Assembly: GCA_016342355.1 (NCBI GenBank)
Contig: JAEINP010000026.1
Location: 1 to 64,000, forward strand
Source: Desulfatibacillum sp.
GTDB taxonomy: Bacteria > Desulfobacterota > Desulfobacteria > Desulfobacterales > Desulfatibacillaceae
Direction of reading: 5' to 3'
Length of the DNA: 64,000 nucleotides
A program made the position numbers and the translations under genes. The notes beneath the pieces are model-generated. The model was not told the DNA's origin. It did no database searches and worked only from the letters and a program-made list of their open reading frames with translations. Below, piece after piece: positions 1 through 64,000 of the stretch. Each line of letters starts with the position of its first letter. The stretch's first letter is position 1.

Positions 1-310
1 TGAGGTAGGGAATCTTCCAGTAGGAGCGGACCGAGGGCCGCTGCATGCCGATGACGAACTTGTTGGGTTGGCCGGTTGTTTTGTCCGTGCAGTCGGCAAC
101 TACGCCTGCCATGACAGCGCCTACAAAACCCACGCCCATGACCACGACGATCTCCCGGCCCATTTCCCTTTGGGCCACAACCAGTTCCTTGAGTCTGGCG
201 AATTCCTTCTCGTATTCAGCCTCTGTGGGCAGGGGAAAGACTTCGCCCGCCGGGCACACGGAAACATTGGCCTCGTTCATTGCTTTTGCCTGTTTTTGGG
301 TGTCTGGCAT
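1..310 (-). CDS. Nucleotide-sugar dehydrogenase, N-terminal part (runs off window)
   Basis: The reading frame stays open to the window edge and encodes about 103 N-terminal residues. After a roughly 40-residue charged leader comes a Rossmann beta strand and glycine loop (VVVMGVGFVG), followed by a motif resembling the start of UDP/GDP-sugar dehydrogenases. The start at 310 is chosen because AAGGA lies 6 bases upstream; an in-frame ATG at 343 lacks a spaced ribosome site. It lies downstream of, and on the same strand as, three polysaccharide-precursor genes, so a role in oxidising a nucleotide sugar for surface glycan synthesis is likely. The catalytic Cys and C-terminal domain are outside the window, so substrate cannot be told. 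Confidence 0.7.
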   Translation of the reverse strand, partial: MPDTQKQAKAMNEANVSVCPAGEVFPLPTEAEYEKEFARLKELVVAQREMGREIVVVMGVGFVGAVMAGVVADCTDKTTGQPNKFVIGMQRPSVRSYWKIPYL

Positions 311-393
311 TTCATTTTCCTTAACTATATGGCTTGGAGCCATCCTGTTTTTTCTGTCAAAAACTGCGGTTATAAGAAAAAGGGGATTACGCG

Positions 394-1401
394 CTAAACT
401 CCGTAATACTCCTTGTACCACTGGATAAAATTGCGAATGCCTTCCTCCACCGAGGTCCGGGGCCAATAGCCCGCATCCCTGGCAAGGTCGTCGATATCCG
501 CATAGGTCGCCTGAACATCTCCTGCTTGCATGGGCAAGAGATTCTTCTCCGCCTTCATGCCCAGAGCGTCCTCAATCAATTCGATAAATGTCATGAGCTT
601 GACCGGCTGATTGTTGCCGATATTATACAGCTTGTAAGGCGCATAGCTGGTGGCGGAATCCGGATTATTGCCGGACCAGTCCGGGTTGGGCTGGGGGATT
701 TTATCCAGGACCTTCGCCACGCCCTGGATGATATCATCTATATAGGTAAAATCTCTCTGCATATCCCCATTATTGAACACGTTGATGGGCTTGCCTTCCA
801 AGATAGCCTTGGTGAACAGGAACAAGGCCATGTCGGGCCTTCCCCAGGGGCCGTAGACGGTGAAAAAACGCAGTCCGGTAACAGGCAGGCCGTACAGGTG
901 GGCATAGCTGTGGGCCATGAGTTCATTGGCCTTTTTGGTGGCTGCGTAAAGGGAAACCGGATGGTCCACGTTCTGATGGACAGAAAAGGGCATGTTGGTA
1001 TTGGCCCCGTAAACCGAGGAGGAAGACGCAAAGACAAGGTGTTTGACGCCGGTGTGGCGGCAGCCTTCCAGGATATTGGTAAAGCCCACTAGGTTGCTGT
1101 CCACATAGGAATGGGGGTTTTTAAGGGAATACCTTACCCCGGCTTGGGCCGCCAGGTTGGTGACCTTTTCAAACCCGTGGCGTTCGAAAAGCGCGGGCAT
1201 GAACTCCCGGTCCGCCATTTCCCCTTTTTCAAAAACAAAGTTGTCATACTCCCGGAGAATACTCAGGCGGTCCATTTTCAGTTGGGGATCGTAATAATCG
1301 TTCAGATTATCCAGCCCCACCACCTTCTCGCCCTGGTCCAGGAGTTGTTTGCCAAGATGAAAACCGATGAAACCGGCCGCGCCGGTTATAAGCTGTGTCA
1401 T
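394..1401 (-). CDS. UDP-glucuronate 4-epimerase (CapI-type NAD-dependent epimerase)
   Basis: Extended short-chain dehydrogenase that should interconvert UDP-glucuronate and UDP-galacturonate in the cytoplasm. Visible are the N-terminal NAD loop ([11 protein letters not shown]), the DNLNDYYDP segment typical of CapI-type epimerases, the SSSSVYG strand, and the catalytic YAATKK (Tyr-x3-Lys). The downstream [17 protein letters not shown] segment is also characteristic. About 335 residues, the usual size. The start at 1401 puts the NAD loop at the expected position; an in-frame ATG at 1437 would add 12 residues. The UDP-glucose dehydrogenase upstream on the same strand would supply its substrate, which supports the assignment. 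Confidence 0.88.
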
Positions 1402-1472
1402 TGCATTATCCGTATAGGAGGCCCGGGCATATCCCATCGCCTCAAAAAGTCATTGCATGAGCATGGACGCCG

Positions 1473-3191
1473 CTAACGAATGTACCCGGTTCGCTCCAAA
1501 TAGAGCAGAACCTCCTGGGCGGCTTCCTCCGGCGTCATTGCCGTGGTATCCAAAATCACTTCGGGATGTTCGGGTTCCTCGTAAGGATCATCCACCCCGG
1601 TGAATCCCTGGATCAAACCAGACCTTGCCTTGGAATACAAGCCCTTGGGGTCTCTTTTTTCGCACACAGACAGGGGAGTGGCCACAAAGACCTCCACAAA
1701 CCCGCCGTGGCTTTCGATGCTCCTGCGAATATGCCTGCGGGTGGTCCCGTAAGGCGCGATAGGGGCGCAAATGGCAATGCCGCGGTTTTTGGTGATCTCC
1801 CCGGCCACATACCCGATGCGCCGCACGTTGATATCCCTGTGTTCTTTGGAAAAACCCAACTCGCTGGACAAATTTTTCCGCACAATATCCCCGTCCAGTA
1901 AAGTCACTGGGCGTCCCCCGATTTCCTGAAGGCGTGCGCACACAATCCGGGCGATGGTGGACTTGCCCGCGCCGGAAAGCCCGGTACAGAAAAGGGTAAA
2001 ACCCTGGATCGACTTGGGAGGATAAGACCGCTCCATTTCCCGGGCCACCTCGGGAAAGGTAAACCAGGTTGGAGTCTTTTTCCCCTCCAGCAGCCGTTTT
2101 TTAAAGGTATCCTCGGTCATGGACAAAATCTTGCGGCCATTGGCTTGCGAGCGGTTCACATAGGCCCCGTCCTCTTCCACATAAACCAGATCCTCGTACT
2201 GCAAGACCGAAAGATTCAATTCTCCGGAATGGGTAGCCACCAAGCTGAAGGCTGCGTCCGGATCATAATAGGCCCCGTTGGAATTTCTTGCCTCGGGGCT
2301 GGCGTGGCACGGAGCCACCATGAAATGGGTGCAACCGTAATTCTTGCGGATAATGGCATGGAGAAGGGCCTCCCGGGGTCCGGCATAGCGCATGGTGTAG
2401 GGCAGGAGGCTGAGGGTCGTCATGGAACTGGGAGGATATTGGTCGCAAACCTCCATGTAGCAACGCACCCGGGTGTATGTGTCCATATCGCCGGGACGAA
2501 TTCTGCCTATGACCGGATGCAGCAGCAAATTAGCCCGGGCATGGGCCATGGATCGGAGAGTCTGCTCGAATTCCGGACGGTGGAGCACCTTTTCCGTATG
2601 AAAACCCACAACGCTCCGCCAACCCAATTTTTTGAACAATGTGCGGATTTCCTCCGGGGTATGGCGCAGATGCCGGAACCCGAAACGAAGAGGAAGAGAA
2701 AGAACCTCCACCGGCCCCCCGATAATATGGGAGCCCATACGGTGGAAAAGCCGGTCCACACCGGGATGAGCCACGTCCGACGTGCCAAACACGGCCTGGG
2801 CATAGGCCGTGCGGTCCACAGGCCATACGTCTTCCACATGCATGACAGCAGGCATAAAGCCTTCCGCATCCCGCAAGGCTACGGTCTGCCCTACGGAAAC
2901 CCGCCTTGCGGTTTCCTCATCCACGTCCAGGCAAATGGGAATGGGCCACAGCAAGCCATCAGACAGGCGCATGGTATCCAGAACCTGGTCGCAATCCATT
3001 TTGCTCATGAAACCCCGGAGGGGGGAGTATGCCCCGTTCGCCAGGAGTTCCAGATCCGAAAGCTGGGGGTCGGTCAGAACAACGCTTTCCAGGTTCAGGG
3101 AAAGGTCCCGCAACTCTGCTGCCCGGTCCTCTGAAACCACCAAGTTGACCAGTTCCCCGCCATGGGGTGCGGTGCTGAGGGATTCGCTCAT
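1473..3191 (-). CDS. ATP-sulfurylase-like / APS kinase fusion (PAPS synthesis)
   Basis: Residues about 15-385 align by eye with ATP sulfurylase and 395-572 with adenylylsulfate kinase. The kinase half looks intact: P-loop GLSGAGKST at 404-412, LLDGD at 431-435, and the FTGVDDPYEEP segment near 530-540. The sulfurylase half keeps LLHPVIGRIRPGDMD and MRYAGPREAL. However, the nucleotide-binding QTRNPxHRxH motif reads FHTEKVLHR (197-205), and GRDHAG reads APCHAS (293-298), so this half may no longer make APS. The fusion probably delivers PAPS; placement between UDP-glucose dehydrogenase and a UDP-uronate epimerase suggests sulfation of a surface polysaccharide rather than energy metabolism. The start overlaps the upstream gene by 4 bases, indicating translational coupling. 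Confidence 0.85.
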   Translation of the reverse strand: MSESLSTAPHGGELVNLVVSEDRAAELRDLSLNLESVVLTDPQLSDLELLANGAYSPLRGFMSKMDCDQVLDTMRLSDGLLWPIPICLDVDEETARRVSVGQTVALRDAEGFMPAVMHVEDVWPVDRTAYAQAVFGTSDVAHPGVDRLFHRMGSHIIGGPVEVLSLPLRFGFRHLRHTPEEIRTLFKKLGWRSVVGFHTEKVLHRPEFEQTLRSMAHARANLLLHPVIGRIRPGDMDTYTRVRCYMEVCDQYPPSSMTTLSLLPYTMRYAGPREALLHAIIRKNYGCTHFMVAPCHASPEARNSNGAYYDPDAAFSLVATHSGELNLSVLQYEDLVYVEEDGAYVNRSQANGRKILSMTEDTFKKRLLEGKKTPTWFTFPEVAREMERSYPPKSIQGFTLFCTGLSGAGKSTIARIVCARLQEIGGRPVTLLDGDIVRKNLSSELGFSKEHRDINVRRIGYVAGEITKNRGIAICAPIAPYGTTRRHIRRSIESHGGFVEVFVATPLSVCEKRDPKGLYSKARSGLIQGFTGVDDPYEEPEHPEVILDTTAMTPEEAAQEVLLYLERTGYIR

Positions 3192-4585
3192 CTTGTTCGC
3201 CCGTTTGTCCGGAAATGGGTGAGTGCGGGTTTTCCGATGGGAAATACATTGAATCCAGTGTCGAATAATTGCTGATGATCCAGAATATTCCGGCCATCGA
3301 ATACAAAAGCCGGTTTGACCATGGATGTATAAATCCTTTTATAATCCAAATTCTTATATAAATTCCACTCCGTAAGAACAGCCAATGCGTCGCATCCTTC
3401 AGCGGCCTCGTAAGGGTCTTCCACATAGCTGATATTGCCGTCCAGGTGGGCCAGGTCAATTTGGGCGTTTTCAAGAGCCTGGGGGTCCGAGACAACCACC
3501 CTGCATTGTTCTTCAGCCAAACGATGGGCAATATAGATGCCAGGAGTTTCACGGGTGTCTCCGGTATCCGCCTTGAAGGCAAAGCCCAGCAGGCAGATTT
3601 TTTTACCGGCCAGGGTATCAAACATGGTGTGGAGCATGTTGAGAACAAAGCGTTCTTTCTGGTATTCGTTGATTTTCACCACCTGCTCCCAGTAGTCCGC
3701 CACCTCCTGCAGGCCATAATTCCTGCACAGATACACCAGGTTCAGAATATCCTTCTTAAAACATGACCCCCCAAAACCTACGCTGGCCTTGAGGAATTTA
3801 TTTCCGATCCGGGCGTCCTTGCCTACGGCGTAAGCCACCCTTTCCACGTCGGCCCCGGTTTTTTCGCATAGGGCTGAAATGGCGTTGATGGACGAAATCC
3901 GTTGGGCCAGGAATGCGTTGGCCACCAGTTTGGACAACTCGCTGCTCCAGATGTCGGAGGTGACAATGTTTTCCTTCCGAACCCAGTTGGCATAGATGGA
4001 AACCAATTCGTCCCGGGCCTTGAGGCCTTCTTCGGTCAGCCGCGATCCGATAAGCACCCTGTCGGGATTTTCCAGGTCCTTGACGGCTGTGCCCTCGGCC
4101 AGGAATTCCGGATTGGAAAGCACCTGGAACTTACCGGCGCCGTCGGTTCCCAGAATCCTTTCCATGGCCTGGGCGGTGCGCACCGGCACCGTGCTTTTTT
4201 CCACAATAATCTTGGGAGACTTGGAGCACTCCAGGATCTGGCGTGCGGTTTTTTCCCAGTATTGCAGGTCCGCAGCCATGCCAGCCCCTTCTCCAAAGGT
4301 CTTGGTGGGGGTGTTGACGCTCACAAAGATGATGTCCGCCTCTTCGATCCCCCCCTGTATGTCCGTGGAAAAGAACAAATTTCTGCCCCGGGCATTAAAA
4401 ACCACTTCATCCAGGCCGGGCTCGTAAATGGGCAAATCCTGCGAGTTCCAGGAATCAATTCGGTCCGGATTGATGTCCACCACGTGGACCTTATACTGGG
4501 GGCATTTGTGGGCGATCATGGCCATGGTGGGGCCGCCCACGTAACCGGCTCCGATACACAAAATCCTCTTCTCAAAATCACTCAT
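3188..4585 (-). CDS. UDP-glucose 6-dehydrogenase
   Basis: Two-step NAD-dependent oxidation of UDP-glucose to UDP-glucuronate. The N-terminal loop CIGAGYVGGPT lies at residues 10-20, the VNTPTKTFGEG segment near 91-101, and the nucleophile Cys275 sits in GFGGSCFKKD. At 465 residues with MIAHKCP and YEPGLDEVV segments it resembles the longer, animal-type UGDH family rather than the short bacterial form. It is first of a three-gene run (UGDH, sulfurylase-like/APS kinase, epimerase), and its stop codon overlaps the next start. It feeds UDP-glucuronate to the epimerase. Confidence 0.93.
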   Translation of the reverse strand: MSDFEKRILCIGAGYVGGPTMAMIAHKCPQYKVHVVDINPDRIDSWNSQDLPIYEPGLDEVVFNARGRNLFFSTDIQGGIEEADIIFVSVNTPTKTFGEGAGMAADLQYWEKTARQILECSKSPKIIVEKSTVPVRTAQAMERILGTDGAGKFQVLSNPEFLAEGTAVKDLENPDRVLIGSRLTEEGLKARDELVSIYANWVRKENIVTSDIWSSELSKLVANAFLAQRISSINAISALCEKTGADVERVAYAVGKDARIGNKFLKASVGFGGSCFKKDILNLVYLCRNYGLQEVADYWEQVVKINEYQKERFVLNMLHTMFDTLAGKKICLLGFAFKADTGDTRETPGIYIAHRLAEEQCRVVVSDPQALENAQIDLAHLDGNISYVEDPYEAAEGCDALAVLTEWNLYKNLDYKRIYTSMVKPAFVFDGRNILDHQQLFDTGFNVFPIGKPALTHFRTNGRTR

Positions 4586-4658
4586 ATAAAGATTGTCCCA
4601 AATAACAGATTAATGGTTAGGGCCCCAGGTGTGAACGCAGCCCCCCAGCGTACGTCAT

Positions 4659-5033
4659 TCACCCATGGGAACAACATGAAATGTAGGCTTCCACCTGCCC
4701 GGAAGCCTGATCGGTCAATGCTTCGAACTGGAGGCTGCGCAGCCTGACCCCTAAACCGGAAAAGGATAGGGCGTCGTGCCCGGTCATGCTGTCCCGCACG
4801 GTCTGGCAGGGAATCTCACGAATGAAGTATCCGCCCCCTACCCAAAAGAGATCAACGAGTTCGCTGCCATCCTGTTCGCCCTGCTTTTCCTCGTCTTCCA
4901 GGTATTCAAACGATAACCCGCCCATACTGATATCCCGGATTCGCCCTACCGTAGTATTTCCAGCCTTTAACGCTGCATAGCAGGTCTCTGGGGCCTTATA
5001 GCGCCTATGGCGCCTGCGTTCTTTCCCGTTCAT
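4659..5033 (-). CDS. PilZ domain protein (c-di-GMP receptor candidate)
   Basis: A 124-residue single-domain protein. It carries the two PilZ signatures expected for cyclic di-GMP binding: an arginine-rich RRRHRRYKA near residues 6-14 and the DISMGGLSF motif near residues 39-47. AGGAGG lies 6 bases before the ATG, so the start is secure. It sits directly upstream, on the same strand, of the uronic-acid/PAPS genes, so c-di-GMP control of that polysaccharide is a reasonable inference, but no partner can be proven. Confidence 0.8.
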   Translation of the reverse strand: MNGKERRRHRRYKAPETCYAALKAGNTTVGRIRDISMGGLSFEYLEDEEKQGEQDGSELVDLFWVGGGYFIREIPCQTVRDSMTGHDALSFSGLGVRLRSLQFEALTDQASGQVEAYISCCSHG

Positions 5034-5121
5034 GGGATGCCTCCTGTCAAACCGGATTGTATGTGAATGAAAGAGGGCATATTATCAGTTACACAATCCG
5101 GAATCAAGAGGATTTGCGAAA

Positions 5122-5553
5122 TCACAGGCCGGAAAGCTCCTCGGCTTCCAAAATCCGCATGTTATTTTTTTTCAAAAGTTCGATGGCGTCTTCCATGCGG
5201 TCAAACCGGAAAATCATCACCGCATTGCCTCCGGGAGGATTGGCGTAGGCGTACATGTACTCGATATTGATGCCCGCTCCGTTCAGCAGATCCAAAACAG
5301 CCAGGAGCCCGCCGGGTTGGTCCAATACTTCCACCGCCGCCACAGTGGTGCGGCGCACAGTAAACCCGTTATCCTTGAGCACGTCCTTGGCTCGGGACGT
5401 GTGGTTGACAATCAGGCGCAACACGCCGAAATCCGAGGTGTCGGCCAGGGACAAGGCCCGGATGTTCACCTTGGATTCCGATAGAATCCGCGCCACTTCC
5501 GCCAGACGGCCTGCTTTATTCTCAATAAAAATAGAAATCTGTTCAGCCTGCAT
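5122..5553 (-). CDS. Tandem ACT domain protein (ACT 1)
   Basis: About 143 residues made of two ACT folds, starting with the amino-acid-sensor opening ISIFIENKAGRLAEVARIL. It is a close paralogue of the ACT protein at 11659-12090: both share RALSLADTSDFGVLRLIV-like and FDRMEDAIELL/FDNTDSAVEAL segments. AGGAGG six bases before the ATG at 5553 fixes the start (a longer frame reaches 5577). ACT proteins of this type often accompany phenylacetate-CoA ligases and are presumed to bind an amino acid or aromatic acid. It is last in the operon, directly behind the degenerate ligase; regulation of that pathway is inferred. Confidence 0.82.
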   Translation of the reverse strand: MQAEQISIFIENKAGRLAEVARILSESKVNIRALSLADTSDFGVLRLIVNHTSRAKDVLKDNGFTVRRTTVAAVEVLDQPGGLLAVLDLLNGAGINIEYMYAYANPPGGNAVMIFRFDRMEDAIELLKKNNMRILEAEELSGL

Positions 5554-5593
5554 AAGAACCTCCTGTGACCAGATCATTCAAAACCGAATTGTC

Positions 5594-6886
5594 TTAAGGC
5601 GCCACTTCCCGTCTGCCGGGATCGCTGCACTCCACTTTTCCCTCCGAGAGGCGCACCCGGGCTGTAATGCCAAGTTCCTGGGCCAGGGCGTTTTCAACAG
5701 TTTCCACCACTCTCTCCAACTCCTTGATTTCATCTGAAAAAATGGTATCATCCATGCCCAGCCATACTTCCAGGCCCACCCGGTCGCCTCTTTTGCCCAC
5801 CAAAAGCCGACAACATGTTGGGGTAAAACCCAGAGCCTTGCTGATGTACGTCATCACCTGGGCATGATGCACTTTTACGCCCCTGATGACAACAATGTTG
5901 TCGGTCCTGTCCTTGTGCCAGTTGACCCGGCATAAAGTGCGGCCGCAGGAACAAGGCTCTTCGATAAAGGACATCCTGTCTCCGGTGCGAAACCTGATAA
6001 GGGGGAAGGCCCGGGTGGTAAGGGTGGTCAGGACAAGCTCCCCTTCCTCTCCCGGCCCCACGGGTTTTCCTGTTTCAGGATGCACGATTTCAGGATAAAA
6101 ATGATCTTCGCTCACATGCAGGCCATCATGGGCCGCGCATTCAAAGGCTATGGCCGGTCCCGGCACTTCCGAAAGGCCAAAATGAACCCAGGTGTCCACA
6201 TGGAGTTTATCGGCGATGGTCCGGCGTTCCTCCTGACTTACAGGCTCTCCGGCAAAAATGATGGTTCTGAGGGCCAGGTCGTTGGGGTTGATTCCTTTGG
6301 CGTAGAGCCCCTGGCACAATTCCTCGGCGGAAGAGGGCGTGGTCACCACTACCGAGGTCTTGTAATCCTTTAAAACCATCTGCTGTTTTTCCAGGGAAAG
6401 GGCCGTGAGGGGAATCACGCTGGCCTCCAGGGCCTCTGCCCCGTCCTTGTAACCCCTTCCCCAGGATGCCAGGCCCGGATCCAGGAAAATTTGCATGATG
6501 TCGTTGGCGTTCACCCCGGCGGCGGCCAAGGCCCGTGCCACGATGTTATTCCACAAAGCCAGGTCCTGGGTCGTGTATCCCGAAACAGACGGGGCATGGC
6601 CTTCGCCAGGAGCCGTGTGAATGCGCACAATGTCCCGGAGGGGCACAGCGAAAAGCCCGTAGGGATAGTTTTCGGCCAAATGCCTGCGTTCGGTAAAGGG
6701 AAGCTGGGCCAAGTCGTCCAGGCTGCCCACGTTCAGGGGATCGATTTTCTTTTCCTTGAACCTGGTCTGGTAAAATGGAACACTCCGATAGGCCCGGTTG
6801 AGGGTCTCCTGCAGGCGCTCCAATTGGTGTTGGGCTCTTTGTTTCGGGTCCATGTTGTCAGGAAAACTGGGGGCGGCCACGGCCAT
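5594..6886 (-). CDS. Phenylacetate-CoA ligase family protein with altered ATP loop
   Basis: About 430 residues, the usual PaaK length, and clearly homologous to the ligase at 12106-13407 over its whole length (shared LPFT, NYPYGLFAVP, SEVPGP, EDHFYPEI, CGRT and RTDN-IVVIRGVKV segments). The defining phosphate-binding loop is missing: where the paralogue has SSGTTGQPT, this protein has APGEGHAPS at residues 92-100. Adenylation activity is therefore doubtful; it may be a regulatory subunit, a ligand-binding protein or a decaying copy. The frame is intact and the start (one base after the LivF stop, with GGGAGAGG in front) is well formed, so it looks selected rather than broken. Confidence 0.8.
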   Translation of the reverse strand: MAVAAPSFPDNMDPKQRAQHQLERLQETLNRAYRSVPFYQTRFKEKKIDPLNVGSLDDLAQLPFTERRHLAENYPYGLFAVPLRDIVRIHTAPGEGHAPSVSGYTTQDLALWNNIVARALAAAGVNANDIMQIFLDPGLASWGRGYKDGAEALEASVIPLTALSLEKQQMVLKDYKTSVVVTTPSSAEELCQGLYAKGINPNDLALRTIIFAGEPVSQEERRTIADKLHVDTWVHFGLSEVPGPAIAFECAAHDGLHVSEDHFYPEIVHPETGKPVGPGEEGELVLTTLTTRAFPLIRFRTGDRMSFIEEPCSCGRTLCRVNWHKDRTDNIVVIRGVKVHHAQVMTYISKALGFTPTCCRLLVGKRGDRVGLEVWLGMDDTIFSDEIKELERVVETVENALAQELGITARVRLSEGKVECSDPGRREVAP

Positions 6887-6887
6887 A

Positions 6888-7631
6888 TTATCCTCTCCCT
6901 TCATAAAACTTGGAATAGTCTTTTCCCAAATACGCCCGTTTCACTTCCTTGTCTGCCAACAGTTGGGAAGCCTCCCCGGCCAAAACCATGCGGCCGGTTT
7001 CCAGAACATAGCCCCGGTCCGCAATCTCCAGGGCCGCCTGGGCATTTTGTTCCACAATCAAAATGGTCAGGCCCGTTTCCCTCAACTGCACCAGAGTATC
7101 GAATATCTTACGCACCACCAAGGGCGCAAGGCCCATGGAAGGCTCATCCAAGAGCAAAAACTTTGGATTGGCCATAAGGGATCGGCCCACGGCAAGCATT
7201 TGCTGCTCTCCGCCGGACAAGGTGCCTGCATTCTGCTTGGAACGCTCTCTCAAAACCGGAAAAAGGTCCAGAATCTTTTCAAGATCCTGGCTCACCCCTA
7301 CATGGTCTCTTTGCCTATATCGTAAATAGGCCCCCAGTTTGAGGTTATCCAGCACCGAAAGGGGCGGAAATATCAGCCTTCCTTCGGGAACCATGGAAAC
7401 GCCCCGGGCCACAATGGCCGGAGGTTTGAGGCCTGCCAGGGATTTTCCGTCAAAAAGGATCTCCCCTTCCCAGGAGGATGAAAGTCCGCATATGGCCTGG
7501 AGCAGGGTGCTTTTGCCCGCCCCGTTGGCGCCGATAAGGGCCACCAACTCCCCCCGGGAAACCGAAAGGCTGACCCCGGACAAGGCCCGTATGCCCCCAT
7601 AATAGCACTTGAGATTTCTAATTTGAAGCAT
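6888..7631 (-). CDS. livF: Branched-chain/aromatic acid ABC transporter ATPase LivF
   Basis: ATP-binding subunit of a Liv-type (HAAT family) importer. It has Walker A GANGAGKST, signature LSGGEQQ and Walker B LLLDEPSMGL, and the short 248-residue LivF form ending soon after the D-loop/H-loop region. The start at 7631 follows GGAGG by 5 bases. It pairs with LivG just upstream. Embedding among phenylacetate-CoA ligases and ACT proteins suggests the imported substrate is an aromatic or branched-chain amino acid or organic acid; the sequence cannot distinguish these. Confidence 0.92.
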   Translation of the reverse strand: MLQIRNLKCYYGGIRALSGVSLSVSRGELVALIGANGAGKSTLLQAICGLSSSWEGEILFDGKSLAGLKPPAIVARGVSMVPEGRLIFPPLSVLDNLKLGAYLRYRQRDHVGVSQDLEKILDLFPVLRERSKQNAGTLSGGEQQMLAVGRSLMANPKFLLLDEPSMGLAPLVVRKIFDTLVQLRETGLTILIVEQNAQAALEIADRGYVLETGRMVLAGEASQLLADKEVKRAYLGKDYSKFYEGRG

Positions 7632-7672
7632 TTTGCCTCCTGCCCGGGCCGGGCCGGTCAAGCATGATTGCC

Positions 7673-8452
7673 TTAGGCGCCCAAATAGGCGGCAATAACC
7701 TTTTCATCGGCCTGAACCTCGCGGGGGGTGCCTTCCGAAAGTTTGGCTCCCTGATCCAATACCACAATGCGATCCGCAATTTCCATGGTCAGACTCATGT
7801 CGTGTTCCACCAAAAGCAGGGTCACGCCAAGATCACGGATCTGGCGCATAAGATCTCCCAACTGGCCTGTCTCATTGGCGTTGAGTCCCGCCGCAGGCTC
7901 GTCCAAAAGCATGAGGCGCGGTTCCGAAGCCAAAGCCCGGGCTATTTCCACAGACCGCTGCCACCCAAAAGCAAGGTCTCCGGCCTTGTTATTGGCGGCA
8001 TGGGCAAGGCCCACAAAATCCAGCCAATGCATGGCCTTTTCCCGGGCCTCCTTTTCTTCCCGCTGAACGTTGGGCAGCCGCGCAATGGCGCCCAAAAACC
8101 CGCATTTGGTCCGCACATGGAGGCCAACCAGCACATTTTCCAGAACGGTCATGCCCGTAAACAGTTCCACATTCTGGAATGTCCGGGCGATACCCATGGA
8201 AACCAGGTTGAAAATCTTCTTGTCGCCTGTGTCCTGATCGTTAAAAATAATATGGCCCGTATCCAGGGGAAACACGCCGGTGATAAGATTGAACAGAGTG
8301 GTCTTGCCTGCGCCGTTAGGGCCGATCAGGGCCTGGATAACACCTTCCTGCACTTCAAAGGACACATCCCGGACCGCATGCACGCCCCCAAAGGACTTGT
8401 TGGCGTTCTCAATCCTCAACAGTCCCTTTTCGTTTGGCCCTGAATTTTTCAT
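7673..8452 (-). CDS. livG: Branched-chain/aromatic acid ABC transporter ATPase LivG
   Basis: Second ATPase of the Liv importer, 259 residues, with Walker A GPNGAGKTT, signature-region LAFGWQRSVEIARAL (LSGGQ is degenerate to LAFGWQ, a variant seen in LivG), Walker B LMLLDEPAAGL and H-loop VEHDM. The start overlaps the 3' end of livM by 44 bases, indicating coupled translation. It forms a heterodimer with LivF on the cytoplasmic side of LivH/LivM. Confidence 0.92.
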   Translation of the reverse strand: MKNSGPNEKGLLRIENANKSFGGVHAVRDVSFEVQEGVIQALIGPNGAGKTTLFNLITGVFPLDTGHIIFNDQDTGDKKIFNLVSMGIARTFQNVELFTGMTVLENVLVGLHVRTKCGFLGAIARLPNVQREEKEAREKAMHWLDFVGLAHAANNKAGDLAFGWQRSVEIARALASEPRLMLLDEPAAGLNANETGQLGDLMRQIRDLGVTLLLVEHDMSLTMEIADRIVVLDQGAKLSEGTPREVQADEKVIAAYLGA

Positions 8453-9380
8453 AAATATCCAATACTCCCCGGGTGAGCCCCTGGGGCAGAAAGATCATCA
8501 CGCCCATGAGGATTCCCCCGTAGATTATCATTTCATAGTCGGCGAACACGCTCAGGTGTTCGGGCAACAAGGTCAGGAAGGTCGCCCCCAGCAAAGCGCC
8601 CCAGATACTTGCCATCCCCCCGATGACCACCATGGCCACCAGCTTGACCGAAGCCAAAAAAGTAAAGGTGCCCGGGCTGATGAACATGACCATGTGGGCG
8701 TAAAGAAAACCGGCCAGGGCGGCGACCACCGCGCTGAACACGAAAACCTGGAGCTTGGCCTTGGCGGTATCCACGCCCACGGCGGAAGCGGCCTGCTCGC
8801 TGTAATGAATGGCCCGGAGCGCCCTGCCCACCCGGGAGTTCACCAGGCGGTCGCAGATAAAAAAGGTCAGGAGCACGCAACCCCAGACCACATACAGGTA
8901 GTTTCGGCCCGTGGACAGGTCCAGGCCCCACAGGCTCAGGGACGGAATCCCCACCAGCCCGTTGGGTCCGCCCGTAATAGTGGTCCATTCCCGAAAAAGC
9001 ACGTGCATGATCATGCCAAAGCCCAGGGTGCCCATGCCAAGATAATATCCCGAGAGCTTGAGAGTGGGCTTGCCCACGATATAGGCGATGACCCCGGCCA
9101 TGATCAGGGCGCAGGGCAGGGAGGCCCAGGGAGACCACTGGAGATGCACAGTCAGCGCCCCCGTGGTATAAGCTCCGATTCCGTAAAAGGCCGCGTGGCC
9201 CAGAGAAATCTGTCCGGCATAGCCCATGAGCATGTTCAGGCCCACGGCAAGGAGTGTGAATATGCCGATAAAGGTCAGAAGTTGTTCGTGATAATAATCG
9301 CCTTCCAGAGCTGCACCGGTACAAATAATAACCGCCGCAAACAACGTGAAGACCAAGACTGTTTTCCACCGTTGATTCAT
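8409..9380 (-). CDS. livM: ABC transporter permease LivM
   Basis: Hydrophobic permease of about 323 residues with some eight to ten membrane segments and the family hallmark LGMGTLGFGMIMHVLF and the GRALRAI(HYSE)QAA cytoplasmic coupling loop. The first ATG of the frame is at 9380; extending to 9404 needs a TTG. It works with LivH as the transmembrane pore. It overlaps livG and follows livH by about 50 bases. Confidence 0.9.
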   Translation of the reverse strand: MNQRWKTVLVFTLFAAVIICTGAALEGDYYHEQLLTFIGIFTLLAVGLNMLMGYAGQISLGHAAFYGIGAYTTGALTVHLQWSPWASLPCALIMAGVIAYIVGKPTLKLSGYYLGMGTLGFGMIMHVLFREWTTITGGPNGLVGIPSLSLWGLDLSTGRNYLYVVWGCVLLTFFICDRLVNSRVGRALRAIHYSEQAASAVGVDTAKAKLQVFVFSAVVAALAGFLYAHMVMFISPGTFTFLASVKLVAMVVIGGMASIWGALLGATFLTLLPEHLSVFADYEMIIYGGILMGVMIFLPQGLTRGVLDIYEKFRAKRKGTVED

Positions 9381-9431
9381 GGTATCAAACCAGTTTCCGT
9401 TCAATCCGGCCCAAGAGTCTTGTCCGCCGCC

Positions 9432-10310
9432 TTAGAACCGGTGGCTGGACTTCACCCCCAAAATCCCGGTGGGCCGAATGTACAGAATGAGTAAGAGAAG
9501 CAAAAAGGCTATGGCGTCCTTAAGACCCGAGGAAACAAAACCCACACCCATGGCCTCGGCGATACCCAATACAAAACCGCCCAGCAAGGCCCCCCACAGG
9601 CTGCCCAGCCCCCCAAGCATGGCCGCGCAAAATCCCTTGAGCCCAAGCATGGAGCCCATGTCGTAGGTAGCCATGGTAATGGGCGCGATCATGATTCCGG
9701 CAACAGCGCCCAAACCCGTCGCCAGGGCGAAAGCCATCAGGGTCATACGCTCGGTGCCAATGCCCAAAAGCGAAGCGGCCCTTTTGTTGATGGCGCAGGC
9801 GCTCATGGCCTTACCGGTCAGGGTGCGTTTGTAAAACAGGGTCAGGGCCACCACCAAAATCATAACGATTCCGAAAATCCACAGGCTCTGGGGCAAAAGA
9901 TAAGCCCCGGCGATTTCTATGGATTCCAGTTCACTGAATGGGGGAACCGCCATGGGATCCCTGCCCCACACCACCATTCCCACGCCCCGCAGAAAAATGG
10001 AGGCGCCCACGGTGATGATGACCAGCACAATGGGGTCGGGCTTGCGCACGGTTCGAATGGCAAGGCGTTCAAAAAGGATTCCCGCCAGCCCCACAGCCAA
10101 AACCACCAACACAAAGGCCAAAGGCAGGGGCAGCCCCAATTGCAGCCACAGGGTGACCAACAACAAAGCCCCGAGCATTACGAACTCGCCCTGGGCGAAA
10201 TTGATCAGATCCGTCGCATTGTACAGGGTGGAAAACCCCAGTGCTATGACGGCGTATATTGCGCCATTGGTGATGCCCGCAAACAGATACTGTAGGAGTT
10301 CCTGCATCAT
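9432..10310 (-). CDS. livH: ABC transporter permease LivH
   Basis: A 292-residue integral membrane permease starting with the typical LivH opening LFAGITNGAIYAVIALGFS and containing NFAQGEFVMLGA and GGLGSLWGALLGG, all family hallmarks. It lies between the binding-protein gene and livM. The 160-base gap upstream holds a strong hairpin that may tune its expression relative to the binding protein. Confidence 0.92.
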   Translation of the reverse strand: MMQELLQYLFAGITNGAIYAVIALGFSTLYNATDLINFAQGEFVMLGALLLVTLWLQLGLPLPLAFVLVVLAVGLAGILFERLAIRTVRKPDPIVLVIITVGASIFLRGVGMVVWGRDPMAVPPFSELESIEIAGAYLLPQSLWIFGIVMILVVALTLFYKRTLTGKAMSACAINKRAASLLGIGTERMTLMAFALATGLGAVAGIMIAPITMATYDMGSMLGLKGFCAAMLGGLGSLWGALLGGFVLGIAEAMGVGFVSSGLKDAIAFLLLLLILYIRPTGILGVKSSHRF

Positions 10311-10352
10311 GGCTGTCTATCCAAAGTCATTGAAAATATTCCAATTCAAACA

Positions 10353-10392
10353 TTAGGGGGGAGCCGCGCGCATGCTGTGGCCTCCCCCCTAA
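10353..10392 (-). other. Stable intercistronic hairpin between livJ and livH
   Basis: An 11-bp perfect G-rich stem (10353-10363 with 10382-10392) in the 160-base space between the binding-protein and permease genes. No U-run follows in the direction of transcription, so it is not a standard terminator. Such hairpins between a solute-binding protein and its permeases can stabilise the upstream message and keep the binding protein in excess; that role is inferred. Confidence 0.55.
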
Positions 10393-10470
10393 GGGTGCTA
10401 CCATATTTCCTGTTGAAATGCACCGAAAAAATCCGCAAAAGCCTGCGGGCGGATTATCCGGCGGTGCTTG

Positions 10471-11628
10471 CTATTCCATTACCTTCCAGGTTCCGTTTTC
10501 AATCCTGACCATGAGGAAGGAGTCCTCGCCCAAGCCGTTATGCTCGGTGGGAGAAAAATTGAACGTGCCGGTCACGCCGACGTAACCCTGGACTTTTTCG
10601 ATATTATCGCGAAGCATGGCCTTGTCGCCGTTGGTTCCCTTGAGGGCGATTTCCAGAATTTTAATGGCGTCATAAGCATATCCGCCAAAACCGGAAACTC
10701 CGCTTCCATAAGCTGCTTTGAAATCATTGATGTAAGCGTCCAGGGCGGCCTTTTGATGATGATCCTGGGGCAAGGTGTCAGCCACCAGAACAGCGCCTGT
10801 GGGCAGCATGATGCCTTCGGAGGCGTCCCCGGCGATGTCAATGAACTTGGGAGAGGCAACACCATGGCTCATAAACAGGGGAAATTCGATTTTAAGCTGT
10901 TTGGCGTTCTTGGCCACCACAGCCGGTCCGGGGTTGGTTCCCCAACAAACGAGGGCGTCAGGGGCGGCCTTGCGGGCCTTGGTGAGCTGGGCGGTCATAT
11001 CCGTATCTTTGCCGCCATAGCTCTCGTCACTCACCACGGTGAGACCGAACTTGCCAGCCTGTTCCCGAAGCTGGACTGCGCCGCTGGTGCCGAATCCGTT
11101 GTCCACGCACAGGAGCGCAACCTTTTTTATGCCCTGTTTTTGCATGTAGGTATAAATGGTGGCCACTGCCATGATGTCGCTCTGGGCGGTCTTGAATACA
11201 TAAGGCTGGATGGGGTTCACAATGCCGTTCCCTGCCGCGCAACTGATCAGGGGCAGTTGGGCGCGAACGCACTGGGGGATCACCGGCATGGTGGTGGGGG
11301 TGGTGCTGGGACCGACAATGGCCAACACATTATCCTTGTTGATGAGCTTGTTAGCGAACTGGACGGTTTCGGTGGGGTCGCCCTTGGTGTCGTAAATCAC
11401 CGCTTCCAGCATGCGGCCGTCAATGCCGCCCTTGGCGTTGATCTGGTCCACGGCCATCTGCATGCTCTTTTTTTCAGGATCTCCCAGAAAGGAAGCCCCT
11501 CCGGATACTGCAAAAATCCCGCCGATCTTGTATGTGTCCTGCGCAAAAGCGCTGGGCGTAAAAATCAGCCCCGCCATAGCTACTCCAACCACCAATGCCG
11601 CCAAAACCTTCAATTTTCCAGCTTTCAT
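10471..11628 (-). CDS. ABC transporter substrate-binding protein (LivJ/LivK type)
   Basis: Periplasmic type-I binding protein of about 385 residues. It has a signal peptide (MKAGKLKVLAALVVGVAMAG, cleavage near AFA-QD), then the family opening IGGIFAVSGGASFLG and the hinge segments VAIVGPSTT and FGGYAYDA. The start at 11628 follows AGGAGGG by 4 bases. It hands substrate to LivHM. Its neighbours (ligases for aryl acetates, ACT sensors) favour aromatic or branched-chain substrates. Confidence 0.92.
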   Translation of the reverse strand: MKAGKLKVLAALVVGVAMAGLIFTPSAFAQDTYKIGGIFAVSGGASFLGDPEKKSMQMAVDQINAKGGIDGRMLEAVIYDTKGDPTETVQFANKLINKDNVLAIVGPSTTPTTMPVIPQCVRAQLPLISCAAGNGIVNPIQPYVFKTAQSDIMAVATIYTYMQKQGIKKVALLCVDNGFGTSGAVQLREQAGKFGLTVVSDESYGGKDTDMTAQLTKARKAAPDALVCWGTNPGPAVVAKNAKQLKIEFPLFMSHGVASPKFIDIAGDASEGIMLPTGAVLVADTLPQDHHQKAALDAYINDFKAAYGSGVSGFGGYAYDAIKILEIALKGTNGDKAMLRDNIEKVQGYVGVTGTFNFSPTEHNGLGEDSFLMVRIENGTWKVME

Positions 11629-11658
11629 GATCCCTCCTAGTGAGTGCTGCAAAGTTAA

Positions 11659-12090
11659 CTACATGGTGTACAGTTCTTCTCCTTTGATGACCGAAAAACC
11701 CTTTTCCGTAAGCGCTTCCACCGCGCTGTCGGTATTGTCAAAGCGGAAAATCATAACCGCATTGTCCTCCTTTTGACGGACAAAGGCGTACATGTATTCC
11801 ACATTGATTTTCCTGGAATCCAGAAATTCCAAAATGCTCAAAAGCCCGCCCGGCTTGTCCGAAACCTCCACCGCCACAACCCGGGTGGTGCGTACGGTAA
11901 AACCAGCGTCTTTCAGGGCTGTTTCCGCCTTTTCGTTATTGTCCACTATTAGGCGGAGAATGCCGAAGTCCGAGGTATCGGCCAACGAAAGGGCTCTGAT
12001 ATTGATGGACGCGCCAGCCAAAGTCTTGGTGACCTCCGCCAGCCTGCCCGCCTTGTTTTCGAGAAATACGGAAATTTGGTCTGCAAACAT
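11659..12090 (-). CDS. Tandem ACT domain protein (ACT 2)
   Basis: A 143-residue paralogue of the ACT protein at 5122-5553, with two ACT repeats (ISVFLENKAGRLAEV at the N-terminus; VEVSDKPGGLLSILEF starting the second). It lies 15 bases after the intact phenylacetate-CoA ligase and 30 bases before the binding-protein gene, so each ligase in the operon has its own ACT partner directly downstream. Likely a small-molecule sensor; ligand unknown. Confidence 0.83.
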   Translation of the reverse strand: MFADQISVFLENKAGRLAEVTKTLAGASINIRALSLADTSDFGILRLIVDNNEKAETALKDAGFTVRTTRVVAVEVSDKPGGLLSILEFLDSRKINVEYMYAFVRQKEDNAVMIFRFDNTDSAVEALTEKGFSVIKGEELYTM

Positions 12091-12105
12091 AGATAGCCTC
12101 CTGGC

Positions 12106-13407
12106 TTAAATTTTGCGGTTGTCGATAACGCGAACAGCCTTGCCCTGGCTCCGGGCGATGGTTTTGGGTTCCACCAGCTTGACCTTGACGGACACGCCCA
12201 AAAGTTCCTTGATATGCAGGGCGATTTCGGCCTGAAGGCTTTGGAGTTGTTTGACCTCGTCGGAGAAAGCGCCCTCTCCAACCTCCACCATAACCGTCAG
12301 GGTGTCCAGGTTGCCTTCCCGGTCCACCACTAATTGGTAATGGGGCTCCACCTGGGAAACCTGCATGAGCACGCTTTCGATCTGCGAGGGGAATACATTG
12401 ACGCCCCGGATGATGAGCATGTCGTCGGTGCGGCCGCTCACACGGGTCATGCGCACATGGGTGCGTCCGCAAATGCAGGGGGCGTAGTTGAGGCTTGAAA
12501 TATCCCGGGTGCGATACCTGATGACCGGGAAGGCCTCCTTGGTAAGGCTGGTGAAAACCAGTTCCCCGGATTCCCCGGCGGACAAGGCCTGGCCTGTTTC
12601 AGGCTGAATGATTTCCGGGATGAAATGATCCTCGTAAACATGAAGGCCTTTTTTGGCTTCCTGGCATTCCATGGCCACGCCAGGCCCCATGACCTCGCTC
12701 AGTCCGTAGATATCCACGGCGGAGAGGTGCAATTTTTTTTCGATTTCCTGACGCATGGATTCGGACCAGGGTTCTGCCCCGAAAATACCCGCCCTGAAGT
12801 TGAAATCGGCGAAATCCATTCCGTTTTCCTCGGCTGCTTCGGCAAGATGCAGGGCATAGGAAGGCGTGCAGGTGAGGATGGAAGGACGGAAATCCCGCAT
12901 GATAAGCACCTGGCGTTCGGTCATGCCGCCGGAAATGGGAATAACCGAGGCGCCCAGGCGTTCTGCGCCGTAATGAACGCCCAAACCGCCTGTGAACAGG
13001 CCGTAGCCGTAGGCATTGTGGATGATGTCGTCCCGGGTGGCTCCGCCTGCGCTCAGGGATCTGGCCATGAGTTCGGCCCAGGTGGATATGTCCCGGGCCG
13101 TGTAACCCACCACCGTGGGCTGGCCGGTCGTGCCTGAGGAAGCATGGATGCGCACCACGTTATCCATGGGCACGGCAAACATGCCAAAGGGGTAGTTATC
13201 CCGCAGGTCCTGTTTGGTGGTGAAAGGAAGTTTTTGGATGTCTTCCAGGGTTTGGATGTCCGCAGGCTTGATTCCCGCTTCCTTGTATTTTTTACGATAA
13301 AAAGGAACAGCCTCGTAGGCCCGTTCCACGACCGCCTTGAGCCTGCGCAATTGGATGGCCTCAATAGCCTCCCGGGGAAGCGTTTCAAATTCCATGTTGA
13401 AAATCAT
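12106..13407 (-). CDS. paaK: Phenylacetate-CoA ligase
   Basis: Adenylate-forming ligase that converts an aryl acetate plus CoA and ATP to its thioester. Motifs are complete: phosphate loop SSGTTGQPT at 90-98, [15 protein letters not shown], the [20 protein letters not shown] hinge, and the catalytic-lysine region SQGKAVRV near the C-terminus. At 433 residues it has the standard length. It is first in the operon and precedes an ACT protein and the Liv importer. In anaerobes such ligases handle phenylacetate or indoleacetate formed from aromatic amino acids; the exact acid is not shown by sequence. Confidence 0.93.
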
Positions 13408-13471
13408 GCCCTTAGTCCTCCTTATAGCTCTTGAAAAATGGAAGTGTTAAACGTTAAAAACTTTAAAAAAC

Positions 13472-13506
13472 GCAAAAAGGCCGTGGGGTTAGCTTCCCAC
13501 GGCCTT
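13472..13506 (-). terminator. Leader terminator/attenuator 1 of the paaK-liv operon
   Basis: A perfect 11-bp stem (13477-13487 with 13496-13506), 8-base loop, followed on the minus strand by a U-run. It points into the operon and lies about 65 bases upstream of the paaK start. Because no minus-strand gene lies upstream before the divergent plus-strand gene at 13829, this looks like attenuation of the operon's own leader. Confidence 0.7.
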
Positions 13507-13514
13507 AATAAAGT

Positions 13515-13554
13515 ACAAAAAAACCACGGGGAGGCATGATGTCCGCCCATGGTT
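13515..13554 (-). terminator. Leader terminator/attenuator 2 of the paaK-liv operon
   Basis: A 9-bp stem (13522-13530 with 13546-13554, one G-U pair in the minus-strand RNA) followed by seven U residues. It is immediately upstream of hairpin 1 in the same transcript. Two terminators in series before one operon suggest tight read-through control. Confidence 0.6.
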
Positions 13555-13681
13555 GGCAAATTATCGGTTATCGATCACCTTGCCATCTCACGAGCAGACC
13601 TGGTAAAATAAAAATAAAAGTACAAACCAGACATTCTGCCACCCGCTATGTATGTATATTTTCACTACTAAAGTTAACGGA

Positions 13682-13710
13682 TCGATACCAGGAGGGAAAG
13701 GCCCTGTCAA
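13682..13710 (-). promoter_or_regulatory. Possible sigma-70 promoter for the paaK-liv operon
   Basis: On the minus strand a consensus TTGACA (-35, 13710-13705) is followed after 17 bases by TATCGA (-10, 13687-13682), a poor match. The position, about 275 bases before paaK, would give a leader containing both hairpins. The 13408-13828 gap otherwise holds no gene. Confidence 0.35.
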
Positions 13711-13828
13711 GAAAAAAAATCCAACGGGAATTTCTACCAGTCTTGCCAGGATTCCCGCCTTGTGGTATCGCCAACCTATGACATGCTTGCTTGTTTTTCT
13801 TTTTCAATGAAAAATTGCGGAGGAAATC

Positions 13829-14215
13829 ATGACCGTGGAAACCTTGCTGAAAAAAGCCGCCAAGTATGAAATCGAACCTTACAAGAAGATCAGGAATCTT
13901 CCGGCCACCCACGTTCCCTTCACCGGCGCGCCCCAGAAACATTCCCTGGACAAAGACAAACTCATTCTGGTTGTGGACCCGTTTTCATCCAACACCTTTT
14001 ATTATGAGTTCGCCGTAGCGGACATAGAACATGCGGAAAAGCTCCCCAGCCTGGTCAACATCGAAGGAGACTCAGTAACCATGGTGCGTATTTGGGTCCG
14101 GAAAGGCGGCCTGGCTGTCCGATGCACCCCTTTTGTGGTGGAGGACACCCGGCAAAGAATGAAGGATGCAGGCATCCCCCACGGATGGCTGATCAAAGAG
14201 GACAGTGATTTATGA
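13829..14215 (+). CDS. Conserved hypothetical protein, 128 residues
   Basis: I do not recognise this family. It is a soluble 128-residue alpha/beta protein with a basic N-terminus, a central LILVVDPFSSNTFYYEF segment and a C-terminal RIWVRKGGLAVRCTPFVVE segment. GGAGGAAATC precedes the ATG. It overlaps the start of the DUF3786 gene by 4 bases, so the two are probably co-translated. No signal peptide or membrane segment is visible. The segment order resembles small metal- or nucleotide-handling proteins only vaguely, and no function is proposed. Confidence 0.7.
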   Translation: MTVETLLKKAAKYEIEPYKKIRNLPATHVPFTGAPQKHSLDKDKLILVVDPFSSNTFYYEFAVADIEHAEKLPSLVNIEGDSVTMVRIWVRKGGLAVRCTPFVVEDTRQRMKDAGIPHGWLIKEDSDL

Positions 14216-14811
14216 GCGGCAACTACCAGGCGATTATCCAGGATAACGTGGACGCCCTGTTCAGGGACACAAGCCGGGACCTGGAAAAGGCCCTGGGCGC
14301 AACCCGGAACGGGGACGAAATCCTGTTTCGCGCCTTTGGGAGCCAGTGCGCCATCACCCCCCTGGGAATCTCCCTGGACGGCCAGCCCCTTACGGGCCCT
14401 TCGGGCGTGGTGGTTTCCCTGTACGCTCTCCACTCCAAGGATCTGCCTGTTAAGGAGTATCCATTCAAAGCATTCAAGGAAATGAATGACAGCATGCCCT
14501 ATGCCGGAGCCTTCGCCACCCATACGGAACATATTCTGGTTCCCAAGGTGGAAGCTATCCGGGCGAACATGGACGCTATTCTGGAAAGGCTTGATGGAAA
14601 CACCGGACCGGACGATTTGCCCGGAGATTTTTCCATGGTGGTCTCCCCCCTGCCAAAAATCCGGCTATGCTATATTTTTTATTTGCCCGACGACGACTTT
14701 CCGGCGTCCGTCACCTGTTTGTTTTCCAACAACGCCGGTGACCTCATGCCCACAGACGGGCTGGCTGACGTGGGAGAGTACACCTCCCGGACGATTCTTA
14801 ACCTCTTATAA
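14212..14811 (+). CDS. DUF3786-like protein
   Basis: A 199-residue soluble protein. Its C-terminal half has the pattern of DUF3786 (PLPKIRLCYIFYLPDDDFPASVTCLF followed by an N-terminal-Asn loop and a DGLADVGEY ending, read here in short segments). DUF3786 proteins are common in anaerobes and have no settled function. The start overlaps the preceding hypothetical gene (ATGA), and phosphoglycerate mutase follows after 14 bases, so it belongs to a three-gene run. Confidence 0.65.
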   Translation: MSGNYQAIIQDNVDALFRDTSRDLEKALGATRNGDEILFRAFGSQCAITPLGISLDGQPLTGPSGVVVSLYALHSKDLPVKEYPFKAFKEMNDSMPYAGAFATHTEHILVPKVEAIRANMDAILERLDGNTGPDDLPGDFSMVVSPLPKIRLCYIFYLPDDDFPASVTCLFSNNAGDLMPTDGLADVGEYTSRTILNLL

Positions 14812-14825
14812 ATCAGGATAACACC

Positions 14826-16502
14826 ATGCAAACCAAAAAACCGGTGGTTCTGCTCATCCGGGATGGATGGGGTATTGGGGACGGCTCCAAAGGCGACGCC
14901 GTGGCCGCCGCCGACACGCCCCATTTTCACCATCTTCTGGCAAACTACCCCCACTGCACCATCGCCGCCGCAGGAGAACCCGTGGGGGTCCGGGCTGGAG
15001 CCCAGGGATCTTCCGAAGTGGGTCATTTGAACATGGGGGCGGGCAGGATCGTCATGCAGGAAGTCGTGCGGGTGGACCATATGATCCGGTCCGGGGAATT
15101 GTTTGAGACTCCTCTCATGATCCAGGCCCTGGAAAACTGCAAAAAGAACGGCTCGGCCCTCCATCTTATGGGTCTGATCCAGGACCAGGGGGTCCACGCG
15201 GTCCAGGATCATCTGTACTCCTTTTTGGAATGGGCCGCCAAACAAGGCCTGACCAGGGTCAATGTCCATTTTTTCAGCGACGGCAGAGACACGCCGCCCC
15301 AAAGCGCCCTCACCTACCTGGAACAACTGGAGCAAAAAATGGCCCAATACGGCGTGGGCCGGGTGGCCAGCGTCATGGGCCGCTATTACGCCATGGACCG
15401 GGGCAAGAACTACGACCGCACCCAACAGGCCTTTGAGGCCCTCATGCACGGCAAGGGGCTGAGGGCGAAATCCGCCCGGGAAGCCATTGAACAAGCCTAC
15501 GAACGGGCTAACAACCATCAGGGCGGAGACATTCCGCCGGAAACCGACGAGTTTATCCTGCCCACCCTGATCGAAGACGAAAACGGCGATTGCTGCGGCA
15601 TAATCCGGCCCCACGACACCGTTATCCACACCAATTTCCGGCAGGACCGGGCCATCCAGTTGACCCAGGCTTTTGTGGAACCTGATTTCAATGAGTTTGA
15701 CCGGGGGCCGGTTCCCGACGTTTTGTACGCAGGCCTTACCAGGTATTATGACGAGTTTACGCAGGCCATCATCCCTCCCATGAACATGGCCAACCTCTTG
15801 GGCAAGGTGCTTTCGGACCACGGCCTGTGGCAATTGCGGATTGCCGAATATCAGAAGTACCGCCATGTCACCAGTTTTTTCAACGGCAAGTTGGTGGCGC
15901 CTTTTCCCAAGGAAGACCGGGTATTGGTGGATTCCATTTCCATCCCGGAAAACCAGCAGCCTGAAATGAGCGTGTATGAAGTGACCGATGTGGTTCTGGA
16001 AGCCATTAACGGCAGTATAGAATCGCTCAGGAAAAAGGCCCGGAGTACGGAAAAGGTGTCCCTGCAGTTGGAAGAGCACTCCGTGGAAGGCGGGGACCGC
16101 CTCAAGCAAACCTACGACTTCATCGCCATCAACTTCGCCAACTGCGACATGGTGGGGCATACGGGCGTATTTGACGCCGTGGTCAAGGCCGTGGAAGCTG
16201 TGGACGCCTGCGTCAAACAGGTTTGCGATGCCGTGTTGGCCCGGGACGGCATTGTGATGGTGACGGCGGACCACGGCAACGCCGAGCAGATGATCGACCC
16301 GGAAACGGGCGGCATCCAGACCTCCCACACCACCAACGACGTGCATTTGTTCTGGGTTTCCAATGACGCCGATTCCTGCAATTTGGTGGATCACGGAAAA
16401 CTTTCCGACATCGCCGTGACTATTTTGGAACTCATGGAAATTCCCGTACCCGCGGAAATGACGGCGACAAGCCTGCTCAAACCCTGTGAACAGGCTGTTT
16501 AG
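14826..16502 (+). CDS. gpmI: 2,3-bisphosphoglycerate-independent phosphoglycerate mutase
   Basis: Interconverts 3- and 2-phosphoglycerate in glycolysis/gluconeogenesis using two metal ions (typically Mn) and a phosphoserine. Visible motifs are IRDGWG near residue 11 (metal Asp), GSSEVGHLNMGAGR (nucleophile Ser63), FFSDGRDTPP, and the C-terminal VTADHGNAEQM metal site. At 558 residues it is about 40-45 longer than typical GpmI; most extra length lies in the middle and near the QLEEHSVEGGDRL region. The ATG follows CAGGATAACACC. Confidence 0.93.
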   Translation: MQTKKPVVLLIRDGWGIGDGSKGDAVAAADTPHFHHLLANYPHCTIAAAGEPVGVRAGAQGSSEVGHLNMGAGRIVMQEVVRVDHMIRSGELFETPLMIQALENCKKNGSALHLMGLIQDQGVHAVQDHLYSFLEWAAKQGLTRVNVHFFSDGRDTPPQSALTYLEQLEQKMAQYGVGRVASVMGRYYAMDRGKNYDRTQQAFEALMHGKGLRAKSAREAIEQAYERANNHQGGDIPPETDEFILPTLIEDENGDCCGIIRPHDTVIHTNFRQDRAIQLTQAFVEPDFNEFDRGPVPDVLYAGLTRYYDEFTQAIIPPMNMANLLGKVLSDHGLWQLRIAEYQKYRHVTSFFNGKLVAPFPKEDRVLVDSISIPENQQPEMSVYEVTDVVLEAINGSIESLRKKARSTEKVSLQLEEHSVEGGDRLKQTYDFIAINFANCDMVGHTGVFDAVVKAVEAVDACVKQVCDAVLARDGIVMVTADHGNAEQMIDPETGGIQTSHTTNDVHLFWVSNDADSCNLVDHGKLSDIAVTILELMEIPVPAEMTATSLLKPCEQAV

Positions 16503-16655
16503 GCTCCCTTTTTTGGGGGGGATGGTGTATTTTTATTATCGGGGCAATGCATTAAACCCATGCGGCTTAGAGTCCGTGATGTAATGAAGCAATCATTGCC
16601 TTGAGAATATTGTAATAGGAGGAACTTCTCTAACCATAGAAAGGAGTTGTTGTAG

Positions 16656-17291
16656 ATGAACCGCATATTTACCGTGATGATGATCTTGTTGTTTATGGCG
16701 GCGACCGCCCAGGCAGGCTGGTTTGACGATACCCTTAAAGGAGCCCTCCAAAATGCGGGGGAAAGAGGTATTGAGGAAGCCGTGGACGCCAGCTACGAGG
16801 GTGGCAAGAATGTCGGCAAAGAGGCCATTCAGGAAGCCGGGGAAGAAGAACCGGAGGATCCTGCGCCCCAGGCCGGGAAATCCGCCTCCGCTTCCACGCA
16901 GGGCGCGATCGAGGAGTTGGATCTTGACTCTATCAACATGAAAGAAGGGCAGTGGAAAATCACCATGATTATGCAGGCCGCAGGCATGAAGCTCCCGCCC
17001 CAGGTTTACACCACCTGCCTGACTAAAGAGAATATTGTCCCCCAAAACGACGAAGAAGCCGACGACTGCCAAACCACGAGCCTGAGAGCTGTCGGGGACA
17101 CCGTGTACTGGACCATGGAATGCAAGGATGAAGGCTCCACCACACACAGCCAGGGCCAAATCACATACCATGGCAAGAGCTTTGAAGGCACGGTGACCGT
17201 CAGCATCCGCACCCAAGAGGGCGGAACCATGACCATGAATAATACAATGCAGGGCAAATATATGGGCGCCTGCACAGGACAGGAGGAATAA
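16656..17291 (+). CDS. DUF3617-type secreted protein
   Basis: A 211-residue exported protein. It has a signal peptide (cleavage near AQA-GW), a low-complexity charged spacer (about residues 20-85), then a DUF3617-like region beginning MKEGQWKITMIMQAAGMK and containing a conserved pair of cysteines in TTCLTKEN and EADDCQT. DUF3617 proteins are periplasmic and of unknown role. AAAGGAG lies nine bases before the ATG. Its stop overlaps the crotonase start by one base. Confidence 0.72.
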   Translation: MNRIFTVMMILLFMAATAQAGWFDDTLKGALQNAGERGIEEAVDASYEGGKNVGKEAIQEAGEEEPEDPAPQAGKSASASTQGAIEELDLDSINMKEGQWKITMIMQAAGMKLPPQVYTTCLTKENIVPQNDEEADDCQTTSLRAVGDTVYWTMECKDEGSTTHSQGQITYHGKSFEGTVTVSIRTQEGGTMTMNNTMQGKYMGACTGQEE

Positions 17292-18112
17292 TGCAGGATT
17301 TGCAATTTTACACCGTGGAAAAGAAACCGCCCATCGCCTGGGTGTATCTAAACCGGCCTGAAAAGAAAAACGCCATGAATCCTCCGGCCTGGAGCGAAGC
17401 CCCGGTCATTTTCCAGGACCTGGACCAGGACCCGGAAATCCGGGTCATTATTGTGGCTGGCAAGGGAAGCTGCTTTTCAGCGGGCATCGACCTCATGGCC
17501 ATGACCCAGGAATTGCCGGAGCTTCTGGACCCCAACCAAAAAGGCAATATCAAATGGAGCCTGCTCCATAAGATATACAACCTCCAGGACTCCATTACCT
17601 GCATGGAAACATGCCGGAAGCCGGTCATCGCGGCGGTCCACGGAAACTGCATTGGCGCGGGCCTAGATATGATCACGGCCTGTGACGTCCGCATTTGCTC
17701 CAAAGACGCCACCTTTTGCCTGAAAGAGGCTGCCGTGGCCATTGTGGCGGACGTGGGCGTGCTCCAGCGCATACCTCACATAGTGGGCCAGGGCCACGCC
17801 CGGGAGCTTGCCTATACGGCCAAGCTGATCGATGCAAAGCGGGCCAAGGAAATTTTGCTGGTCAACGACGTGTACGAAGATCACGACACACTCATGGTCG
17901 AGGCGGAAAAACTGGCCATGGAAATGGCTGATAACGCCCCTCTGGCGGTCATGGCCTGCAAGAATGTCCTGAATTACGGAATCGGCAAGTCCATTGACGA
18001 CGGCCTCAAACATGTGGGAACCATCAGCACCAACATCATTCCGTCCGAGGACCTTTACGAAGCGGTGGCCGCCTTTTCGGAACGCCGTAAGCCCGTTTAT
18101 ACGGGAAAATAG
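17291..18112 (+). CDS. Enoyl-CoA hydratase/isomerase family protein (dienoyl-CoA isomerase-like)
   Basis: A 273-residue crotonase with both oxyanion-hole segments (CFSAGIDL and GNCIGAGLDM). The active-site stretch KEAAVAIVADVGVLQRIP closely resembles the Delta3,5-Delta2,4-dienoyl-CoA isomerase (ECH1) motif, retaining the Glu and Asp pair in place of the two-Glu hydratase pair. It probably isomerises or hydrates unsaturated acyl-CoA intermediates in fatty-acid breakdown. It starts one base into the stop of the DUF3617 gene. The acyl-CoA synthetase and MaoC-like genes just downstream fit a beta-oxidation setting. Confidence 0.85.
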   Translation: MQDLQFYTVEKKPPIAWVYLNRPEKKNAMNPPAWSEAPVIFQDLDQDPEIRVIIVAGKGSCFSAGIDLMAMTQELPELLDPNQKGNIKWSLLHKIYNLQDSITCMETCRKPVIAAVHGNCIGAGLDMITACDVRICSKDATFCLKEAAVAIVADVGVLQRIPHIVGQGHARELAYTAKLIDAKRAKEILLVNDVYEDHDTLMVEAEKLAMEMADNAPLAVMACKNVLNYGIGKSIDDGLKHVGTISTNIIPSEDLYEAVAAFSERRKPVYTGK

Positions 18113-18138
18113 TTTTTTTAATATTATCAATATGTTGC

Positions 18139-18174
18139 AAAAATGGCCCCGGAATAGTCCGCGGCCATTTTTTA
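18139..18174 (+). terminator. Rho-independent terminator after the crotonase gene
   Basis: Stem AAAATGGCC/GGCCATTTT extended inward by CGG/CCG around a single mismatch, then a run of T. It separates the gpmI-crotonase run from the regulated MaoC/acyl-CoA synthetase operon. Confidence 0.85.
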
Positions 18175-18310
18175 TTCCTGCGCCGGGCAGGGTCCCATAT
18201 AGGGATATGGAGATGGCTGGCAGCCGCGACCTGTTTTTGGGAGCTGTTTCCACCTGTGTTTGTATTTGGCCCGGGTGGGGGGGTAAATACCCGGGGCTGA
18301 CGAATTGGTC

Positions 18311-18339
18311 TTGACATCGAAACAATGTTTCGATATTTT
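18311..18339 (+). promoter_or_regulatory. Sigma-70 promoter of the MaoC/acyl-CoA synthetase operon
   Basis: Perfect -35 TTGACA at 18311-18316, 17-base spacer, -10 TATTTT at 18334-18339, 35 bases before the MaoC-like start. The spacer is filled almost exactly by a palindromic operator, so the promoter must be repressor-controlled. Confidence 0.75.
18316..18334 (+). promoter_or_regulatory. TetR-type operator palindrome within the promoter
   Basis: Nineteen-base perfect inverted repeat with arms ATCGAAACA and TGTTTCGAT around one central base. It covers the promoter spacer and touches both hexamers. Size and symmetry match operators of TetR-family regulators of acyl-CoA metabolism; no regulator gene is in the window. 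Confidence 0.7.
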
Positions 18340-18345
18340 GGTTTT

Positions 18346-18362
18346 AACGAAACTTTGTTTTT
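18346..18362 (+). promoter_or_regulatory. Second, imperfect operator copy
   Basis: AACGAAACTTTGTTTTT resembles the upstream palindrome (ACGAAAC half intact, the other half degenerate). Its centre is about 29-30 bases downstream of the first, close to three helical turns, placing both on one DNA face. It lies in the transcript leader just before the GGGAGGAG ribosome site. Confidence 0.45.
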
Positions 18363-18373
18363 TGGGAGGAGCC

Positions 18374-19255
18374 ATGCAGATTCAATCCAAATATGTGGGT
18401 ACACAGCTTAAACCGTATAAAACCACCATCACCCAACGCCATACCACTAATTACGCGGCAGCCCTGGGCGACGCCCTGCCGTGCTATCTGGATGACACCC
18501 GTCCTGGCGGCGTGATCGCCCATCCCGTGTTTCCCGTGGCCGTGACATGGCCAATGACCCTGAATATGGATCAATACTTGGACGGTGGAGATTTCCCACT
18601 GGAACTGATGGCCATGCAGGTTCACCATACCGAGCATATCCGCCTTCATCGGCCCGTCACACCTGGTCAGGAAGTGACCATTCAGGGCGCGTTGGCCGCC
18701 ATTTTGCCCCATCGGGCCGGAACCCGCATTATCATGCGGTATGAGGCGGTGGATTCGGAAGGGCTTCCCTTGTTCACAGAACACCTGGGGGGAATGCTGA
18801 GGGGGGTGGAGTGTACAGACTCGGGGGCCAGCCTGCCGGGTTTGCCTGAGGATGGGGAACGTGTGTCGGATGAAAGTTCTCTCCAAAGCCGCGATGTGTT
18901 CGCCAGCAAGGTTCTGCCGTACATCTATGACGGTTGCAGCGATATTGTGTTTCCCATCCACACATCCCCGGCCTTTGCGGCCAGCGTAGGTCTGCCCGGG
19001 ATCATTGTCCAGGGAACGGCGACCCTGGCCCTGGCCGTCAGCAGTCTTTTGGAGATGGAAGAACAGGCCGCACCTGAAAGGGTGACGGAAGCGGCCTGCC
19101 GGTTTTCAGGAATGGTCATGCCCGGGACAACCATTACCGTGCGCCTGTTGAAGCGGGTCGTGAGCACAGGCCAAACCAGCCTGAGTTTTGATGTCCTGGG
19201 AGAATCCGGCGCATCGGTTTTGAGTAAAGGCGGATTGGTTTATACAAACATTTGA
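18374..19255 (+). CDS. MaoC-like double hot-dog protein (putative acyl-CoA dehydratase)
   Basis: About 293 residues with two hot-dog-like halves: an N-terminal FAS1-type half (about 1-140) and a C-terminal MaoC half (about 170-293). The MaoC catalytic pattern D-x-N-P-x-H appears here as CSDIVFPIHTSP, with the His but without the Asn, and the loop ends IIVQG instead of the usual HG. Hydratase activity is likely but the altered site makes substrate uncertain. GGGAGGAGCC precedes the ATG; the frame could begin at 18305, but that lies upstream of the promoter. It is followed after 19 bases by an acyl-CoA synthetase. Confidence 0.75.
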   Translation: MQIQSKYVGTQLKPYKTTITQRHTTNYAAALGDALPCYLDDTRPGGVIAHPVFPVAVTWPMTLNMDQYLDGGDFPLELMAMQVHHTEHIRLHRPVTPGQEVTIQGALAAILPHRAGTRIIMRYEAVDSEGLPLFTEHLGGMLRGVECTDSGASLPGLPEDGERVSDESSLQSRDVFASKVLPYIYDGCSDIVFPIHTSPAFAASVGLPGIIVQGTATLALAVSSLLEMEEQAAPERVTEAACRFSGMVMPGTTITVRLLKRVVSTGQTSLSFDVLGESGASVLSKGGLVYTNI

Positions 19256-19274
19256 GTCCATAGGGGGATGAATC

Positions 19275-20978
19275 ATGAGCAATGATTTTGTTCGTTTGCC
19301 GCTTCTTAATGACTATGTGGACCATTGGGCCGCGCAGAGGCCGGATGAGACGGTGATTATCGCGCATGAAACAGGCCGGACAGTCACCTACGCCCAATTC
19401 AAGGAGCTTTCTGATTCCCTTGCCTTGCAATTGCTTTCCATGGGAGTGCAGCCGGGGGACCGGGTCGCCACCATGCTCCTGCTGAGTCCCGAGCATATGG
19501 CCCTGATGTACGCCTGCTCCCGGATCGGGGCCATTTGCGCGCCATTGGATGTCCGGTTGCAGGATGGGGAAGTGGCGCGGGATCTTGGCAAGATCGACCC
19601 GTGCGCGTTTTTTGTTTTGGGAAAAACCCCGCTGCGGGATTTCACCACTGCGGCCCGGGCGGCCCTGGAGGCTTGCCCTTCGATCCGACATTTGATCCAG
19701 TGCCCCTTGGGCTTTGGGGACGATGAGATCATGGCCGAAGCCATCAGCCTGGACGATTTACTAAAACAGGATGTGCTAATCCGTCTGGTGGAGGAGAACC
19801 GGCAATCCGGGGCTTTGGAAAGGGCGTACAAGGCCGTCACCCCTTTGACTCCCACCCTGATTATTTTCACCACGGGCACCACGGGCCAGCCCAAGCCCGC
19901 TTTGTTGACCCATGAATGCATTATTGTGCAGAACGAGGTGCTTGCAAGGGGCGGCAACTGCTCGGTCTCTGGCAAGAATCGCATATTAATTAATCTTCCC
20001 CCCAGCCATGTGGGGTGCGTCACCGAGTGCTTCATGACCATCGTGGCGGTGGGAGGGTGCGCGGTTTGCCTCATGATTTTTGATCCCAAGGCAAGCCTGG
20101 ACGCCATCCAGGCCCATAAGGTGAATTTCCTGGGCATGATTCCCACCCAGTTTCGCATGATTTGGGCTGTTCCCGGATATGAAAGCTACGACCTTTCCAG
20201 TCTGGAGAGGGTGGCATATGCGGGGGCCGCCGGCGATCTACCCTTCCTTCAAAAGCTCTCCCAAATGGCGCCCGAGTTTTACACGGGTATCGGCATGACG
20301 GAAAACGCCGGGTTCGCCACCATGACGCCCAGGGGGATTTCTCCCGAGGAAATGGTGGGGCAGGTGGGCCGGGCCTTTCCGGACCTTGCTGAGGTGAGCA
20401 TTCGGAAGCCCATGCTGGATGATGGCAGGGCGGGGGACGAAATGCCGGACGGGGAAATGGGAGAGATTTGTTACCATCCGCCCATCGTGTTCGCCGGTTA
20501 TTACAATATGCCGGAAGAAACAGCCAAGGCCGTCTCTCAGGAAGGTATCTTATACACCGGGGACCTGGGATTTTTCCAGGACAAGGGTTCTTACCGGGCT
20601 TTGTGCCTGGCGGGCCGTAAAAAATTCATCGTCAAGCAAAAGGGATACAACGTGTTCCCGGACGAAGTGGAAGACCACATTTCCCGGATGGACAAGGTGG
20701 CCGTGGCCCAGGTATTGGGAGCGCCCCACGCCATTTTTGACGAAGGCATTTTGGCTTTTGTCCAGCCCAAGCCGGGTATGGACCTTACCGGGGAAGAGGT
20801 GCTGGAGCATTGCAAAAAAATCGCCTCTTTCAAACGGCCCCAGCATGTGGTGATATGGCCTGCAGACGAGGCTTTGCCATTGACCCGCACGGCCAAGGTG
20901 GACAAGATGGCCCTGAAAGCAAACGCTATGGAAGTCATTGCGGAGCTTCGCGCACAAGGCGGCTGGGACAAGGCCTGA
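19275..20978 (+). CDS. AMP-dependent acyl-CoA synthetase (class I adenylate-forming)
   Basis: A 567-residue enzyme activating a carboxylic acid with ATP and CoA. It shows FTTGTTGQPKPALLTH (phosphate loop), GMTENAG (adenine motif), YTGDLGFF (A7 Asp), GRKKFIVKQKGYNVFPDEVE (hinge) and the C-terminal LPLTRTAKVDK lysine region, all intact. An AAC/AMP-binding fold covers about 1-440 and a mobile C-terminal domain 445-567. Co-transcription with the MaoC-like protein and nearness of the dienoyl-CoA-isomerase-like gene suggest use on a fatty or alkenoic acid. Confidence 0.9.
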   Translation: MSNDFVRLPLLNDYVDHWAAQRPDETVIIAHETGRTVTYAQFKELSDSLALQLLSMGVQPGDRVATMLLLSPEHMALMYACSRIGAICAPLDVRLQDGEVARDLGKIDPCAFFVLGKTPLRDFTTAARAALEACPSIRHLIQCPLGFGDDEIMAEAISLDDLLKQDVLIRLVEENRQSGALERAYKAVTPLTPTLIIFTTGTTGQPKPALLTHECIIVQNEVLARGGNCSVSGKNRILINLPPSHVGCVTECFMTIVAVGGCAVCLMIFDPKASLDAIQAHKVNFLGMIPTQFRMIWAVPGYESYDLSSLERVAYAGAAGDLPFLQKLSQMAPEFYTGIGMTENAGFATMTPRGISPEEMVGQVGRAFPDLAEVSIRKPMLDDGRAGDEMPDGEMGEICYHPPIVFAGYYNMPEETAKAVSQEGILYTGDLGFFQDKGSYRALCLAGRKKFIVKQKGYNVFPDEVEDHISRMDKVAVAQVLGAPHAIFDEGILAFVQPKPGMDLTGEEVLEHCKKIASFKRPQHVVIWPADEALPLTRTAKVDKMALKANAMEVIAELRAQGGWDKA

Positions 20979-20995
20979 ATTTTCCCCGTAGTCTG

Positions 20996-21030
20996 TAAAA
21001 AAGCCCGGCGGTCTTCCCGCCGGGTTTGTT
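20996..21030. terminator. Bidirectional terminator between convergent genes
   Basis: Stem CCCGGCGG/CCGCCGGG with an A-run on the left and a T-rich run on the right, so it can end both the plus-strand acyl-CoA synthetase transcript and the minus-strand beta-helix transcript, whose stop codon it touches. Confidence 0.85.
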
Positions 21031-23026
21031 ATTCCTGGATGGTGCGGAGGACAAACAGGGCCTCTTTCAGCGTGATATGCCCGTCCCCGTCCATATCGGC
21101 AAGGCGGTCCCCGGGATGGACCATGCCCGCCATGTCCTGGACGGCGCGGATGGCGTCTTCCAGGGTCAGGCTGCCGTCTCCGTTCAGATCTCCCGATTTT
21201 CTGGCGGCTGAGGTTTCCCCCAAATCCATGCGGCCGTTATGGTTGGCGTCCTCCAATCCGTCCAAAACACCGTCTTCGTCCGAGTCCTGAACCAGGGGAT
21301 TGGTGGTGGTTTCAGGGTCCAGATCCGGTTGGAAGACTTGTTGGTCTGTGGAAAGTCCCACGTCGTCCAGAGTCAGGCCCAGTTCGGTTCCGTCCTGTAT
21401 GCCGTCCTGGTCAGTGTCGGCCAGGGTTGGGTCGGTTTCGTCCGGGTCCACTTCCCCGTCCTGGTCCTTGTCTTCGTCAATGTCCAAGATGCCGTCATTG
21501 TCCGTATCCAACAAGGCGAAGGTGGCTGTGATTACTTTTTGTGCGCCAATGGGATTAAATGCGCAGGCGGCCTCGGCTGTACCGTTGGTTTCCAGGGTGC
21601 CGCCCAGGCTTTCGCAGTCGCACCAGTAGGCCAGGGACCCTGTTTTCGCCGTGGCGGTGAGTGTAACCACGCCGGAAGGGAAAATGGCTGACGCGGTGCT
21701 GGTAATGGGATAGTCACAGTCAATTCCTGCAGGAGAGGAAAGAATCGTCCCGGAACCGCGTCCATCTGCATGGACAATAACAACATTCCAGGCTTCATAG
21801 GCTCCCATGTCCGGGCCTTCCCCCAGGTTCCGGGCGAAACCCTGGCCCCGTTGGTCGAATTGCAGGGACAACGTGTTGGCGCCCGTGTCTATGGCCGGGC
21901 TTCCTGACAAGAGGGCATGGGTCAGGGTGGGGCCGCCGTTATCCGCTAACGCGTCAAGGCCCGGCGACTGCCCAACAATGTTGCCGTCCACCCCATTCGT
22001 GAGCGTGTAGGTATCCACGCTTTCCACGAGAGAACGGGAAACCGTGACTGGATAGGTTTGGATATCGCCGGCAATCCAATGGATGTCGACTCCTTCATTT
22101 TCGGCGATAATGGTGCTTGTAATGGTGCATGAGGCAGAGAGGTTGGATATGGCTCCTATCCCTGTGCCTCCCCCGGTTATGGTTGAGTTGACAATGTAGA
22201 CATCGCTAAGATGATTGCGCATGGCGCTGGCAAAACCATTGTATTGATTCGCATTGCCGGAGAGAGTGGAGTTGATGATCCAGATCGTGGAATTGTAACT
22301 TCTGACTCCGCCGCCGCCCCCTCCGCTTTGATTGCCTTGCAACAGGGAGTTGGTCAGGGTCAGGTTGGAGTCGCTTACGTAAATACCGCCGCCGCCATTG
22401 GCGGAGTTTCCTGTAAAGGTGCATTGGTCCACGGTATAATCAGAATCATTGTATAGGGCCATGCCGCCGCCGTATTGATTGATTCCGGCTTGGTTGTTGG
22501 TGAACTGGCACCTGGAAAGAGTTCCTGTTCCATAGTACACGATGAGTCCGCCTCCATGCATACTGGCGTTATTCCCTGAAAAGATGCAATCTGTGGCTGT
22601 TAGTATCTCGAAACACTGTACTCCTGCTCCGTAGTCGCCCGCGCCGTTGACTATTTTCAGGCCCTTCAAAGTCACGTTCACAAAATGGGTTTCCGTGCTG
22701 TACGAGATGTTCAGGACTCTGGCACTGGTGTTTCCGTCTAAAGTAACCCGGCCGTCCCCGTCAACGGTCAGGGCTTTGTCGATGGTCAGTTGGCCGGAAG
22801 TGAGGGTTATGGCGCCGGTATCCGCATCGGGGAAGGCGTCCGTGCTGAATTCGATGGTATCGCCGGAGTTTGCGTCAGCCAATGCTTGGCGCAGGGAGCC
22901 TGCTCCTGCATCATTGGTGTTCGTGACTGTGATTGTTGAGGAAAATGCGGTGGAAATTCCAAGCATTAAAAAGAAAACCAGCAGGATGCCAATTCGAGAT
23001 AACCCAACAAATCGCGACTCTTTCAT
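21029..23026 (-). CDS. Secreted right-handed beta-helix protein with dockerin-like C-terminus
   Basis: About 665 residues. Signal peptide near residues 8-28, then a parallel beta-helix (about 30-360; many NNS/GGG turn repeats such as GGGIYVSD and GGGGVRSYN) and a choice-of-anchor-Q-like segment (SGSPAIDTGAN with DQRGQGFARN and DMGAYE). Next come calcium-binding DxDxDG repeats (about 490-580) and a final pair of EF-hand-like loops GDLNGDGSLT and ADMDGDGHIT, each followed by a helix, as in type I dockerin. Probably cell-surface or secreted and calcium-dependent, possibly binding polysaccharide or another protein. GGGAG before the ATG at 23026 fixes the start; the frame itself opens at 23251 but a promoter intervenes. 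Confidence 0.82.
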   Translation of the reverse strand: MKESRFVGLSRIGILLVFFLMLGISTAFSSTITVTNTNDAGAGSLRQALADANSGDTIEFSTDAFPDADTGAITLTSGQLTIDKALTVDGDGRVTLDGNTSARVLNISYSTETHFVNVTLKGLKIVNGAGDYGAGVQCFEILTATDCIFSGNNASMHGGGLIVYYGTGTLSRCQFTNNQAGINQYGGGMALYNDSDYTVDQCTFTGNSANGGGGIYVSDSNLTLTNSLLQGNQSGGGGGGVRSYNSTIWIINSTLSGNANQYNGFASAMRNHLSDVYIVNSTITGGGTGIGAISNLSASCTITSTIIAENEGVDIHWIAGDIQTYPVTVSRSLVESVDTYTLTNGVDGNIVGQSPGLDALADNGGPTLTHALLSGSPAIDTGANTLSLQFDQRGQGFARNLGEGPDMGAYEAWNVVIVHADGRGSGTILSSPAGIDCDYPITSTASAIFPSGVVTLTATAKTGSLAYWCDCESLGGTLETNGTAEAACAFNPIGAQKVITATFALLDTDNDGILDIDEDKDQDGEVDPDETDPTLADTDQDGIQDGTELGLTLDDVGLSTDQQVFQPDLDPETTTNPLVQDSDEDGVLDGLEDANHNGRMDLGETSAARKSGDLNGDGSLTLEDAIRAVQDMAGMVHPGDRLADMDGDGHITLKEALFVLRTIQE

Positions 23027-23075
23027 CAATTCTCCCGTTCGTAAATGGTAATATGTCTGCAAAGTTAGTTTAGCT

Positions 23076-23104
23076 ATTATAAACGAATAGTTGCTTCCTG
23101 ACAA
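23076..23104 (-). promoter_or_regulatory. Strong sigma-70 promoter of the beta-helix gene
   Basis: On the minus strand TTGTCA (23104-23099), 17-base spacer and a perfect TATAAT (23081-23076), about 50 bases upstream of the ATG at 23026. It supports the shorter start. Confidence 0.75.
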
Positions 23105-23317
23105 AAAAAAAGGGCCTGTTGTGAGCAACAAATAGATTTGTACGGTTTTTGCAAAGTCAGAGACTATTGAACCGGGTTTCTGAATGGTGGACACAAGGGG
23201 GATTTCGTGGTAGCCATAAGGGAATCCATCCCCACATTCCAAGTATGGCAATCGGGGGTGGAATATGCCGCAGACAGCCTTTTGGAACGCCGGGAGACAA
23301 AACCAAGGAGGCGCAGC

Positions 23318-24268
23318 ATGGCGGTTCAGTTGAATGAAGTGGATAAAGTCACCATCACCACCCTGGAAGACAACTATGTAGATCTGCTATCCATGGACAA
23401 CAGCGAGGTTGTGCGCAGGGCCATGCCCCTGAAGGGGACGGTTTTTTCCAATTCAGTCCTGGCGGAGCATGGATTCGCCTCGGTGGTAAGCACCTTTCGG
23501 GGAGAAGAAAAAAGCACCGTGCTCTTTGACTTTGGCCTGAGCGAAGACGTGGCCGCCAGGAACGCCGAAGCGGTCAACTGCGACCTGTCTGAAGTTCAGG
23601 TTGCGGCCTTGTCCCACGGACATATGGACCATTTTGGCGGCATGAAGGCCATGGCGAAACTCATCGGAGGCCAGGGGGTTGATTTGGTTCTCCATCCCGA
23701 GGCTTTCCAGACCAGCCGGTTTGTCATGCCCATACCCGATTTCAAGGTTACGTTGCCGGTTCTCACCCGGGATTATGTGCGGGATGCGGGATTCAACGTG
23801 GTGGAAACCACGGGTCCCATGCCCCTGGTTTCAGGCGACGTGCTTTTTTTGGGGCAGGTGCCCAGGGTGACGGATTTTGAAAAAGGTTCTCCCATGTATT
23901 ATGAAAAGAACGGGGAAAGCCTGTTGGACCCCCTGGAAGACGACACGGCTTTGGTCATGAATCTCAAGGGCAAGGGCTTGGTCATTCTTACTGGATGCGC
24001 TCATTCCGGCGTGGTGAACACGGTCAAGCACGCCGTGGACGTGACAGGCGTCAGCAAAGTGCATTGCGTCATGGGCGGTTTTCATTTGTCGGGACCTGCC
24101 GGGGCGCCTTTGATTGATCCCACGGTTGCGGCCATCAAGGCTTTCGGTCCGGATTACGTAGTGCCTACCCATTGCACGGGACGGAACGCCAGCATGGCTT
24201 TTGAAAAGGAAATGCCCCAAGCCTACATAACCAATATGGCAGGCACCATCCTGACATTTGCGTCCTGA
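23318..24268 (+). CDS. Metallo-beta-lactamase-fold hydrolase
   Basis: About 316 residues with the dinuclear metal motif SHGHMDHFGG (HxHxDH), then TGCAHSGVVNTVKHA and GGFHLSGP and a C-terminal PTHCTG histidine. This arrangement matches the subgroup resembling archaeal dihydropterin-linked phosphate synthases (MptA/DHPS-like MBL proteins), whose bacterial members are mostly uncharacterised. GGAGG six bases before the ATG sets the start at 23318; the frame is open to 23207. It is divergent from the beta-helix gene and followed by an unknown gene, 59 bases on. Confidence 0.82.
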   Translation: MAVQLNEVDKVTITTLEDNYVDLLSMDNSEVVRRAMPLKGTVFSNSVLAEHGFASVVSTFRGEEKSTVLFDFGLSEDVAARNAEAVNCDLSEVQVAALSHGHMDHFGGMKAMAKLIGGQGVDLVLHPEAFQTSRFVMPIPDFKVTLPVLTRDYVRDAGFNVVETTGPMPLVSGDVLFLGQVPRVTDFEKGSPMYYEKNGESLLDPLEDDTALVMNLKGKGLVILTGCAHSGVVNTVKHAVDVTGVSKVHCVMGGFHLSGPAGAPLIDPTVAAIKAFGPDYVVPTHCTGRNASMAFEKEMPQAYITNMAGTILTFAS

Positions 24269-24327
24269 TTCAGGGAATGGGCCTGGCGAGTTCCGACTAT
24301 CTAAAGAATAATGAAAGAGAAATCTCC

Positions 24328-24861
24328 ATGAGTGGTTCCACCCAGATAAATGTACGGTACGATGCTGCGGAAGACCGTTTGTTACTCCGTATGAACACGC
24401 CCACGCCCGATGGCTCGGCCGAATACCGGCTGTGGCTTACGCGTCGTTTTGTCCAGTTGATGTGGCAGGGCCTGGAGAAATCCATGGCGGCGGACCAGAC
24501 AGCGGATCCTGCTGTGCAGTCTTCCCAGCGGGAGGCGGTGCGTCAGTTCAAGGAAGAGGCGGCCTTGTCTTCGGCGGATTTCGCCACGCCGTACCGGAAA
24601 GAGGCTGTGGTCACTCCCTTGGGACCGGACCCCATATTGATCACCAAAATGCAGATCAAACAGGCCGAAGGGGGCAAAAAAGTTCTGATTATGTCGGGAG
24701 AGGACGGACCCAGCGTGACTCTGGCCTTGGCGGAAAACATGCTCCATTCGGTGCGGAAGCTGATCGCCGACGCCTCGGACAGAGCCCAGTGGGGCTTGTC
24801 CCTCAAGCTCCTGGCCACGGCCGCTCCCATGCCCTCCGCCGAACCGCGCATGATGAATTAA
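24328..24861 (+). CDS. Conserved hypothetical protein, about 177 residues
   Basis: Not recognised. Soluble, begins with a beta-rich NVRYDAAEDRLLLRM segment, has RLWLTRRFVQLMWQGL near residue 35, and ends with a helical SVRKLIADASDRAQWGLSL region. No signal peptide or membrane segment. The frame is open from 24277, but the ATG at 24328 gives a start right before the conserved-looking beta strand with AGAGAAA in front. Same strand and close to the MBL gene, so possibly co-transcribed. Confidence 0.62.
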   Translation: MSGSTQINVRYDAAEDRLLLRMNTPTPDGSAEYRLWLTRRFVQLMWQGLEKSMAADQTADPAVQSSQREAVRQFKEEAALSSADFATPYRKEAVVTPLGPDPILITKMQIKQAEGGKKVLIMSGEDGPSVTLALAENMLHSVRKLIADASDRAQWGLSLKLLATAAPMPSAEPRMMN

Positions 24862-24870
24862 TGAAATAAA

Positions 24871-24904
24871 TACCGGGGATTAGGCACTCACCTTTTCCCC
24901 GGTA
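24871..24904 (+). terminator. Possible terminator hairpin
   Basis: Nine-base inverted repeat TACCGGGGA/TCCCCGGTA around a long loop after the hypothetical gene. No strong T-run follows directly, so efficiency is doubtful. It marks the boundary to an AT-rich gene. Confidence 0.4.
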
Positions 24905-24961
24905 AGGCAAAATAAATTTCTTTTCTGTTAATTTTCAACAATATACATGCAGGAGAAAATT

Positions 24962-25510
24962 ATGGAAAATGAGGTTGTAAAGGCAATATATCAAGGGAAT
25001 TTTCAAATTATAGCATGGCTGATTGTTATAGCAATGCTTCAAATGGTAATTTCGACATTCATTATTACAAGAATTAAGACTTCTATTGAACATGAGTATT
25101 TGTCTGCTTTAGAAAGGTTTAAGGATGAGTTGCTACGCAAGAAAATTGTTTATGAAGAACAATTGGCAGCATATAAAGCATTTTCTGGATTGAAGTACAA
25201 CATTTTACCTAAAAAAAGTCATTCAGATATGGACTGGGGAGAAGCCTGTGATGACATTGCGACGGGATTTTCTGAACACTATGAGGACATAAAAGCCTTT
25301 CTCGAAACCTATTCAGCTATTTTGCCGAAAAAGATTGAAGAGGAAATAGAAAGTTGTCGGACAATATGCGATGACGGGAGTCTTATAGTACCACACCCCC
25401 CTGTAAACATACCGAGTGACGCAGGTAATAAGGCTAATGAGTTATGGAGTAAAATGGGATCCATAGAAAATGCATTCCGGTCTCTGCTAAAAATTGAAAC
25501 CGATATCTGA
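24962..25510 (+). CDS. AT-rich orphan membrane-anchored protein
   Basis: About 182 residues, not recognised. One hydrophobic segment near residues 15-35 (IIAWLIVIAMLQMVISTFII) is followed by a long charged, coiled-coil-like helix (about 45-75) and a helical cytoplasmic or periplasmic tail. AGGAG six bases before the ATG at 24962 is a strong start. Base composition is visibly richer in A and T and in codons such as ATA, AAA and TTT than the surrounding GC-rich genes, which suggests recent transfer. It sits alone between a hypothetical gene and glutamate racemase, without mobile-element genes nearby. Confidence 0.7.
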   Translation: MENEVVKAIYQGNFQIIAWLIVIAMLQMVISTFIITRIKTSIEHEYLSALERFKDELLRKKIVYEEQLAAYKAFSGLKYNILPKKSHSDMDWGEACDDIATGFSEHYEDIKAFLETYSAILPKKIEEEIESCRTICDDGSLIVPHPPVNIPSDAGNKANELWSKMGSIENAFRSLLKIETDI

Positions 25511-25594
25511 AATAAAGAACCTGATGATTGCAAATGGCATTAAATATAGAGCACCAAAGGGAGTCAGAATGTTTCAAGTCCTAATGTCATTTGT

Positions 25595-26380
25595 TCAAAC
25601 ATCCGCGTGATTGAGTTCCACCTTGCGGTTGAGGATGAGCTGGGCGGTTTTTGCGAACTGTTTGGTGACGTCCGAGACATAGATGGTGGAATCCCCGCCT
25701 TTTGCCAGGCTGGCCAGGACCTTGGGATTATCGTCCAGGAATTGTTTGAGGCTGATAGTCACGGCCTCGGAGGAATCCACGATTTTCACCCGTTTGCCTA
25801 TTTTATGGGCGATGAGTTGTTTGAGGATGGGATAGTGGGTGCATCCCAGGATCAGGGCTTGGATCTGCTGGGCCTTCAGGGGACGGAGATATTTTTTGAC
25901 GATCATGCGGGTTTCGGGCTTTTTCAGCCATCCTTCCTCCACCAGGGAGACCAGGAGAGGGCAGGGCTCGCTGAAGACCTTTCGATCCGGGTCCAGTTCT
26001 GTGATAAGCCTTTCGTAAATTCCGCTGTTGATGGTGGCCCGGGTGCCGATGACGCCGATGCGTTTGGCCTTGGCGTGGGACAGGGCCATGTCCACGGCAG
26101 GAGAAATGACTTCGAAAATGGGCGCGTCAAAGGTGCTTCGAAGGGTGGGAATAGCCACGGCCGAGGCTGTATTGCAGGCAACCACAATGATTTTCGCCCC
26201 TTGGGCCAGCAAGAACCGGGTGTTCTCCACGGCGTAGCGGGTGACGGTTTCCTTGCTTTTGGTCCCGTAGGGGGTGCGGGCCGTATCCCCGAAATAGCAG
26301 ATGCTGAGGTCGGGGAAGATTTCCATCACTGCCTTGGCGACGGTCAATCCGCCGATTCCTGAGTCAAATATGCCGATCAA
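25595..26380 (-). CDS. murI: Glutamate racemase
   Basis: Cofactor-independent racemase making D-glutamate for peptidoglycan. The N-terminus IGIFDSGIGGLTVAKAV and both catalytic cysteines (VVACNTASA and LGCTHYPIL) are present, and the length (about 261 residues) is standard. I prefer a TTG start at 26380, which follows AGGAAAGGA and matches the family N-terminus. An ATG at 26422 would add 14 residues but has no ribosome site and lies only about 5 bases after the predicted transcription start. Confidence 0.92.
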   Translation of the reverse strand: MIGIFDSGIGGLTVAKAVMEIFPDLSICYFGDTARTPYGTKSKETVTRYAVENTRFLLAQGAKIIVVACNTASAVAIPTLRSTFDAPIFEVISPAVDMALSHAKAKRIGVIGTRATINSGIYERLITELDPDRKVFSEPCPLLVSLVEEGWLKKPETRMIVKKYLRPLKAQQIQALILGCTHYPILKQLIAHKIGKRVKIVDSSEAVTISLKQFLDDNPKVLASLAKGGDSTIYVSDVTKQFAKTAQLILNRKVELNHADV

Positions 26381-26433
26381 TCGGTTTTTTCCTTTCCTGG
26401 ACGCCAAAAAATTCCATGACATGAGACGGAAAA

Positions 26434-26462
26434 TGTATAATAGTTGCCAGGAAGCAAGTCAA
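26434..26462 (-). promoter_or_regulatory. Sigma-70 promoter of murI
   Basis: On the minus strand TTGACT (26462-26457), 17-base spacer, TATACA (26439-26434). The predicted start of transcription is near 26427. Confidence 0.6.
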
Positions 26463-26516
26463 GGGCGGTAATTTGAATGAAATCCCCCCATGGGGGCAAT
26501 ATTGCAGGAGGTTTAT

Positions 26517-26792
26517 ATGGATTCCGGTCGCAGTTCCCGCACAATGGATCAGAGGATTTTTTCCCTGGATCTACCTGTGGAGGCAGTCTCCCTGTATCTT
26601 TTATGCTGCGGTCTGGTGGACGGAGGGGCCACGGTATCCGCCAAGAATATCTCGGCGATGTGGAACGGCGGCCCTGAAGACCTGGATAATGCCCAAGAGG
26701 TTCTGGATAAAAAAAACATTGTGGTCAAAATCCTTTCGGACGGGAAAGGGCACGATGTTTATCGGGTTCTGGATGCGGACCAGTGGAAATGA
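26517..26792 (+). CDS. Small hypothetical protein, winged-helix-like
   Basis: About 91 residues with GGAGG five bases before the ATG. The predicted pattern is helix-rich with a terminal ILSDGKGHDVYRVLDADQW beta-hairpin, which could be a winged-helix wing, but this is weak. Its stop overlaps the phosphatase start (ATGA), so the two are a translationally coupled pair and may act together. Confidence 0.62.
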   Translation: MDSGRSSRTMDQRIFSLDLPVEAVSLYLLCCGLVDGGATVSAKNISAMWNGGPEDLDNAQEVLDKKNIVVKILSDGKGHDVYRVLDADQWK

Positions 26793-27262
26793 GCGGTCCT
26801 CCCCATCCCCTGTTGGACCAGATTTTATTCGGTATGGTTGGGCCGTACAAGGTGGCGGGCATGGGCGAGCCGTGGAAGGGAAAAATACGGGAAACCCTGG
26901 AGGCCCTGGGGGAACGCGGGATCGGAGCCATCCTTACGCTTACGGAAGAAGATTATTTGGGTCAGGAATACCTTGCCGCGGGTTTTTTACATTTGCACAC
27001 GCCCATCGACGATTACGAAGCTCCCATCCCTGAAATCCTTGAAAAGGCTTTGAATTTCGTGGACGACTGCCTGGACCGGGGAGTGGGCGTGGCAGTCCAT
27101 TGCCTGGAAGGCAGGGGCAGGACAGGCACGGTCCTGTGCGCCTGGCTGGCCCGTCGGGAAGGGTTGGCCGGAGAAGCCGCCATCCGGCGCGTTCGCAGCC
27201 TCCGGCCCATCACCGCCCTTTCTCCCTCTCAGAAACAATTTCTTTTGGACCGGCTGGGGTAG
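26789..27262 (+). CDS. Tyrosine/dual-specificity protein phosphatase
   Basis: A 157-residue cysteine-based phosphatase. The P-loop HCLEGRGRTG (HCx5RTG) near residue 109 and an upstream DYLGQEYL/PIDDYEAP general-acid loop (candidate Asp in IDDYEAP) are present. The family (DUSP-like) acts on phosphotyrosine or phospholipid; the target here is unknown. It is coupled to the small upstream protein and ends at a strong terminator. Confidence 0.8.
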   Translation: MSGPPHPLLDQILFGMVGPYKVAGMGEPWKGKIRETLEALGERGIGAILTLTEEDYLGQEYLAAGFLHLHTPIDDYEAPIPEILEKALNFVDDCLDRGVGVAVHCLEGRGRTGTVLCAWLARREGLAGEAAIRRVRSLRPITALSPSQKQFLLDRLG

Positions 27263-27291
27263 CCAGCGGTCCTGTCCCTCAAAATAAAAAT

Positions 27292-27327
27292 AAAGCCGGC
27301 GTCTCCGTGTGGAGAACGCCGGCTTTT
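27292..27327. terminator. Bidirectional terminator
   Basis: Long stem AAAGCCGGCGT/ACGCCGGCTTT extended by CTCC/GGAG, with A/T runs on both sides. It separates the plus-strand phosphatase from the convergent PAS-LuxR gene. Confidence 0.88.
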
Positions 27328-27351
27328 CTGCTTTTGGGGTGCAGGTTTTTC

Positions 27352-28263
27352 CTAGTTCAAAGAAGCCAGGTAGGCCCGCAGGTTTTTCTTGCTTTTTTTC
27401 AGGCCCAGTTTGGTCCTCAGGCTGTCCCTGTGGAATTCCACGGCCCGTTTGGAAATATTCAGGAGCTTGGCGATTTCCTTGCTGGTGGTGCCCATACGCA
27501 CCATGTTGGCAACTTCGATTTCCCTGGGGGTGAGTTCGTTGTGTTTTTCGCCGATCATACGCATGAAGGGCGAGACCAGATCGCTCAGGTTGGTTTCCAC
27601 CACGTTCAGGTACACCCGTTGGTTGATGTCCAGGGGGGTGTTCTTGAGGCGGGAAACGTAGGGGAGGATCAGGTCTTCCACATTGGCCAGGATACGTTGC
27701 TCAAAGGCTTTGGAATCGGTCTTGGTTTGGTCCAGGAGGGTCCGGAGGGCCTTGTTGACCTCTTCCAGTTCCCTGGTTTTCACTTCCAGTTCGGGGTTGG
27801 TCATGGGGGTGGGGCCGGAAGGAGCGGATTGCGCCATTGCTTCCTGGGCTTCTCTCAGTTCACTTACATCCACCACCGTGGTTGCCATACAGGCTTCACC
27901 ATTGACGATGATTTTCTCCGAGGAATAAAGGCCATGTTTGAGCTTGCCGCCAAACCGGTCTTTTATCTCGAAATTCCTGATACTACCATCTCTTTCAACA
28001 ATTTTTCTGATGACTTCTCGTTCTTTAGGGTCGTCCCACATCCCTAATTCCAAGGTGGTGCGTCCCAGTAATTCCTCACGAACAAGACCTGTCATCTGGC
28101 AAAAACGGCTATTTGCCTCGATGATAAGACCGTCCATGAGCCTTACAATGGCCACGGAGTAAGGGGCCACTTTAAAGGCCAGGGCGAATTTGTCCCCGGT
28201 CAGGCGAGCTCGCAGTTCGTCAATTTCCTTCTCTAATTCATCATACTTGGGCTTTTCAGACAT
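27352..28263 (-). CDS. PAS-LuxR transcriptional regulator
   Basis: A 303-residue one-component regulator. The N-terminal coiled coil (about 5-22) is followed by a PAS domain (about 28-140; NSRFCQMTGLVREELLGRT is typical), a linker helix, and a C-terminal LuxR/GerE helix-turn-helix (LTPREIEVANMVRMGTTSKEIAKLL segment, about 240-300). No receiver domain or phospho-Asp site is visible, so the signal is probably sensed by the PAS domain. AGGAGG precedes the ATG. Target genes are unknown. Confidence 0.87.
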   Translation of the reverse strand: MSEKPKYDELEKEIDELRARLTGDKFALAFKVAPYSVAIVRLMDGLIIEANSRFCQMTGLVREELLGRTTLELGMWDDPKEREVIRKIVERDGSIRNFEIKDRFGGKLKHGLYSSEKIIVNGEACMATTVVDVSELREAQEAMAQSAPSGPTPMTNPELEVKTRELEEVNKALRTLLDQTKTDSKAFEQRILANVEDLILPYVSRLKNTPLDINQRVYLNVVETNLSDLVSPFMRMIGEKHNELTPREIEVANMVRMGTTSKEIAKLLNISKRAVEFHRDSLRTKLGLKKSKKNLRAYLASLN

Positions 28264-28364
28264 GAGTGAACCTCCTTATGAATCCACACAATTTTTTGAT
28301 GGGTACTTAACGGATGCCCGCCATTGTCGGTTGAATGTCCGGGCGGATGGCATTTTCTGAGGCC

Positions 28365-28394
28365 ATAGTAGCATCAGGTGATAATAGGTGTCAA
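28365..28394 (-). promoter_or_regulatory. Sigma-70 promoter of the PAS-LuxR gene
   Basis: On the minus strand consensus TTGACA (28394-28389), 18-base spacer, TACTAT (28370-28365), giving a leader of about 95 bases. Confidence 0.6.
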
Positions 28395-28547
28395 CATTAG
28401 GAAGGCAAAAAAGTATCAAAAAAGTCGATGGATAATTTTCAGGCCTTGCCGGGATTGCACTAATCGGCATTCCGATGTAAAGTATTGCCAAGCTGATATC
28501 ACCAACCAAGCCCTCAGGGGCCGCGAACCGGGGAGGAATAGTTTATA

Positions 28548-28946
28548 ATGGGCGTCACAGCATTCATCACCTCCGAGGCCTTTGATGTGGGCCGTTACAT
28601 GGGCCGGTTCCAGGATGGCGAGGACGCATCCACGGGAACTATTGTCATGCATCACGGCAAGGTCAAGCGACCTGGCAAGGTGGTGGGGAATTTCTCCCGG
28701 GTGCTGCTGGAGCCTGTGCTCCCTGATCCTGAGAAACGGATGCAAGAAACAGGCCAAAAATTCCTGGATCAACACGGTCTTAACCAGGTTTTCATCGTTC
28801 ACCGCGTGGGAGAAGTCCATGCCAGGGATGACGTGCTATTTGTTGCTGTGTCCGGCGTCACCAGGGATATTGCCTTTGCCGGGTGCGCCGATATTGTGGA
28901 TGCCATCAAAGAGGAAAAAATCCTCCGGCTGGTGGAAGTACCGTAA
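28548..28946 (+). CDS. MoaE-like protein (molybdopterin synthase large-subunit family)
   Basis: A 132-residue protein with the MoaE order of motifs: GTIVMHHGKVK, a long helix with LPDPEKRMQETG, VFIVHRVGEVHARDDVLFVAVSGVTRD, and an AFAGCADIVDAIK helix. In MoaE the catalytic pair is two lysines, the second in a P-x-W-K motif at the C-terminus. Here the C-terminus reads KILRLVEVP, so the second lysine is absent. It may be a divergent or repurposed MoaE rather than the main synthase. No MoaD is adjacent. Its ribosome site (GGAGG) is 11 bases from the ATG, a long gap. Confidence 0.68.
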   Translation: MGVTAFITSEAFDVGRYMGRFQDGEDASTGTIVMHHGKVKRPGKVVGNFSRVLLEPVLPDPEKRMQETGQKFLDQHGLNQVFIVHRVGEVHARDDVLFVAVSGVTRDIAFAGCADIVDAIKEEKILRLVEVP

Positions 28947-29021
28947 AACAGGATTGAAAGTCTTGCCTGACAGTTAACGGGATTAAGCAAACCATATACA
29001 CTAAATAAGGGGGTTTTGCAC

Positions 29022-29813
29022 ATGACTGAAAAAGTCACTGTAACGGTTCTGGCGAAAATGAAGGCTGAAGGCGCCAAAATCACCATGCTCACAGCCTATG
29101 ATTACCCTTTTGCCCGCATGGTGGATGAATGCGGGGTGGACATGATTCTTGTGGGGGATTCCTTGGGCATGGTGGTCCAGGGGGAATCCAGCACATTGCC
29201 TGTCACCATGGACCAGATGATCTACCACACCACCCTGGTGGCCCGAGCCGCCAAACGGGCCATGGTGGTGGGGGATATGCCCTTTATGAGCTACCAGGTT
29301 TCCGTGACCGAAGCCGTGAAAAATGCAGGAAGGTTCATCAAGGAGGCCGGAGCCGCCGCTGTCAAGCTGGAAGGGGGCTCTGCAGTGGCCGATCGCATCA
29401 AGGCCATTTCTCAATGCGGCATTCCGGTTCAGGCCCACATTGGCCTCACACCCCAGTCAGTCCATCAGATGGGCGGTTACAAGGTCCAGCGCCAGGAAGA
29501 CAAACTCATGGAAGACGCCCGCATTGTGGAGGAGGCCGGGGCCTTTTCCGTGGTGTTTGAGGGCATCCCCTTTGAAATCGCGGAAAAAATCACCAACAGC
29601 ATTTCCATTCCCACCATCGGCATAGGGGCCGGGGTCCATTGCGACGGCCAGGTCCTGGTGCTCCACGACATGCTGGGCATCAACGAAGGCCATGTGCCCA
29701 AGTTCGCCAAACGCTATGTCCAACTGGCCCAGGAAGCCCGGAAAGGCATTTCACAGTATGTGGAAGAGGTCCAGGGCGGGTCTTTTCCTACCCGGGAACA
29801 CAGTTTCAAATAG
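29022..29813 (+). CDS. panB: 3-methyl-2-oxobutanoate hydroxymethyltransferase
   Basis: First enzyme of pantothenate synthesis, using methylene-tetrahydrofolate to make ketopantoate. Family motifs [34 protein letters not shown], and [13 protein letters not shown] are present, and the 263-residue length is standard. The ATG at 29022 follows AAGGGGG. It lies directly ahead of a DUF2520 reductase and MetF, a grouping tied to one-carbon and CoA metabolism. Confidence 0.93.
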
Positions 29814-29835
29814 CTAGCCAGGGAGGATCGGATTC

Positions 29836-30708
29836 ATGACAAAACCCGCCTTCACCATCATTGGTTGCGGCGCCGTGGGCGCCTGCCTGGCAGACCTCCT
29901 GGTCGGCCTGGGCTATCCCGTGGCTGGCCTGGCCAGCAAAACCAGAGCCTCGGCTGAAAAAACCGCCCGGATCATTGGAACAGATAAAATTTTCGACAAG
30001 GTGGAAGATGCGGCCAAAGCCGGAGATCTGGTCTTTATCACCACCACGGACGATGCTATTGGTCCTGTTTGTCAGGATATTTCCTGCAAAAAAGGTTTCT
30101 CCAAGGGATCGGTGGTCCTCCATTGCTCCGGCGCCCTTTCTTCGGATTTACTGGCCAGCGCCAGGGATTGCGGCGCCTATGTAGGCTCCATGCACCCCCT
30201 CCAGAGCTTTGCCGCAGCCAAGCCCGGGGTGAACCTGTTCCAGGGCGTCCTGGTTTCCGTGGAAGGGGACGAGCCGGCCCGGGATCTTGCCAAACAGGTG
30301 GCCACGGACCTGGGCGCCATGTGCGCCCGGGTGGACACCCATTCCAAAATGCTCTATCACGCGGCGGCGGTGGTGGCTTCCAATTATCTGGTAGCCCTGC
30401 TGCATCTGGCTTTTGAACTCAACCGGGGTGCGGGCATTGAGCCCAAGGAATCCCTTGCCGGGCTCATGCCGTTGATCCAGGGCACCCTGAAGAACATCGA
30501 GGCCCAGGGAATTCCCAACGCCCTCACCGGTCCCATTGCCCGGGGCGACGTGGGCATTGTGAAGCAGCATGTGGAGGAAATCCGGGCCAAGACGCCCCAG
30601 CTTCTCACCCTGTACCAGACCCTGGGACTTCAGACCGTGGATTTGGCCCTGGCCAAGGGCACGGTGGACGAAACACGGGCCAAGGAACTCAAAGAGGTCC
30701 TGCAGTAG
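29836..30708 (+). CDS. Rossmann-like/DUF2520 oxidoreductase (candidate ketopantoate reductase)
   Basis: A 290-residue protein with an N-terminal dinucleotide fold (FTIIGCGAVGACLADLL) and a C-terminal helical DUF2520-type domain containing HSKMLYHAAAVVASNYLVAL and the GPIARGD segment. It resembles pyrroline-5-carboxylate and ketopantoate reductases in architecture. No PanE is otherwise visible; starting 23 bases after panB, it is well placed to reduce ketopantoate. GGGAGG nine bases before the ATG gives a clear start. Confidence 0.82.
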   Translation: MTKPAFTIIGCGAVGACLADLLVGLGYPVAGLASKTRASAEKTARIIGTDKIFDKVEDAAKAGDLVFITTTDDAIGPVCQDISCKKGFSKGSVVLHCSGALSSDLLASARDCGAYVGSMHPLQSFAAAKPGVNLFQGVLVSVEGDEPARDLAKQVATDLGAMCARVDTHSKMLYHAAAVVASNYLVALLHLAFELNRGAGIEPKESLAGLMPLIQGTLKNIEAQGIPNALTGPIARGDVGIVKQHVEEIRAKTPQLLTLYQTLGLQTVDLALAKGTVDETRAKELKEVLQ

Positions 30709-30816
30709 TTCGGAATTCCGGCTTTTTTGAAGTGATGATAGATTCATTCTGTGGCATCCGTTTTTAATTGCCGGGAGACAGGATGTATTTCATATATATG
30801 TGAAGGAAGGAGAATT

Positions 30817-31698
30817 GTGACAGTGCGTGTTTCCAATTTATACGAAAAGTCTGAAAAACCCGTTATTTCCTTTGAATTTTTTCCGCCCCGGGACGAAAAG
30901 ACCGGCCAGGCCTTTGACCAGACTGTGGACGCCCTCCAGACCCTCCAGCCCGGATACATGTCCATGACATTCGGCGCAGGAGGCTCCACCAAGGACGGCT
31001 CGTACCAGGCTGTGAAAACTCTCCTGGGCAAGGGCGTACCCACCGTGGCCTATATCGCCGGGTTCGGCCTAAGCCCCGACGCCATCAAACAGGTTCTAGA
31101 TCAGTACAAGGCCCTGGGCGTGGAAACCATCTTTGCCATCCGCGGGGACGAACCCCGGGAAAAGGATTTCCAGCCTCACCCGGACAGCTTTGCCTATGCC
31201 GGCGATCTCATTGCGTTCATAGCCAAAAACTATGATTTCAACCTGGGTTGCGCAGGCTATCCCGAAGGCCATATTGACGCCCCCAGCCGGGAAAAGGATA
31301 TCGAATTCCTGAGGCAGAAGGTGGATAACGGCGCCCAATACGTGGTGTCCCAATACTGCTACGACGACAACATCTTTTTCGATTACGTGGATACCTGCCG
31401 GACCGCCGGAATCAACGTGCCCATCATTCCCGGCATCATGCCTGTGTATACGGTCAAGATGACCCGCATGCTTTCCCGGATTTGCGGCACCACCCTTGTG
31501 GACAGCATGCAAGCCAATCTGGATAAACTGGAAGGGGCCGACGCGGCGGAAGTTTTGGCCTATGGCGTGGACTTTGCCTTAAACCAGTGTAAAACCCTGC
31601 TGAATCATGGGGTTCCAGGGCTTCATTTTTACACCATGAACCGGGCGCCCTCCACCACAAACATTCTCGCCAGACTGCGTGAGGAAAATCTTTTGTAA
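30817..31698 (+). CDS. metF: 5,10-methylenetetrahydrofolate reductase
   Basis: FAD-dependent (beta/alpha)8 barrel of about 293 residues converting methylene- to methyl-THF. The N-terminal SFEFFPPRD with catalytic Glu, MSMTFGAGGS, IRGDEPRE and GCAGYPEGH match the family. I place the start at a GTG at 30817, four bases after GGAG; an in-frame ATG further upstream adds 22 residues without the barrel pattern. In sulfate reducers with the Wood-Ljungdahl pathway MetF connects to acetyl-CoA oxidation; here it follows panB. Confidence 0.9.
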   Translation: MTVRVSNLYEKSEKPVISFEFFPPRDEKTGQAFDQTVDALQTLQPGYMSMTFGAGGSTKDGSYQAVKTLLGKGVPTVAYIAGFGLSPDAIKQVLDQYKALGVETIFAIRGDEPREKDFQPHPDSFAYAGDLIAFIAKNYDFNLGCAGYPEGHIDAPSREKDIEFLRQKVDNGAQYVVSQYCYDDNIFFDYVDTCRTAGINVPIIPGIMPVYTVKMTRMLSRICGTTLVDSMQANLDKLEGADAAEVLAYGVDFALNQCKTLLNHGVPGLHFYTMNRAPSTTNILARLREENLL

Positions 31699-31712
31699 AT
31701 GCAGAATAACAG

Positions 31713-31743
31713 CAGGCCGGACCTTTTGCACGGGTTCGGCCTG
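31713..31743 (+). terminator. Possible 3' hairpin of metF transcript
   Basis: Eleven-pair stem (31713-31723 with 31733-31743, including a G-U pair) soon after the metF stop. No T-run follows; the pentanucleotide repeat begins 8 bases later. It may stop or protect the 3' end. Confidence 0.35.
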
Positions 31744-31750
31744 TGAACTT

Positions 31751-31795
31751 CCCATCCCATCCCATCCCATCCCATCCCATTCCATTCCATTCCAT
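31751..31795 (+). repeat. Pentanucleotide tandem repeat (CCCAT)6(TCCAT)3
   Basis: Nine contiguous five-base units, the first six CCCAT and the last three TCCAT, in the metF 3' region. No coding frame covers it. Slippage could change its length between strains. Confidence 0.95.
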
Positions 31796-32230
31796 AGATC
31801 TGCTCCCGTAAGCAGGATTATTTATGGAAAATTTATCGAATTTCTGTTTGCAGGGTTTCCCCAATGGGGCGCCTTTCAGAGCAGGCTGGACCGGAGCTTC
31901 AGCCATGGCCAATCCCCACCGGTCCTGCGGCCCCATGACTGTATGGGATCAGGAAGATTTCCCATGGTACAAGTATTAATAGGCCTGAAAACTCAGGTCA
32001 GGGTGGTTGTTCGCTGCACCAAATGGTTTTATCCTTGAAGCCACGGGGCTATTCCTGTAATATCCCAAGAGATTGAAGTGCGGCGAAAATTGTGTTTTTT
32101 TATGTCGGCGTTTTTTGCTGTACAAAGCTGCCGTTATGCCGCGCCGGACAGGGCAGGAATCCATTTTCGGCGCCGGTTGCACGGGGGGGCGTCCCCTTTG
32201 ACAAAAACCAACACCACATAGGCCTGAAAC
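31796..32230. other. 435-base non-coding interval
   Basis: No credible gene seen on either strand; frames here are short or are shadows of the next gene. A TTGACA at about 32199 lacks a convincing -10 before the start at 32231. The interval may contain the promoter of the large GGDEF protein but I cannot place it. Confidence 0.4.
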
Positions 32231-35200
32231 ATGGAAGAACTTGCGGACCTGGTATTTTTTCTGGAGAATTCTGGCAAGGACCCCACAAGCCTGATTTTTG
32301 ACGATGAGCTCACGGGGCTTCACAATCGGCGTTTTTTTAAGAATTACCTGGAATTCAAGATTCAATGGGGAGACCTGAAGGCGCGCCCTGCTTCCATGGT
32401 CTTCATTGATATTGACAACCTGGATCAGATCAACCGGACCCATGGGAAGGAACTGGGCACAGAGGTTGTTCGCCATCTGGCGGATTTCGTGAAGAACGCC
32501 GCCGGAGAGGCGGGCCACCCCATCCGGTATGGCGGGGACGAGTTTGTGGTCCTTTTGCCGGATGAACCCAAGAAAACCGCCGTTACTGTGGGCCGAAAGC
32601 TCATCAGTTCCGTGCATGGGGCCCCCTATGTTTCCGAGGATGCGGAGATCCAGATTCCCTATACGGTGAGTGTGGGCATCACCACGGCCCCGGAAGACGC
32701 GGAAACGGACAAGACCTTTGTGGAAAGGGCTTTGTCCGCCCTGAAGCTGGCCAAAAGGCTGGGGGGAGACCGGGCCATCAACGCGGCGGAGATCACCCCG
32801 GAAAACGAAGCCGCCGAAACCATGCTCCATCGGGACGGAGCTAAAAACGCGGGCCGTAAAAGCCAACTGGCCCAGGTTTCCAAGGCACTCAAGCAATTTG
32901 TAAAAAGGGAAAGCCAACTGGTGTTCGTCGAAGGCGGCCCGGGCATGGGCAAGACCTCGTTTTTGGACACCATCGACACTCAGTTATCCAAAACCAAGGT
33001 CACCCGGGTTCGGATCGCCGGGGTTACCCAGGAGTTATTCCGACCCTATTATCTGGTTTCCAACCTGGTGCAGGAGTTGCTTAACAGACGCAAGGACAAG
33101 GGCGCAGCCGTGCTTTCCACCCTCGATCCAGTGGCCCTGGCGGCCTTGTCATCCTCTTTCATGCCTTCGGGCACCATGCGCATCCATACCAAACAGGCCG
33201 CTGACGCAGACCTGGGGGACAAGGCCCAAAAACGGGAACATATATTCAACGCCATGGCCTCCATCATTCCCAAACTCATGGAAAACAAGCCACTGATAGC
33301 TTTGGTGGACGACCTGCATTTGGCGGATGAAGCCTCTTTGTTGATATTCAAGCATCTCATGGACAAGAAGACCTTGCCTCTGTTTTTATGCGGAACAGGC
33401 CCGGACACTCTTCAAGCCGACGGGGAGAGTGCATCCCTGTGGCGGTTTATCCAGTCTGTTACGGAAATGGTTCCTGTGGAGACCATCCGGCTTACGTCCC
33501 TGACGCCTCCGGAGATTGCCGCGCATTTCAACAAGCTCTACCCCGGGGTTTCCCTGCCGGAAAGTCTGTGCGAAGACATAGCCCAGGTTAGTCAGGGTAA
33601 TCCGCTGTTTTTTAACGGGATCATGTTCAAGCTGGTTTTTGATGAAAAAATCCGGCGTGCGGACGGAAAGTGGGTGGTGGACCCCATTGGCGGGGATTAT
33701 CTGCCCCGGTCCATGGACGAAATCATTTCTCAAAAAGTGGCATCCCTGGACCAGGAAAGCCAAGCCCTTTTGGACAGGGCGTCGGCCTTTGGGGCCAACG
33801 TGACCCTAAGCCAGTTGACGGGGAGTTCGGAAATGGACGAGGCCGCGGTTCTGGACTTTTTGGACAACGCGGCGGCCCAGGGCTTGGTGAGCGCCCAGTT
33901 CCATATGAACGACGAAAACATTCGGTTTTTGGGCAACCAGGTCCGGCAGGTCATTTACGGGAAGATCGCACAGCAAGAAAAGGAAAGGCTCCACGAAAAC
34001 ATTGGCGACTACCAGGAAGAGCTGTACAAGAAACGCCTCATGCCTTCTCCCGCTATCCTGGCCTACCATTACCAGCGTTCGGCCAACCTGGAAAAGGCCA
34101 AAACCTACGAGCATATACAGGCTCAGCAGAACGACATGATCTTCAACTCCCGGGAAGCGGCTTCCTACTCAGGCCGTCCTGTGGAATCGGAAGATGATGC
34201 CCGGGACGCGGACGAACCCTTGGCCCCGGAGCAGTTGCCCCAGGCCGCCAAAGTCATCCGCGCCCTTTTGATCGCCATACGCAACACCAAGCTCTATCCT
34301 TCGGGAAGCGATCTCACTGCCAATGCGGTCAACAAGTTCAAGGATGTCCTGGAAATTGTACTCAACCACGTTCCGAGGTTGAACATGGTTTTGGAAAAGG
34401 ATGTCATTTATATCAATGGGCAGGAACTGGTCAACAAGGAAACAAAGAACATTACAGAGGCCTATTCCCAATTTATGAGCAGCATGGACCTGAAAGGCAT
34501 GGCCTTTGGCCAGGGGGCCACCCTGGCGGAATTGGTCCGGCTGGTGGAGGGGATCAGCGAAGTGGACCCCAAAACCATCCACAAACGGTTCTGGAAGGAT
34601 TTTTCCGTGCAAAACCGCCTGAAGCGGATTCAGGTGAAGCAGGTGACCTACACCCAGGTTTCTGCGGGGGAGTCGCAGGAGGGATCTTCGGCCAGTGCGC
34701 AAGAGTCGGAACTGGGCTCGGATGAACAGGTATTGGCAGCCAGGGTTGTCAAGGCCCTGCTTAGTACGGCCAGCAAGCTCAAGCTCTATCCCGCCACAGG
34801 CCCGGTGGCCCAGGAATCCATTGAAGATGTGGTCAAAATCCTTTCAACCTTTCTCCATAAGCATACGGTCATGACTTTGGCGGGCGTGGACCAATCCTTG
34901 TTGTTGAACGGCAACAAGGTGGATGCTCAGATTTTTGAGAAACTGAGCCCTTTTATGCTCAAATTTTTGGAATCCGCCAGTGTGAAGAGCGTGACCTTTT
35001 ATCAAAAGGCGTCCAAAAAGGAGCTCACGACCTTTTTGTCCAGCGTGGGGCAGCAACCCCAGGACGGCACGGCCGGGGAATTTTGGGCCAGACTGGCCAC
35101 GGAGCACAAGTTTTCCACTATCTTTTTCAATATCAGCGTGTACGACGTGCTGGCCGAGCAAAGCGCCATAGGGGCGGCCGGGGAGGGTGAAGCCCCGGCT

Positions 35201-36478
35201 GGAGAGGGCGAGGAGGAAGACCAGGAGGGTGATGGCGGCGAAGGCCAGGAGGACGTGTGTGAAGAGGAACTGCCTCCGGAGGAATCTGACGAGGATATCT
35301 CCCTGGAGCCTTCCATGGAGAATATCAGGAGCCTGTTTCTTAAAGGTAACGAAAAGGGCGTGGCCAGGGTTTTGGAGGTTCTTTTCTACAAATACCAGCA
35401 AAAGGAAGAAGACCGGAGGGAAGGGGTTCTGGAGACTTGCCGGACGCTCCTTAATGCCCCGGACCTTGCCCCTGAACCCCGATTCGCCCCCTTGCTGGTG
35501 GATCCCCTTTTGGGGGTTTTTCCGGGAGAAACCGATGGGCAGCTCCTGGAAAGCATGGCGTCCCTGTTATACGATACCGCGGCCAATTTTGTCCGCATTG
35601 GGGAGTATTCCCTGGCAACCTGGATTTTTGGGCATTTTGCCCGGCGTAGGGAAGAATTGGAATCCGAAGACTGGGACGTTCTTATACCCGAAGCGCTCAC
35701 CAGACAGCCTGACGCAGACATGGAGCAGATTTTGGTGTCGGACGTGATTTCCGGGGAGTCCTTTCGGCAGCAGTCGGCCTTTGCCCTCATCGGGGGAATG
35801 GGAACTTCGGGTATAAAGCTCCTGATGGACATCATCAAGAATCATGATGACCTTCGGGTGCGCCAGATCGCTGTGAGCCAGTTGGATAAGATCGGTCCTG
35901 ATGCTGTGGAAAAACTCAAGCAGGAAATGGTTAACGAAAACAGCGGCAAGAAAAAGGCCCGGATTATTGAAGTTATCGACACGGCCACCATGGATTTAAA
36001 AACGGAGCTTGCCTTTTTTCTGGCGGACTCCAACTCCTCGGTGAGGAAGGCCGGTTTTGCCCTTGCCGAGCGGTTGCAGGCCCCTTATGTGGTGGATATC
36101 CTGAAGGGCCTGGTAGACAATGAAAAACCCGAGGTGGCGTCTGAGGCTATTATCTGCCTGGGGAAAATGGACATACCCGGAGCCGGGGGAATCATTGTCA
36201 GCCAGATGGACATCAGCAAGGCCCCTGAATTCCTGGAGGCCTGCTGTCAAGCCCTTGGCAGACTGGGAGATCCCGAGGCCATTGTGCCTCTTTCCAAAAT
36301 TTTATCACATAAAAAAACCCTGTTTTCCAAGAAGGAATACCCGGCTTCTGTTCGGGCGGCGGCGGCGTTTGCGTTATCCAGTATTCCCCATAAACTGGCG
36401 GCAGGAGCTCTGGCCGCCTTTGTGGACGACAGGGAGCTACGGGTGCGCGAGGCGGCCCAGAAGGTTATGGACAGGTGA
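32231..36478 (+). CDS. GGDEF-ATPase-HEAT multidomain signalling protein
   Basis: A 1415-residue cytoplasmic protein. Domains: GGDEF (about 22-185; DDELTGLHNRR and an intact RYGGDEF at 99-105, but no RxxD inhibitory site upstream); an AAA/STAND-like ATPase (about 200-600; Walker A GGPGMGKT at 235-242, Walker B LIALVDDLH near 355-363); two related domains (about 670-800 and 835-960, both with an LxLYP signature, NTKLYPSG and KLKLYPAT); an acidic linker (about 985-1020); and HEAT-like repeats (about 1170-1415). It probably makes cyclic di-GMP under control of an ATP-dependent switch. The 150 bases to the DUF4388 gene suggest a common unit. The ribosome site is poor (AGG only). Confidence 0.85.
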   Translation: MEELADLVFFLENSGKDPTSLIFDDELTGLHNRRFFKNYLEFKIQWGDLKARPASMVFIDIDNLDQINRTHGKELGTEVVRHLADFVKNAAGEAGHPIRYGGDEFVVLLPDEPKKTAVTVGRKLISSVHGAPYVSEDAEIQIPYTVSVGITTAPEDAETDKTFVERALSALKLAKRLGGDRAINAAEITPENEAAETMLHRDGAKNAGRKSQLAQVSKALKQFVKRESQLVFVEGGPGMGKTSFLDTIDTQLSKTKVTRVRIAGVTQELFRPYYLVSNLVQELLNRRKDKGAAVLSTLDPVALAALSSSFMPSGTMRIHTKQAADADLGDKAQKREHIFNAMASIIPKLMENKPLIALVDDLHLADEASLLIFKHLMDKKTLPLFLCGTGPDTLQADGESASLWRFIQSVTEMVPVETIRLTSLTPPEIAAHFNKLYPGVSLPESLCEDIAQVSQGNPLFFNGIMFKLVFDEKIRRADGKWVVDPIGGDYLPRSMDEIISQKVASLDQESQALLDRASAFGANVTLSQLTGSSEMDEAAVLDFLDNAAAQGLVSAQFHMNDENIRFLGNQVRQVIYGKIAQQEKERLHENIGDYQEELYKKRLMPSPAILAYHYQRSANLEKAKTYEHIQAQQNDMIFNSREAASYSGRPVESEDDARDADEPLAPEQLPQAAKVIRALLIAIRNTKLYPSGSDLTANAVNKFKDVLEIVLNHVPRLNMVLEKDVIYINGQELVNKETKNITEAYSQFMSSMDLKGMAFGQGATLAELVRLVEGISEVDPKTIHKRFWKDFSVQNRLKRIQVKQVTYTQVSAGESQEGSSASAQESELGSDEQVLAARVVKALLSTASKLKLYPATGPVAQESIEDVVKILSTFLHKHTVMTLAGVDQSLLLNGNKVDAQIFEKLSPFMLKFLESASVKSVTFYQKASKKELTTFLSSVGQQPQDGTAGEFWARLATEHKFSTIFFNISVYDVLAEQSAIGAAGEGEAPAGEGEEEDQEGDGGEGQEDVCEEELPPEESDEDISLEPSMENIRSLFLKGNEKGVARVLEVLFYKYQQKEEDRREGVLETCRTLLNAPDLAPEPRFAPLLVDPLLGVFPGETDGQLLESMASLLYDTAANFVRIGEYSLATWIFGHFARRREELESEDWDVLIPEALTRQPDADMEQILVSDVISGESFRQQSAFALIGGMGTSGIKLLMDIIKNHDDLRVRQIAVSQLDKIGPDAVEKLKQEMVNENSGKKKARIIEVIDTATMDLKTELAFFLADSNSSVRKAGFALAERLQAPYVVDILKGLVDNEKPEVASEAIICLGKMDIPGAGGIIVSQMDISKAPEFLEACCQALGRLGDPEAIVPLSKILSHKKTLFSKKEYPASVRAAAAFALSSIPHKLAAGALAAFVDDRELRVREAAQKVMDR

Positions 36479-36629
36479 CGGCATGGACAGCGTTGGTATA
36501 TTCCATGCTTCAATGGGGGCGGAGGGCAAGAACACCCATCCCGAACCTTAAGATTCTTGACAAACGCGATGAAAAAGCCCAATCATATAACGGAGTTTTA
36601 ACTAGGCAACCCAGGGTGAAGACCAGCTT

Positions 36630-37961
36630 ATGAACTTAAAGGGAAATTTCGAACCTGCCTCCTTGGCCAGTATTCTTCAGTTGCTGTCCAATGAGGAGCG
36701 GACCGGCACCCTCCATCTCACCAACGGTGAGAATGAGGTCAAGATTTTTGTGCTAAACGGAGGGGTTATCAGCGCTGCCGGGTCCCAGAAGCAAACCCGC
36801 ATAGGAGATCTGCTGCGTAAGAACGGGATGATTTCCGCCAATGATCTCACCTACTGCCTCACCGCCTCCCAGCAAAAAAAACAGGCCCTGGGCAGCGTTT
36901 TGGTGCAACGGGGCTTCATTACCGAAGAAATGCTTAAGGAAACCATCCATAAGCAGGCCGAGGAAGTCATCTTTGATCTTTTTTCGTGGAAAACCGGATA
37001 TTTTGAATATCACGACTCCAACTTGGTTCCTCAGGGCGCACTGGATACTAAGATAGACATAATGAATATCATTATGGAGGCAATGTACCGCATCGACGAG
37101 ATGTGTTACTTTGTGCAGCAGATTCCCACCGAGGATCTGGTGTTCCGGATCAGGCCCGAGGTTATGAAAGCGGAGGAAAAGGGCTTCAAACCCCACGAGC
37201 GGCGGTTTATTTCCATGATCAATGGCGCCAAAACAGTGCGTCAACTCATCACCAGCAGCGGGTTTGACGACTTTAGCGCCTATCATCTGCTCCATACCCT
37301 GCTTACTCTGGAGGCCATTGAGAAAGCCCACGCGGAAACCGTGCCCGATTCCCAGGACGAAGGGGATTATTCGGGCATGATCATTTATTATTCGGAAGTC
37401 CTCCAGGTCATCTACAACAACATACAGCGCGAACTGAGCGAATGGGTGGACGCCATGTTCCGGGAAGCCGGAATGGGCAAAGAAGAAAAGGACAATATCC
37501 GCCACCTCCTGGATACGGCCCCAGCCCGCTGGACCTACAACATCGTGGAAAACTGTAAGCCTCAGATGATGCGCCAGAAATTGAGCATCTTCGCCGAATA
37601 CCATCCCCAGAAAACCCTGGCGGAAAACGTGGATGCCCTGAACCAGATTTTGAAGCCCATTAAAAACCGGGAAAAGGGCGGCGTGTTTTTGCGTAAGAGT
37701 TTCAACCAGTTCATCACCAATCTGTTGAACACAGTGGTGGCCACATTCGGCCTGCGCACCACCCGTAGGATGCTGTTGGAAATCAACAATATCTTGGTAC
37801 ACGGAAACGACAATCCGCCCCATTTTCCCGAAAAACTCAACGCCATCAAGGAAATGCTGGACCTGCTTATCCGCATGGCCCAGGAAAGCCAAAACCAGGG
37901 AGACCCCAAAAAGAACTCCTTTGGCATCTTCGCCCTGTTCAACCAAAAATTGCCGGGATGA
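36630..37961 (+). CDS. DUF4388/PatA-like protein
   Basis: A 443-residue soluble protein. Residues about 1-165 form a DUF4388/PatA N-terminal-like region (LKGNFEPASLASILQLLS, then the EERTGTLHLTNG strand and an LFSWKTGYFEYHD segment). A middle winged-helix-like region carries KTVRQLITSSGFDDF, and the C-terminus is helical. DUF4388 proteins are linked to response-regulator and gliding or cell-organisation systems. It follows the GGDEF-ATPase gene on the same strand and probably shares its signalling pathway. Confidence 0.75.
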   Translation: MNLKGNFEPASLASILQLLSNEERTGTLHLTNGENEVKIFVLNGGVISAAGSQKQTRIGDLLRKNGMISANDLTYCLTASQQKKQALGSVLVQRGFITEEMLKETIHKQAEEVIFDLFSWKTGYFEYHDSNLVPQGALDTKIDIMNIIMEAMYRIDEMCYFVQQIPTEDLVFRIRPEVMKAEEKGFKPHERRFISMINGAKTVRQLITSSGFDDFSAYHLLHTLLTLEAIEKAHAETVPDSQDEGDYSGMIIYYSEVLQVIYNNIQRELSEWVDAMFREAGMGKEEKDNIRHLLDTAPARWTYNIVENCKPQMMRQKLSIFAEYHPQKTLAENVDALNQILKPIKNREKGGVFLRKSFNQFITNLLNTVVATFGLRTTRRMLLEINNILVHGNDNPPHFPEKLNAIKEMLDLLIRMAQESQNQGDPKKNSFGIFALFNQKLPG

Positions 37962-38057
37962 TAGGCTGTGGTATGCATGGCTGAATAACGCGGATACTTG
38001 CCCTGCGCCTGAAAGGCCGCCCTAATTCGAATCTGTTTTTGTGAACGCAACTTGGTA

Positions 38058-40553
38058 TCAGTTCCCATTTGTCTTTGCCACAGGCAAGGAGATGGTGAAC
38101 AGGGCGCCTTTGCCGGGCTCGGACTCCACCCGGAGACTTCCCCCGTGGATTTCACGGATAATGTGGTTGCACAGGAACAGGCCCAGACCAGTACCTTCCC
38201 CCGCCTTTTTGGTGGTGTAAAAGGGTTCGAAAACATGCTCCAGGGTATGGGCGTCCATGCCCGGCCCGTTATCCTGGATTTCCACCACCACTTGATGCTC
38301 TTCCGGGTAAACCCTGAGTGTGAAACTGTATCCGTTGACATTCTCTGAAGGCTTTGAAGCCATGGCCTGAGCCCCGTTTTTCAGGATATTGAGGAGAACC
38401 TGCTGGATTTGGCTTGGTTGGCAGAGGATATCTGGGGTGTCGGGGTCAAATTCCTCCTGGATAAGCACATGCCGGAAATTGAAGCGCTGTTTTAAATCAT
38501 AATCGCTTTTCGCCATGTCCACAGTTCGGCGAATGAGGTCCCGCAAATCGCACGGGACAGGGGATGAATCGCTTTTCCGGGAAAAGGACAGCATGTTGCG
38601 AACGGTCTCAGCTACTCTTTTTCCTGCCTCTTGCATGGATTCCAGGATGCGCGGAATCTCTCTGGTTTCCATATACTGCCGGATTCCATCCAGGCTGATA
38701 CCAAGCCTGTTTGCCGCTTCCGCGTTGGCGGGCAGGGGTTTAGTCAGACGCATGGCCAAAACCTGGGCGTTTTGCACTATGCCCGCCAAGGGGCTGTTGA
38801 TCTCATGGGCCATGCCCGCGGCCAAACCGCCCAGGCTAACCATTTTTTCGGACTGGATCAGGATTTCTTCAGCTCGTTTGTCCTTGGTGATGTCCTCGTG
38901 CATGATCACCACATTGCTCAGCTTTCCACTTGCTGTGGCAATAGGGTATAAGCGGGACCGGTAATACCTCCGGTTTTCTTCTTTTTGGTCTTCTCCGTCG
39001 TGAAGGGACCATTCTTCCACAAAATTGCCCTGTCCCTGGAAAACCTGCTTGATAATAGGGTAGATGGGCAGCTTTTTCATGGCCATGGATTTGAGGATAT
39101 TGAACTCAGCCCCGAAAACAGGACCGTATCCACCCCAGGTGTCCTTTTGGACCTTGTTGGTCTGCACAAGGTTTCCCCTATGGTCATAAAGCTCGATAAC
39201 CATAGGCGATTGCTCGATCATGCTGCGAAGTCTATGTTCGCTGATTTCCAGGGCTTCATGCACGACTGTCAGCTCCGTATTGCGTTCCTCCACAGTTTTG
39301 TTGATGGATTGCAGTTCACTGTTGGCCTCCATCAATTCCAGATTTTTTATCCTGATTCTTTCATCAGATCTTTCCAATCGCCTTTTCATGATATTGATCT
39401 TGTCTGCAAGACCGATGGAAAAAGTAAGCATGAGCCAGGCTGTCCCCACAGGGACAACCCATTTGGACGCTATGCCAGGGGGGAGTTTGCCTAGGAATAC
39501 CAGGACCGAGATAAAACCCGAAACAAGGATAAAGCAATACCCCGCCGTAAGGAAAATGGCCTGGCGTTCTTTTTTTATGCTCAGGTAAAAGAGGATGGCC
39601 AAAAGCAGCAGGCAGGCGATCATCATGTGTTTTATGAGGATCTGCACCAGTTCCCTGTATTCCATGACCAGGGAAAGGGGCAGGTAGGCGAGACCCGGAA
39701 CCATGAAGAACCAAAAGATTACCTTGTGGATGACCGGGTGCTTTGCTTTGGTTTCCAGAAAAGATGCACTAAAGGCTCCTGCAAAAAAGAGGTTCAGGGA
39801 AAGGGCGATGAGTAACCCGTTGCCTGTCATCCATCCGGGTTCTGATCGGAAAAGCTGTTGCAAATGGCCCTGGTGAAAAAGGTCAATGGCAAGAAAAGTG
39901 GCTCCGTAAAACACAAGATGCAGGTAGGATTTATCCCTGGTAATCACAAACACGCAGGCATTGTAAAGCCCAACCATAATTATGCATCCGTAGATAAACC
40001 AAATGATGGAGTTTTCCCTAACCGTGGTCTCCAGCAATGCGGACGGAGTCAAAAGATTGGCGTGGAACTCAATGGTCCCCGAAGACTGGACCCTCAGATA
40101 ATAGGTTTGTTTCCCCTTTTTGACGGAAATGGGGAAAATATGATTTCGGTGTCCGACAATCCTGGCATGATAAGGAACCTTGTCTCCGCCCTCTAAGACT
40201 TGCCACTTTCCTGTTTCGCCGGGAATGTACAGATCCACATGGTCCAGGGTGGGAAAGGCGATTTCAACAAAGAATGTCTGATCCCCTTCCAGGCTGGAGT
40301 CAAAGGTCGCTCTGAACCAATAGGCCGAATCTGAATATCCCAGATTTACATATGGTTGGGTGTTTTCTGTCCAGAGCAGGGGAGTCTTCAGGATATCATC
40401 CATGGTCACAGCCTGGCCCGGGTCTTCCGCCATGGCCAGGTTGGCGGTGAAATTGATGTTATGGGTTGCCGCGTCAATGCGTACGGGTTCCGCACCCATG
40501 CCGGGGTTTAGCAGAAAAAGGAAGAACAAAACAGATAGGACGGTTTTAGGCAT
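38058..40553 (-). CDS. 7TM-DISM sensor histidine kinase with PAS domain
   Basis: A membrane histidine kinase of about 831 residues. Signal peptide or first anchor, an extracellular 7TMR-DISM beta-domain (about 30-180; NLGYSDSAYWFRATF), seven membrane segments (about 190-390), a coiled coil, a PAS domain (about 450-560), then HisKA (AHEINSPLAGIVQNAQ, phospho-His near 580) and a HATPase domain (N-box LLNILKNGAQAM, GPGMD and GEGTGLGLFL). No receiver is fused or adjacent; a partner response regulator must be elsewhere. The ATG at 40553 follows GGGAG; the frame extends to 40568 only with a TTG. Confidence 0.9.
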   Translation of the reverse strand: MPKTVLSVLFFLFLLNPGMGAEPVRIDAATHNINFTANLAMAEDPGQAVTMDDILKTPLLWTENTQPYVNLGYSDSAYWFRATFDSSLEGDQTFFVEIAFPTLDHVDLYIPGETGKWQVLEGGDKVPYHARIVGHRNHIFPISVKKGKQTYYLRVQSSGTIEFHANLLTPSALLETTVRENSIIWFIYGCIIMVGLYNACVFVITRDKSYLHLVFYGATFLAIDLFHQGHLQQLFRSEPGWMTGNGLLIALSLNLFFAGAFSASFLETKAKHPVIHKVIFWFFMVPGLAYLPLSLVMEYRELVQILIKHMMIACLLLLAILFYLSIKKERQAIFLTAGYCFILVSGFISVLVFLGKLPPGIASKWVVPVGTAWLMLTFSIGLADKINIMKRRLERSDERIRIKNLELMEANSELQSINKTVEERNTELTVVHEALEISEHRLRSMIEQSPMVIELYDHRGNLVQTNKVQKDTWGGYGPVFGAEFNILKSMAMKKLPIYPIIKQVFQGQGNFVEEWSLHDGEDQKEENRRYYRSRLYPIATASGKLSNVVIMHEDITKDKRAEEILIQSEKMVSLGGLAAGMAHEINSPLAGIVQNAQVLAMRLTKPLPANAEAANRLGISLDGIRQYMETREIPRILESMQEAGKRVAETVRNMLSFSRKSDSSPVPCDLRDLIRRTVDMAKSDYDLKQRFNFRHVLIQEEFDPDTPDILCQPSQIQQVLLNILKNGAQAMASKPSENVNGYSFTLRVYPEEHQVVVEIQDNGPGMDAHTLEHVFEPFYTTKKAGEGTGLGLFLCNHIIREIHGGSLRVESEPGKGALFTISLPVAKTNGN

Positions 40554-40656
40554 GATCACAACTCCCAAGCAAGCATGGAACCATAGCGATGGCCATTGGA
40601 TTCATAGAAGCAATTTTTGGGCCAGTGATTGAAACCGTTTTGTAACAAGACAGGGC

Positions 40657-40685
40657 TTTTCAAGTCAACTACTCAATGGTACAAT
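40657..40685 (+). promoter_or_regulatory. Possible promoter of the DUF169-TPR operon
   Basis: TTTTCA (40657-40662), 17-base spacer and TACAAT (40680-40685), about 50 bases before the DUF169 start; the -35 is weak. Confidence 0.35.
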
Positions 40686-40737
40686 GGCATACGCTGCAAT
40701 AAACCGGCACCCATAACCCGGGAGGGGGACAATACCC

Positions 40738-41544
40738 ATGAATGATCTTAACAGATTTCAGGAAGCAGGGCAAAAGATTGAACAGTACCTTCGGGTCTCC
40801 ACCTTTCCCCTGGCCATTCGCCTCATGCGCTCGGAGGATGAAATCGCGCCAGGATATAAACGGCCTTCCGTGGATATGAATCTCCAGAATTTTGTTTGCC
40901 AGAATTTTAAGATCTCCCGGACCTACGGCTGGACCATGGCAGTCACCCAAGAGGACACCAATTGTCATTTGGCGCGTATGGTCTACGGCTGGGACAAAGA
41001 GGACGAAAACTACCTGGAAATCGGCCATAAGTTCAATATCGGCTTGTACGCCAAGGACATGGAGACATCCCTCAAACTGGAGGAAAATATCTTTCGCCTG
41101 AACGGCCAGTACCCGGGCCTGATAATTTCTCCTTTGGCCCGTACCCGGGTCATTCCGGATGTGGTTTTGATTTATTGCCTGCCAGCCCAGGCCACTCGCC
41201 TTATTCAAAGCTATTTATACATGAAGGGCGGTGCATTGGAATTCTCGTCCACTGGACGTATTGGCTCCTGCCACGAGGGCGTGGCCAAAACCATGCTGAC
41301 CCAAAAGCCCCAGTTTGTGGTTCTAGGTAATGGGGACCGGGTATGGGGAGGCGCCCAGGACTCGGAAGTGATGTTCACCTGCCCCGGGGATCAACTGGAC
41401 ATCATGGTGGAAGGGCTGGAAGCCACTCATGCGGCGGGCCTGCGCTATCCCATCCCGTCTTACATGAATTATGCCCCGGGTTTTCAGGCGGAATTCAAGG
41501 AAAAGGCCCTGGAACGGGCAGGAGGAACCATAATCAAGGAATGA
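40738..41544 (+). CDS. DUF169 protein 1
   Basis: A 268-residue soluble DUF169 protein. Typical segments: YLRVSTFPLAIRLM near residue 17, PSVDMNLQNFVCQNFKISR, ISPLARTRVIPDVVLIYCLP, and a Cys in IGSCHEGVAKT followed by VVLGNGDRVWGGA. DUF169 proteins are common in anaerobes and methanogens, of unknown function, with conserved cysteines that hint at metal or cofactor binding. GGAGGGGG precedes the ATG. Its stop overlaps the start of the TPR gene. Confidence 0.8.
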   Translation: MNDLNRFQEAGQKIEQYLRVSTFPLAIRLMRSEDEIAPGYKRPSVDMNLQNFVCQNFKISRTYGWTMAVTQEDTNCHLARMVYGWDKEDENYLEIGHKFNIGLYAKDMETSLKLEENIFRLNGQYPGLIISPLARTRVIPDVVLIYCLPAQATRLIQSYLYMKGGALEFSSTGRIGSCHEGVAKTMLTQKPQFVVLGNGDRVWGGAQDSEVMFTCPGDQLDIMVEGLEATHAAGLRYPIPSYMNYAPGFQAEFKEKALERAGGTIIKE

Positions 41545-42968
41545 AAAAGACTTGGCTAATATTGATAGGAATCGTGGCCCTGGCGGCATTGGCCGGTATG
41601 GGGATTTGGGGAGGATGGTTTACCCACCCCCCCCAAGAGCCTGAACCTTCGGAAAACAGCCTTGCGCAAATACAGGAATCTCCCGAGGACCAGAATGCCC
41701 ACCAGGGGAACCTGGAAACCTTGGCAAAGCAGCTAAAACTACCGGCGGGCGCCCTGGACGTCATATTTCAGGCAATCCGGAACCATGGGGTTCCGCCCAT
41801 CCAGGTCCATCAATTGCTGTTGCAAAAAACAGCGGAGTTTAACGACCTCAGGAGGCAGTTGGAACCATCTGACAGTCAGGGCGCGGATACGCTGCCTCCC
41901 TATGCCGAAAAGGTGTTGGCCGCTCTGGAATCCGGGGATTTTTCCCGGGCCGAAGACTTGTTGGCCCGATCCCTGACTCCAGAGGAGGCAACCGGGCTGG
42001 ATTCCGAAGACAAGGAAGACCTTGTCCTGAAAATCCTGACCCTGGCTCGCCTTGGCAGGATAAGGAACCTGCAACTGGACTACGAAAAGGCGGCGGAATA
42101 TTTCGCCAGGGCAGGGGCGGCAGCAGGGGATAATCTTTTGGCTTTACAGGCAGACCTGTATGGCTGGCAAGGGACCGCGCTGTTTTTGGATGGCAAGCCG
42201 GACGAAGCGGAGAAGGCCTTTAAGGAATCCCTGAAAACAGCAGAATCGGCCTTTGCCCCCCTGCATCCCGCCCGCGTCAATGCGTTGAATAATCTGGCCG
42301 GGCTCTACCGGTCCACGGGTAAGTTAAAACAAGCCGAACCCTTGTATTTGAGAGCCATTGCAATTCGGAAAGAGGCTTTAGGCCCGCGCCATCCCTCCGT
42401 GGCAGGTGTGTTGAGCGATCTTGCTTCCCTGTACCTGGCCATGGGCGATTATGGACAGGCCCGCGCCCTTTTGGAAGAGGCCTTGTCCATCCGGGAGCAG
42501 GAGCTGGGGCCGGAAGACCCTTCTGTAGCTGCTTCCCTGAACAACCTGGCAAACATATATCAGCTATCCGGAGATTCCGCCAAAGCCAGGGAATTGCTTG
42601 AGCGCTCTCTGGCAATCACCAAAAAGGCCCTGGGGCCGGAACATATCCGAGTTGCCATGACTCTGAATAATCTTGCCCGGTTCAGCCAGCAACAGGGAGA
42701 TTTGGAGCAAGCTCGGACCCAGTACCTGGAGGCCCTTGCAATCAGTGAGAAGGTTTTAGGGCCAACCCATCCCGATGTGGCTGCCATCCTAATCAATCTG
42801 GCGGAACTGGACATGGAAACCGATCGTTTGGATAAGGCGGAAATCCTGTGGAGACGGGCGCTCAATATTCTGGAGGCCACAATGGGGTCCCAGAATGAGG
42901 AAGTGGCTAAAATCAAAGCTCAACTCGCAGAAATTCGTATGGCGAACGCTAAGAAATCCATGGAATAG
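41541..42968 (+). CDS. Membrane-anchored TPR protein (kinesin-light-chain-like repeats)
   Basis: About 475 residues. An N-terminal signal anchor (LILIGIVALAALAGMGIW) is followed by a linker (about 30-190) and at least five TPR repeats of the 42-residue kinesin-light-chain type (about 225-460) with the repeated LGPxHPxVA pattern. TPR arrays are protein-docking surfaces, here probably in the periplasm. The ATG at 41541 overlaps the DUF169 stop (ATGA), a tight coupling; the longer open frame upstream is a shadow of the DUF169 gene. Confidence 0.85.
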   Translation: MKKTWLILIGIVALAALAGMGIWGGWFTHPPQEPEPSENSLAQIQESPEDQNAHQGNLETLAKQLKLPAGALDVIFQAIRNHGVPPIQVHQLLLQKTAEFNDLRRQLEPSDSQGADTLPPYAEKVLAALESGDFSRAEDLLARSLTPEEATGLDSEDKEDLVLKILTLARLGRIRNLQLDYEKAAEYFARAGAAAGDNLLALQADLYGWQGTALFLDGKPDEAEKAFKESLKTAESAFAPLHPARVNALNNLAGLYRSTGKLKQAEPLYLRAIAIRKEALGPRHPSVAGVLSDLASLYLAMGDYGQARALLEEALSIREQELGPEDPSVAASLNNLANIYQLSGDSAKARELLERSLAITKKALGPEHIRVAMTLNNLARFSQQQGDLEQARTQYLEALAISEKVLGPTHPDVAAILINLAELDMETDRLDKAEILWRRALNILEATMGSQNEEVAKIKAQLAEIRMANAKKSME

Positions 42969-42987
42969 GAAAACCGGAAAGTAACTC

Positions 42988-43863
42988 ATGCACACACCCA
43001 AAGTACTGTATGACCGTCTGGTCCAAAGCCTTGAAATCCCAGGGCTGGCAATTCCCACAGCGTTTGTCCGTCTATACAAGCATGGGGAGCCTGTGCCCCG
43101 GAAGGTTTTAGAATACGAAGTGGAGGAAGAGACCCTGACCAGTTGTCAGGCCCTGCGCCATGCCATGCATGGTCACCCTGTGTTTTTGACGGAAGAAAAT
43201 GTGGGATGCATTGCGGCGGCCATCAGCCTGGGGCTTGTGGATCGCAACCGAGAAACTCCGCTTAACAGGCCCAGGTTGTATACCGAACTCATGAAAAAGC
43301 AAAGCAACCTGGGAAACGGGTTCAAGGCGCCTTCCCCAGCCCAATTTACCTCGGGTGAGGTCTATGCGTGTAAGGAACAGGGCAAACCCTTCTTTTGTCT
43401 GTTCGGACCGGATGACTCAGGCCGGTTCAAGGATATTGAAACCGCCCAAAAGGCTATCAGCAACATGGTGGCGATCCAGCCGCCGGAAATGGCTGGGGTG
43501 TTTTTTTTCGGGCCTGATTTTGAAGAGGAAGAAGTCATCCCCCATGTGGTGGTCCTGGCTGTGCGGCCTGTAGAGCTCACCCGGCTGATCCAGGGATACC
43601 AGTTTCTCACTGGCGAGCCTGTTAATGCCGTTCTTAGCCCTTTGCGGGCCATGGATTCCGACCTCATTGCCCGGCCCTGGCTTACGGGCCAGATCAACGT
43701 GTCATCCCTGTGTCTGGGGGCCAGGCTGGTGGCGGGCTTTGAAGGGGACCGCATGGGCATGGGTATTCCCTGGAAGGATTTTGCCAAACTGGTGCAGGGT
43801 ATGGAGGAGTCTCGAACCGGGTTTCCGTTTCATCGCTATCCCGGGGCCAATCCCCTCAAATGA
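42988..43863 (+). CDS. DUF169 protein 2
   Basis: A 291-residue divergent member of DUF169, sharing VVLAVRPVELTRLIQGYQFLTG-type and SSLCLGARLVAGFEGDRMGMGIP segments with the first copy but little overall identity. It contains two cysteines that DUF169 often conserves (SCQALRHAM and VYACKEQG). It starts 19 bases after the TPR gene. The pairing of two different DUF169 proteins around a TPR protein is unusual. Confidence 0.75.
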   Translation: MHTPKVLYDRLVQSLEIPGLAIPTAFVRLYKHGEPVPRKVLEYEVEEETLTSCQALRHAMHGHPVFLTEENVGCIAAAISLGLVDRNRETPLNRPRLYTELMKKQSNLGNGFKAPSPAQFTSGEVYACKEQGKPFFCLFGPDDSGRFKDIETAQKAISNMVAIQPPEMAGVFFFGPDFEEEEVIPHVVVLAVRPVELTRLIQGYQFLTGEPVNAVLSPLRAMDSDLIARPWLTGQINVSSLCLGARLVAGFEGDRMGMGIPWKDFAKLVQGMEESRTGFPFHRYPGANPLK

Positions 43864-43885
43864 TCCTGATCTTTTGGGAGAAAAC

Positions 43886-44311
43886 ATGAGCAACCTGGAC
43901 CGAGCCTTGGAAATCGCGGTATACGCCCATAAGGGACAGGTGGACAAGGCCGGGGCTTCGTACATTCTCCATCCTTTACGTGTGATGATGACAATGACAT
44001 CCCCCGAAGCCCGAATAGCTGCGGTTCTCCATGATGTGGTGGAGGACACGGAATGGACCCTGAAAGCCCTGGAGGATGAGGGCTTTTCATCCACGGTCCT
44101 GGAGGCTCTGGATTGCCTTACCTTGCGGCCCAACGAAAAGTATGCAGCATATGTGGAAAGAGTAGGGCAAAATGCCCTGGCCCGTGCAATCAAGCTCGCG
44201 GATTTGAAAGACAATATGGACCTCACCCGCATCGCCAACCCCGTGCCAAAGGACTTCGAGCGAGTCCGGAAATATCATCAAGCCTGGACTGAGTTGTCCG
44301 CCAAGGCCTGA
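43886..44311 (+). CDS. Small SpoT-like HD hydrolase (small alarmone hydrolase candidate)
   Basis: A 141-residue HD-domain protein with an intact metal set: H15, H29, HD at 49-50 (VLHDVVEDT) and a late Asp in KLADLKDNM. It corresponds to the hydrolase half of RelA/SpoT alone, as in MESH1-type small alarmone hydrolases, that remove pyrophosphate from (p)ppGpp, though NADPH or other nucleotide phosphatase activity is possible. GGGAG five bases before the ATG at 43886 fixes the start. It is last in the DUF169-TPR-DUF169 run. Confidence 0.82.
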   Translation: MSNLDRALEIAVYAHKGQVDKAGASYILHPLRVMMTMTSPEARIAAVLHDVVEDTEWTLKALEDEGFSSTVLEALDCLTLRPNEKYAAYVERVGQNALARAIKLADLKDNMDLTRIANPVPKDFERVRKYHQAWTELSAKA

Positions 44312-44383
44312 TTTTCAGCTTGGGAACACAGGAACGGATTTCAGGCCGGCATACAGCCTGCCCGCTGTCTTATGGACAGTCTA

Positions 44384-44548
44384 TTAGAGTACAGGGTGAT
44401 CGGGGCTATCCATGGATGTTTTCCCATAGACCTTGTCCAGGGCGTCATCATCCCATATCCTTTTTGTAGGCCTATTGATATATATGCCAACCAAGCCCGC
44501 CACAATGCACAAGACAAATACGATATCCGCTAATCCCATTTCATGCAT
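44384..44548 (-). CDS. Small single-span membrane protein, 54 residues
   Basis: A 55-codon frame on the minus strand with GGGGGT six bases before the ATG. It encodes a short hydrophobic helix (about residues 6-25; IVFVLCIVAGLVGIYI) followed by a charged tail (NRPTKRIWDDDALDKVY). The helix-then-basic-then-acidic order is normal for a small single-pass membrane protein. It lies in the otherwise empty 530-base space before korDABC and I do not recognise a family. The rest of 44312-44841 appears to hold only the kor promoter. Confidence 0.55.
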   Translation of the reverse strand: MHEMGLADIVFVLCIVAGLVGIYINRPTKRIWDDDALDKVYGKTSMDSPDHPVL

Positions 44549-44763
44549 GATATACCCCCGGTGTTGGATTTTGCAGTGAAATCCATATGAACAATGATCG
44601 GCGCGGAATTGGATTTTCTTTAATAAGAAAGAAGAAAATTTGTTTTGGAGTGCAATTGTTTGCTATGGCGAAAAAATTCGATTTCAGGTTAGGGGGAGGG
44701 TTGGACACCCTCGTGAAAAATGGGGGAGGGTCCTTAATCTTTGACCCCTGGTCATCGAATATC

Positions 44764-44790
44764 TTGACTTTTTGCTCCCCTTGTTATAAA
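44764..44790 (+). promoter_or_regulatory. Possible promoter of the korDABC-hdr operon
   Basis: TTGACT (44764-44769) and TATAAA (44785-44790) separated by 15 bases, shorter than ideal, about 50 bases before the first gene. Confidence 0.4.
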
Positions 44791-44841
44791 TGTTTCCGTT
44801 CGGATTTGTAATCGAAGACTCTTAACGAAGGACAACGTACA

Positions 44842-45117
44842 ATGGCTTTATGGCGAGTCCCGCTTGACGCAGAACAGATTGACGTCACCCTTGGTATTGT
44901 TCACATCATTAAGGAACGGTGCAAGGGGTGCGGCTACTGCATTGAATTCTGCCCCAAGGAGGTCCTGGAATTTTCCAAGGAGTTCAATCAGAAAGGGTAT
45001 CATCCTCCCCGGGTGAAAAAGCCTGACGACTGTGTGAACTGCCACTATTGCGAAATCATCTGTCCTGAATTTGCCATCTACTCTATTGAAGCAGAGCAGG
45101 AACAGGCCAACCCATAA
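44842..45117 (+). CDS. korD: 2-oxoacid:ferredoxin oxidoreductase delta subunit
   Basis: A 91-residue two-cluster ferredoxin with CKGCGYCIEFCPKEV (about 33-47) and CVNCHYCEIICP (about 64-75), the arrangement of KorD. It shuttles electrons between the catalytic KorAB dimer and free ferredoxin. AAGGA precedes the ATG. It is the first gene of the operon, 13 bases before korA. Confidence 0.92.
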   Translation: MALWRVPLDAEQIDVTLGIVHIIKERCKGCGYCIEFCPKEVLEFSKEFNQKGYHPPRVKKPDDCVNCHYCEIICPEFAIYSIEAEQEQANP

Positions 45118-45130
45118 AGGATAAATACCC

Positions 45131-46282
45131 ATGAGACCCGCGGTTTTAACAGGGGAACATTATATGACCGGTGACGTGGCCTGCGCGGAAGGGGCCCTGG
45201 CTGCCGGATGCTTGTTTTTTGGGGGGTACCCCATTACCCCGGCCACGGAAGTGGCCGAACGCATGGCCCACCGCCTTCCCGAAATAGGCGGCACCTATAT
45301 TCAGATGGAAGACGAAATCGCCGCCATGGCCTCCATTATCGGGGCTTCGTGCGCAGGGGCCAAGAGCATGACTTCCACCTCGGGGCCCGGCTTTTCCCTC
45401 ATGATGGAAAACCTGGGCCTTGCCGTGATCACCGAAACCCCCTGCGTGGTGGTGAACGTGCAGCGGGCCGGGCCTTCCACCGGACTGCCCACCCAAGGCG
45501 CCCAGGGAGATATGATGCAGGCCCGGTGGGGCTCTCACGGGGACTACGAAATCATCGCCATGTCTCCGGCCTCGGCCCAGGAAATTTTTTACCTGACCAT
45601 CGAAGCCTTTAACCTGGCGGAAAAATACCGAACTCCGGTCCTCATCATGACTGATGAAGTCATCGGTCACATGAGCGAACGGGTGATCATACCCAAGGCC
45701 CGGGAGATCAAGACCGTGGAGCGTGTCAAGGCCAAAGGCCGCAAGGACCGGTTTCGCCCTTACGCAGCCGGGGACCTGGGGGTTCCGCCCATGGCCAATG
45801 CCGGGGATGGATACAAGATCCATGTGACCGGTTTGACCCATGACGAAATGGGCTATCCGGCCATGACCGTGGAAGCCCAGTACGCCATGATGGATCGGCT
45901 CGTGGGTAAAATTCGCAACAATGTCAAGGACATCATCCGTTATGAGGAATTCATGACCGAGGATGCCGACTTTATTATTATCAGCTACGGAGTATCGGCC
46001 CGCACAGGCTGGGCCGCCGTGGAAGAGGCCCGCGCCCGGGGCATGAAAGTGGGCATGCTCAGGCTCATCACGGTCTGGCCTTTTGCAGAGGACAAAATCC
46101 GGGAACTGGCCGCCAGGGTCAAGGGCATGGTCACTGTGGAGATCAACCTGGGCCAGGTGCACCTGGAAGTGGAACGTTGCGTGGCAGGCCGGGTTCCCGT
46201 GCGCCTTGTGGGGCATCCCGGCGGCACGCTCATTTCTCCGGATACGGTAATCCAAACCATCAAGCAGGAGTTTGGGGTATGA
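45131..46282 (+). CDS. korA: 2-oxoacid:ferredoxin oxidoreductase alpha subunit
   Basis: A 383-residue subunit with GGYPITPATEVAE near residue 30, MEDEIAAMASIIGAS and a STSGPGFSLMMENLG segment followed by RAGPSTGLPT, matching 2-oxoglutarate:ferredoxin oxidoreductase KorA. The catalytic pocket for the 2-oxoacid lies here and with KorB. The 2-oxoglutarate assignment is from family resemblance; other 2-oxoacids are possible. Its stop overlaps the korB start. Confidence 0.92.
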   Translation: MRPAVLTGEHYMTGDVACAEGALAAGCLFFGGYPITPATEVAERMAHRLPEIGGTYIQMEDEIAAMASIIGASCAGAKSMTSTSGPGFSLMMENLGLAVITETPCVVVNVQRAGPSTGLPTQGAQGDMMQARWGSHGDYEIIAMSPASAQEIFYLTIEAFNLAEKYRTPVLIMTDEVIGHMSERVIIPKAREIKTVERVKAKGRKDRFRPYAAGDLGVPPMANAGDGYKIHVTGLTHDEMGYPAMTVEAQYAMMDRLVGKIRNNVKDIIRYEEFMTEDADFIIISYGVSARTGWAAVEEARARGMKVGMLRLITVWPFAEDKIRELAARVKGMVTVEINLGQVHLEVERCVAGRVPVRLVGHPGGTLISPDTVIQTIKQEFGV

Positions 46283-47145
46283 CTATAGCCCAGGAAGCAA
46301 TTAGGGAGGCCACCAGCCATCCTTTGGACGATCTTTTGCGCACCGAGCGCATCCCGCATATCTGGTGCCCGGGGTGCGGTATCGGCACCGCCTTTTCCTC
46401 ATGTCTCATCGCCATGAAGGAAAGCGGTATAGACCTGGAAAAAACCGTCATGGTTTCGGGCATCGGCTGCTCAGGCCGCGGGGCTGGCTATGTGAAGCTG
46501 GATTCGTACCACACCACCCATGGCAGGGCCATCCCCTTCGCCACTGGGATGAAGCTGGCCAACACCGATCTGAACGTGGTGGTCTTTTCCGGCGACGGAG
46601 ACCTATTCGCCATCGGCGGCAACCATTTCATCCATGCAGCCCGCCGCAATGTGGATATTACCGTGGTTTGCGTGAATAATTTCAACTACGGCATGACCGG
46701 CGGGCAGGCGGCGGCCACCACGCCCCATCTGGCCAAAACCACCACCACCCCGTTGGGTAATCCCGAGTCGCCCTTTAACTTGCCCCTTTTGGCCTATGCG
46801 GCCGGGGCAAGCTATGTGGCAAGGTGGACCACCCTCCATGCCCGGGATCTCACCACCGCTATTCAGGAAGCCCTGGCCAATCCCGGTTTTTCCTTTGTGG
46901 AGGTTCTGGCGCCTTGCCCAATTAACTATGGCAGACGAAACAAGGAAAAACCCTTGGATACCCTGCGCCTGTTCCAGGATAAAAGCATTATAAAAAACAA
47001 TGCCCATCCCACGGAACTGGATGTGGATTGGGAAAAGGGCGTGGTGTTGGGAACCTTTGTTAACAATCCCAGGCCTTGCTCCACGGACATGTACGATAAA
47101 ACTTGCAGGCTTGAAGAAAAACCCGAAAAGAAAACAGCCGCCTGA
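46279..47145 (+). CDS. korB: 2-oxoacid:ferredoxin oxidoreductase beta subunit (thiamine pyrophosphate)
   Basis: A 288-residue TPP subunit. The cluster-binding cysteines start at WCPGCG (C30, C33) with GIGCSGR further on, and the TPP/Mg motif is GDGD (105-108) followed by VCVNNFNYGMTGGQ. The start (46279) overlaps the korA stop by four bases; the frame runs upstream only as a shadow. Catalyses CoA-dependent oxidative decarboxylation of a 2-oxoacid, or the reverse with reduced ferredoxin. Confidence 0.92.
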   Translation: MTIAQEAIREATSHPLDDLLRTERIPHIWCPGCGIGTAFSSCLIAMKESGIDLEKTVMVSGIGCSGRGAGYVKLDSYHTTHGRAIPFATGMKLANTDLNVVVFSGDGDLFAIGGNHFIHAARRNVDITVVCVNNFNYGMTGGQAAATTPHLAKTTTTPLGNPESPFNLPLLAYAAGASYVARWTTLHARDLTTAIQEALANPGFSFVEVLAPCPINYGRRNKEKPLDTLRLFQDKSIIKNNAHPTELDVDWEKGVVLGTFVNNPRPCSTDMYDKTCRLEEKPEKKTAA

Positions 47146-47156
47146 TAGGACGAAAC

Positions 47157-47738
47157 ATGCAGAAATTAGAAGTGATTATCACGGGATTCGGAGGCCAGGG
47201 AATCGTCCTTGCGGGCAGGATTCTGGGCCAGGCCGCCTCCCTGGGAGATCACAAGGAAAGCACCCTGATCCAGTCGTACGGCCCCGAATCCCGGGGCGGC
47301 GCCTGCAGTGCCCAGGTGATCATATCGGACGGGACCATCAATTATCCCTATGTGCGCCAGCCGGATATCCTGGCGGCTATGTCCCAGGCGGGTTTTGATA
47401 AATTCGTGAATGATGTCAGACCTGAGGGATTCATTCTCATTGATCAGGACATGGTCAAGGTCAAAGGTCTGGAAAGGGACTATTTTGCCGTTCCTTCCAC
47501 TCGCATGGCCGAGGAACTGGGCCGCAAGATGATGGCCAACATCATCATGATCGGTTTTATCACCGCCGTGACCCAATCCACCTCCTTGGAGGCCACACGC
47601 CAGACTGTGTCTGCGTCCGTTCCCAAAGGCACGGAAGAAATGAACATCAAAGCCTTCAACAAGGGCTATGATTACGGCCTGTCCCTTTTGAAAGCCAGGG
47701 ACAAGAAAGCCTCAGGACAAGCAGGAGCCCTCGCATGA
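47157..47738 (+). CDS. korC: 2-oxoacid:ferredoxin oxidoreductase gamma subunit
   Basis: A 193-residue KorC/PorG-type subunit beginning LEVIITGFGGQGIVLAGRIL, with the SYGPESRGGACSAQVIIS segment typical of the gamma chain. AGGA six bases before the ATG. Its stop overlaps the next start (ATGA), linking the oxidoreductase translationally to the large iron-sulfur flavoprotein. Confidence 0.92.
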   Translation: MQKLEVIITGFGGQGIVLAGRILGQAASLGDHKESTLIQSYGPESRGGACSAQVIISDGTINYPYVRQPDILAAMSQAGFDKFVNDVRPEGFILIDQDMVKVKGLERDYFAVPSTRMAEELGRKMMANIIMIGFITAVTQSTSLEATRQTVSASVPKGTEEMNIKAFNKGYDYGLSLLKARDKKASGQAGALA

Positions 47739-50700
47739 AAAGAGCCAAAGACCGGCTTCACCGGGTCATTGTCCTGGGAGCCACCCCTTCGGGGATATCA
47801 GCCGCAAATAAACTGGGAGAACTGGGCATTCCCGTCACCCTGGTGGATTCGGACCCGGATCTTCATGAAAAACTTTCCAGGGACCAATGGCGCATGGATT
47901 CGGGCGTGCCCTTTTCCTACGCCCACCGCTCCGGCCTCATGCGCATCATGCGCAACCAGGCCATCAAATGCATCCTTCCAGGAGAAGTGACCGGCATAAA
48001 GCATACGGCCCAAGGCTTTGCCGTTAAGATCAATCATCTTCCCGAATACGTGGACCCTGCGCGTTGCACCTTGTGCGGCAAATGCGTGGAGGCGTGTCCC
48101 GTGACCTCCGCCGACGGCCATAGGCCCATTGTGTTTTCGGGGAACTGGAATCTTCCCGGCAGGCCGATCATTGACAAACGCCAAAAGCCCCTGTGCCAGG
48201 ATAGCTGCCCCCTGGGAGTGAACGCCCAGGGATACGTGGCCCTGGCAGGCGCCGGAAAGTTTTCTAAATCCCTGGATATGGTGCGCCGGGATAACGTGCT
48301 GCCCGGTATTTGCGGGCGGGTCTGCACCCATCCCTGCGAGGACGCATGTCGCCGGGGAGAGGTGGACGGTGCGGTGGCCATCCGCGATATCAAACGCTTT
48401 GTGGCGGACAATGGAAGCGCAACCATTCCAACCCGGGCCGAAAAGACCGGCAAAAAAGTCGCCGTTATAGGCTCGGGACCGGCAGGCATTGCCGCTGCCG
48501 CAGATTTTGCCAGACAGGGTGTGGAAGTCACGGTATTTGAAAAAGAAAAGCAAGTGGGCGGCCTGCTTAGATATGGCATCGGCCCTCATCGTTTGCCACG
48601 GAAAATCCTGGATCAGGACCTGGAATATGTCCGGGCTTTGGGCGTGGAATTCGTTACTGGCAAAGAGATTGATTTTGCGAAAGACTTGAAGGAACTCAGC
48701 CACGAATACGACGCCGTGCTTATCACCACGGGATCGTGGAAAGACAGGAAACTGGGCGCCAAAGGCGAAGATTGCCAGGGCGTGACCGGTTGTCTGGAGT
48801 TTTTGAACAGCCTGTATCGCGAAACCCTTTCGCCCTTGAAAAAAGGGGAAAAGGTGGCGGTGATAGGGGACGGCAATTCCGCCTTTGACGCAGCCAGGGC
48901 AGCCCGTCGCCTGGGTGCGGACGTGACCATTGTGTCGTGGTTCGCCAAGGATTCCATTCCTGCGGACGAGGAGGAAGTCCATGGCGCCGTTGCCGAGGGT
49001 ATCGCCATTGTGGACAAGGTGCGGGTGGTGGAGTTTGTTCAGGCGCAGGGCCGTTTTACAGGACTTGTATGCAAGCCCACGGTCCCGGGCATGGCGGATG
49101 CCAATGGCATATGTTGGCCTGTTTTGAAACAGGACGGGGAAACCAGGGAGTTTGCTTTTGACCGGGTAATAGTGGCAATCGGACAGTCCGGCCCGTTTTC
49201 GGAGGACAAAAAATCCGACCTGGAAATCACGGATTACGGATTTATAAAAATCTATGAGTCGGCCCAGACCAGCATTCCCGGAGTTTACGCCGCAGGAGAC
49301 GCGGTGACCGGTCCCACTACAGTGGTTCGGTCCATGGCTTCGGGCCGTGCTGTGGCGGATGTCATTTGTGAAAAACTTTTGGGGCATTCTTTTTTTGCCA
49401 AATCCGGCCGCCCTGTGGACAAGGATTTTTGCGCCATCCCGTCCGGCCTGGCCCATGTGAAAAGGGCGGTCATGCCCGAGGCTGATGCAAAGGATCGAGT
49501 CAAATCCTTTGATGAAGTATCAAAAGGCCTGACGGAAGCTCAGGTGCTGAACGAGGCTTGCCGGTGTTTGCAATGCGGCGTGTGTTCCGAATGTTTGGAA
49601 TGCGTGGACGCGTGCGGCCCGGTGATTCACGCCATCAACCACAATGCGGCGGCCAAAGAAGACAAGGAACATGCCGGGGTGGTGATTATTGCCGACCCGG
49701 ATATGGCGCCGGGAGTCCGGGGCGAGGATGTGATCCGGGCTTACGGACCGCCTTCAGCCAAAACCAATGTTTATAATATGATCACCCGCGGGTATGCGGC
49801 GGCAGGCAGGGCCATGACCTTTTTAGCCCGCACCTCCCAAAGGCCCAGAGGCTATGGAGTCCCTTTTAATGCTCCGGACCCGGGCTTGGCCCCGTCCGTG
49901 CGCACCGGGGTTTTTGTCTGCCGGTGTAATAGCTCCCTGGGCTGGCATGCCGACCTGGACGCCTATGTGGAAAGCCTTAATCAACGGCCCGAGGTGGTTT
50001 ATACCGAAGTTTTGGACTCCGCCTGCATTCCCGAGGGAAGCGCCCATATTGTGCGGACTGTCCGGGAAAAGGGGATCACCCGGGTCCTGCTGTCCTCCTG
50101 CGTATGCTGTCCCCTGGATTTTGTATGCACCGCCTGCACGGATCAGCGCAGTCGTTTGAAGGACGCCTTATTCAAGGGCACGGGAATCAGCCGTGCCATG
50201 GTGGAAACCTGCAACCTTCGGGGTGAGGTCCTGCCTTTGTTCAAGGCCGGTAAGGATGTCGTCCAGAAGGCCTTTGAAGGACTTCTGGAACGTTCCCTGC
50301 AAAGGGCCGCCAAACTCAAGCCCCTACCCACGCCTCCCCGCAATTATAACTTCACCACCGCGGTGGTGGGCCAGTCCGAATCTGCCATTAACAGCGCACT
50401 GACCCTGGCGGAAGCCGGGCTGGAAGTGCTTTTAATGGGCGGACCGTCCAGGCCTTTGGAAAAACTCCAGGATCATCCGAATATCCATAATTTCGCAGGG
50501 TCTTCGGTCCAGGCCATTTCCGGCAACCTGGGGAACTTCCGGGTTCTTGTCAGGACCGAGGGAAGCACCCAGGCCTTGAACGTGGGTACCGTCATACTGG
50601 GACAGCAGGCGTTGCGCCAGGTTCCCTATCTTTCCCAGGAGGGCATGCAAAGGCGGGAAGTCATAGCCACCATGCAAAAAATGGGAGAACCCGGGGTGCC

Positions 50701-51079
50701 TTTCCTGTTTCCCGGCAGCACGTCCATTGCCGGGCTTTTTACGTCCAGTCCTCCGGGGATCAATGTGTCTGACAGGAAAAAAGGCGCGGCAACCGCTGTG
50801 CTTGCCGCTTCGGTAATGCCCCGTGGGCCAAGGCAAAACAAGGGATATACATCCTATGTGGACGCCCTGAGGTGCCGGGGATGCGGAAGCTGTGTGGCGG
50901 TATGCCCTTACCAGGCCATCGGTTTCAAGCAAAACGAAGTGGGCGGCTGGTATGCTTCCGTGGACGAGGCCTTGTGCAAAGGCTGCGGAAACTGTATTTC
51001 CGTGTGCCCCAACAATGCCGCAGACTCCCCTTACCGGAACCAGAAATACCTGGAACAAATGTTGGAGGAAGTCCTGTAG
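47735..51079 (+). CDS. Large GltD/HdrA-like iron-sulfur flavoprotein
   Basis: A 1114-residue soluble redox protein. It contains an N-terminal Rossmann loop (GATPSGISAANKLG), a ferredoxin motif CTLCGKCVEACP (111-122), and a GltD-type cysteine region (about 154-205) with FAD loop GSGPAGIAAAADFARQG (246-262). An NAD(P)-binding loop GDGNSAFDAARAARRLG follows (about 370-390), then a cysteine cluster CRCLQCGVCSECLECVDACG (about 608-628), an HdrA-like stretch (about 720-860) and two C-terminal clusters (CRGCGSCVAVCP, CKGCGNCISVCP). It combines the NADPH-handling flavin module of glutamate synthase with HdrA-type segments, so it may be the NAD(P)H entry or exit site of the Hdr complex. It is coupled to korC. 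Confidence 0.85.
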   Translation: MKRAKDRLHRVIVLGATPSGISAANKLGELGIPVTLVDSDPDLHEKLSRDQWRMDSGVPFSYAHRSGLMRIMRNQAIKCILPGEVTGIKHTAQGFAVKINHLPEYVDPARCTLCGKCVEACPVTSADGHRPIVFSGNWNLPGRPIIDKRQKPLCQDSCPLGVNAQGYVALAGAGKFSKSLDMVRRDNVLPGICGRVCTHPCEDACRRGEVDGAVAIRDIKRFVADNGSATIPTRAEKTGKKVAVIGSGPAGIAAAADFARQGVEVTVFEKEKQVGGLLRYGIGPHRLPRKILDQDLEYVRALGVEFVTGKEIDFAKDLKELSHEYDAVLITTGSWKDRKLGAKGEDCQGVTGCLEFLNSLYRETLSPLKKGEKVAVIGDGNSAFDAARAARRLGADVTIVSWFAKDSIPADEEEVHGAVAEGIAIVDKVRVVEFVQAQGRFTGLVCKPTVPGMADANGICWPVLKQDGETREFAFDRVIVAIGQSGPFSEDKKSDLEITDYGFIKIYESAQTSIPGVYAAGDAVTGPTTVVRSMASGRAVADVICEKLLGHSFFAKSGRPVDKDFCAIPSGLAHVKRAVMPEADAKDRVKSFDEVSKGLTEAQVLNEACRCLQCGVCSECLECVDACGPVIHAINHNAAAKEDKEHAGVVIIADPDMAPGVRGEDVIRAYGPPSAKTNVYNMITRGYAAAGRAMTFLARTSQRPRGYGVPFNAPDPGLAPSVRTGVFVCRCNSSLGWHADLDAYVESLNQRPEVVYTEVLDSACIPEGSAHIVRTVREKGITRVLLSSCVCCPLDFVCTACTDQRSRLKDALFKGTGISRAMVETCNLRGEVLPLFKAGKDVVQKAFEGLLERSLQRAAKLKPLPTPPRNYNFTTAVVGQSESAINSALTLAEAGLEVLLMGGPSRPLEKLQDHPNIHNFAGSSVQAISGNLGNFRVLVRTEGSTQALNVGTVILGQQALRQVPYLSQEGMQRREVIATMQKMGEPGVPFLFPGSTSIAGLFTSSPPGINVSDRKKGAATAVLAASVMPRGPRQNKGYTSYVDALRCRGCGSCVAVCPYQAIGFKQNEVGGWYASVDEALCKGCGNCISVCPNNAADSPYRNQKYLEQMLEEVL

Positions 51080-51127
51080 CGCCCTTTCCGGAAGGGTAGG
51101 GCAGGGCAGGGCGCATAGAAGGAAATA

Positions 51128-51153
51128 TGGCGGCGGCGGGAGTCGAACCCTCG
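51128..51153 (-). other. Fragment resembling the 3' end of a tRNA or tmRNA
   Basis: In the 100-base gap between two redox genes, the minus strand carries GGGTTCGACTCCCGCCGCC, the T-arm plus acceptor side typical of tmRNA/tRNA 3' ends. The stem is incomplete and no CCA or anticodon half is present. It may be an integration-site remnant or chance. Confidence 0.4.
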
Positions 51154-51181
51154 TTCGGTACAATATAACAAGGTATGGGAA

Positions 51182-52783
51182 ATGGGAAACGATCAGGCAA
51201 ACAAAAATCTTAAGATAGTATTGTTCCTTTGTACATGGGGGCCGCATGCGGCCTTTCAACAACTTCAGGACAAGGATTGCCGTATTCCGGCCCAGGTCAA
51301 GATGGTGCGCATCCCTTGTTCCGGCAGGGTGAGCAAGGCCCTTTTGTTCAAGCCTTTTGAAATGGGCGCGGACGGCGTGGTCCTGGTGGGTTGCGGTTCC
51401 GGCGTTTGCCGGTACGGGGTGGGGTCTATCACTGCGGAGAAAAACGTAGCCGATACCCGAAAGATCCTGGACCTTTTGGGGCTTAGTCGAAAACGCCTGC
51501 GTTTGGGCGCGTTTTCCCCGGAGGAACCCCAGGCTCTGTTGGATTTTCTCAATGGTTTTATTGAGGAAGTGGGCGCCATAGGAAAAAGCCCTGTGATCCG
51601 GCCCGTCAAGCCGGAAAAACACAACGACCACAGCCTGGCGATAAAGGAAATCATCCAAAAGCACGATGTGTATTCCTGCCAGGAGTGCGGCAAGTGCTCC
51701 TCTGCCTGTTCCCTGACCTTGGCGGGAAAGCAATATTCGCCCCGGGCTATCGCCAATGCAATTATAGGCGGCAAGGTGGACGATCCCCAAGTGCAAAAGG
51801 ACGTCTGGGCATGCCTTACCTGCGGTATTTGTTATGAAAGGTGTCCGTCGGCCGTGAATTTTCCCGAGTTCATCCGGGATGTGCGCGCCGTGATCAAGTC
51901 GGCCCAGGGTAATGGAAACGAAGCCCATGGAGGATTTTTCGGGTCCCTTTCCCGCACCATGACTTCCCCGGAAATCAAAGGGAACCATTGGAACTGGTTG
52001 CCGGAGGACATAAAAACCGACTCCTCCAGCAAGGTGCTTTTCTTTGGCGGCTGCGCTCCGTATTTTGATATTTTTTTCAAGAATCACCTGGCGCCCAGCA
52101 CCCTGGACAGCGTGTCTGACAGCCTGCGCTTAATGAATTTTTTCGATATCCATCCCCGGGTGCTGGACGATGAACGTTGTTGCGGCCACGATCTTTTGTG
52201 GACCGGAGACCGGGAGAATTTTCTCAAACTGGCGAAACTCAATGTGGACGCCATCAACCAGTCGGGAGCGGAGGAAGTGATTATTTCCTGTCCCGAGGGG
52301 TACCGGACCTTTGTGAAGGATTATCCTCAGGCGGGCTTGGACATGCAGTTCAAGGTCACCCATATCCACGAATTTCTGGAACGGGAAATTTCCAAAGGCT
52401 CGGTGGGATTCAAAAGCCTGGACCGGAAAATCACCTTCCAGGATTCGTGCAGGCTCAGCAGGCACATGGAGATGGCGGAACCGGCCAGGAAACTCCTTGC
52501 CAGGCTTTCGCCCCTGTCCTTTACGGAAATGACGGATTCGGGCGCAGGCGCCATATGTTGCGGCAATTGCGCGTGGAGCGGATGCGACTCCTTTTCCAAG
52601 GCTCTACAGGTCAAAAGGCTCCGGCAGGCACGGGAAACACAGGGCGATTTGCTGGTGACATCCTGCCCCAAGTGTCAGGTGCATTTGCGTTGCGCCATGA
52701 AGGACCCGTTTTTCGGAAAAGATTTGGAAATTGAAATGATGGATTTGACCAGCGTTATGGCAAAAACCATTTGTTGGGAATAA
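51182..52783 (+). CDS. MvhD-HdrC-HdrB-like fusion protein
   Basis: A 533-residue fusion. Residues 1-130 resemble the hydrogenase iron-sulfur subunit MvhD, but the CNWC start reads CTWG and the GCHxGDCHY motif reads GCGSGVCRY, so its [2Fe-2S] site is altered. Residues about 164-215 hold two HdrC-type clusters (CQECGKCSSACS, CLTCGICYERCP). Residues about 280-500 contain two CCG domains as in HdrB/HdrD (DDERCCGHD and ISCPEGY; GAICCGNC and TSCPKC), expected to bind noncubane clusters and reduce a disulfide or similar acceptor. It lies directly upstream of the selenoprotein HdrA, so the two form the core of a heterodisulfide-reductase-like complex. Confidence 0.88.
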   Translation: MGNDQANKNLKIVLFLCTWGPHAAFQQLQDKDCRIPAQVKMVRIPCSGRVSKALLFKPFEMGADGVVLVGCGSGVCRYGVGSITAEKNVADTRKILDLLGLSRKRLRLGAFSPEEPQALLDFLNGFIEEVGAIGKSPVIRPVKPEKHNDHSLAIKEIIQKHDVYSCQECGKCSSACSLTLAGKQYSPRAIANAIIGGKVDDPQVQKDVWACLTCGICYERCPSAVNFPEFIRDVRAVIKSAQGNGNEAHGGFFGSLSRTMTSPEIKGNHWNWLPEDIKTDSSSKVLFFGGCAPYFDIFFKNHLAPSTLDSVSDSLRLMNFFDIHPRVLDDERCCGHDLLWTGDRENFLKLAKLNVDAINQSGAEEVIISCPEGYRTFVKDYPQAGLDMQFKVTHIHEFLEREISKGSVGFKSLDRKITFQDSCRLSRHMEMAEPARKLLARLSPLSFTEMTDSGAGAICCGNCAWSGCDSFSKALQVKRLRQARETQGDLLVTSCPKCQVHLRCAMKDPFFGKDLEIEMMDLTSVMAKTICWE

Positions 52784-52796
52784 GGACCGTACTATT

Positions 52797-55241
52797 ATGG
52801 AAGCACACAGGCTTGTAACGCCAGCCCAACCAGGCCAGGAAGCCCGCATCGGCGTGTATGTTTGCAAATGCGGCGCAAATATTGGCAAGGTGGTGGACTG
52901 CGAAAAAGTGGCTGGCAGCGTCGCTGGCATAGAAGGCGTGGTGGTGGCCAAGGATGTGGGTTATGCCTGCTCCGAGCCCGGCCAGCAGCAGATCAAGGAT
53001 GATATAGTCAACCTGAACCTGGACCGTATTGTGGTGGCCTCCTGCTCGCCCAGGCTCCACGAACCCACTTTCAGGCAAATGCTGGTGTCGGCAGGTTTGA
53101 ATCCTTATCTGCTGGAAATGGCCAATCTCCGGGAGCAATGCTCCTGGGTGCATATGCATGAGCCCGAGGCAGCCACGGCCAAAGCCATCGACCTGGTAAA
53201 AATGTCCATTTCCCGGGTGCGCCTTCTGGCCCCCCTGAAAGAGGAAACCATCCCCCTTACCAAAAGGACCCTGGTCCTGGGCGGCGGGGTGGCGGGCATT
53301 CAGGCGGCCCTGGATTTGGCGGATAACGGATTTGACGTGGTGCTTGTGGAAAAACAGCCCTCCATCGGAGGGGTCATGGCCCAGTTGGACAAGACTTTTC
53401 CAACCATGGACTGCTCCATTTGAATTCTGGGGCCTAAAATGACGGATGTCGGTCGGCATCCCCGAATCACGCTGTACACCATGAGTGAAGTTGTTGACGT
53501 AAAAGGTTACGTGGGCAACTTTGAAGTCAATATCCTTAAAAAAGCCCGTTATGTCGTGGAAGGCGAATGCACGGCATGCGGAGAATGCTCCAAGGTCTGT
53601 CCTGTGGTGCGGCCCGACGAGTTCAACCTGGGCCTGTCGTCCCGGAAAGCCATTTACTCGCCGTTCCCGCAGGCGGTGCCGTCCTCTTACGTGATCAACA
53701 TCAACGAATGCCTGGGGGATAATCCCTCGGTGTGCGCCAAGTGCGTCCAGGCCTGTGAAAAGCAGTGCATCAATTTTCATATGTCGGACGAGCAGATTAC
53801 GGAAAAAGTGGGCTCCATTGTGGTGGCCACGGGTCTTTCCCCCTACGATCCCACAGAGCATGACGAATACGGGTACACCCGCTTTCAGAATGTGTTGACC
53901 AGCCTGGAGTTCGAGCGTCTGGTCAATGCGGGCGGCCCGTCCCAAGGCGAGGTGATCCGCCCCACGGATAGGAAGATTCCAAAGTCCGTGGGATTTATCC
54001 AGTGCGTGGGTTCCCGTAGCGCCAGAAAAGGTGCGGCCTATTGCTCCAATGTCTGCTGCATGAACACCGTCAAGTCCACCCTCATGCTCAAGGAGCATTA
54101 CCCGGACATTGACGTTAAGGTCTTCTATATTGACATTCGCGCCTTTGGAAAAGGCTTCGAGGATCTGTACCTCCGCTCCCGCAGGGCGGGCGCCCAGTAC
54201 ATACGGGGCCTGCCGGGCAGCGTGGAGGAAAACCCGGACGGCGGCCTGTCCGTAGCCGTGGAAAACACCGCCACCGGCAAGCTGGAAATTCACGACCTGG
54301 ACATGCTGGTCCTGGCCGTGGGCCTGGAGCCTGCTCCCAGCACCCAGCGGCTTCAGGAAATGTTGGGGCTCCAGTTGACCCCGGACGGATTCTACCTGGA
54401 AGCCCATCCCAAGCTCCAGCCCGTGGACGCAGCCACCCGGGGCGTGTTTTACGCCGGTTGCGCCGAGGGACCCAAGGATATCAAGGAATCCGTGACCCAG
54501 GCCAGCGCCGCCGCAGCCCGGGCCATCCGCCTTATGCATAAAGGCGAGATCACCACCGACCCCATCACCAGCGAGGTGATCACCGAGCACTGCAAGGCCT
54601 GCGGCAGATGCGCCGAGGTTTGCCCGTACAACGCCATTACCGTGGATCCCAAAAAGAAGATTCCGGCCGTGGTCAATACGGCGGCTTGCGCCGGGTGCGG
54701 CACCTGCGGGGCCGAATGCCCCTTTGGCGCCATCGTCATGAATCATTACACGGACCAGCAGATCACCAACCAGGTGGACACCATGTTGTCCGAGGACCCC
54801 AAGGCCAAGATCCTGGTTTTCGCCTGTAACTGGTGCTCTTACGCCGGGGCGGACTATGCCGGGGTTTCCCGGTTGCAGTATCCTGCCAATGCGCGCCTGA
54901 TACGCACCATGTGCTCAGGCCGGGTGGACGAGGAGTTCGTGTGGAGAGGCTTTGAACTGGGCGCGCCCGCCATCCTGGTTTCGGGCTGCCATATTGGCGA
55001 CTGCCATTATATCGACGCCAATCACTGGACTGAAAAACGCATCCATAAGATGTGGAAAAAGATGGACAAGCTGGGCATCCGAAAGGAACGCCTCCAACTG
55101 GAATGGATCAGCGCGGCTGAGGGCATCCGTTTCGCCCAGGTCATGCAGCGGATGGATGATTTGCGCCAGAGCGTGACCCAGGAGGAAATCTACGAGACTG
55201 TGGAAGCCCTGAAAAAACGCAAGAAAAAGAAAAATATCTAA
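52797..55241 (+). CDS. hdrA: Selenocysteine-containing HdrA-MvhD fusion
   Basis: One 814-residue protein read through an in-frame TGA (53421-53423, codon 209). The frame continues without shift: 208 residues before, then I-L-G-P-K and the second 600-residue part. HdrA normally has Cys at this spot (CSIC-x-L-x-PKM); here it reads CSI-U-ILGPKM. HdrA features: FAD loop GGGVAGIQAALDLAD (about 161-175), CTACGECSKVCP (about 258-269), CVGSRS with YCSNVCCM (about 402-425), two C-terminal ferredoxin clusters (about 599-645), then a complete MvhD domain (about 670-790; CNWCSYAGAD, MCSGRVD, GCHIGDCHY). Expected role: the flavin-based electron-bifurcating centre. AAGGA lies upstream of the ATG. Automated annotation would split it at 53423 and 53439. 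Confidence 0.9.
53421..53461 (+). promoter_or_regulatory. UGA selenocysteine codon with bacterial SECIS hairpin
   Basis: After UGA at 53421-53423 a seven-pair stem (53444-53450 with 53455-53461, one G-U pair) closes the tetraloop GGUC (53451-53454). The UGA-to-loop distance of 27 bases is within the range for bacterial SECIS elements, and a G at the loop start is the recognised feature for SelB. It lies within the coding sequence, as is normal in bacteria. Confidence 0.85.
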
Positions 55242-55269
55242 GACCCAAAGAAAACAATCAAGCATCCCC

Positions 55270-55303
55270 AAAGGCCCTGGCAACCCCAGGGCCTTTGTTT
55301 TTT
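55270..55303 (+). terminator. Rho-independent terminator of the korDABC-hdr operon
   Basis: Eleven-pair stem (55270-55280 with 55286-55296), five-base loop, then GTTTTTT. It ends the 10-kb operon. Confidence 0.92.
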
Positions 55304-55353
55304 AAGGGTTTCGCTTCATAATCTCAAATTCAAATTATAAAATCGAGCAGGCC

Positions 55354-56478
55354 TCACGACCCTTGGGCGATATAGGTCAGGCGTTCGTCAGGGATTTTGC
55401 CTTGCACAAGGTTCTCTTTTATTAAATCTCCGTAAATCCATTTAGTCACCAGGGAATGGCCGAACGGGCTGTAGTGGGCGCCCATGCCTTTGAAGCGAAG
55501 TAATTCCTTGGGCGCGGTGTTTTCGTCTATGAACATGCGGTTGATGGTGTAGCCATCCAGTTGGCGGAAATCCTGCACTAAATCGAAATAGGGATAACCA
55601 GTAACCTCAATCTCTTTGCCCAGGATAGTGTAAAAGGGAATTTCAACCTCCACGTTCCCTGCCGTGGGCAGTCGGACAATCGCCATGGTTGCGTCCTGGG
55701 ATTTGGCCAACGCGTCCAATTCCCCAAATATGGACAGAACCGTTTTCAGCAGTTCCGTCTGAGTCTGGTAAATACCCTTTGGAGTCTCTCTCCGAATCAG
55801 GCTTTCGCGCACCCGCGCGGCCACCTGCACAGCGCCCAGGCCAGACCACCACGCCGTCTTGTCCCAAAATCCTTGGTTAAAATCAGGCGCGGGTATATTC
55901 ATGGGGTGGAGTCGCTGGGCTTCCACTTGCATCCATGGCTTGGCGTAAATATCAAACCGGTCGGCGTTCATGCGGCTGATGTCCGCATCAATAAAGCAGA
56001 CAAGGAGGATTTTATGGGAATACTTGGACCACTCCATGCGGTACCAAAGGTACATTTGGTCCAGCCCATAGCCTCCCTGGCCCATGTTTAAAACCTCCAG
56101 GCCAGGGCTCGATGCCTCCAGGTTGCTGGAAAAGGTTTCATCGTCCCCCACACCGTAGCCAAGAGTAAAGGAATCTCCCAGGCAGATGATTCGGGTTTTT
56201 CCCGATTCCACGAGGCGGGTGAAGTCGTGCTTTGCACGAAATCCCTGGCTGTTGATGGTGAGGTCTTTGTCCGGCCCGTACATGTTGGGGATGGAGATCC
56301 CGGGAATATGAGACCATCCCAGTATGGGATCATGCCGGCAATGGATGTTTTCGGCAAATATGCACGGGCCGAAGGAGGCGGCGACAATGAGCAGAATCCG
56401 GGCGCAGATATCCACTGCCACGAAAACCATGAGTCCCATGAGAAAATATTTCCAGAATGTGCGGGATTGTTTTGCCAT
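55354..56478 (-). CDS. SGNH/GDSL-type membrane-anchored hydrolase-like protein
   Basis: A 374-residue protein with an N-terminal membrane segment (about residues 10-36), then block I of SGNH hydrolases as ICLGDSFTLGYGV (GDS at 101-103), a GQGGYG glycine block and a C-terminal HYSPFGH (His of the catalytic pair). Such anchored SGNH proteins act as esterases or O-acyltransferase partners on exported polysaccharides or lipids; the substrate is unknown. It is a lone gene between a terminator and the nickel transporter. Confidence 0.8.
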   Translation of the reverse strand: MAKQSRTFWKYFLMGLMVFVAVDICARILLIVAASFGPCIFAENIHCRHDPILGWSHIPGISIPNMYGPDKDLTINSQGFRAKHDFTRLVESGKTRIICLGDSFTLGYGVGDDETFSSNLEASSPGLEVLNMGQGGYGLDQMYLWYRMEWSKYSHKILLVCFIDADISRMNADRFDIYAKPWMQVEAQRLHPMNIPAPDFNQGFWDKTAWWSGLGAVQVAARVRESLIRRETPKGIYQTQTELLKTVLSIFGELDALAKSQDATMAIVRLPTAGNVEVEIPFYTILGKEIEVTGYPYFDLVQDFRQLDGYTINRMFIDENTAPKELLRFKGMGAHYSPFGHSLVTKWIYGDLIKENLVQGKIPDERLTYIAQGS

Positions 56479-56528
56479 GATGGCCGCATTGTATCATGGC
56501 ATTTTTAGGCGTCAAGAAAAAGGCGGAG

Positions 56529-57347
56529 TCAGTCTCGGGTGTCGTGGTCGCCGTGGGTATGAATATGCCCGTCGTGAGCGTGATCCGGTCCGTCTTCATG
56601 GTCATGGGTTTCGTGGCCGTTATGCCTGTGGGGAGCGTCTCCCAATGGATGGATATGGGTGTGGGTGTGGAGGGCCGAGGAGTCGCCGTAGTAGAGGATT
56701 TTCCCCTTTTGCATGCCGAAAAAATCCCGGGTGGTCCGGGCCAGGAAGTCGTACTCATGAGAGACGATCAAAAAGGATTTGTCCAGGTCGTTGAGAATCT
56801 GGATGATGTGCTCCCGGGTTTCCATGTCGAGACCGGTGGTGGGCTCGTCCAGGAGCAGCACTTCCGGGTCCATGGCCAGGACCGTGGCGATGGAGACCAG
56901 TTTTTTTTCGCCGCCGGATAGTTTGTAGGAAATCCGTTTTTCAAAGCCCTTGAGGTCTAAGGCCTCCAGGGTATTCATGGCGATATCCCGGGCTTCCTTG
57001 GGCGATTTTCCCAGATTCAGCGGCCCGAAAGCCACGTCTTCCAGCACGGTGGGCGAAAACAACTGATCGTCGGCATTCTGGAACACAAAGCCCAGTTTGG
57101 GCCGGATAGCCTTGAAATCCTTTTCCGACTCCATTTTTTCGCCAAGGATGTGTATGGTTCCCGCCGTAGGGACCAGCAGCCCCATCAACAGATGGAGCAG
57201 GGTGGTTTTTCCGCTTCCGTTATGGCCGATGAGTCCTGCCTTTTGGCCGTGATGGAGGGTGAAGGAAAAATTTTCCAACACGGTTTTCCCGCCCGGATAA
57301 CTGTAGGAAATATCCTTGATTTCAAATATGTGGGAGTGTGATTCCAT
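56529..57347 (-). CDS. nikO: Nickel/cobalt ECF transporter ATPase with His-rich tail
   Basis: A 272-residue ATPase of the CbiO/NikO family: Walker A GHNGSGKTT (41-49), signature LSGGEKK, Walker B VLLLDEPTTGLD. Beyond the normal end (about residue 225), a 45-residue tail rich in histidine (HTHTHIHPLG, HRHNGHETHDHEDGPDHAHD) is likely to bind or buffer the metal. It energises the NikQ/NikM importer and is last in the gene order NikK-M-L-Q-O. Confidence 0.9.
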   Translation of the reverse strand: MESHSHIFEIKDISYSYPGGKTVLENFSFTLHHGQKAGLIGHNGSGKTTLLHLLMGLLVPTAGTIHILGEKMESEKDFKAIRPKLGFVFQNADDQLFSPTVLEDVAFGPLNLGKSPKEARDIAMNTLEALDLKGFEKRISYKLSGGEKKLVSIATVLAMDPEVLLLDEPTTGLDMETREHIIQILNDLDKSFLIVSHEYDFLARTTRDFFGMQKGKILYYGDSSALHTHTHIHPLGDAPHRHNGHETHDHEDGPDHAHDGHIHTHGDHDTRD

Positions 57348-57406
57348 TGCTCCAGCCTGCCAGGGTTAGGCCTGAAAAATCAGGCGCTTGTTAACAGGCC
57401 ATTGTC

Positions 57407-58159
57407 CTACAATGTCCATTGCCAGATTGCCAGGAAAAAAATCAACGCTCCAAGAAAACCGGCCCAGGCAGCGTCCCTGGAGTTAAAACGCATTTCATCC
57501 AGGCAATGGAATTTGCCGGAAAACCCCCGGCATACCATGGCCTGATGCACCCGCTCCCCCCGGTCGGCGGCCCGCACCATGAGCATGCCCACCAGATAGG
57601 CGTAGGTCCGGTAGGTGTGGAGGTTGGTTCCCGGGGAAAAACACCGCACCTTGGCGGCTCGAACAAGCTGGGCCATTTCAGCCTCCAGTACAAAGATGTA
57701 TCGGTAGGTCAGGAGCAACAGCGCCACCAGTTTGGTGGGCATTTTCAGGCGGTTCATGGCGTGGCCCAAGGTGGCGACAGGCATGGTGGAAAAAAAGGCG
57801 ATGGACCACAACACAATGGCGTTGGACTTGAGGGTGATGATACCGCACAGGATCACGCCTTCCCGGGCCACTGTAAACGGCCCCAGGTTAAACCAGGCAG
57901 GGCCGTTATAGGTGAGGGGCAGCACCACCCACAAAAACACCACCAACCCGTTTACCAAGGCCAGGCGTTTGAGTACGGCCACTGGGTTCAGGCGAGCCAG
58001 CAAGGCCATGAGGACCGCCAGGGCAAGGGCCGCCCCCAGCACGTCGAATCGGTCAGCCAGTGCCGCCACCAGGGCGAAAAGCGTTCCCGCAATCACCTTA
58101 AGGCGGGGGTCCAGCCGGTGTATTACAGACTGGCCGAATGCAAAGGATTCCGTTATCAA
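57407..58159 (-). CDS. nikQ: ECF transporter transmembrane protein (CbiQ/NikQ)
   Basis: A 250-residue T-component with about five to six membrane segments and the coupling helices ending in AADRGERVHQAMVCRGFSG, the family's R-rich signature. It links the ATPase NikO to the substrate unit NikM. Its start overlaps the stop of the NikL gene by four bases. Confidence 0.9.
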   Translation of the reverse strand: MITESFAFGQSVIHRLDPRLKVIAGTLFALVAALADRFDVLGAALALAVLMALLARLNPVAVLKRLALVNGLVVFLWVVLPLTYNGPAWFNLGPFTVAREGVILCGIITLKSNAIVLWSIAFFSTMPVATLGHAMNRLKMPTKLVALLLLTYRYIFVLEAEMAQLVRAAKVRCFSPGTNLHTYRTYAYLVGMLMVRAADRGERVHQAMVCRGFSGKFHCLDEMRFNSRDAAWAGFLGALIFFLAIWQWTL

Positions 58160-58794
58160 ACCTCTTCCAACTCCTTGATCTTCCGGCGATAATGCAGGTA
58201 CGCCGCCAAACCCGCCAATCCGAAAATATACCCGATTCCCCCCAGGATGTCGGAAACCTTGGGCTTATCCTCCTGGGCGTCCACCAGCATGCGGGTGATG
58301 GGTTTCAGTTTCTTGTCCAGGGCTTTTTCCATGGCAATCTGGATTTCATGGGCGGTGGCGGTTTGCATCACGTGGGCCGGAGCGGATTGGACAGTCTCCG
58401 TAACCGCGGGCTGTTCAGCTTTGGCGGGTTCTACCGCCGGGGCTTCTGCCGCCGCTCCCACTGGTGTGTCTCCCATGGCTTCCATAATTTCGTCCAGGGT
58501 GACAGTCCAGGTGTCAGCATGGCCCATGGTGGCGTCCAGGGAAATAACCAAGGCGGTCTTTTGGGGGACTTTGAAGGAATACTCACCTTCCTCGTTGGTC
58601 ATGCCTTCCACGAGAAGTTTTCCGCTTTGGTCAAAAATATAGATCTTGCCGTTCCGGACCATCTTGCCGCCGGAAAATTTGCTTTCCGTATAAACCGTAT
58701 CGCCTTCCATCCAGGCGAAAATATTCACCTTGTGAGCCAGGGATGGGCCAGCCAGAAGAAAGAAAACGAGAAGGCTTGCCAGCAATTTTTTCAT
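58156..58794 (-). CDS. nikL: NikL-type accessory subunit
   Basis: A 212-residue protein with a cleavable signal (AHKVNIFAW right after cleavage near GPSLA-H), an Ig/carboxypeptidase-regulatory-like beta domain (about 20-100), a proline/alanine-rich linker (about 108-150) and a C-terminal membrane helix (about 180-202). This is the pattern of NikL in nickel ECF transporters; it replaces CbiN/NikN. The N-terminal histidines after cleavage may serve metal capture. Confidence 0.85.
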   Translation of the reverse strand: MKKLLASLLVFFLLAGPSLAHKVNIFAWMEGDTVYTESKFSGGKMVRNGKIYIFDQSGKLLVEGMTNEEGEYSFKVPQKTALVISLDATMGHADTWTVTLDEIMEAMGDTPVGAAAEAPAVEPAKAEQPAVTETVQSAPAHVMQTATAHEIQIAMEKALDKKLKPITRMLVDAQEDKPKVSDILGGIGYIFGLAGLAAYLHYRRKIKELEEV

Positions 58795-58804
58795 GATATC
58801 ACCT

Positions 58805-59410
58805 TTATTTGCTCAATCCGGGAAGCATGCCCGGCTGGACTTTTCGTAAGAATTCGATGCACATAACGGAAAAAATTCCTTCCACTATCATAATGACAAT
58901 GTGCGCACCCAGCACAGCAGCGGCGGCTTCGAAGAAATTTTCCTCGGTAAAATAGAGGGCCAAAGCCACTATAATACCGGAAAGGAATACGGAAAAAAAT
59001 CCGCAGGCAAAGGCGCCGGCCATGCCCATGGGGCCGCCCTTCGCCACCACCTTGCCCAATGTAAGATAGCAAACCACCGCTGGAGCGGCCATGATGACCG
59101 TGTTCACCCCCAATGTGGTGATGCCTCCGAATTGAAACAATATGGCCTGGAGGATGAGAGCCACTGCAATGGCGGGAAAAGCCGCCCACCCCAGCAGCAG
59201 CCCAAGGATTCCGTTCAAAATCAGGTGGGCGCTGGACAGACCAATGGGTACATGGACCAGGGAGGCCACAAAAAAACCGGCGGACAACACAGCAGCTCGG
59301 GGGATTTTATCAAAATCCAGTTTTTGCAGCCCATAGGCGGTTCCCGCCAGGGCAAAGACCGCGCCGGAAACCAGGACAGGCCCGGATAGTACTCCTTCGG
59401 AAATATGCAT
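58805..59410 (-). CDS. nikM: Nickel/cobalt ECF substrate-capture protein (CbiM/NikM)
   Basis: About 201 residues with the functional N-terminus MHISEGVLSGP, where the initiator Met-His pair binds the metal; this and the GAGG ribosome site argue for the ATG at 59410, not the upstream one at 59467. It has about six to seven membrane segments and LSSAHLILNGILGLLLG, characteristic of CbiM. With NikL, NikQ and NikO it forms a metal importer; nickel is favoured over cobalt because NikK/NikL are present. Confidence 0.92.
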   Translation of the reverse strand: MHISEGVLSGPVLVSGAVFALAGTAYGLQKLDFDKIPRAAVLSAGFFVASLVHVPIGLSSAHLILNGILGLLLGWAAFPAIAVALILQAILFQFGGITTLGVNTVIMAAPAVVCYLTLGKVVAKGGPMGMAGAFACGFFSVFLSGIIVALALYFTEENFFEAAAAVLGAHIVIMIVEGIFSVMCIEFLRKVQPGMLPGLSK

Positions 59411-59491
59411 GCGTCCTCTTTTCGTGGTTAGGCACAGGAGGGTTGTGTACCCTCCCGCGCCTTTCAATGCAATCCAAAAGTCCTTAAATTC

Positions 59492-60256
59492 TTAAAAGTC
59501 TTCGAAATGCACCCACAGGACAGCGCCAAGCTCCACGTCCTTGTCCTTTCCTTCAAACGGGATGGTGAAATCCGCGGTGTTGAGGGCGGCGAAACCCCAC
59601 CAGCCCGCAAAAGGAGCGGCATAGGTGAACACGCCAGCGCCATCGGCTTTGACGGTTTGGGTGATCATGTAGTCCGTGGGAGCCTTCAGCTTGCCGTCCT
59701 TGTTATAGTATTCCACTTCCACTTCTGCGTAGGGAACAGCTTTGCCGTCCATCTTTACAATGCCCTGGAACACATTGCCCTTATATTGGGCGTAAGGCTT
59801 GGCAAGGGGCACGATTTCAATCTTGAGGCCCAACTCTTCGTCCCAGCCTTCGTCATCTCCAAAAGCCACCACAACGGTTTTGGTGTAGTGGATGATGTAG
59901 CAATCCTCGGCGGGCTCCCAATAAGGTTTGGGCTCCATGACAAAGGTGTAGGCGCCCGGCCTTTTGATTTTATAATCAGCGGTCCATGCCGGATGATCAA
60001 TGACTTTGATGGGCTTAAGGCTTTTCCCCAGGTCGGTGGCCTTGCCCTCGTGGGTTACGGTAAATGATTTGGGGGAAACCAGATCCATACCAATGATCTC
60101 CATGGGATGGGAAAAGGACAGGTCCAAGGTGACGGTCCGGTTATCTTCTTCCATGACCATGTTGTCCGAAGGAATCACCATGCCAAAATGGGCGGCGGCG
60201 GGTCCGCACAGCAAACATGCCAGGGCCAAGGTGGTCAGTAAGCAGATTCTTTTCAT
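59492..60256 (-). CDS. nikK: DUF4198 protein (NikK-type)
   Basis: About 254 residues, exported (signal LLTTLALACLLCGPAAA, mature start HFGMVIP), with a beta-rich fold of the DUF4198 family. Known as NikK beside nickel ECF transporters in sulfate reducers and presumed to bind nickel or a nickel chelate in the periplasm. GGAG six bases before the ATG at 60256 sets the start. It heads the NikKMLQO operon. Confidence 0.82.
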   Translation of the reverse strand: MKRICLLTTLALACLLCGPAAAHFGMVIPSDNMVMEEDNRTVTLDLSFSHPMEIIGMDLVSPKSFTVTHEGKATDLGKSLKPIKVIDHPAWTADYKIKRPGAYTFVMEPKPYWEPAEDCYIIHYTKTVVVAFGDDEGWDEELGLKIEIVPLAKPYAQYKGNVFQGIVKMDGKAVPYAEVEVEYYNKDGKLKAPTDYMITQTVKADGAGVFTYAAPFAGWWGFAALNTADFTIPFEGKDKDVELGAVLWVHFEDF

Positions 60257-60332
60257 GTTTCGCTCCTTTTTTATCGTGGTTGTAAGATCAATCATGCTTA
60301 GGGCAATCCGTGTTTATTTCCGGTTTTCAAAC

Positions 60333-60368
60333 AAAAAAAGGCCAACCCCATTTTCAAGGGTTGGCCTT
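60333..60368 (-). terminator. Leader terminator/attenuator of the nikKMLQO operon
   Basis: Eleven-pair stem (60338-60348 with 60358-60368) followed on the minus strand by a U-run, about 75 bases upstream of nikK and downstream of the predicted promoter. A second six-pair hairpin (60401-60415) lies just upstream of it in the RNA. A metal-responsive leader is plausible; no known riboswitch was recognised. Confidence 0.65.
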
Positions 60369-60451
60369 CATGACCGTTTTTTATATATTTTTGAAACCAT
60401 CCCCGCTGTGCGGGGCCAGGGAAAGACTTCTGTCTAACCAGTTTGGAAGGG

Positions 60452-60479
60452 ATTAAACCAAAATCCGCAGGAAAGTCAA
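60452..60479 (-). promoter_or_regulatory. Sigma-70 promoter of the nikKMLQO operon
   Basis: On the minus strand TTGACT (60479-60474), 16-base spacer, TTTAAT (60457-60452, five of six matches to consensus). Confidence 0.5.
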
Positions 60480-61011
60480 CCTAAATTTCGGTTTTTATAA
60501 AGCGGCGCAATTATAGAGGCGCATTGAATCTATGGTGCAGCCCTAAGAATCGCGTCAAGGGCGCAGTCAAAACCTGTTAAAAAACACCCATGGGTTCATA
60601 TGTTATCGTTTTTTAGTGGGTTACAGGGTGAGAATGTTAGGTGGCCCCATGGCATAAATATGGTTGAAAAATACCCTTAAGGGTGGTAATTATATTTTTC
60701 AGTAAAATTAAAAACTACCATTTCATTACCATCGAATTGTAATCATGTCCTTGGCAGCGATACGCGGTTGATCTGGCAATCCAGCCAATTGCTGCTGCTG
60801 GACATGCCGATTCGCAGTATGCCAATACGGCTTGGTCCTGCTTCAGTTGTGTTCCCTGTCCGACAGGTGGCGAACAGGATATTGTGGATGCAATCTGTTT
60901 GGTTGTTACGATGTTTGTTTCATTACGGGAAACTGGCCTTGTTCTTCTAAAACCAAGGTATAGACGGACTATATTCATAGATTTTCTGCTAAGATTAAGG
61001 ATATCAATGCG
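60480..61011. other. 530-base AT-rich non-coding interval
   Basis: No convincing gene: frames on both strands are short and lack ribosome sites. It separates divergent transcription units and should hold the promoter of the FlgT/CsgG-like lipoprotein, which I cannot place with confidence. Confidence 0.45.
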
Positions 61012-63642
61012 ATGAACTTCCGGTGTTTCATTTCCATCCTGCTTCTTTTCTCTGTATTTGCTTGCTCCTCCAGTGACAATGTTCAATTCCCGACCATCGC
61101 CATTGGGGAATTCAGGTTTTCTGGTTCCGCTGAATCCGGCCAATATGCCCCCCATCTCTTTAAGCTGAAACGCATCATTGGAGATGAATTTGCAAAAACT
61201 TCAGGATGGACGTTTTTGGAGACGGAACAGGCTGTCGAATCGGCTGAACCGATGGACCAGGAAATATCCGGCGGCCGGCTATCCAGAATTTTTAACGAAT
61301 TGAATCCGTCGACAGGGCTTTTTTCTCGGAAAGGGGCGGATTATCGGATTGTGGGAGAAATGGATGGCTTTGATTTAAGCGTAAACGACCGCGCAAAAGT
61401 AGTTGCTATTCCAGACGGACAAGCAGTGGGAAAAGTGGCCCGGCGCTCCTGGATTGTCCGCACAAGGGTGAATATGCGCATAATCGATGTCAAGCAGAAT
61501 ACATGGTTAAACAGTGAAGTGGTGTTGATAGAGGAAACGATCGATGATGATGGAACTGCTGAAAGTCAGATAGCTAATGTTCTGCAAAACATTGCACAGA
61601 AAATTGTTGCGCGCACATTGCTTTCCATTTCAGGATATCCAAAAGTTACCGCGCTTGATTCAAACAGCATCGTGATCCTTAACAGGGGCCTGTCGCACGG
61701 TTTGGAAAAGGGTATGCTGCTTGAAATATTACGCGACATGGGCGCGGCTAACGACCCGGATACCGGCAAAAAAATTCTTTTGCCTGGACGGCCCTATGGA
61801 AGACTGGAAGTTGTTGATCTGGAGGAAAGTACTTCAAGAGCCCGATTCAAGGGCGAAGGAATGCCAAACATTGGTGATGCGACGCGGTCTTTTCAAAAGG
61901 CCCGGGACCCCATTGAAACGGCTGCAACCCTCCGGAATTTAAGGATTGCCATGGGCGGTTTTCACACCCATGGAAAGGCCGCCTTCTGTGCGGAAACGCC
62001 TGGATTGATGGAAGGGCTGGAAGCATCCGTTGCGAACTCGCTGAATCAGCAACCAGGGCTCAGCGTGGTCGAGCAGGATTCAGACAGAATCAGACGACTG
62101 ATGGCGCAACAGATGCTGACTGATTTAAACAAAGGTCGGGAGCCTGGATTGCCCTTGGGCACCTTGTCCGGCGTGGATTATCTCGTATTCGGCAATCTCG
62201 TTTCCCTGTCGATGGATCCCGCACAAAATCCGTTAAAGCAGATGGGCTTCGAACTGGAAGACATGCTGCCTCGCACCGCACAGCTTCATGCCTTTCTGTA
62301 TATACAGGATGTCAATACCGGCGAACATGCACTGAGCGAAGAAATCAAAATAAGGAAATCGGTTGATTTCAACCTAACCATAGAGGAGGTGGCTCCCTCC
62401 CTCCTTGAAGAATTGGCGGATGAAGCCAGTCAACGGTTTTTATTCGGCATCCGCCCGTTGCATATCATTTCAGCCAATCCTGATCAGGTGCTGTTGAATC
62501 ATGGCGAAAACGCCGGGATAAAAATTGGGGATCAATTTGAAGCCTTCACCATCGGAGAGAATCAGGTCGATCCATACACGGGAGCTATTTTGCACGGTGT
62601 GGGCGCAAAATTTGTGGCCCGTGTGGAAGTGATCGGCTTTTCACCCCAGGATTATGCCGTAGCCACGCTGTCGGAGGGAAAAATTTTGGGTGAAGGACTG
62701 TTTTTGCGCCCAATCGAATCAAAAACCAAACACACTGGCGCCTTACAGAGTGTCTCCACCGATCATAGCGCCGCCCCCGGGTTTTTAACCGACAACACCG
62801 CTCCACCCAGGGAGATATCAGACCGTCCGCGATTGCTCATGGGCGGCATTCTCCATACTCCCACGGTGGAAAAGGAACTGGGCGAAAGTCTGCTGAACCA
62901 AATCATAACGGAAATGGAATCCCGTTTGATCGAACAGCTTCTGAACGACGGTGGATTCATAGTCGTGGAGCAGCAGGCGGATAAGCTCCGCAAGATTTTA
63001 GCGCAACGGTGCTTGAACGCCGGAGGGGAATTGAACACGGCCGAACTGATGAAGGGTATTGCAGGCGCTGATTACGTTCTTTACGCACGAATCACCACAG
63101 CGCATTTGGAAAAAGGCAAAAGTCAATACGTCGAAATGCTTGATGAAGAAATGCGGCAGCCTGGAAAGCTCAATCTCCAGGCCAGCGTCTATCTACAGAA
63201 CGTGGCTACCGGAAACATGGCATCATACAAAAATGTCCGATACAACCGGAAATGGGACAGTGAGGAAAATGCATATACTCAATGGTCAAAAACCTTCCAT
63301 GCCATGACGGATGAAATGCTCTCCCTGACCTTGCTCGCTCTGCGGCCTCTGGTGGTGGAATGGGTTCAGGGAGATTCGATGGGCCTGAATCATGGGGAAT
63401 CATCCGGATTGAAAACTGGTGATCGGCTAAAGATTTATAACGCGGAGGGTATGGGCGATTCTGTGGCGGAATTTGAAATTTCGGGGTTCGGACCCACTGG
63501 TCGGGCGGAAGCTAGGCATCTCGTCGGCGGCCCCATCATGAAAGGTATGCTCGTAAAATTGGAAAAAATTGAGGGAGATTCGGTGCAAACCAGGCGGAGC
63601 CAAAAGCAAACAGCGGCTGAAAAGCGTCAGATTGCCTGGTGA
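61012..63642 (+). CDS. Lipoprotein with three CsgG/FlgT-like repeats
   Basis: An 876-residue lipoprotein: signal SILLLFSVFAC with a lipobox ending at Cys18. Three related units follow (starting about 27, 308 and 606), each with a CsgG-like first part (FLETEQAVES, LSVVEQDSDRI, FIVVEQQADKL at equivalent places) and a FlgT-C-like end (ILNRGLSHGLEKGMLLEI, VLLNHGENAGIKIGDQF, GLNHGESSGLKTGDRL). CsgG and FlgT are outer-membrane assembly or export proteins of curli and flagella, so this is probably an outer-membrane-associated assembly protein. Followed by a Tat-exported protease six bases after the stop. Confidence 0.8.
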   Translation: MNFRCFISILLLFSVFACSSSDNVQFPTIAIGEFRFSGSAESGQYAPHLFKLKRIIGDEFAKTSGWTFLETEQAVESAEPMDQEISGGRLSRIFNELNPSTGLFSRKGADYRIVGEMDGFDLSVNDRAKVVAIPDGQAVGKVARRSWIVRTRVNMRIIDVKQNTWLNSEVVLIEETIDDDGTAESQIANVLQNIAQKIVARTLLSISGYPKVTALDSNSIVILNRGLSHGLEKGMLLEILRDMGAANDPDTGKKILLPGRPYGRLEVVDLEESTSRARFKGEGMPNIGDATRSFQKARDPIETAATLRNLRIAMGGFHTHGKAAFCAETPGLMEGLEASVANSLNQQPGLSVVEQDSDRIRRLMAQQMLTDLNKGREPGLPLGTLSGVDYLVFGNLVSLSMDPAQNPLKQMGFELEDMLPRTAQLHAFLYIQDVNTGEHALSEEIKIRKSVDFNLTIEEVAPSLLEELADEASQRFLFGIRPLHIISANPDQVLLNHGENAGIKIGDQFEAFTIGENQVDPYTGAILHGVGAKFVARVEVIGFSPQDYAVATLSEGKILGEGLFLRPIESKTKHTGALQSVSTDHSAAPGFLTDNTAPPREISDRPRLLMGGILHTPTVEKELGESLLNQIITEMESRLIEQLLNDGGFIVVEQQADKLRKILAQRCLNAGGELNTAELMKGIAGADYVLYARITTAHLEKGKSQYVEMLDEEMRQPGKLNLQASVYLQNVATGNMASYKNVRYNRKWDSEENAYTQWSKTFHAMTDEMLSLTLLALRPLVVEWVQGDSMGLNHGESSGLKTGDRLKIYNAEGMGDSVAEFEISGFGPTGRAEARHLVGGPIMKGMLVKLEKIEGDSVQTRRSQKQTAAEKRQIAW

Positions 63643-63648
63643 TATCTA

Positions 63649-64000
63649 ATGCCTGAAACCAAATCATTTAAACATTTGAAGATCAGCCGAAGGAGATTCT
63701 TTGCTCTGGCTTCTTTAGGCGCTGTGATGATACCGGGGCTTTCCGGGGCCGGGTCCTTGACCCCTGAGGATTTGCAGGATCTGCGCGTGGGGGCGAGACT
63801 TGATGTGGCCTTGATGGAGCGTATTATTTGCGAAAAATTCCATCTCAATATTCAAACCGGCGATTCCGAGGTCAAACCCCATGCCGATGCCCGGGCGCAG
63901 CAGGCGCTGAGTCAAATCGCTAACCCGTTATTCGGGGTTTCCACCCGGAAGAATTTGACTTGGCGCACACTATTATCAGATTCGGAGGAGATCAACGCTT
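63649..64000 (+). CDS. Tat-exported M48-like protease, N-terminal part (runs off window)
   Basis: The first 117 codons are visible. A twin-arginine signal (SRRRFFALASLGA near residue 13) is followed by a linker and an AQQALSQIANPLF region, then NLTWRTLLSDSEEINA, which matches the segment just before the HExxH helix in M48-family metallopeptidases. The metal site itself lies beyond the window, so protease function is inferred. It is six bases downstream of the lipoprotein gene and probably co-transcribed. Confidence 0.65.
   Translation, partial: MPETKSFKHLKISRRRFFALASLGAVMIPGLSGAGSLTPEDLQDLRVGARLDVALMERIICEKFHLNIQTGDSEVKPHADARAQQALSQIANPLFGVSTRKNLTWRTLLSDSEEINA

Follow-up and report, generated by a model that had tools for sequence, protein, structure and literature searches.

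The window analysed here, i.e., the whole stretch of DNA under study, comprised 64,000 nucleotides of Desulfatibacillum sp. (GCA_016342355.1, contig JAEINP010000026.1, positions 1-64,000, forward strand), from a genome of 5,262,955 bases in 142 contigs. The gene of main concern, hdrA2, closes a cluster of seven genes. The genes and features of the locus were as follows.

44842-45117, plus strand: delta subunit of a 2-oxoacid oxidoreductase, ferredoxin type (69 bits with NF042987 OGOR_delta, short of its cut-off, 125)
45131-46282, plus strand: 2-oxoacid:ferredoxin oxidoreductase alpha subunit (579 bits with NF006412, exceeding its cut-off, 411)
46279-47145, plus strand: 2-oxoacid:ferredoxin oxidoreductase beta subunit with a provisional start (235 bits with NF007207, short of its cut-off, 364; searched as 46270-47145)
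47157-47738, plus strand: 2-oxoacid:ferredoxin oxidoreductase gamma subunit (200 bits with NF006323, short of its cut-off, 235)
47735-51079, plus strand: GltD-HdrA fusion (HdrL / type III HdrA-like), 1114 aa (Pyr_redox_2 at 240-537, Fer4)
51182-52783, plus strand: MvhD-HdrC-HdrB fusion, 533 aa (PF02662 at 12-134, Fer4 domains, CCG domain in two stretches)
52797-55241, plus strand: hdrA2, 814 aa, an HdrA-MvhD fusion with a predicted selenocysteine (translated with one UGA read through; NF040770, PF02662)
53421-53423, plus strand: in-frame TGA, predicted selenocysteine 209, motif CSIU of the CxxU type (conserved in relatives, aligned with Cys)
53444-53461, plus strand: predicted bacterial SECIS hairpin, 7-bp stem 53444-53450/53455-53461 and GGUC loop 53451-53454 (pairing and co-variation)
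55269-55297, plus strand: terminator-like hairpin 3' of hdrA2, with a stem of 12 pairs and a run of T after it

Translation of 52797-55241 gave 814 residues with a sole interruption, the TGA at codon 209, so an earlier sequence-only reading was right that this codon breaks an otherwise continuous HdrA frame and that both halves lie in the same frame. ORF calling with table 11 ended the gene at 53423 and restarted it at ATG 53439, producing two ORFs in one frame (52797-53423 and 53439-55241), which is the split annotation that had been foreseen. In profile searches the whole protein scored 1210 bits with NF040770 (cut-off 1100; match over residues 17-797), and a PF02662 FlpD/MvhD domain was placed at C-terminal residues 672-788 (E 2e-44). 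Solved homologues aligned over residues 14-665 and 669-790. Judged by these domain matches, the gene product is of the HdrA2 type, i.e., HdrA with a C-terminal MvhD, and the proposed HdrA-MvhD fusion held. A scan for terminator-like sites gave 25, with 15.6 expected from shuffles, and the hairpin at 55269-55297 had the most pairs of them all. Further downstream, on the minus strand, four ORFs (56529-57347, 57407-58159, 58156-58794, and 58805-59467, together spanning 56529-59467) resemble, from reading alone, an ABC-type system for cobalt/nickel uptake with an ATPase, transmembrane proteins, and a CbiM-like protein.

The genes upstream of hdrA2 run in the same direction and are closely packed; the beta gene overlaps the alpha gene by 4 nt, and the gamma gene overlaps the GltD-HdrA gene by 4 nt. 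Since three of the four oxidoreductase subunits scored below curated cut-offs, the 2-oxoacid was left unspecified. No hydrogenase catalytic subunit was found among the profiled genes between 44842 and 55241, all of which were assigned to 2-oxoacid oxidoreductase or Hdr/MvhD. The GltD-HdrA protein reached 434 bits with NF009410, missing the cut-off of 516, and its HdrA model stretches were also below cut-off. It possesses the HdrA N-terminal domain, and the segment corresponding to Cys197/Sec was gapped in the alignment with HdrA2. The MvhD-HdrC-HdrB protein is, by its domains and its position, a probable electron-transfer partner of HdrA2.

Relatives of hdrA2 were collected in a comparison set of 88 loci. 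Named genomes gave at least 584 pattern matches, of which the 80 best were taken; the remaining eight loci come from further genomes of the same family. Among these listed matches and same-family loci, the MvhD-HdrC-HdrB gene lay beside hdrA2 in 81 of 87. The full upstream flank was available in 43 loci of the same set, 41 with TGA and two with TGT at the codon in question. With each gene called from its best tblastn hit at E <= 1e-15, all seven genes were present, in order and on one strand, in 40 of the 41 TGA loci, and the remaining one had six genes, its available flank beginning inside the alpha gene. At the two TGT loci only the hdrA2 gene was found and not the rest of the cluster. Both kinds occur in Desulfobulbus rhabdoformis: L074, within the cluster, has TGA, and L124, which lies elsewhere, has TGT. 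In L124 (1210-8634 and 8968-11406), the genes upstream of HdrA2 look by reading like glycine cleavage and lipoate genes instead of the 2-oxoacid oxidoreductase cluster.

The TGA stands in the context FPTMDCSI-U-ILGPK, where the alignment with C197 of HdrA in PDB 5odc (chain 5odc_A) is free of gaps. Cysteine occupies the same position in 8rvu, 8rvv, and 7bkb, while 9sfi_A has a non-standard residue X there, which we infer to be selenocysteine. The claim that the TGA falls on a conserved cysteine of the family was thereby borne out, by the solved HdrA proteins as well as by cysteine homologues among the relatives. Within the comparison set (best 80 of at least 584 matches plus eight same-family loci), 87 loci covered the codon, which was TGA in 85 and TGT in two; across the 78 nt used for the comparison, two of the 87 duplicated other loci. 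Genomes of the same family other than our own contributed seven copies that reach the codon, all with TGA. In 247 sampled genomes of the phylum, with the best few candidates scored in each, there were 36 matches at E <= 1e-270 in 35 genomes, our own included; 28 of these matches had a TGA inside and eight had no stop. One of the sampled genomes carries, at 0.32 Mbp, an HdrA2 with 76% identity and the same TGA, hairpin, and seven-gene cluster. Among 28 newly fetched loci from the phylum (L139-L166), some of which may come from the same organisms as the 88-locus set, the codon was TGA in 25 and TGT or TGC in three (L164-L166). The latter three proteins were 59-60% identical to the window protein, and the two TGT copies L124 and L125 68-69%. 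Six loci had a second in-frame stop, which raised the possibility of a second selenocysteine in the MvhD domain of some relatives; this was rejected, as in each of the six the stop lies at the C-terminus.

The five codons following the TGA encode ILGPK in 86 of 86 TGA rows (matches listed and same-family loci, the window included), in 50 different nucleotide versions, which indicates that the frame is translated through the TGA. The comparison with a congener (G001) gave 772 identical positions of 815 in the protein, stops counted. Synonymous differences outnumbered non-synonymous ones both in the 208 codons before the TGA (58 versus 15) and in the 581 codons after it (159 versus 24), a pattern that speaks for purifying selection on both sides.

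Bacterial SECIS elements are hairpins that follow shortly after the UGA and carry a G in the apical loop. The stem in hdrA2 is GGAUGUC/GGCAUCC with one G-U pair, and begins 20 nt from the TGA, with 27 nt from the TGA to the loop; this spacing falls within the usual range of bacterial SECIS. The 7-bp stem with a GGUC loop 27 nt downstream, as described in the sequence-only reading, was thus recovered in full. Among the 86 TGA rows (listed and same-family, window included), seven pairs could form in 81 and six in five, and the loop was GGTC in all except one, which had GGGC. At the sixth pair, the 84 distinct TGA rows from the same matches and same-family loci divided into U-A (40), C-G (36), and U-G (8), and C-A did not occur (Fisher p 2.9e-16, relatedness ignored). 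The change on the 5' side exchanges Val and Ala, and the one on the 3' side is silent in Arg, so the coupling is not explained by the protein. Gly codon 10 was GGT in 83 of these 84 listed or same-family rows, although among Gly codons elsewhere in the counted genes GGT is used least (514 of 3084). In 76 aligned TGA sequences 99.1% of cells were paired, versus 23-58% when the partners were slid by one to three columns. The covariation score, the cells paired, and the cells changed on both sides were each reached by none of 500 shuffles; pairs with a double change (reached by 144 of 500) and pair types (500 of 500) were not exceptional. The co-variation is mostly located at one stem pair, four of the seven pairs being invariant. 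RNAalifold recovered six of the seven pairs unaided.

Folding energies gave a different picture. The hairpin alone (26 nt, -9.9 kcal/mol, z -0.94) was not unusually stable, and in its 55-nt context the RNA folded otherwise in silico (z -0.05). Since stem and loop are conserved but the energy is unremarkable, the case for the SECIS is built on the comparative evidence. Modelling of the element, as proposed beforehand, returned a conserved stem with one compensatory pair, and an energy that was uninformative or even contrary. No Rfam family was found in the 64-kb window at gathering thresholds. A covariance model built from these sequences, that of the window included, located the window site in the genome with E 1.5e-15, and the next matches in the genome were two other HdrA UGA sites (E 0.17 and 0.2). 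In the cysteine copies the hairpin retained six pairs (L124), four (L125 and L164), five (L165), or three (L166), and the loops of these five were GGAC, GGGC, or GGCC. One cysteine copy with six pairs, and three HdrA stretches with TGA and five pairs in our own genome, imply that the number of pairs alone does not separate selenocysteine from cysteine copies.

The genome was searched for the selenocysteine machinery, and all four genes named in the earlier reading were present above curated cut-offs: selA (614 bits, cut-off 268), selB (392 bits, cut-off 242), selD (357 bits, cut-off 125), and selC, the tRNA-Sec (76 bits, gathering threshold 47). Further in-frame TGA codons were observed in the same genome. 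The selD gene (G000:C40:14689-15612, L047) has one in the setting GUAAK, and its product is thus probably a selenoprotein as well; a UxxK motif is listed for SelD in the available text of PMC13188914. Three HdrA-like stretches, G000:C43:7894-9180 (L004), G000:C6:144723-145157 (L017), and G000:C43:12464-12895 (L018), have TGA at the same site as hdrA2, in the context DCAMU or DCTMU with ISPKLVEVGRH one residue on. Their hairpins are found in the same place and are weaker, with five of seven pairs. L018 is short, contains also a TAA within the matched stretch, and is perhaps a fragment. An MvhD-like gene adjoining HdrA-like genes (G000:C6:149129-149497, L024) has a TGA in a CxxU-type setting, CNQU, and by this motif probably encodes a Sec-MvhD.

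Three other explanations of the TGA were considered. The UGA could be a true stop, with the downstream ORF of 600 residues reinitiated at ATG 53439 and HdrA2 existing as a split protein, which would agree with the two ORFs of table 11, with a GGGG shortly 5' of this ATG, and with the ordinary stability of the hairpin. However, untranslated DNA would not keep the ILGPK that the 15 nt between UGA and ATG encode in every one of the 86 listed and same-family TGA rows and in 50 versions. In addition, the hairpin lies 3' of ATG 53439, where it is conserved and co-varies, and it is weaker or altered in the five cysteine copies checked; a split would presumably also cut the FAD-binding fold. We therefore regard a split protein as very improbable. 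A misread TGC or TGT in sequencing or assembly, or a recent nonsense mutation in a pseudogene, has in its favour nothing beyond the fact that a single-base error is possible a priori. The same TGA recurs in 85 of the 87 covering loci among the listed and same-family matches, 28 of 36 matches in the phylum sample have a TGA inside, 25 of 28 newly fetched loci were verified as TGA at this codon, and both flanks are under purifying selection. Given the same codon in the relatives, a sequencing error is very unlikely, and error and pseudogene taken together have a close to negligible probability.

Readthrough with insertion of cysteine or tryptophan, through reassignment of the stop codon or near-cognate suppression, must be weighed as well, since the evidence concerns the conservation of the frame and not the identity of the residue. 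Against it stand the complete set of selA, selB, selC, and selD, a SECIS-type hairpin after the UGA at the customary spacing, the TGA codons at the same place in HdrA-like stretches of this genome together with the UxxK TGA of selD, and the use of TGT or TGC, with altered hairpins, in the five cysteine copies. We hold this to be, if anything, still less probable than a split protein, and more probable than error or pseudogenization. The in-frame TGA of hdrA2 is thus, by the comparative evidence, almost certainly read as selenocysteine. It is with high confidence that we propose hdrA2 to encode a bacterial HdrA2-MvhD in which SelB and tRNA-Sec, acting at the hairpin 53444-53461, would decode UGA 53421-53423 as selenocysteine.

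Selenocysteine-containing HdrA is an established family of bacterial selenoproteins, as far as the accessible parts of the literature go (PMC1794560, PMC5029168, PMC13188914). The HdrA family NF040770 is listed as a CxxU selenoprotein family. Sixteen Sec-HdrA were counted in bacteria, seven of them in Syntrophobacter fumaroxidans, and hdrA gene fusions are mentioned (PMC1794560); a later count gave 103 Sec-HdrA across 42 organisms (PMC5029168). The fusion with MvhD is described as HdrA2, type Ia (PMC6019823, PMC12054007), with homologues in Bacteria (PMC6019823), while the GltD-containing form is type III, and misreading of Sec as a stop is mentioned (PMC12054007). The closest case is Desulfococcus multivorans DSM 2059, in which a UGA upstream of a SECIS was reported in 2016 for an HdrA under two locus tags, dmul_C02770/80 (PMC5109826). 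From the neighbouring tags we infer that these are one gene, hdrA1. HdrA1 was detected there by proteomics, and the available text does not report detection of the Sec residue itself (PMC5109826). The UGA and the SECIS are common to this HdrA and to HdrA2 of the window, no substantive difference was seen in the text available, and the two are very probably orthologues.

Methanosarcina HdrA2 carries cysteine. The HdrA2 of Methanosarcina acetivorans (type Ia, NF040770; PMC6019823, PMC12054007) and its relatives share with the window the HdrA with C-terminal MvhD, while, as far as these sources describe it, the window differs in having HdrB and HdrC fused with an additional MvhD and in the GltD-HdrA partner. 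Syntrophobacter, Desulfotalea, and Sec-decoding methanogens, deltaproteobacteria thus included, have selenocysteine in HdrA as the window has, Syntrophobacter with several Sec-HdrA per genome (PMC1794560). In the parts of that paper available, the Sec-HdrA genes are placed in hdrA-frhD-frhG-frhA clusters, to which glpC is added in bacteria, whereas hdrA2 of the window lies beside 2-oxoacid oxidoreductase genes. For Desulfobacterium autotrophicum HRM2, the available text of PMC2702500 describes Sec-containing HdrA and HdrL (an HdrA-glutamate synthase fusion), mostly beside mvhD. The selenocysteine is there found in HdrA1, HdrA2, HdrL1, and HdrL3, whereas in the window it is predicted in the MvhD-fused HdrA and the GltD-HdrA is without the Sec/Cys segment. 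The Sec-HdrA2 of the window is an already known sort of selenoprotein, and a common one in those sulfate-reducing relatives that were compared. As the family, and very probably the orthologue, have been reported as selenoproteins before, the finding is sound but rather ordinary. The facts of the sequence-only reading and its interpretation as a selenoprotein stood, while the novelty it attached to them was overrated, family and MvhD fusion both having been reported. The conserved cluster of seven genes, which combines 2-oxoacid:ferredoxin oxidoreductase with a GltD-type HdrA, has been described less. A literature search over mostly open papers gave no match for a cluster of 2-oxoglutarate ferredoxin oxidoreductase, HdrA, and MvhD in sulfate reducers.

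In the HdrA of methanogens, Cys197 of one copy helps to bind the N-terminal [4Fe-4S] cluster in its counterpart, as a ligand in the ferredoxin branch, and tandem or fused HdrA show a complementary loss of Cys197 and the N-terminal domain, according to the available text of PMC9012536. By homology Sec209 is equivalent to Cys197, and thus should be a selenolate ligand of a cluster, presumably the N-terminal [4Fe-4S] cluster that a partner HdrA contributes to the ferredoxin branch. Since GltD-HdrA has the N-terminal domain without Cys197, HdrA2 may supply the ligand in trans. HdrA2 would form, together with MvhD-HdrCB and GltD-HdrA, a cytoplasmic complex and be its FAD-binding, electron-bifurcating or confurcating core. 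Within this complex ferredoxin, NAD(P)H, and a thiol/disulfide carrier could exchange electrons. The co-encoded 2-oxoacid oxidoreductase may provide the link to ferredoxin, the GltD domain the site for NAD(P)H, and the HdrB-like CCG sites that for thiol/disulfide. The full proposal is that the seven genes form one obligate bifurcating or confurcating complex, coupling 2-oxoacid:ferredoxin oxidoreductase to NAD(P)H and thiol/disulfide, with the HdrA2 selenolate ligating the N-terminal [4Fe-4S] of GltD-HdrA in trans. We put it forward tentatively and consider it rather unlikely in this complete form. The literature search, with the same restriction to mostly open papers, gave no match for selenocysteine of heterodisulfide reductase as an iron-sulfur cluster ligand, and the text available of PMC3087415 held nothing specific on selenocysteine in HdrA.

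What appears as a gene break in hdrA2 would be a complete selenoprotein, and this bears on how the energy metabolism of sulfate reducers is to be annotated correctly. Beyond the annotation, and the test offered by the Cys197 position, the biology is as expected. If the proposed ligation were true, it would represent a natural Sec-ligated iron-sulfur cluster at a subunit interface, tuning the ferredoxin branch. The tight conservation of selenocysteine (85 of 87 loci among the matches listed and the same-family genomes), together with the two cysteine homologues outside the cluster, makes a good natural test of why HdrA would need a selenolate at the position of Cys197, where methanogen HdrA has its iron-sulfur ligand.
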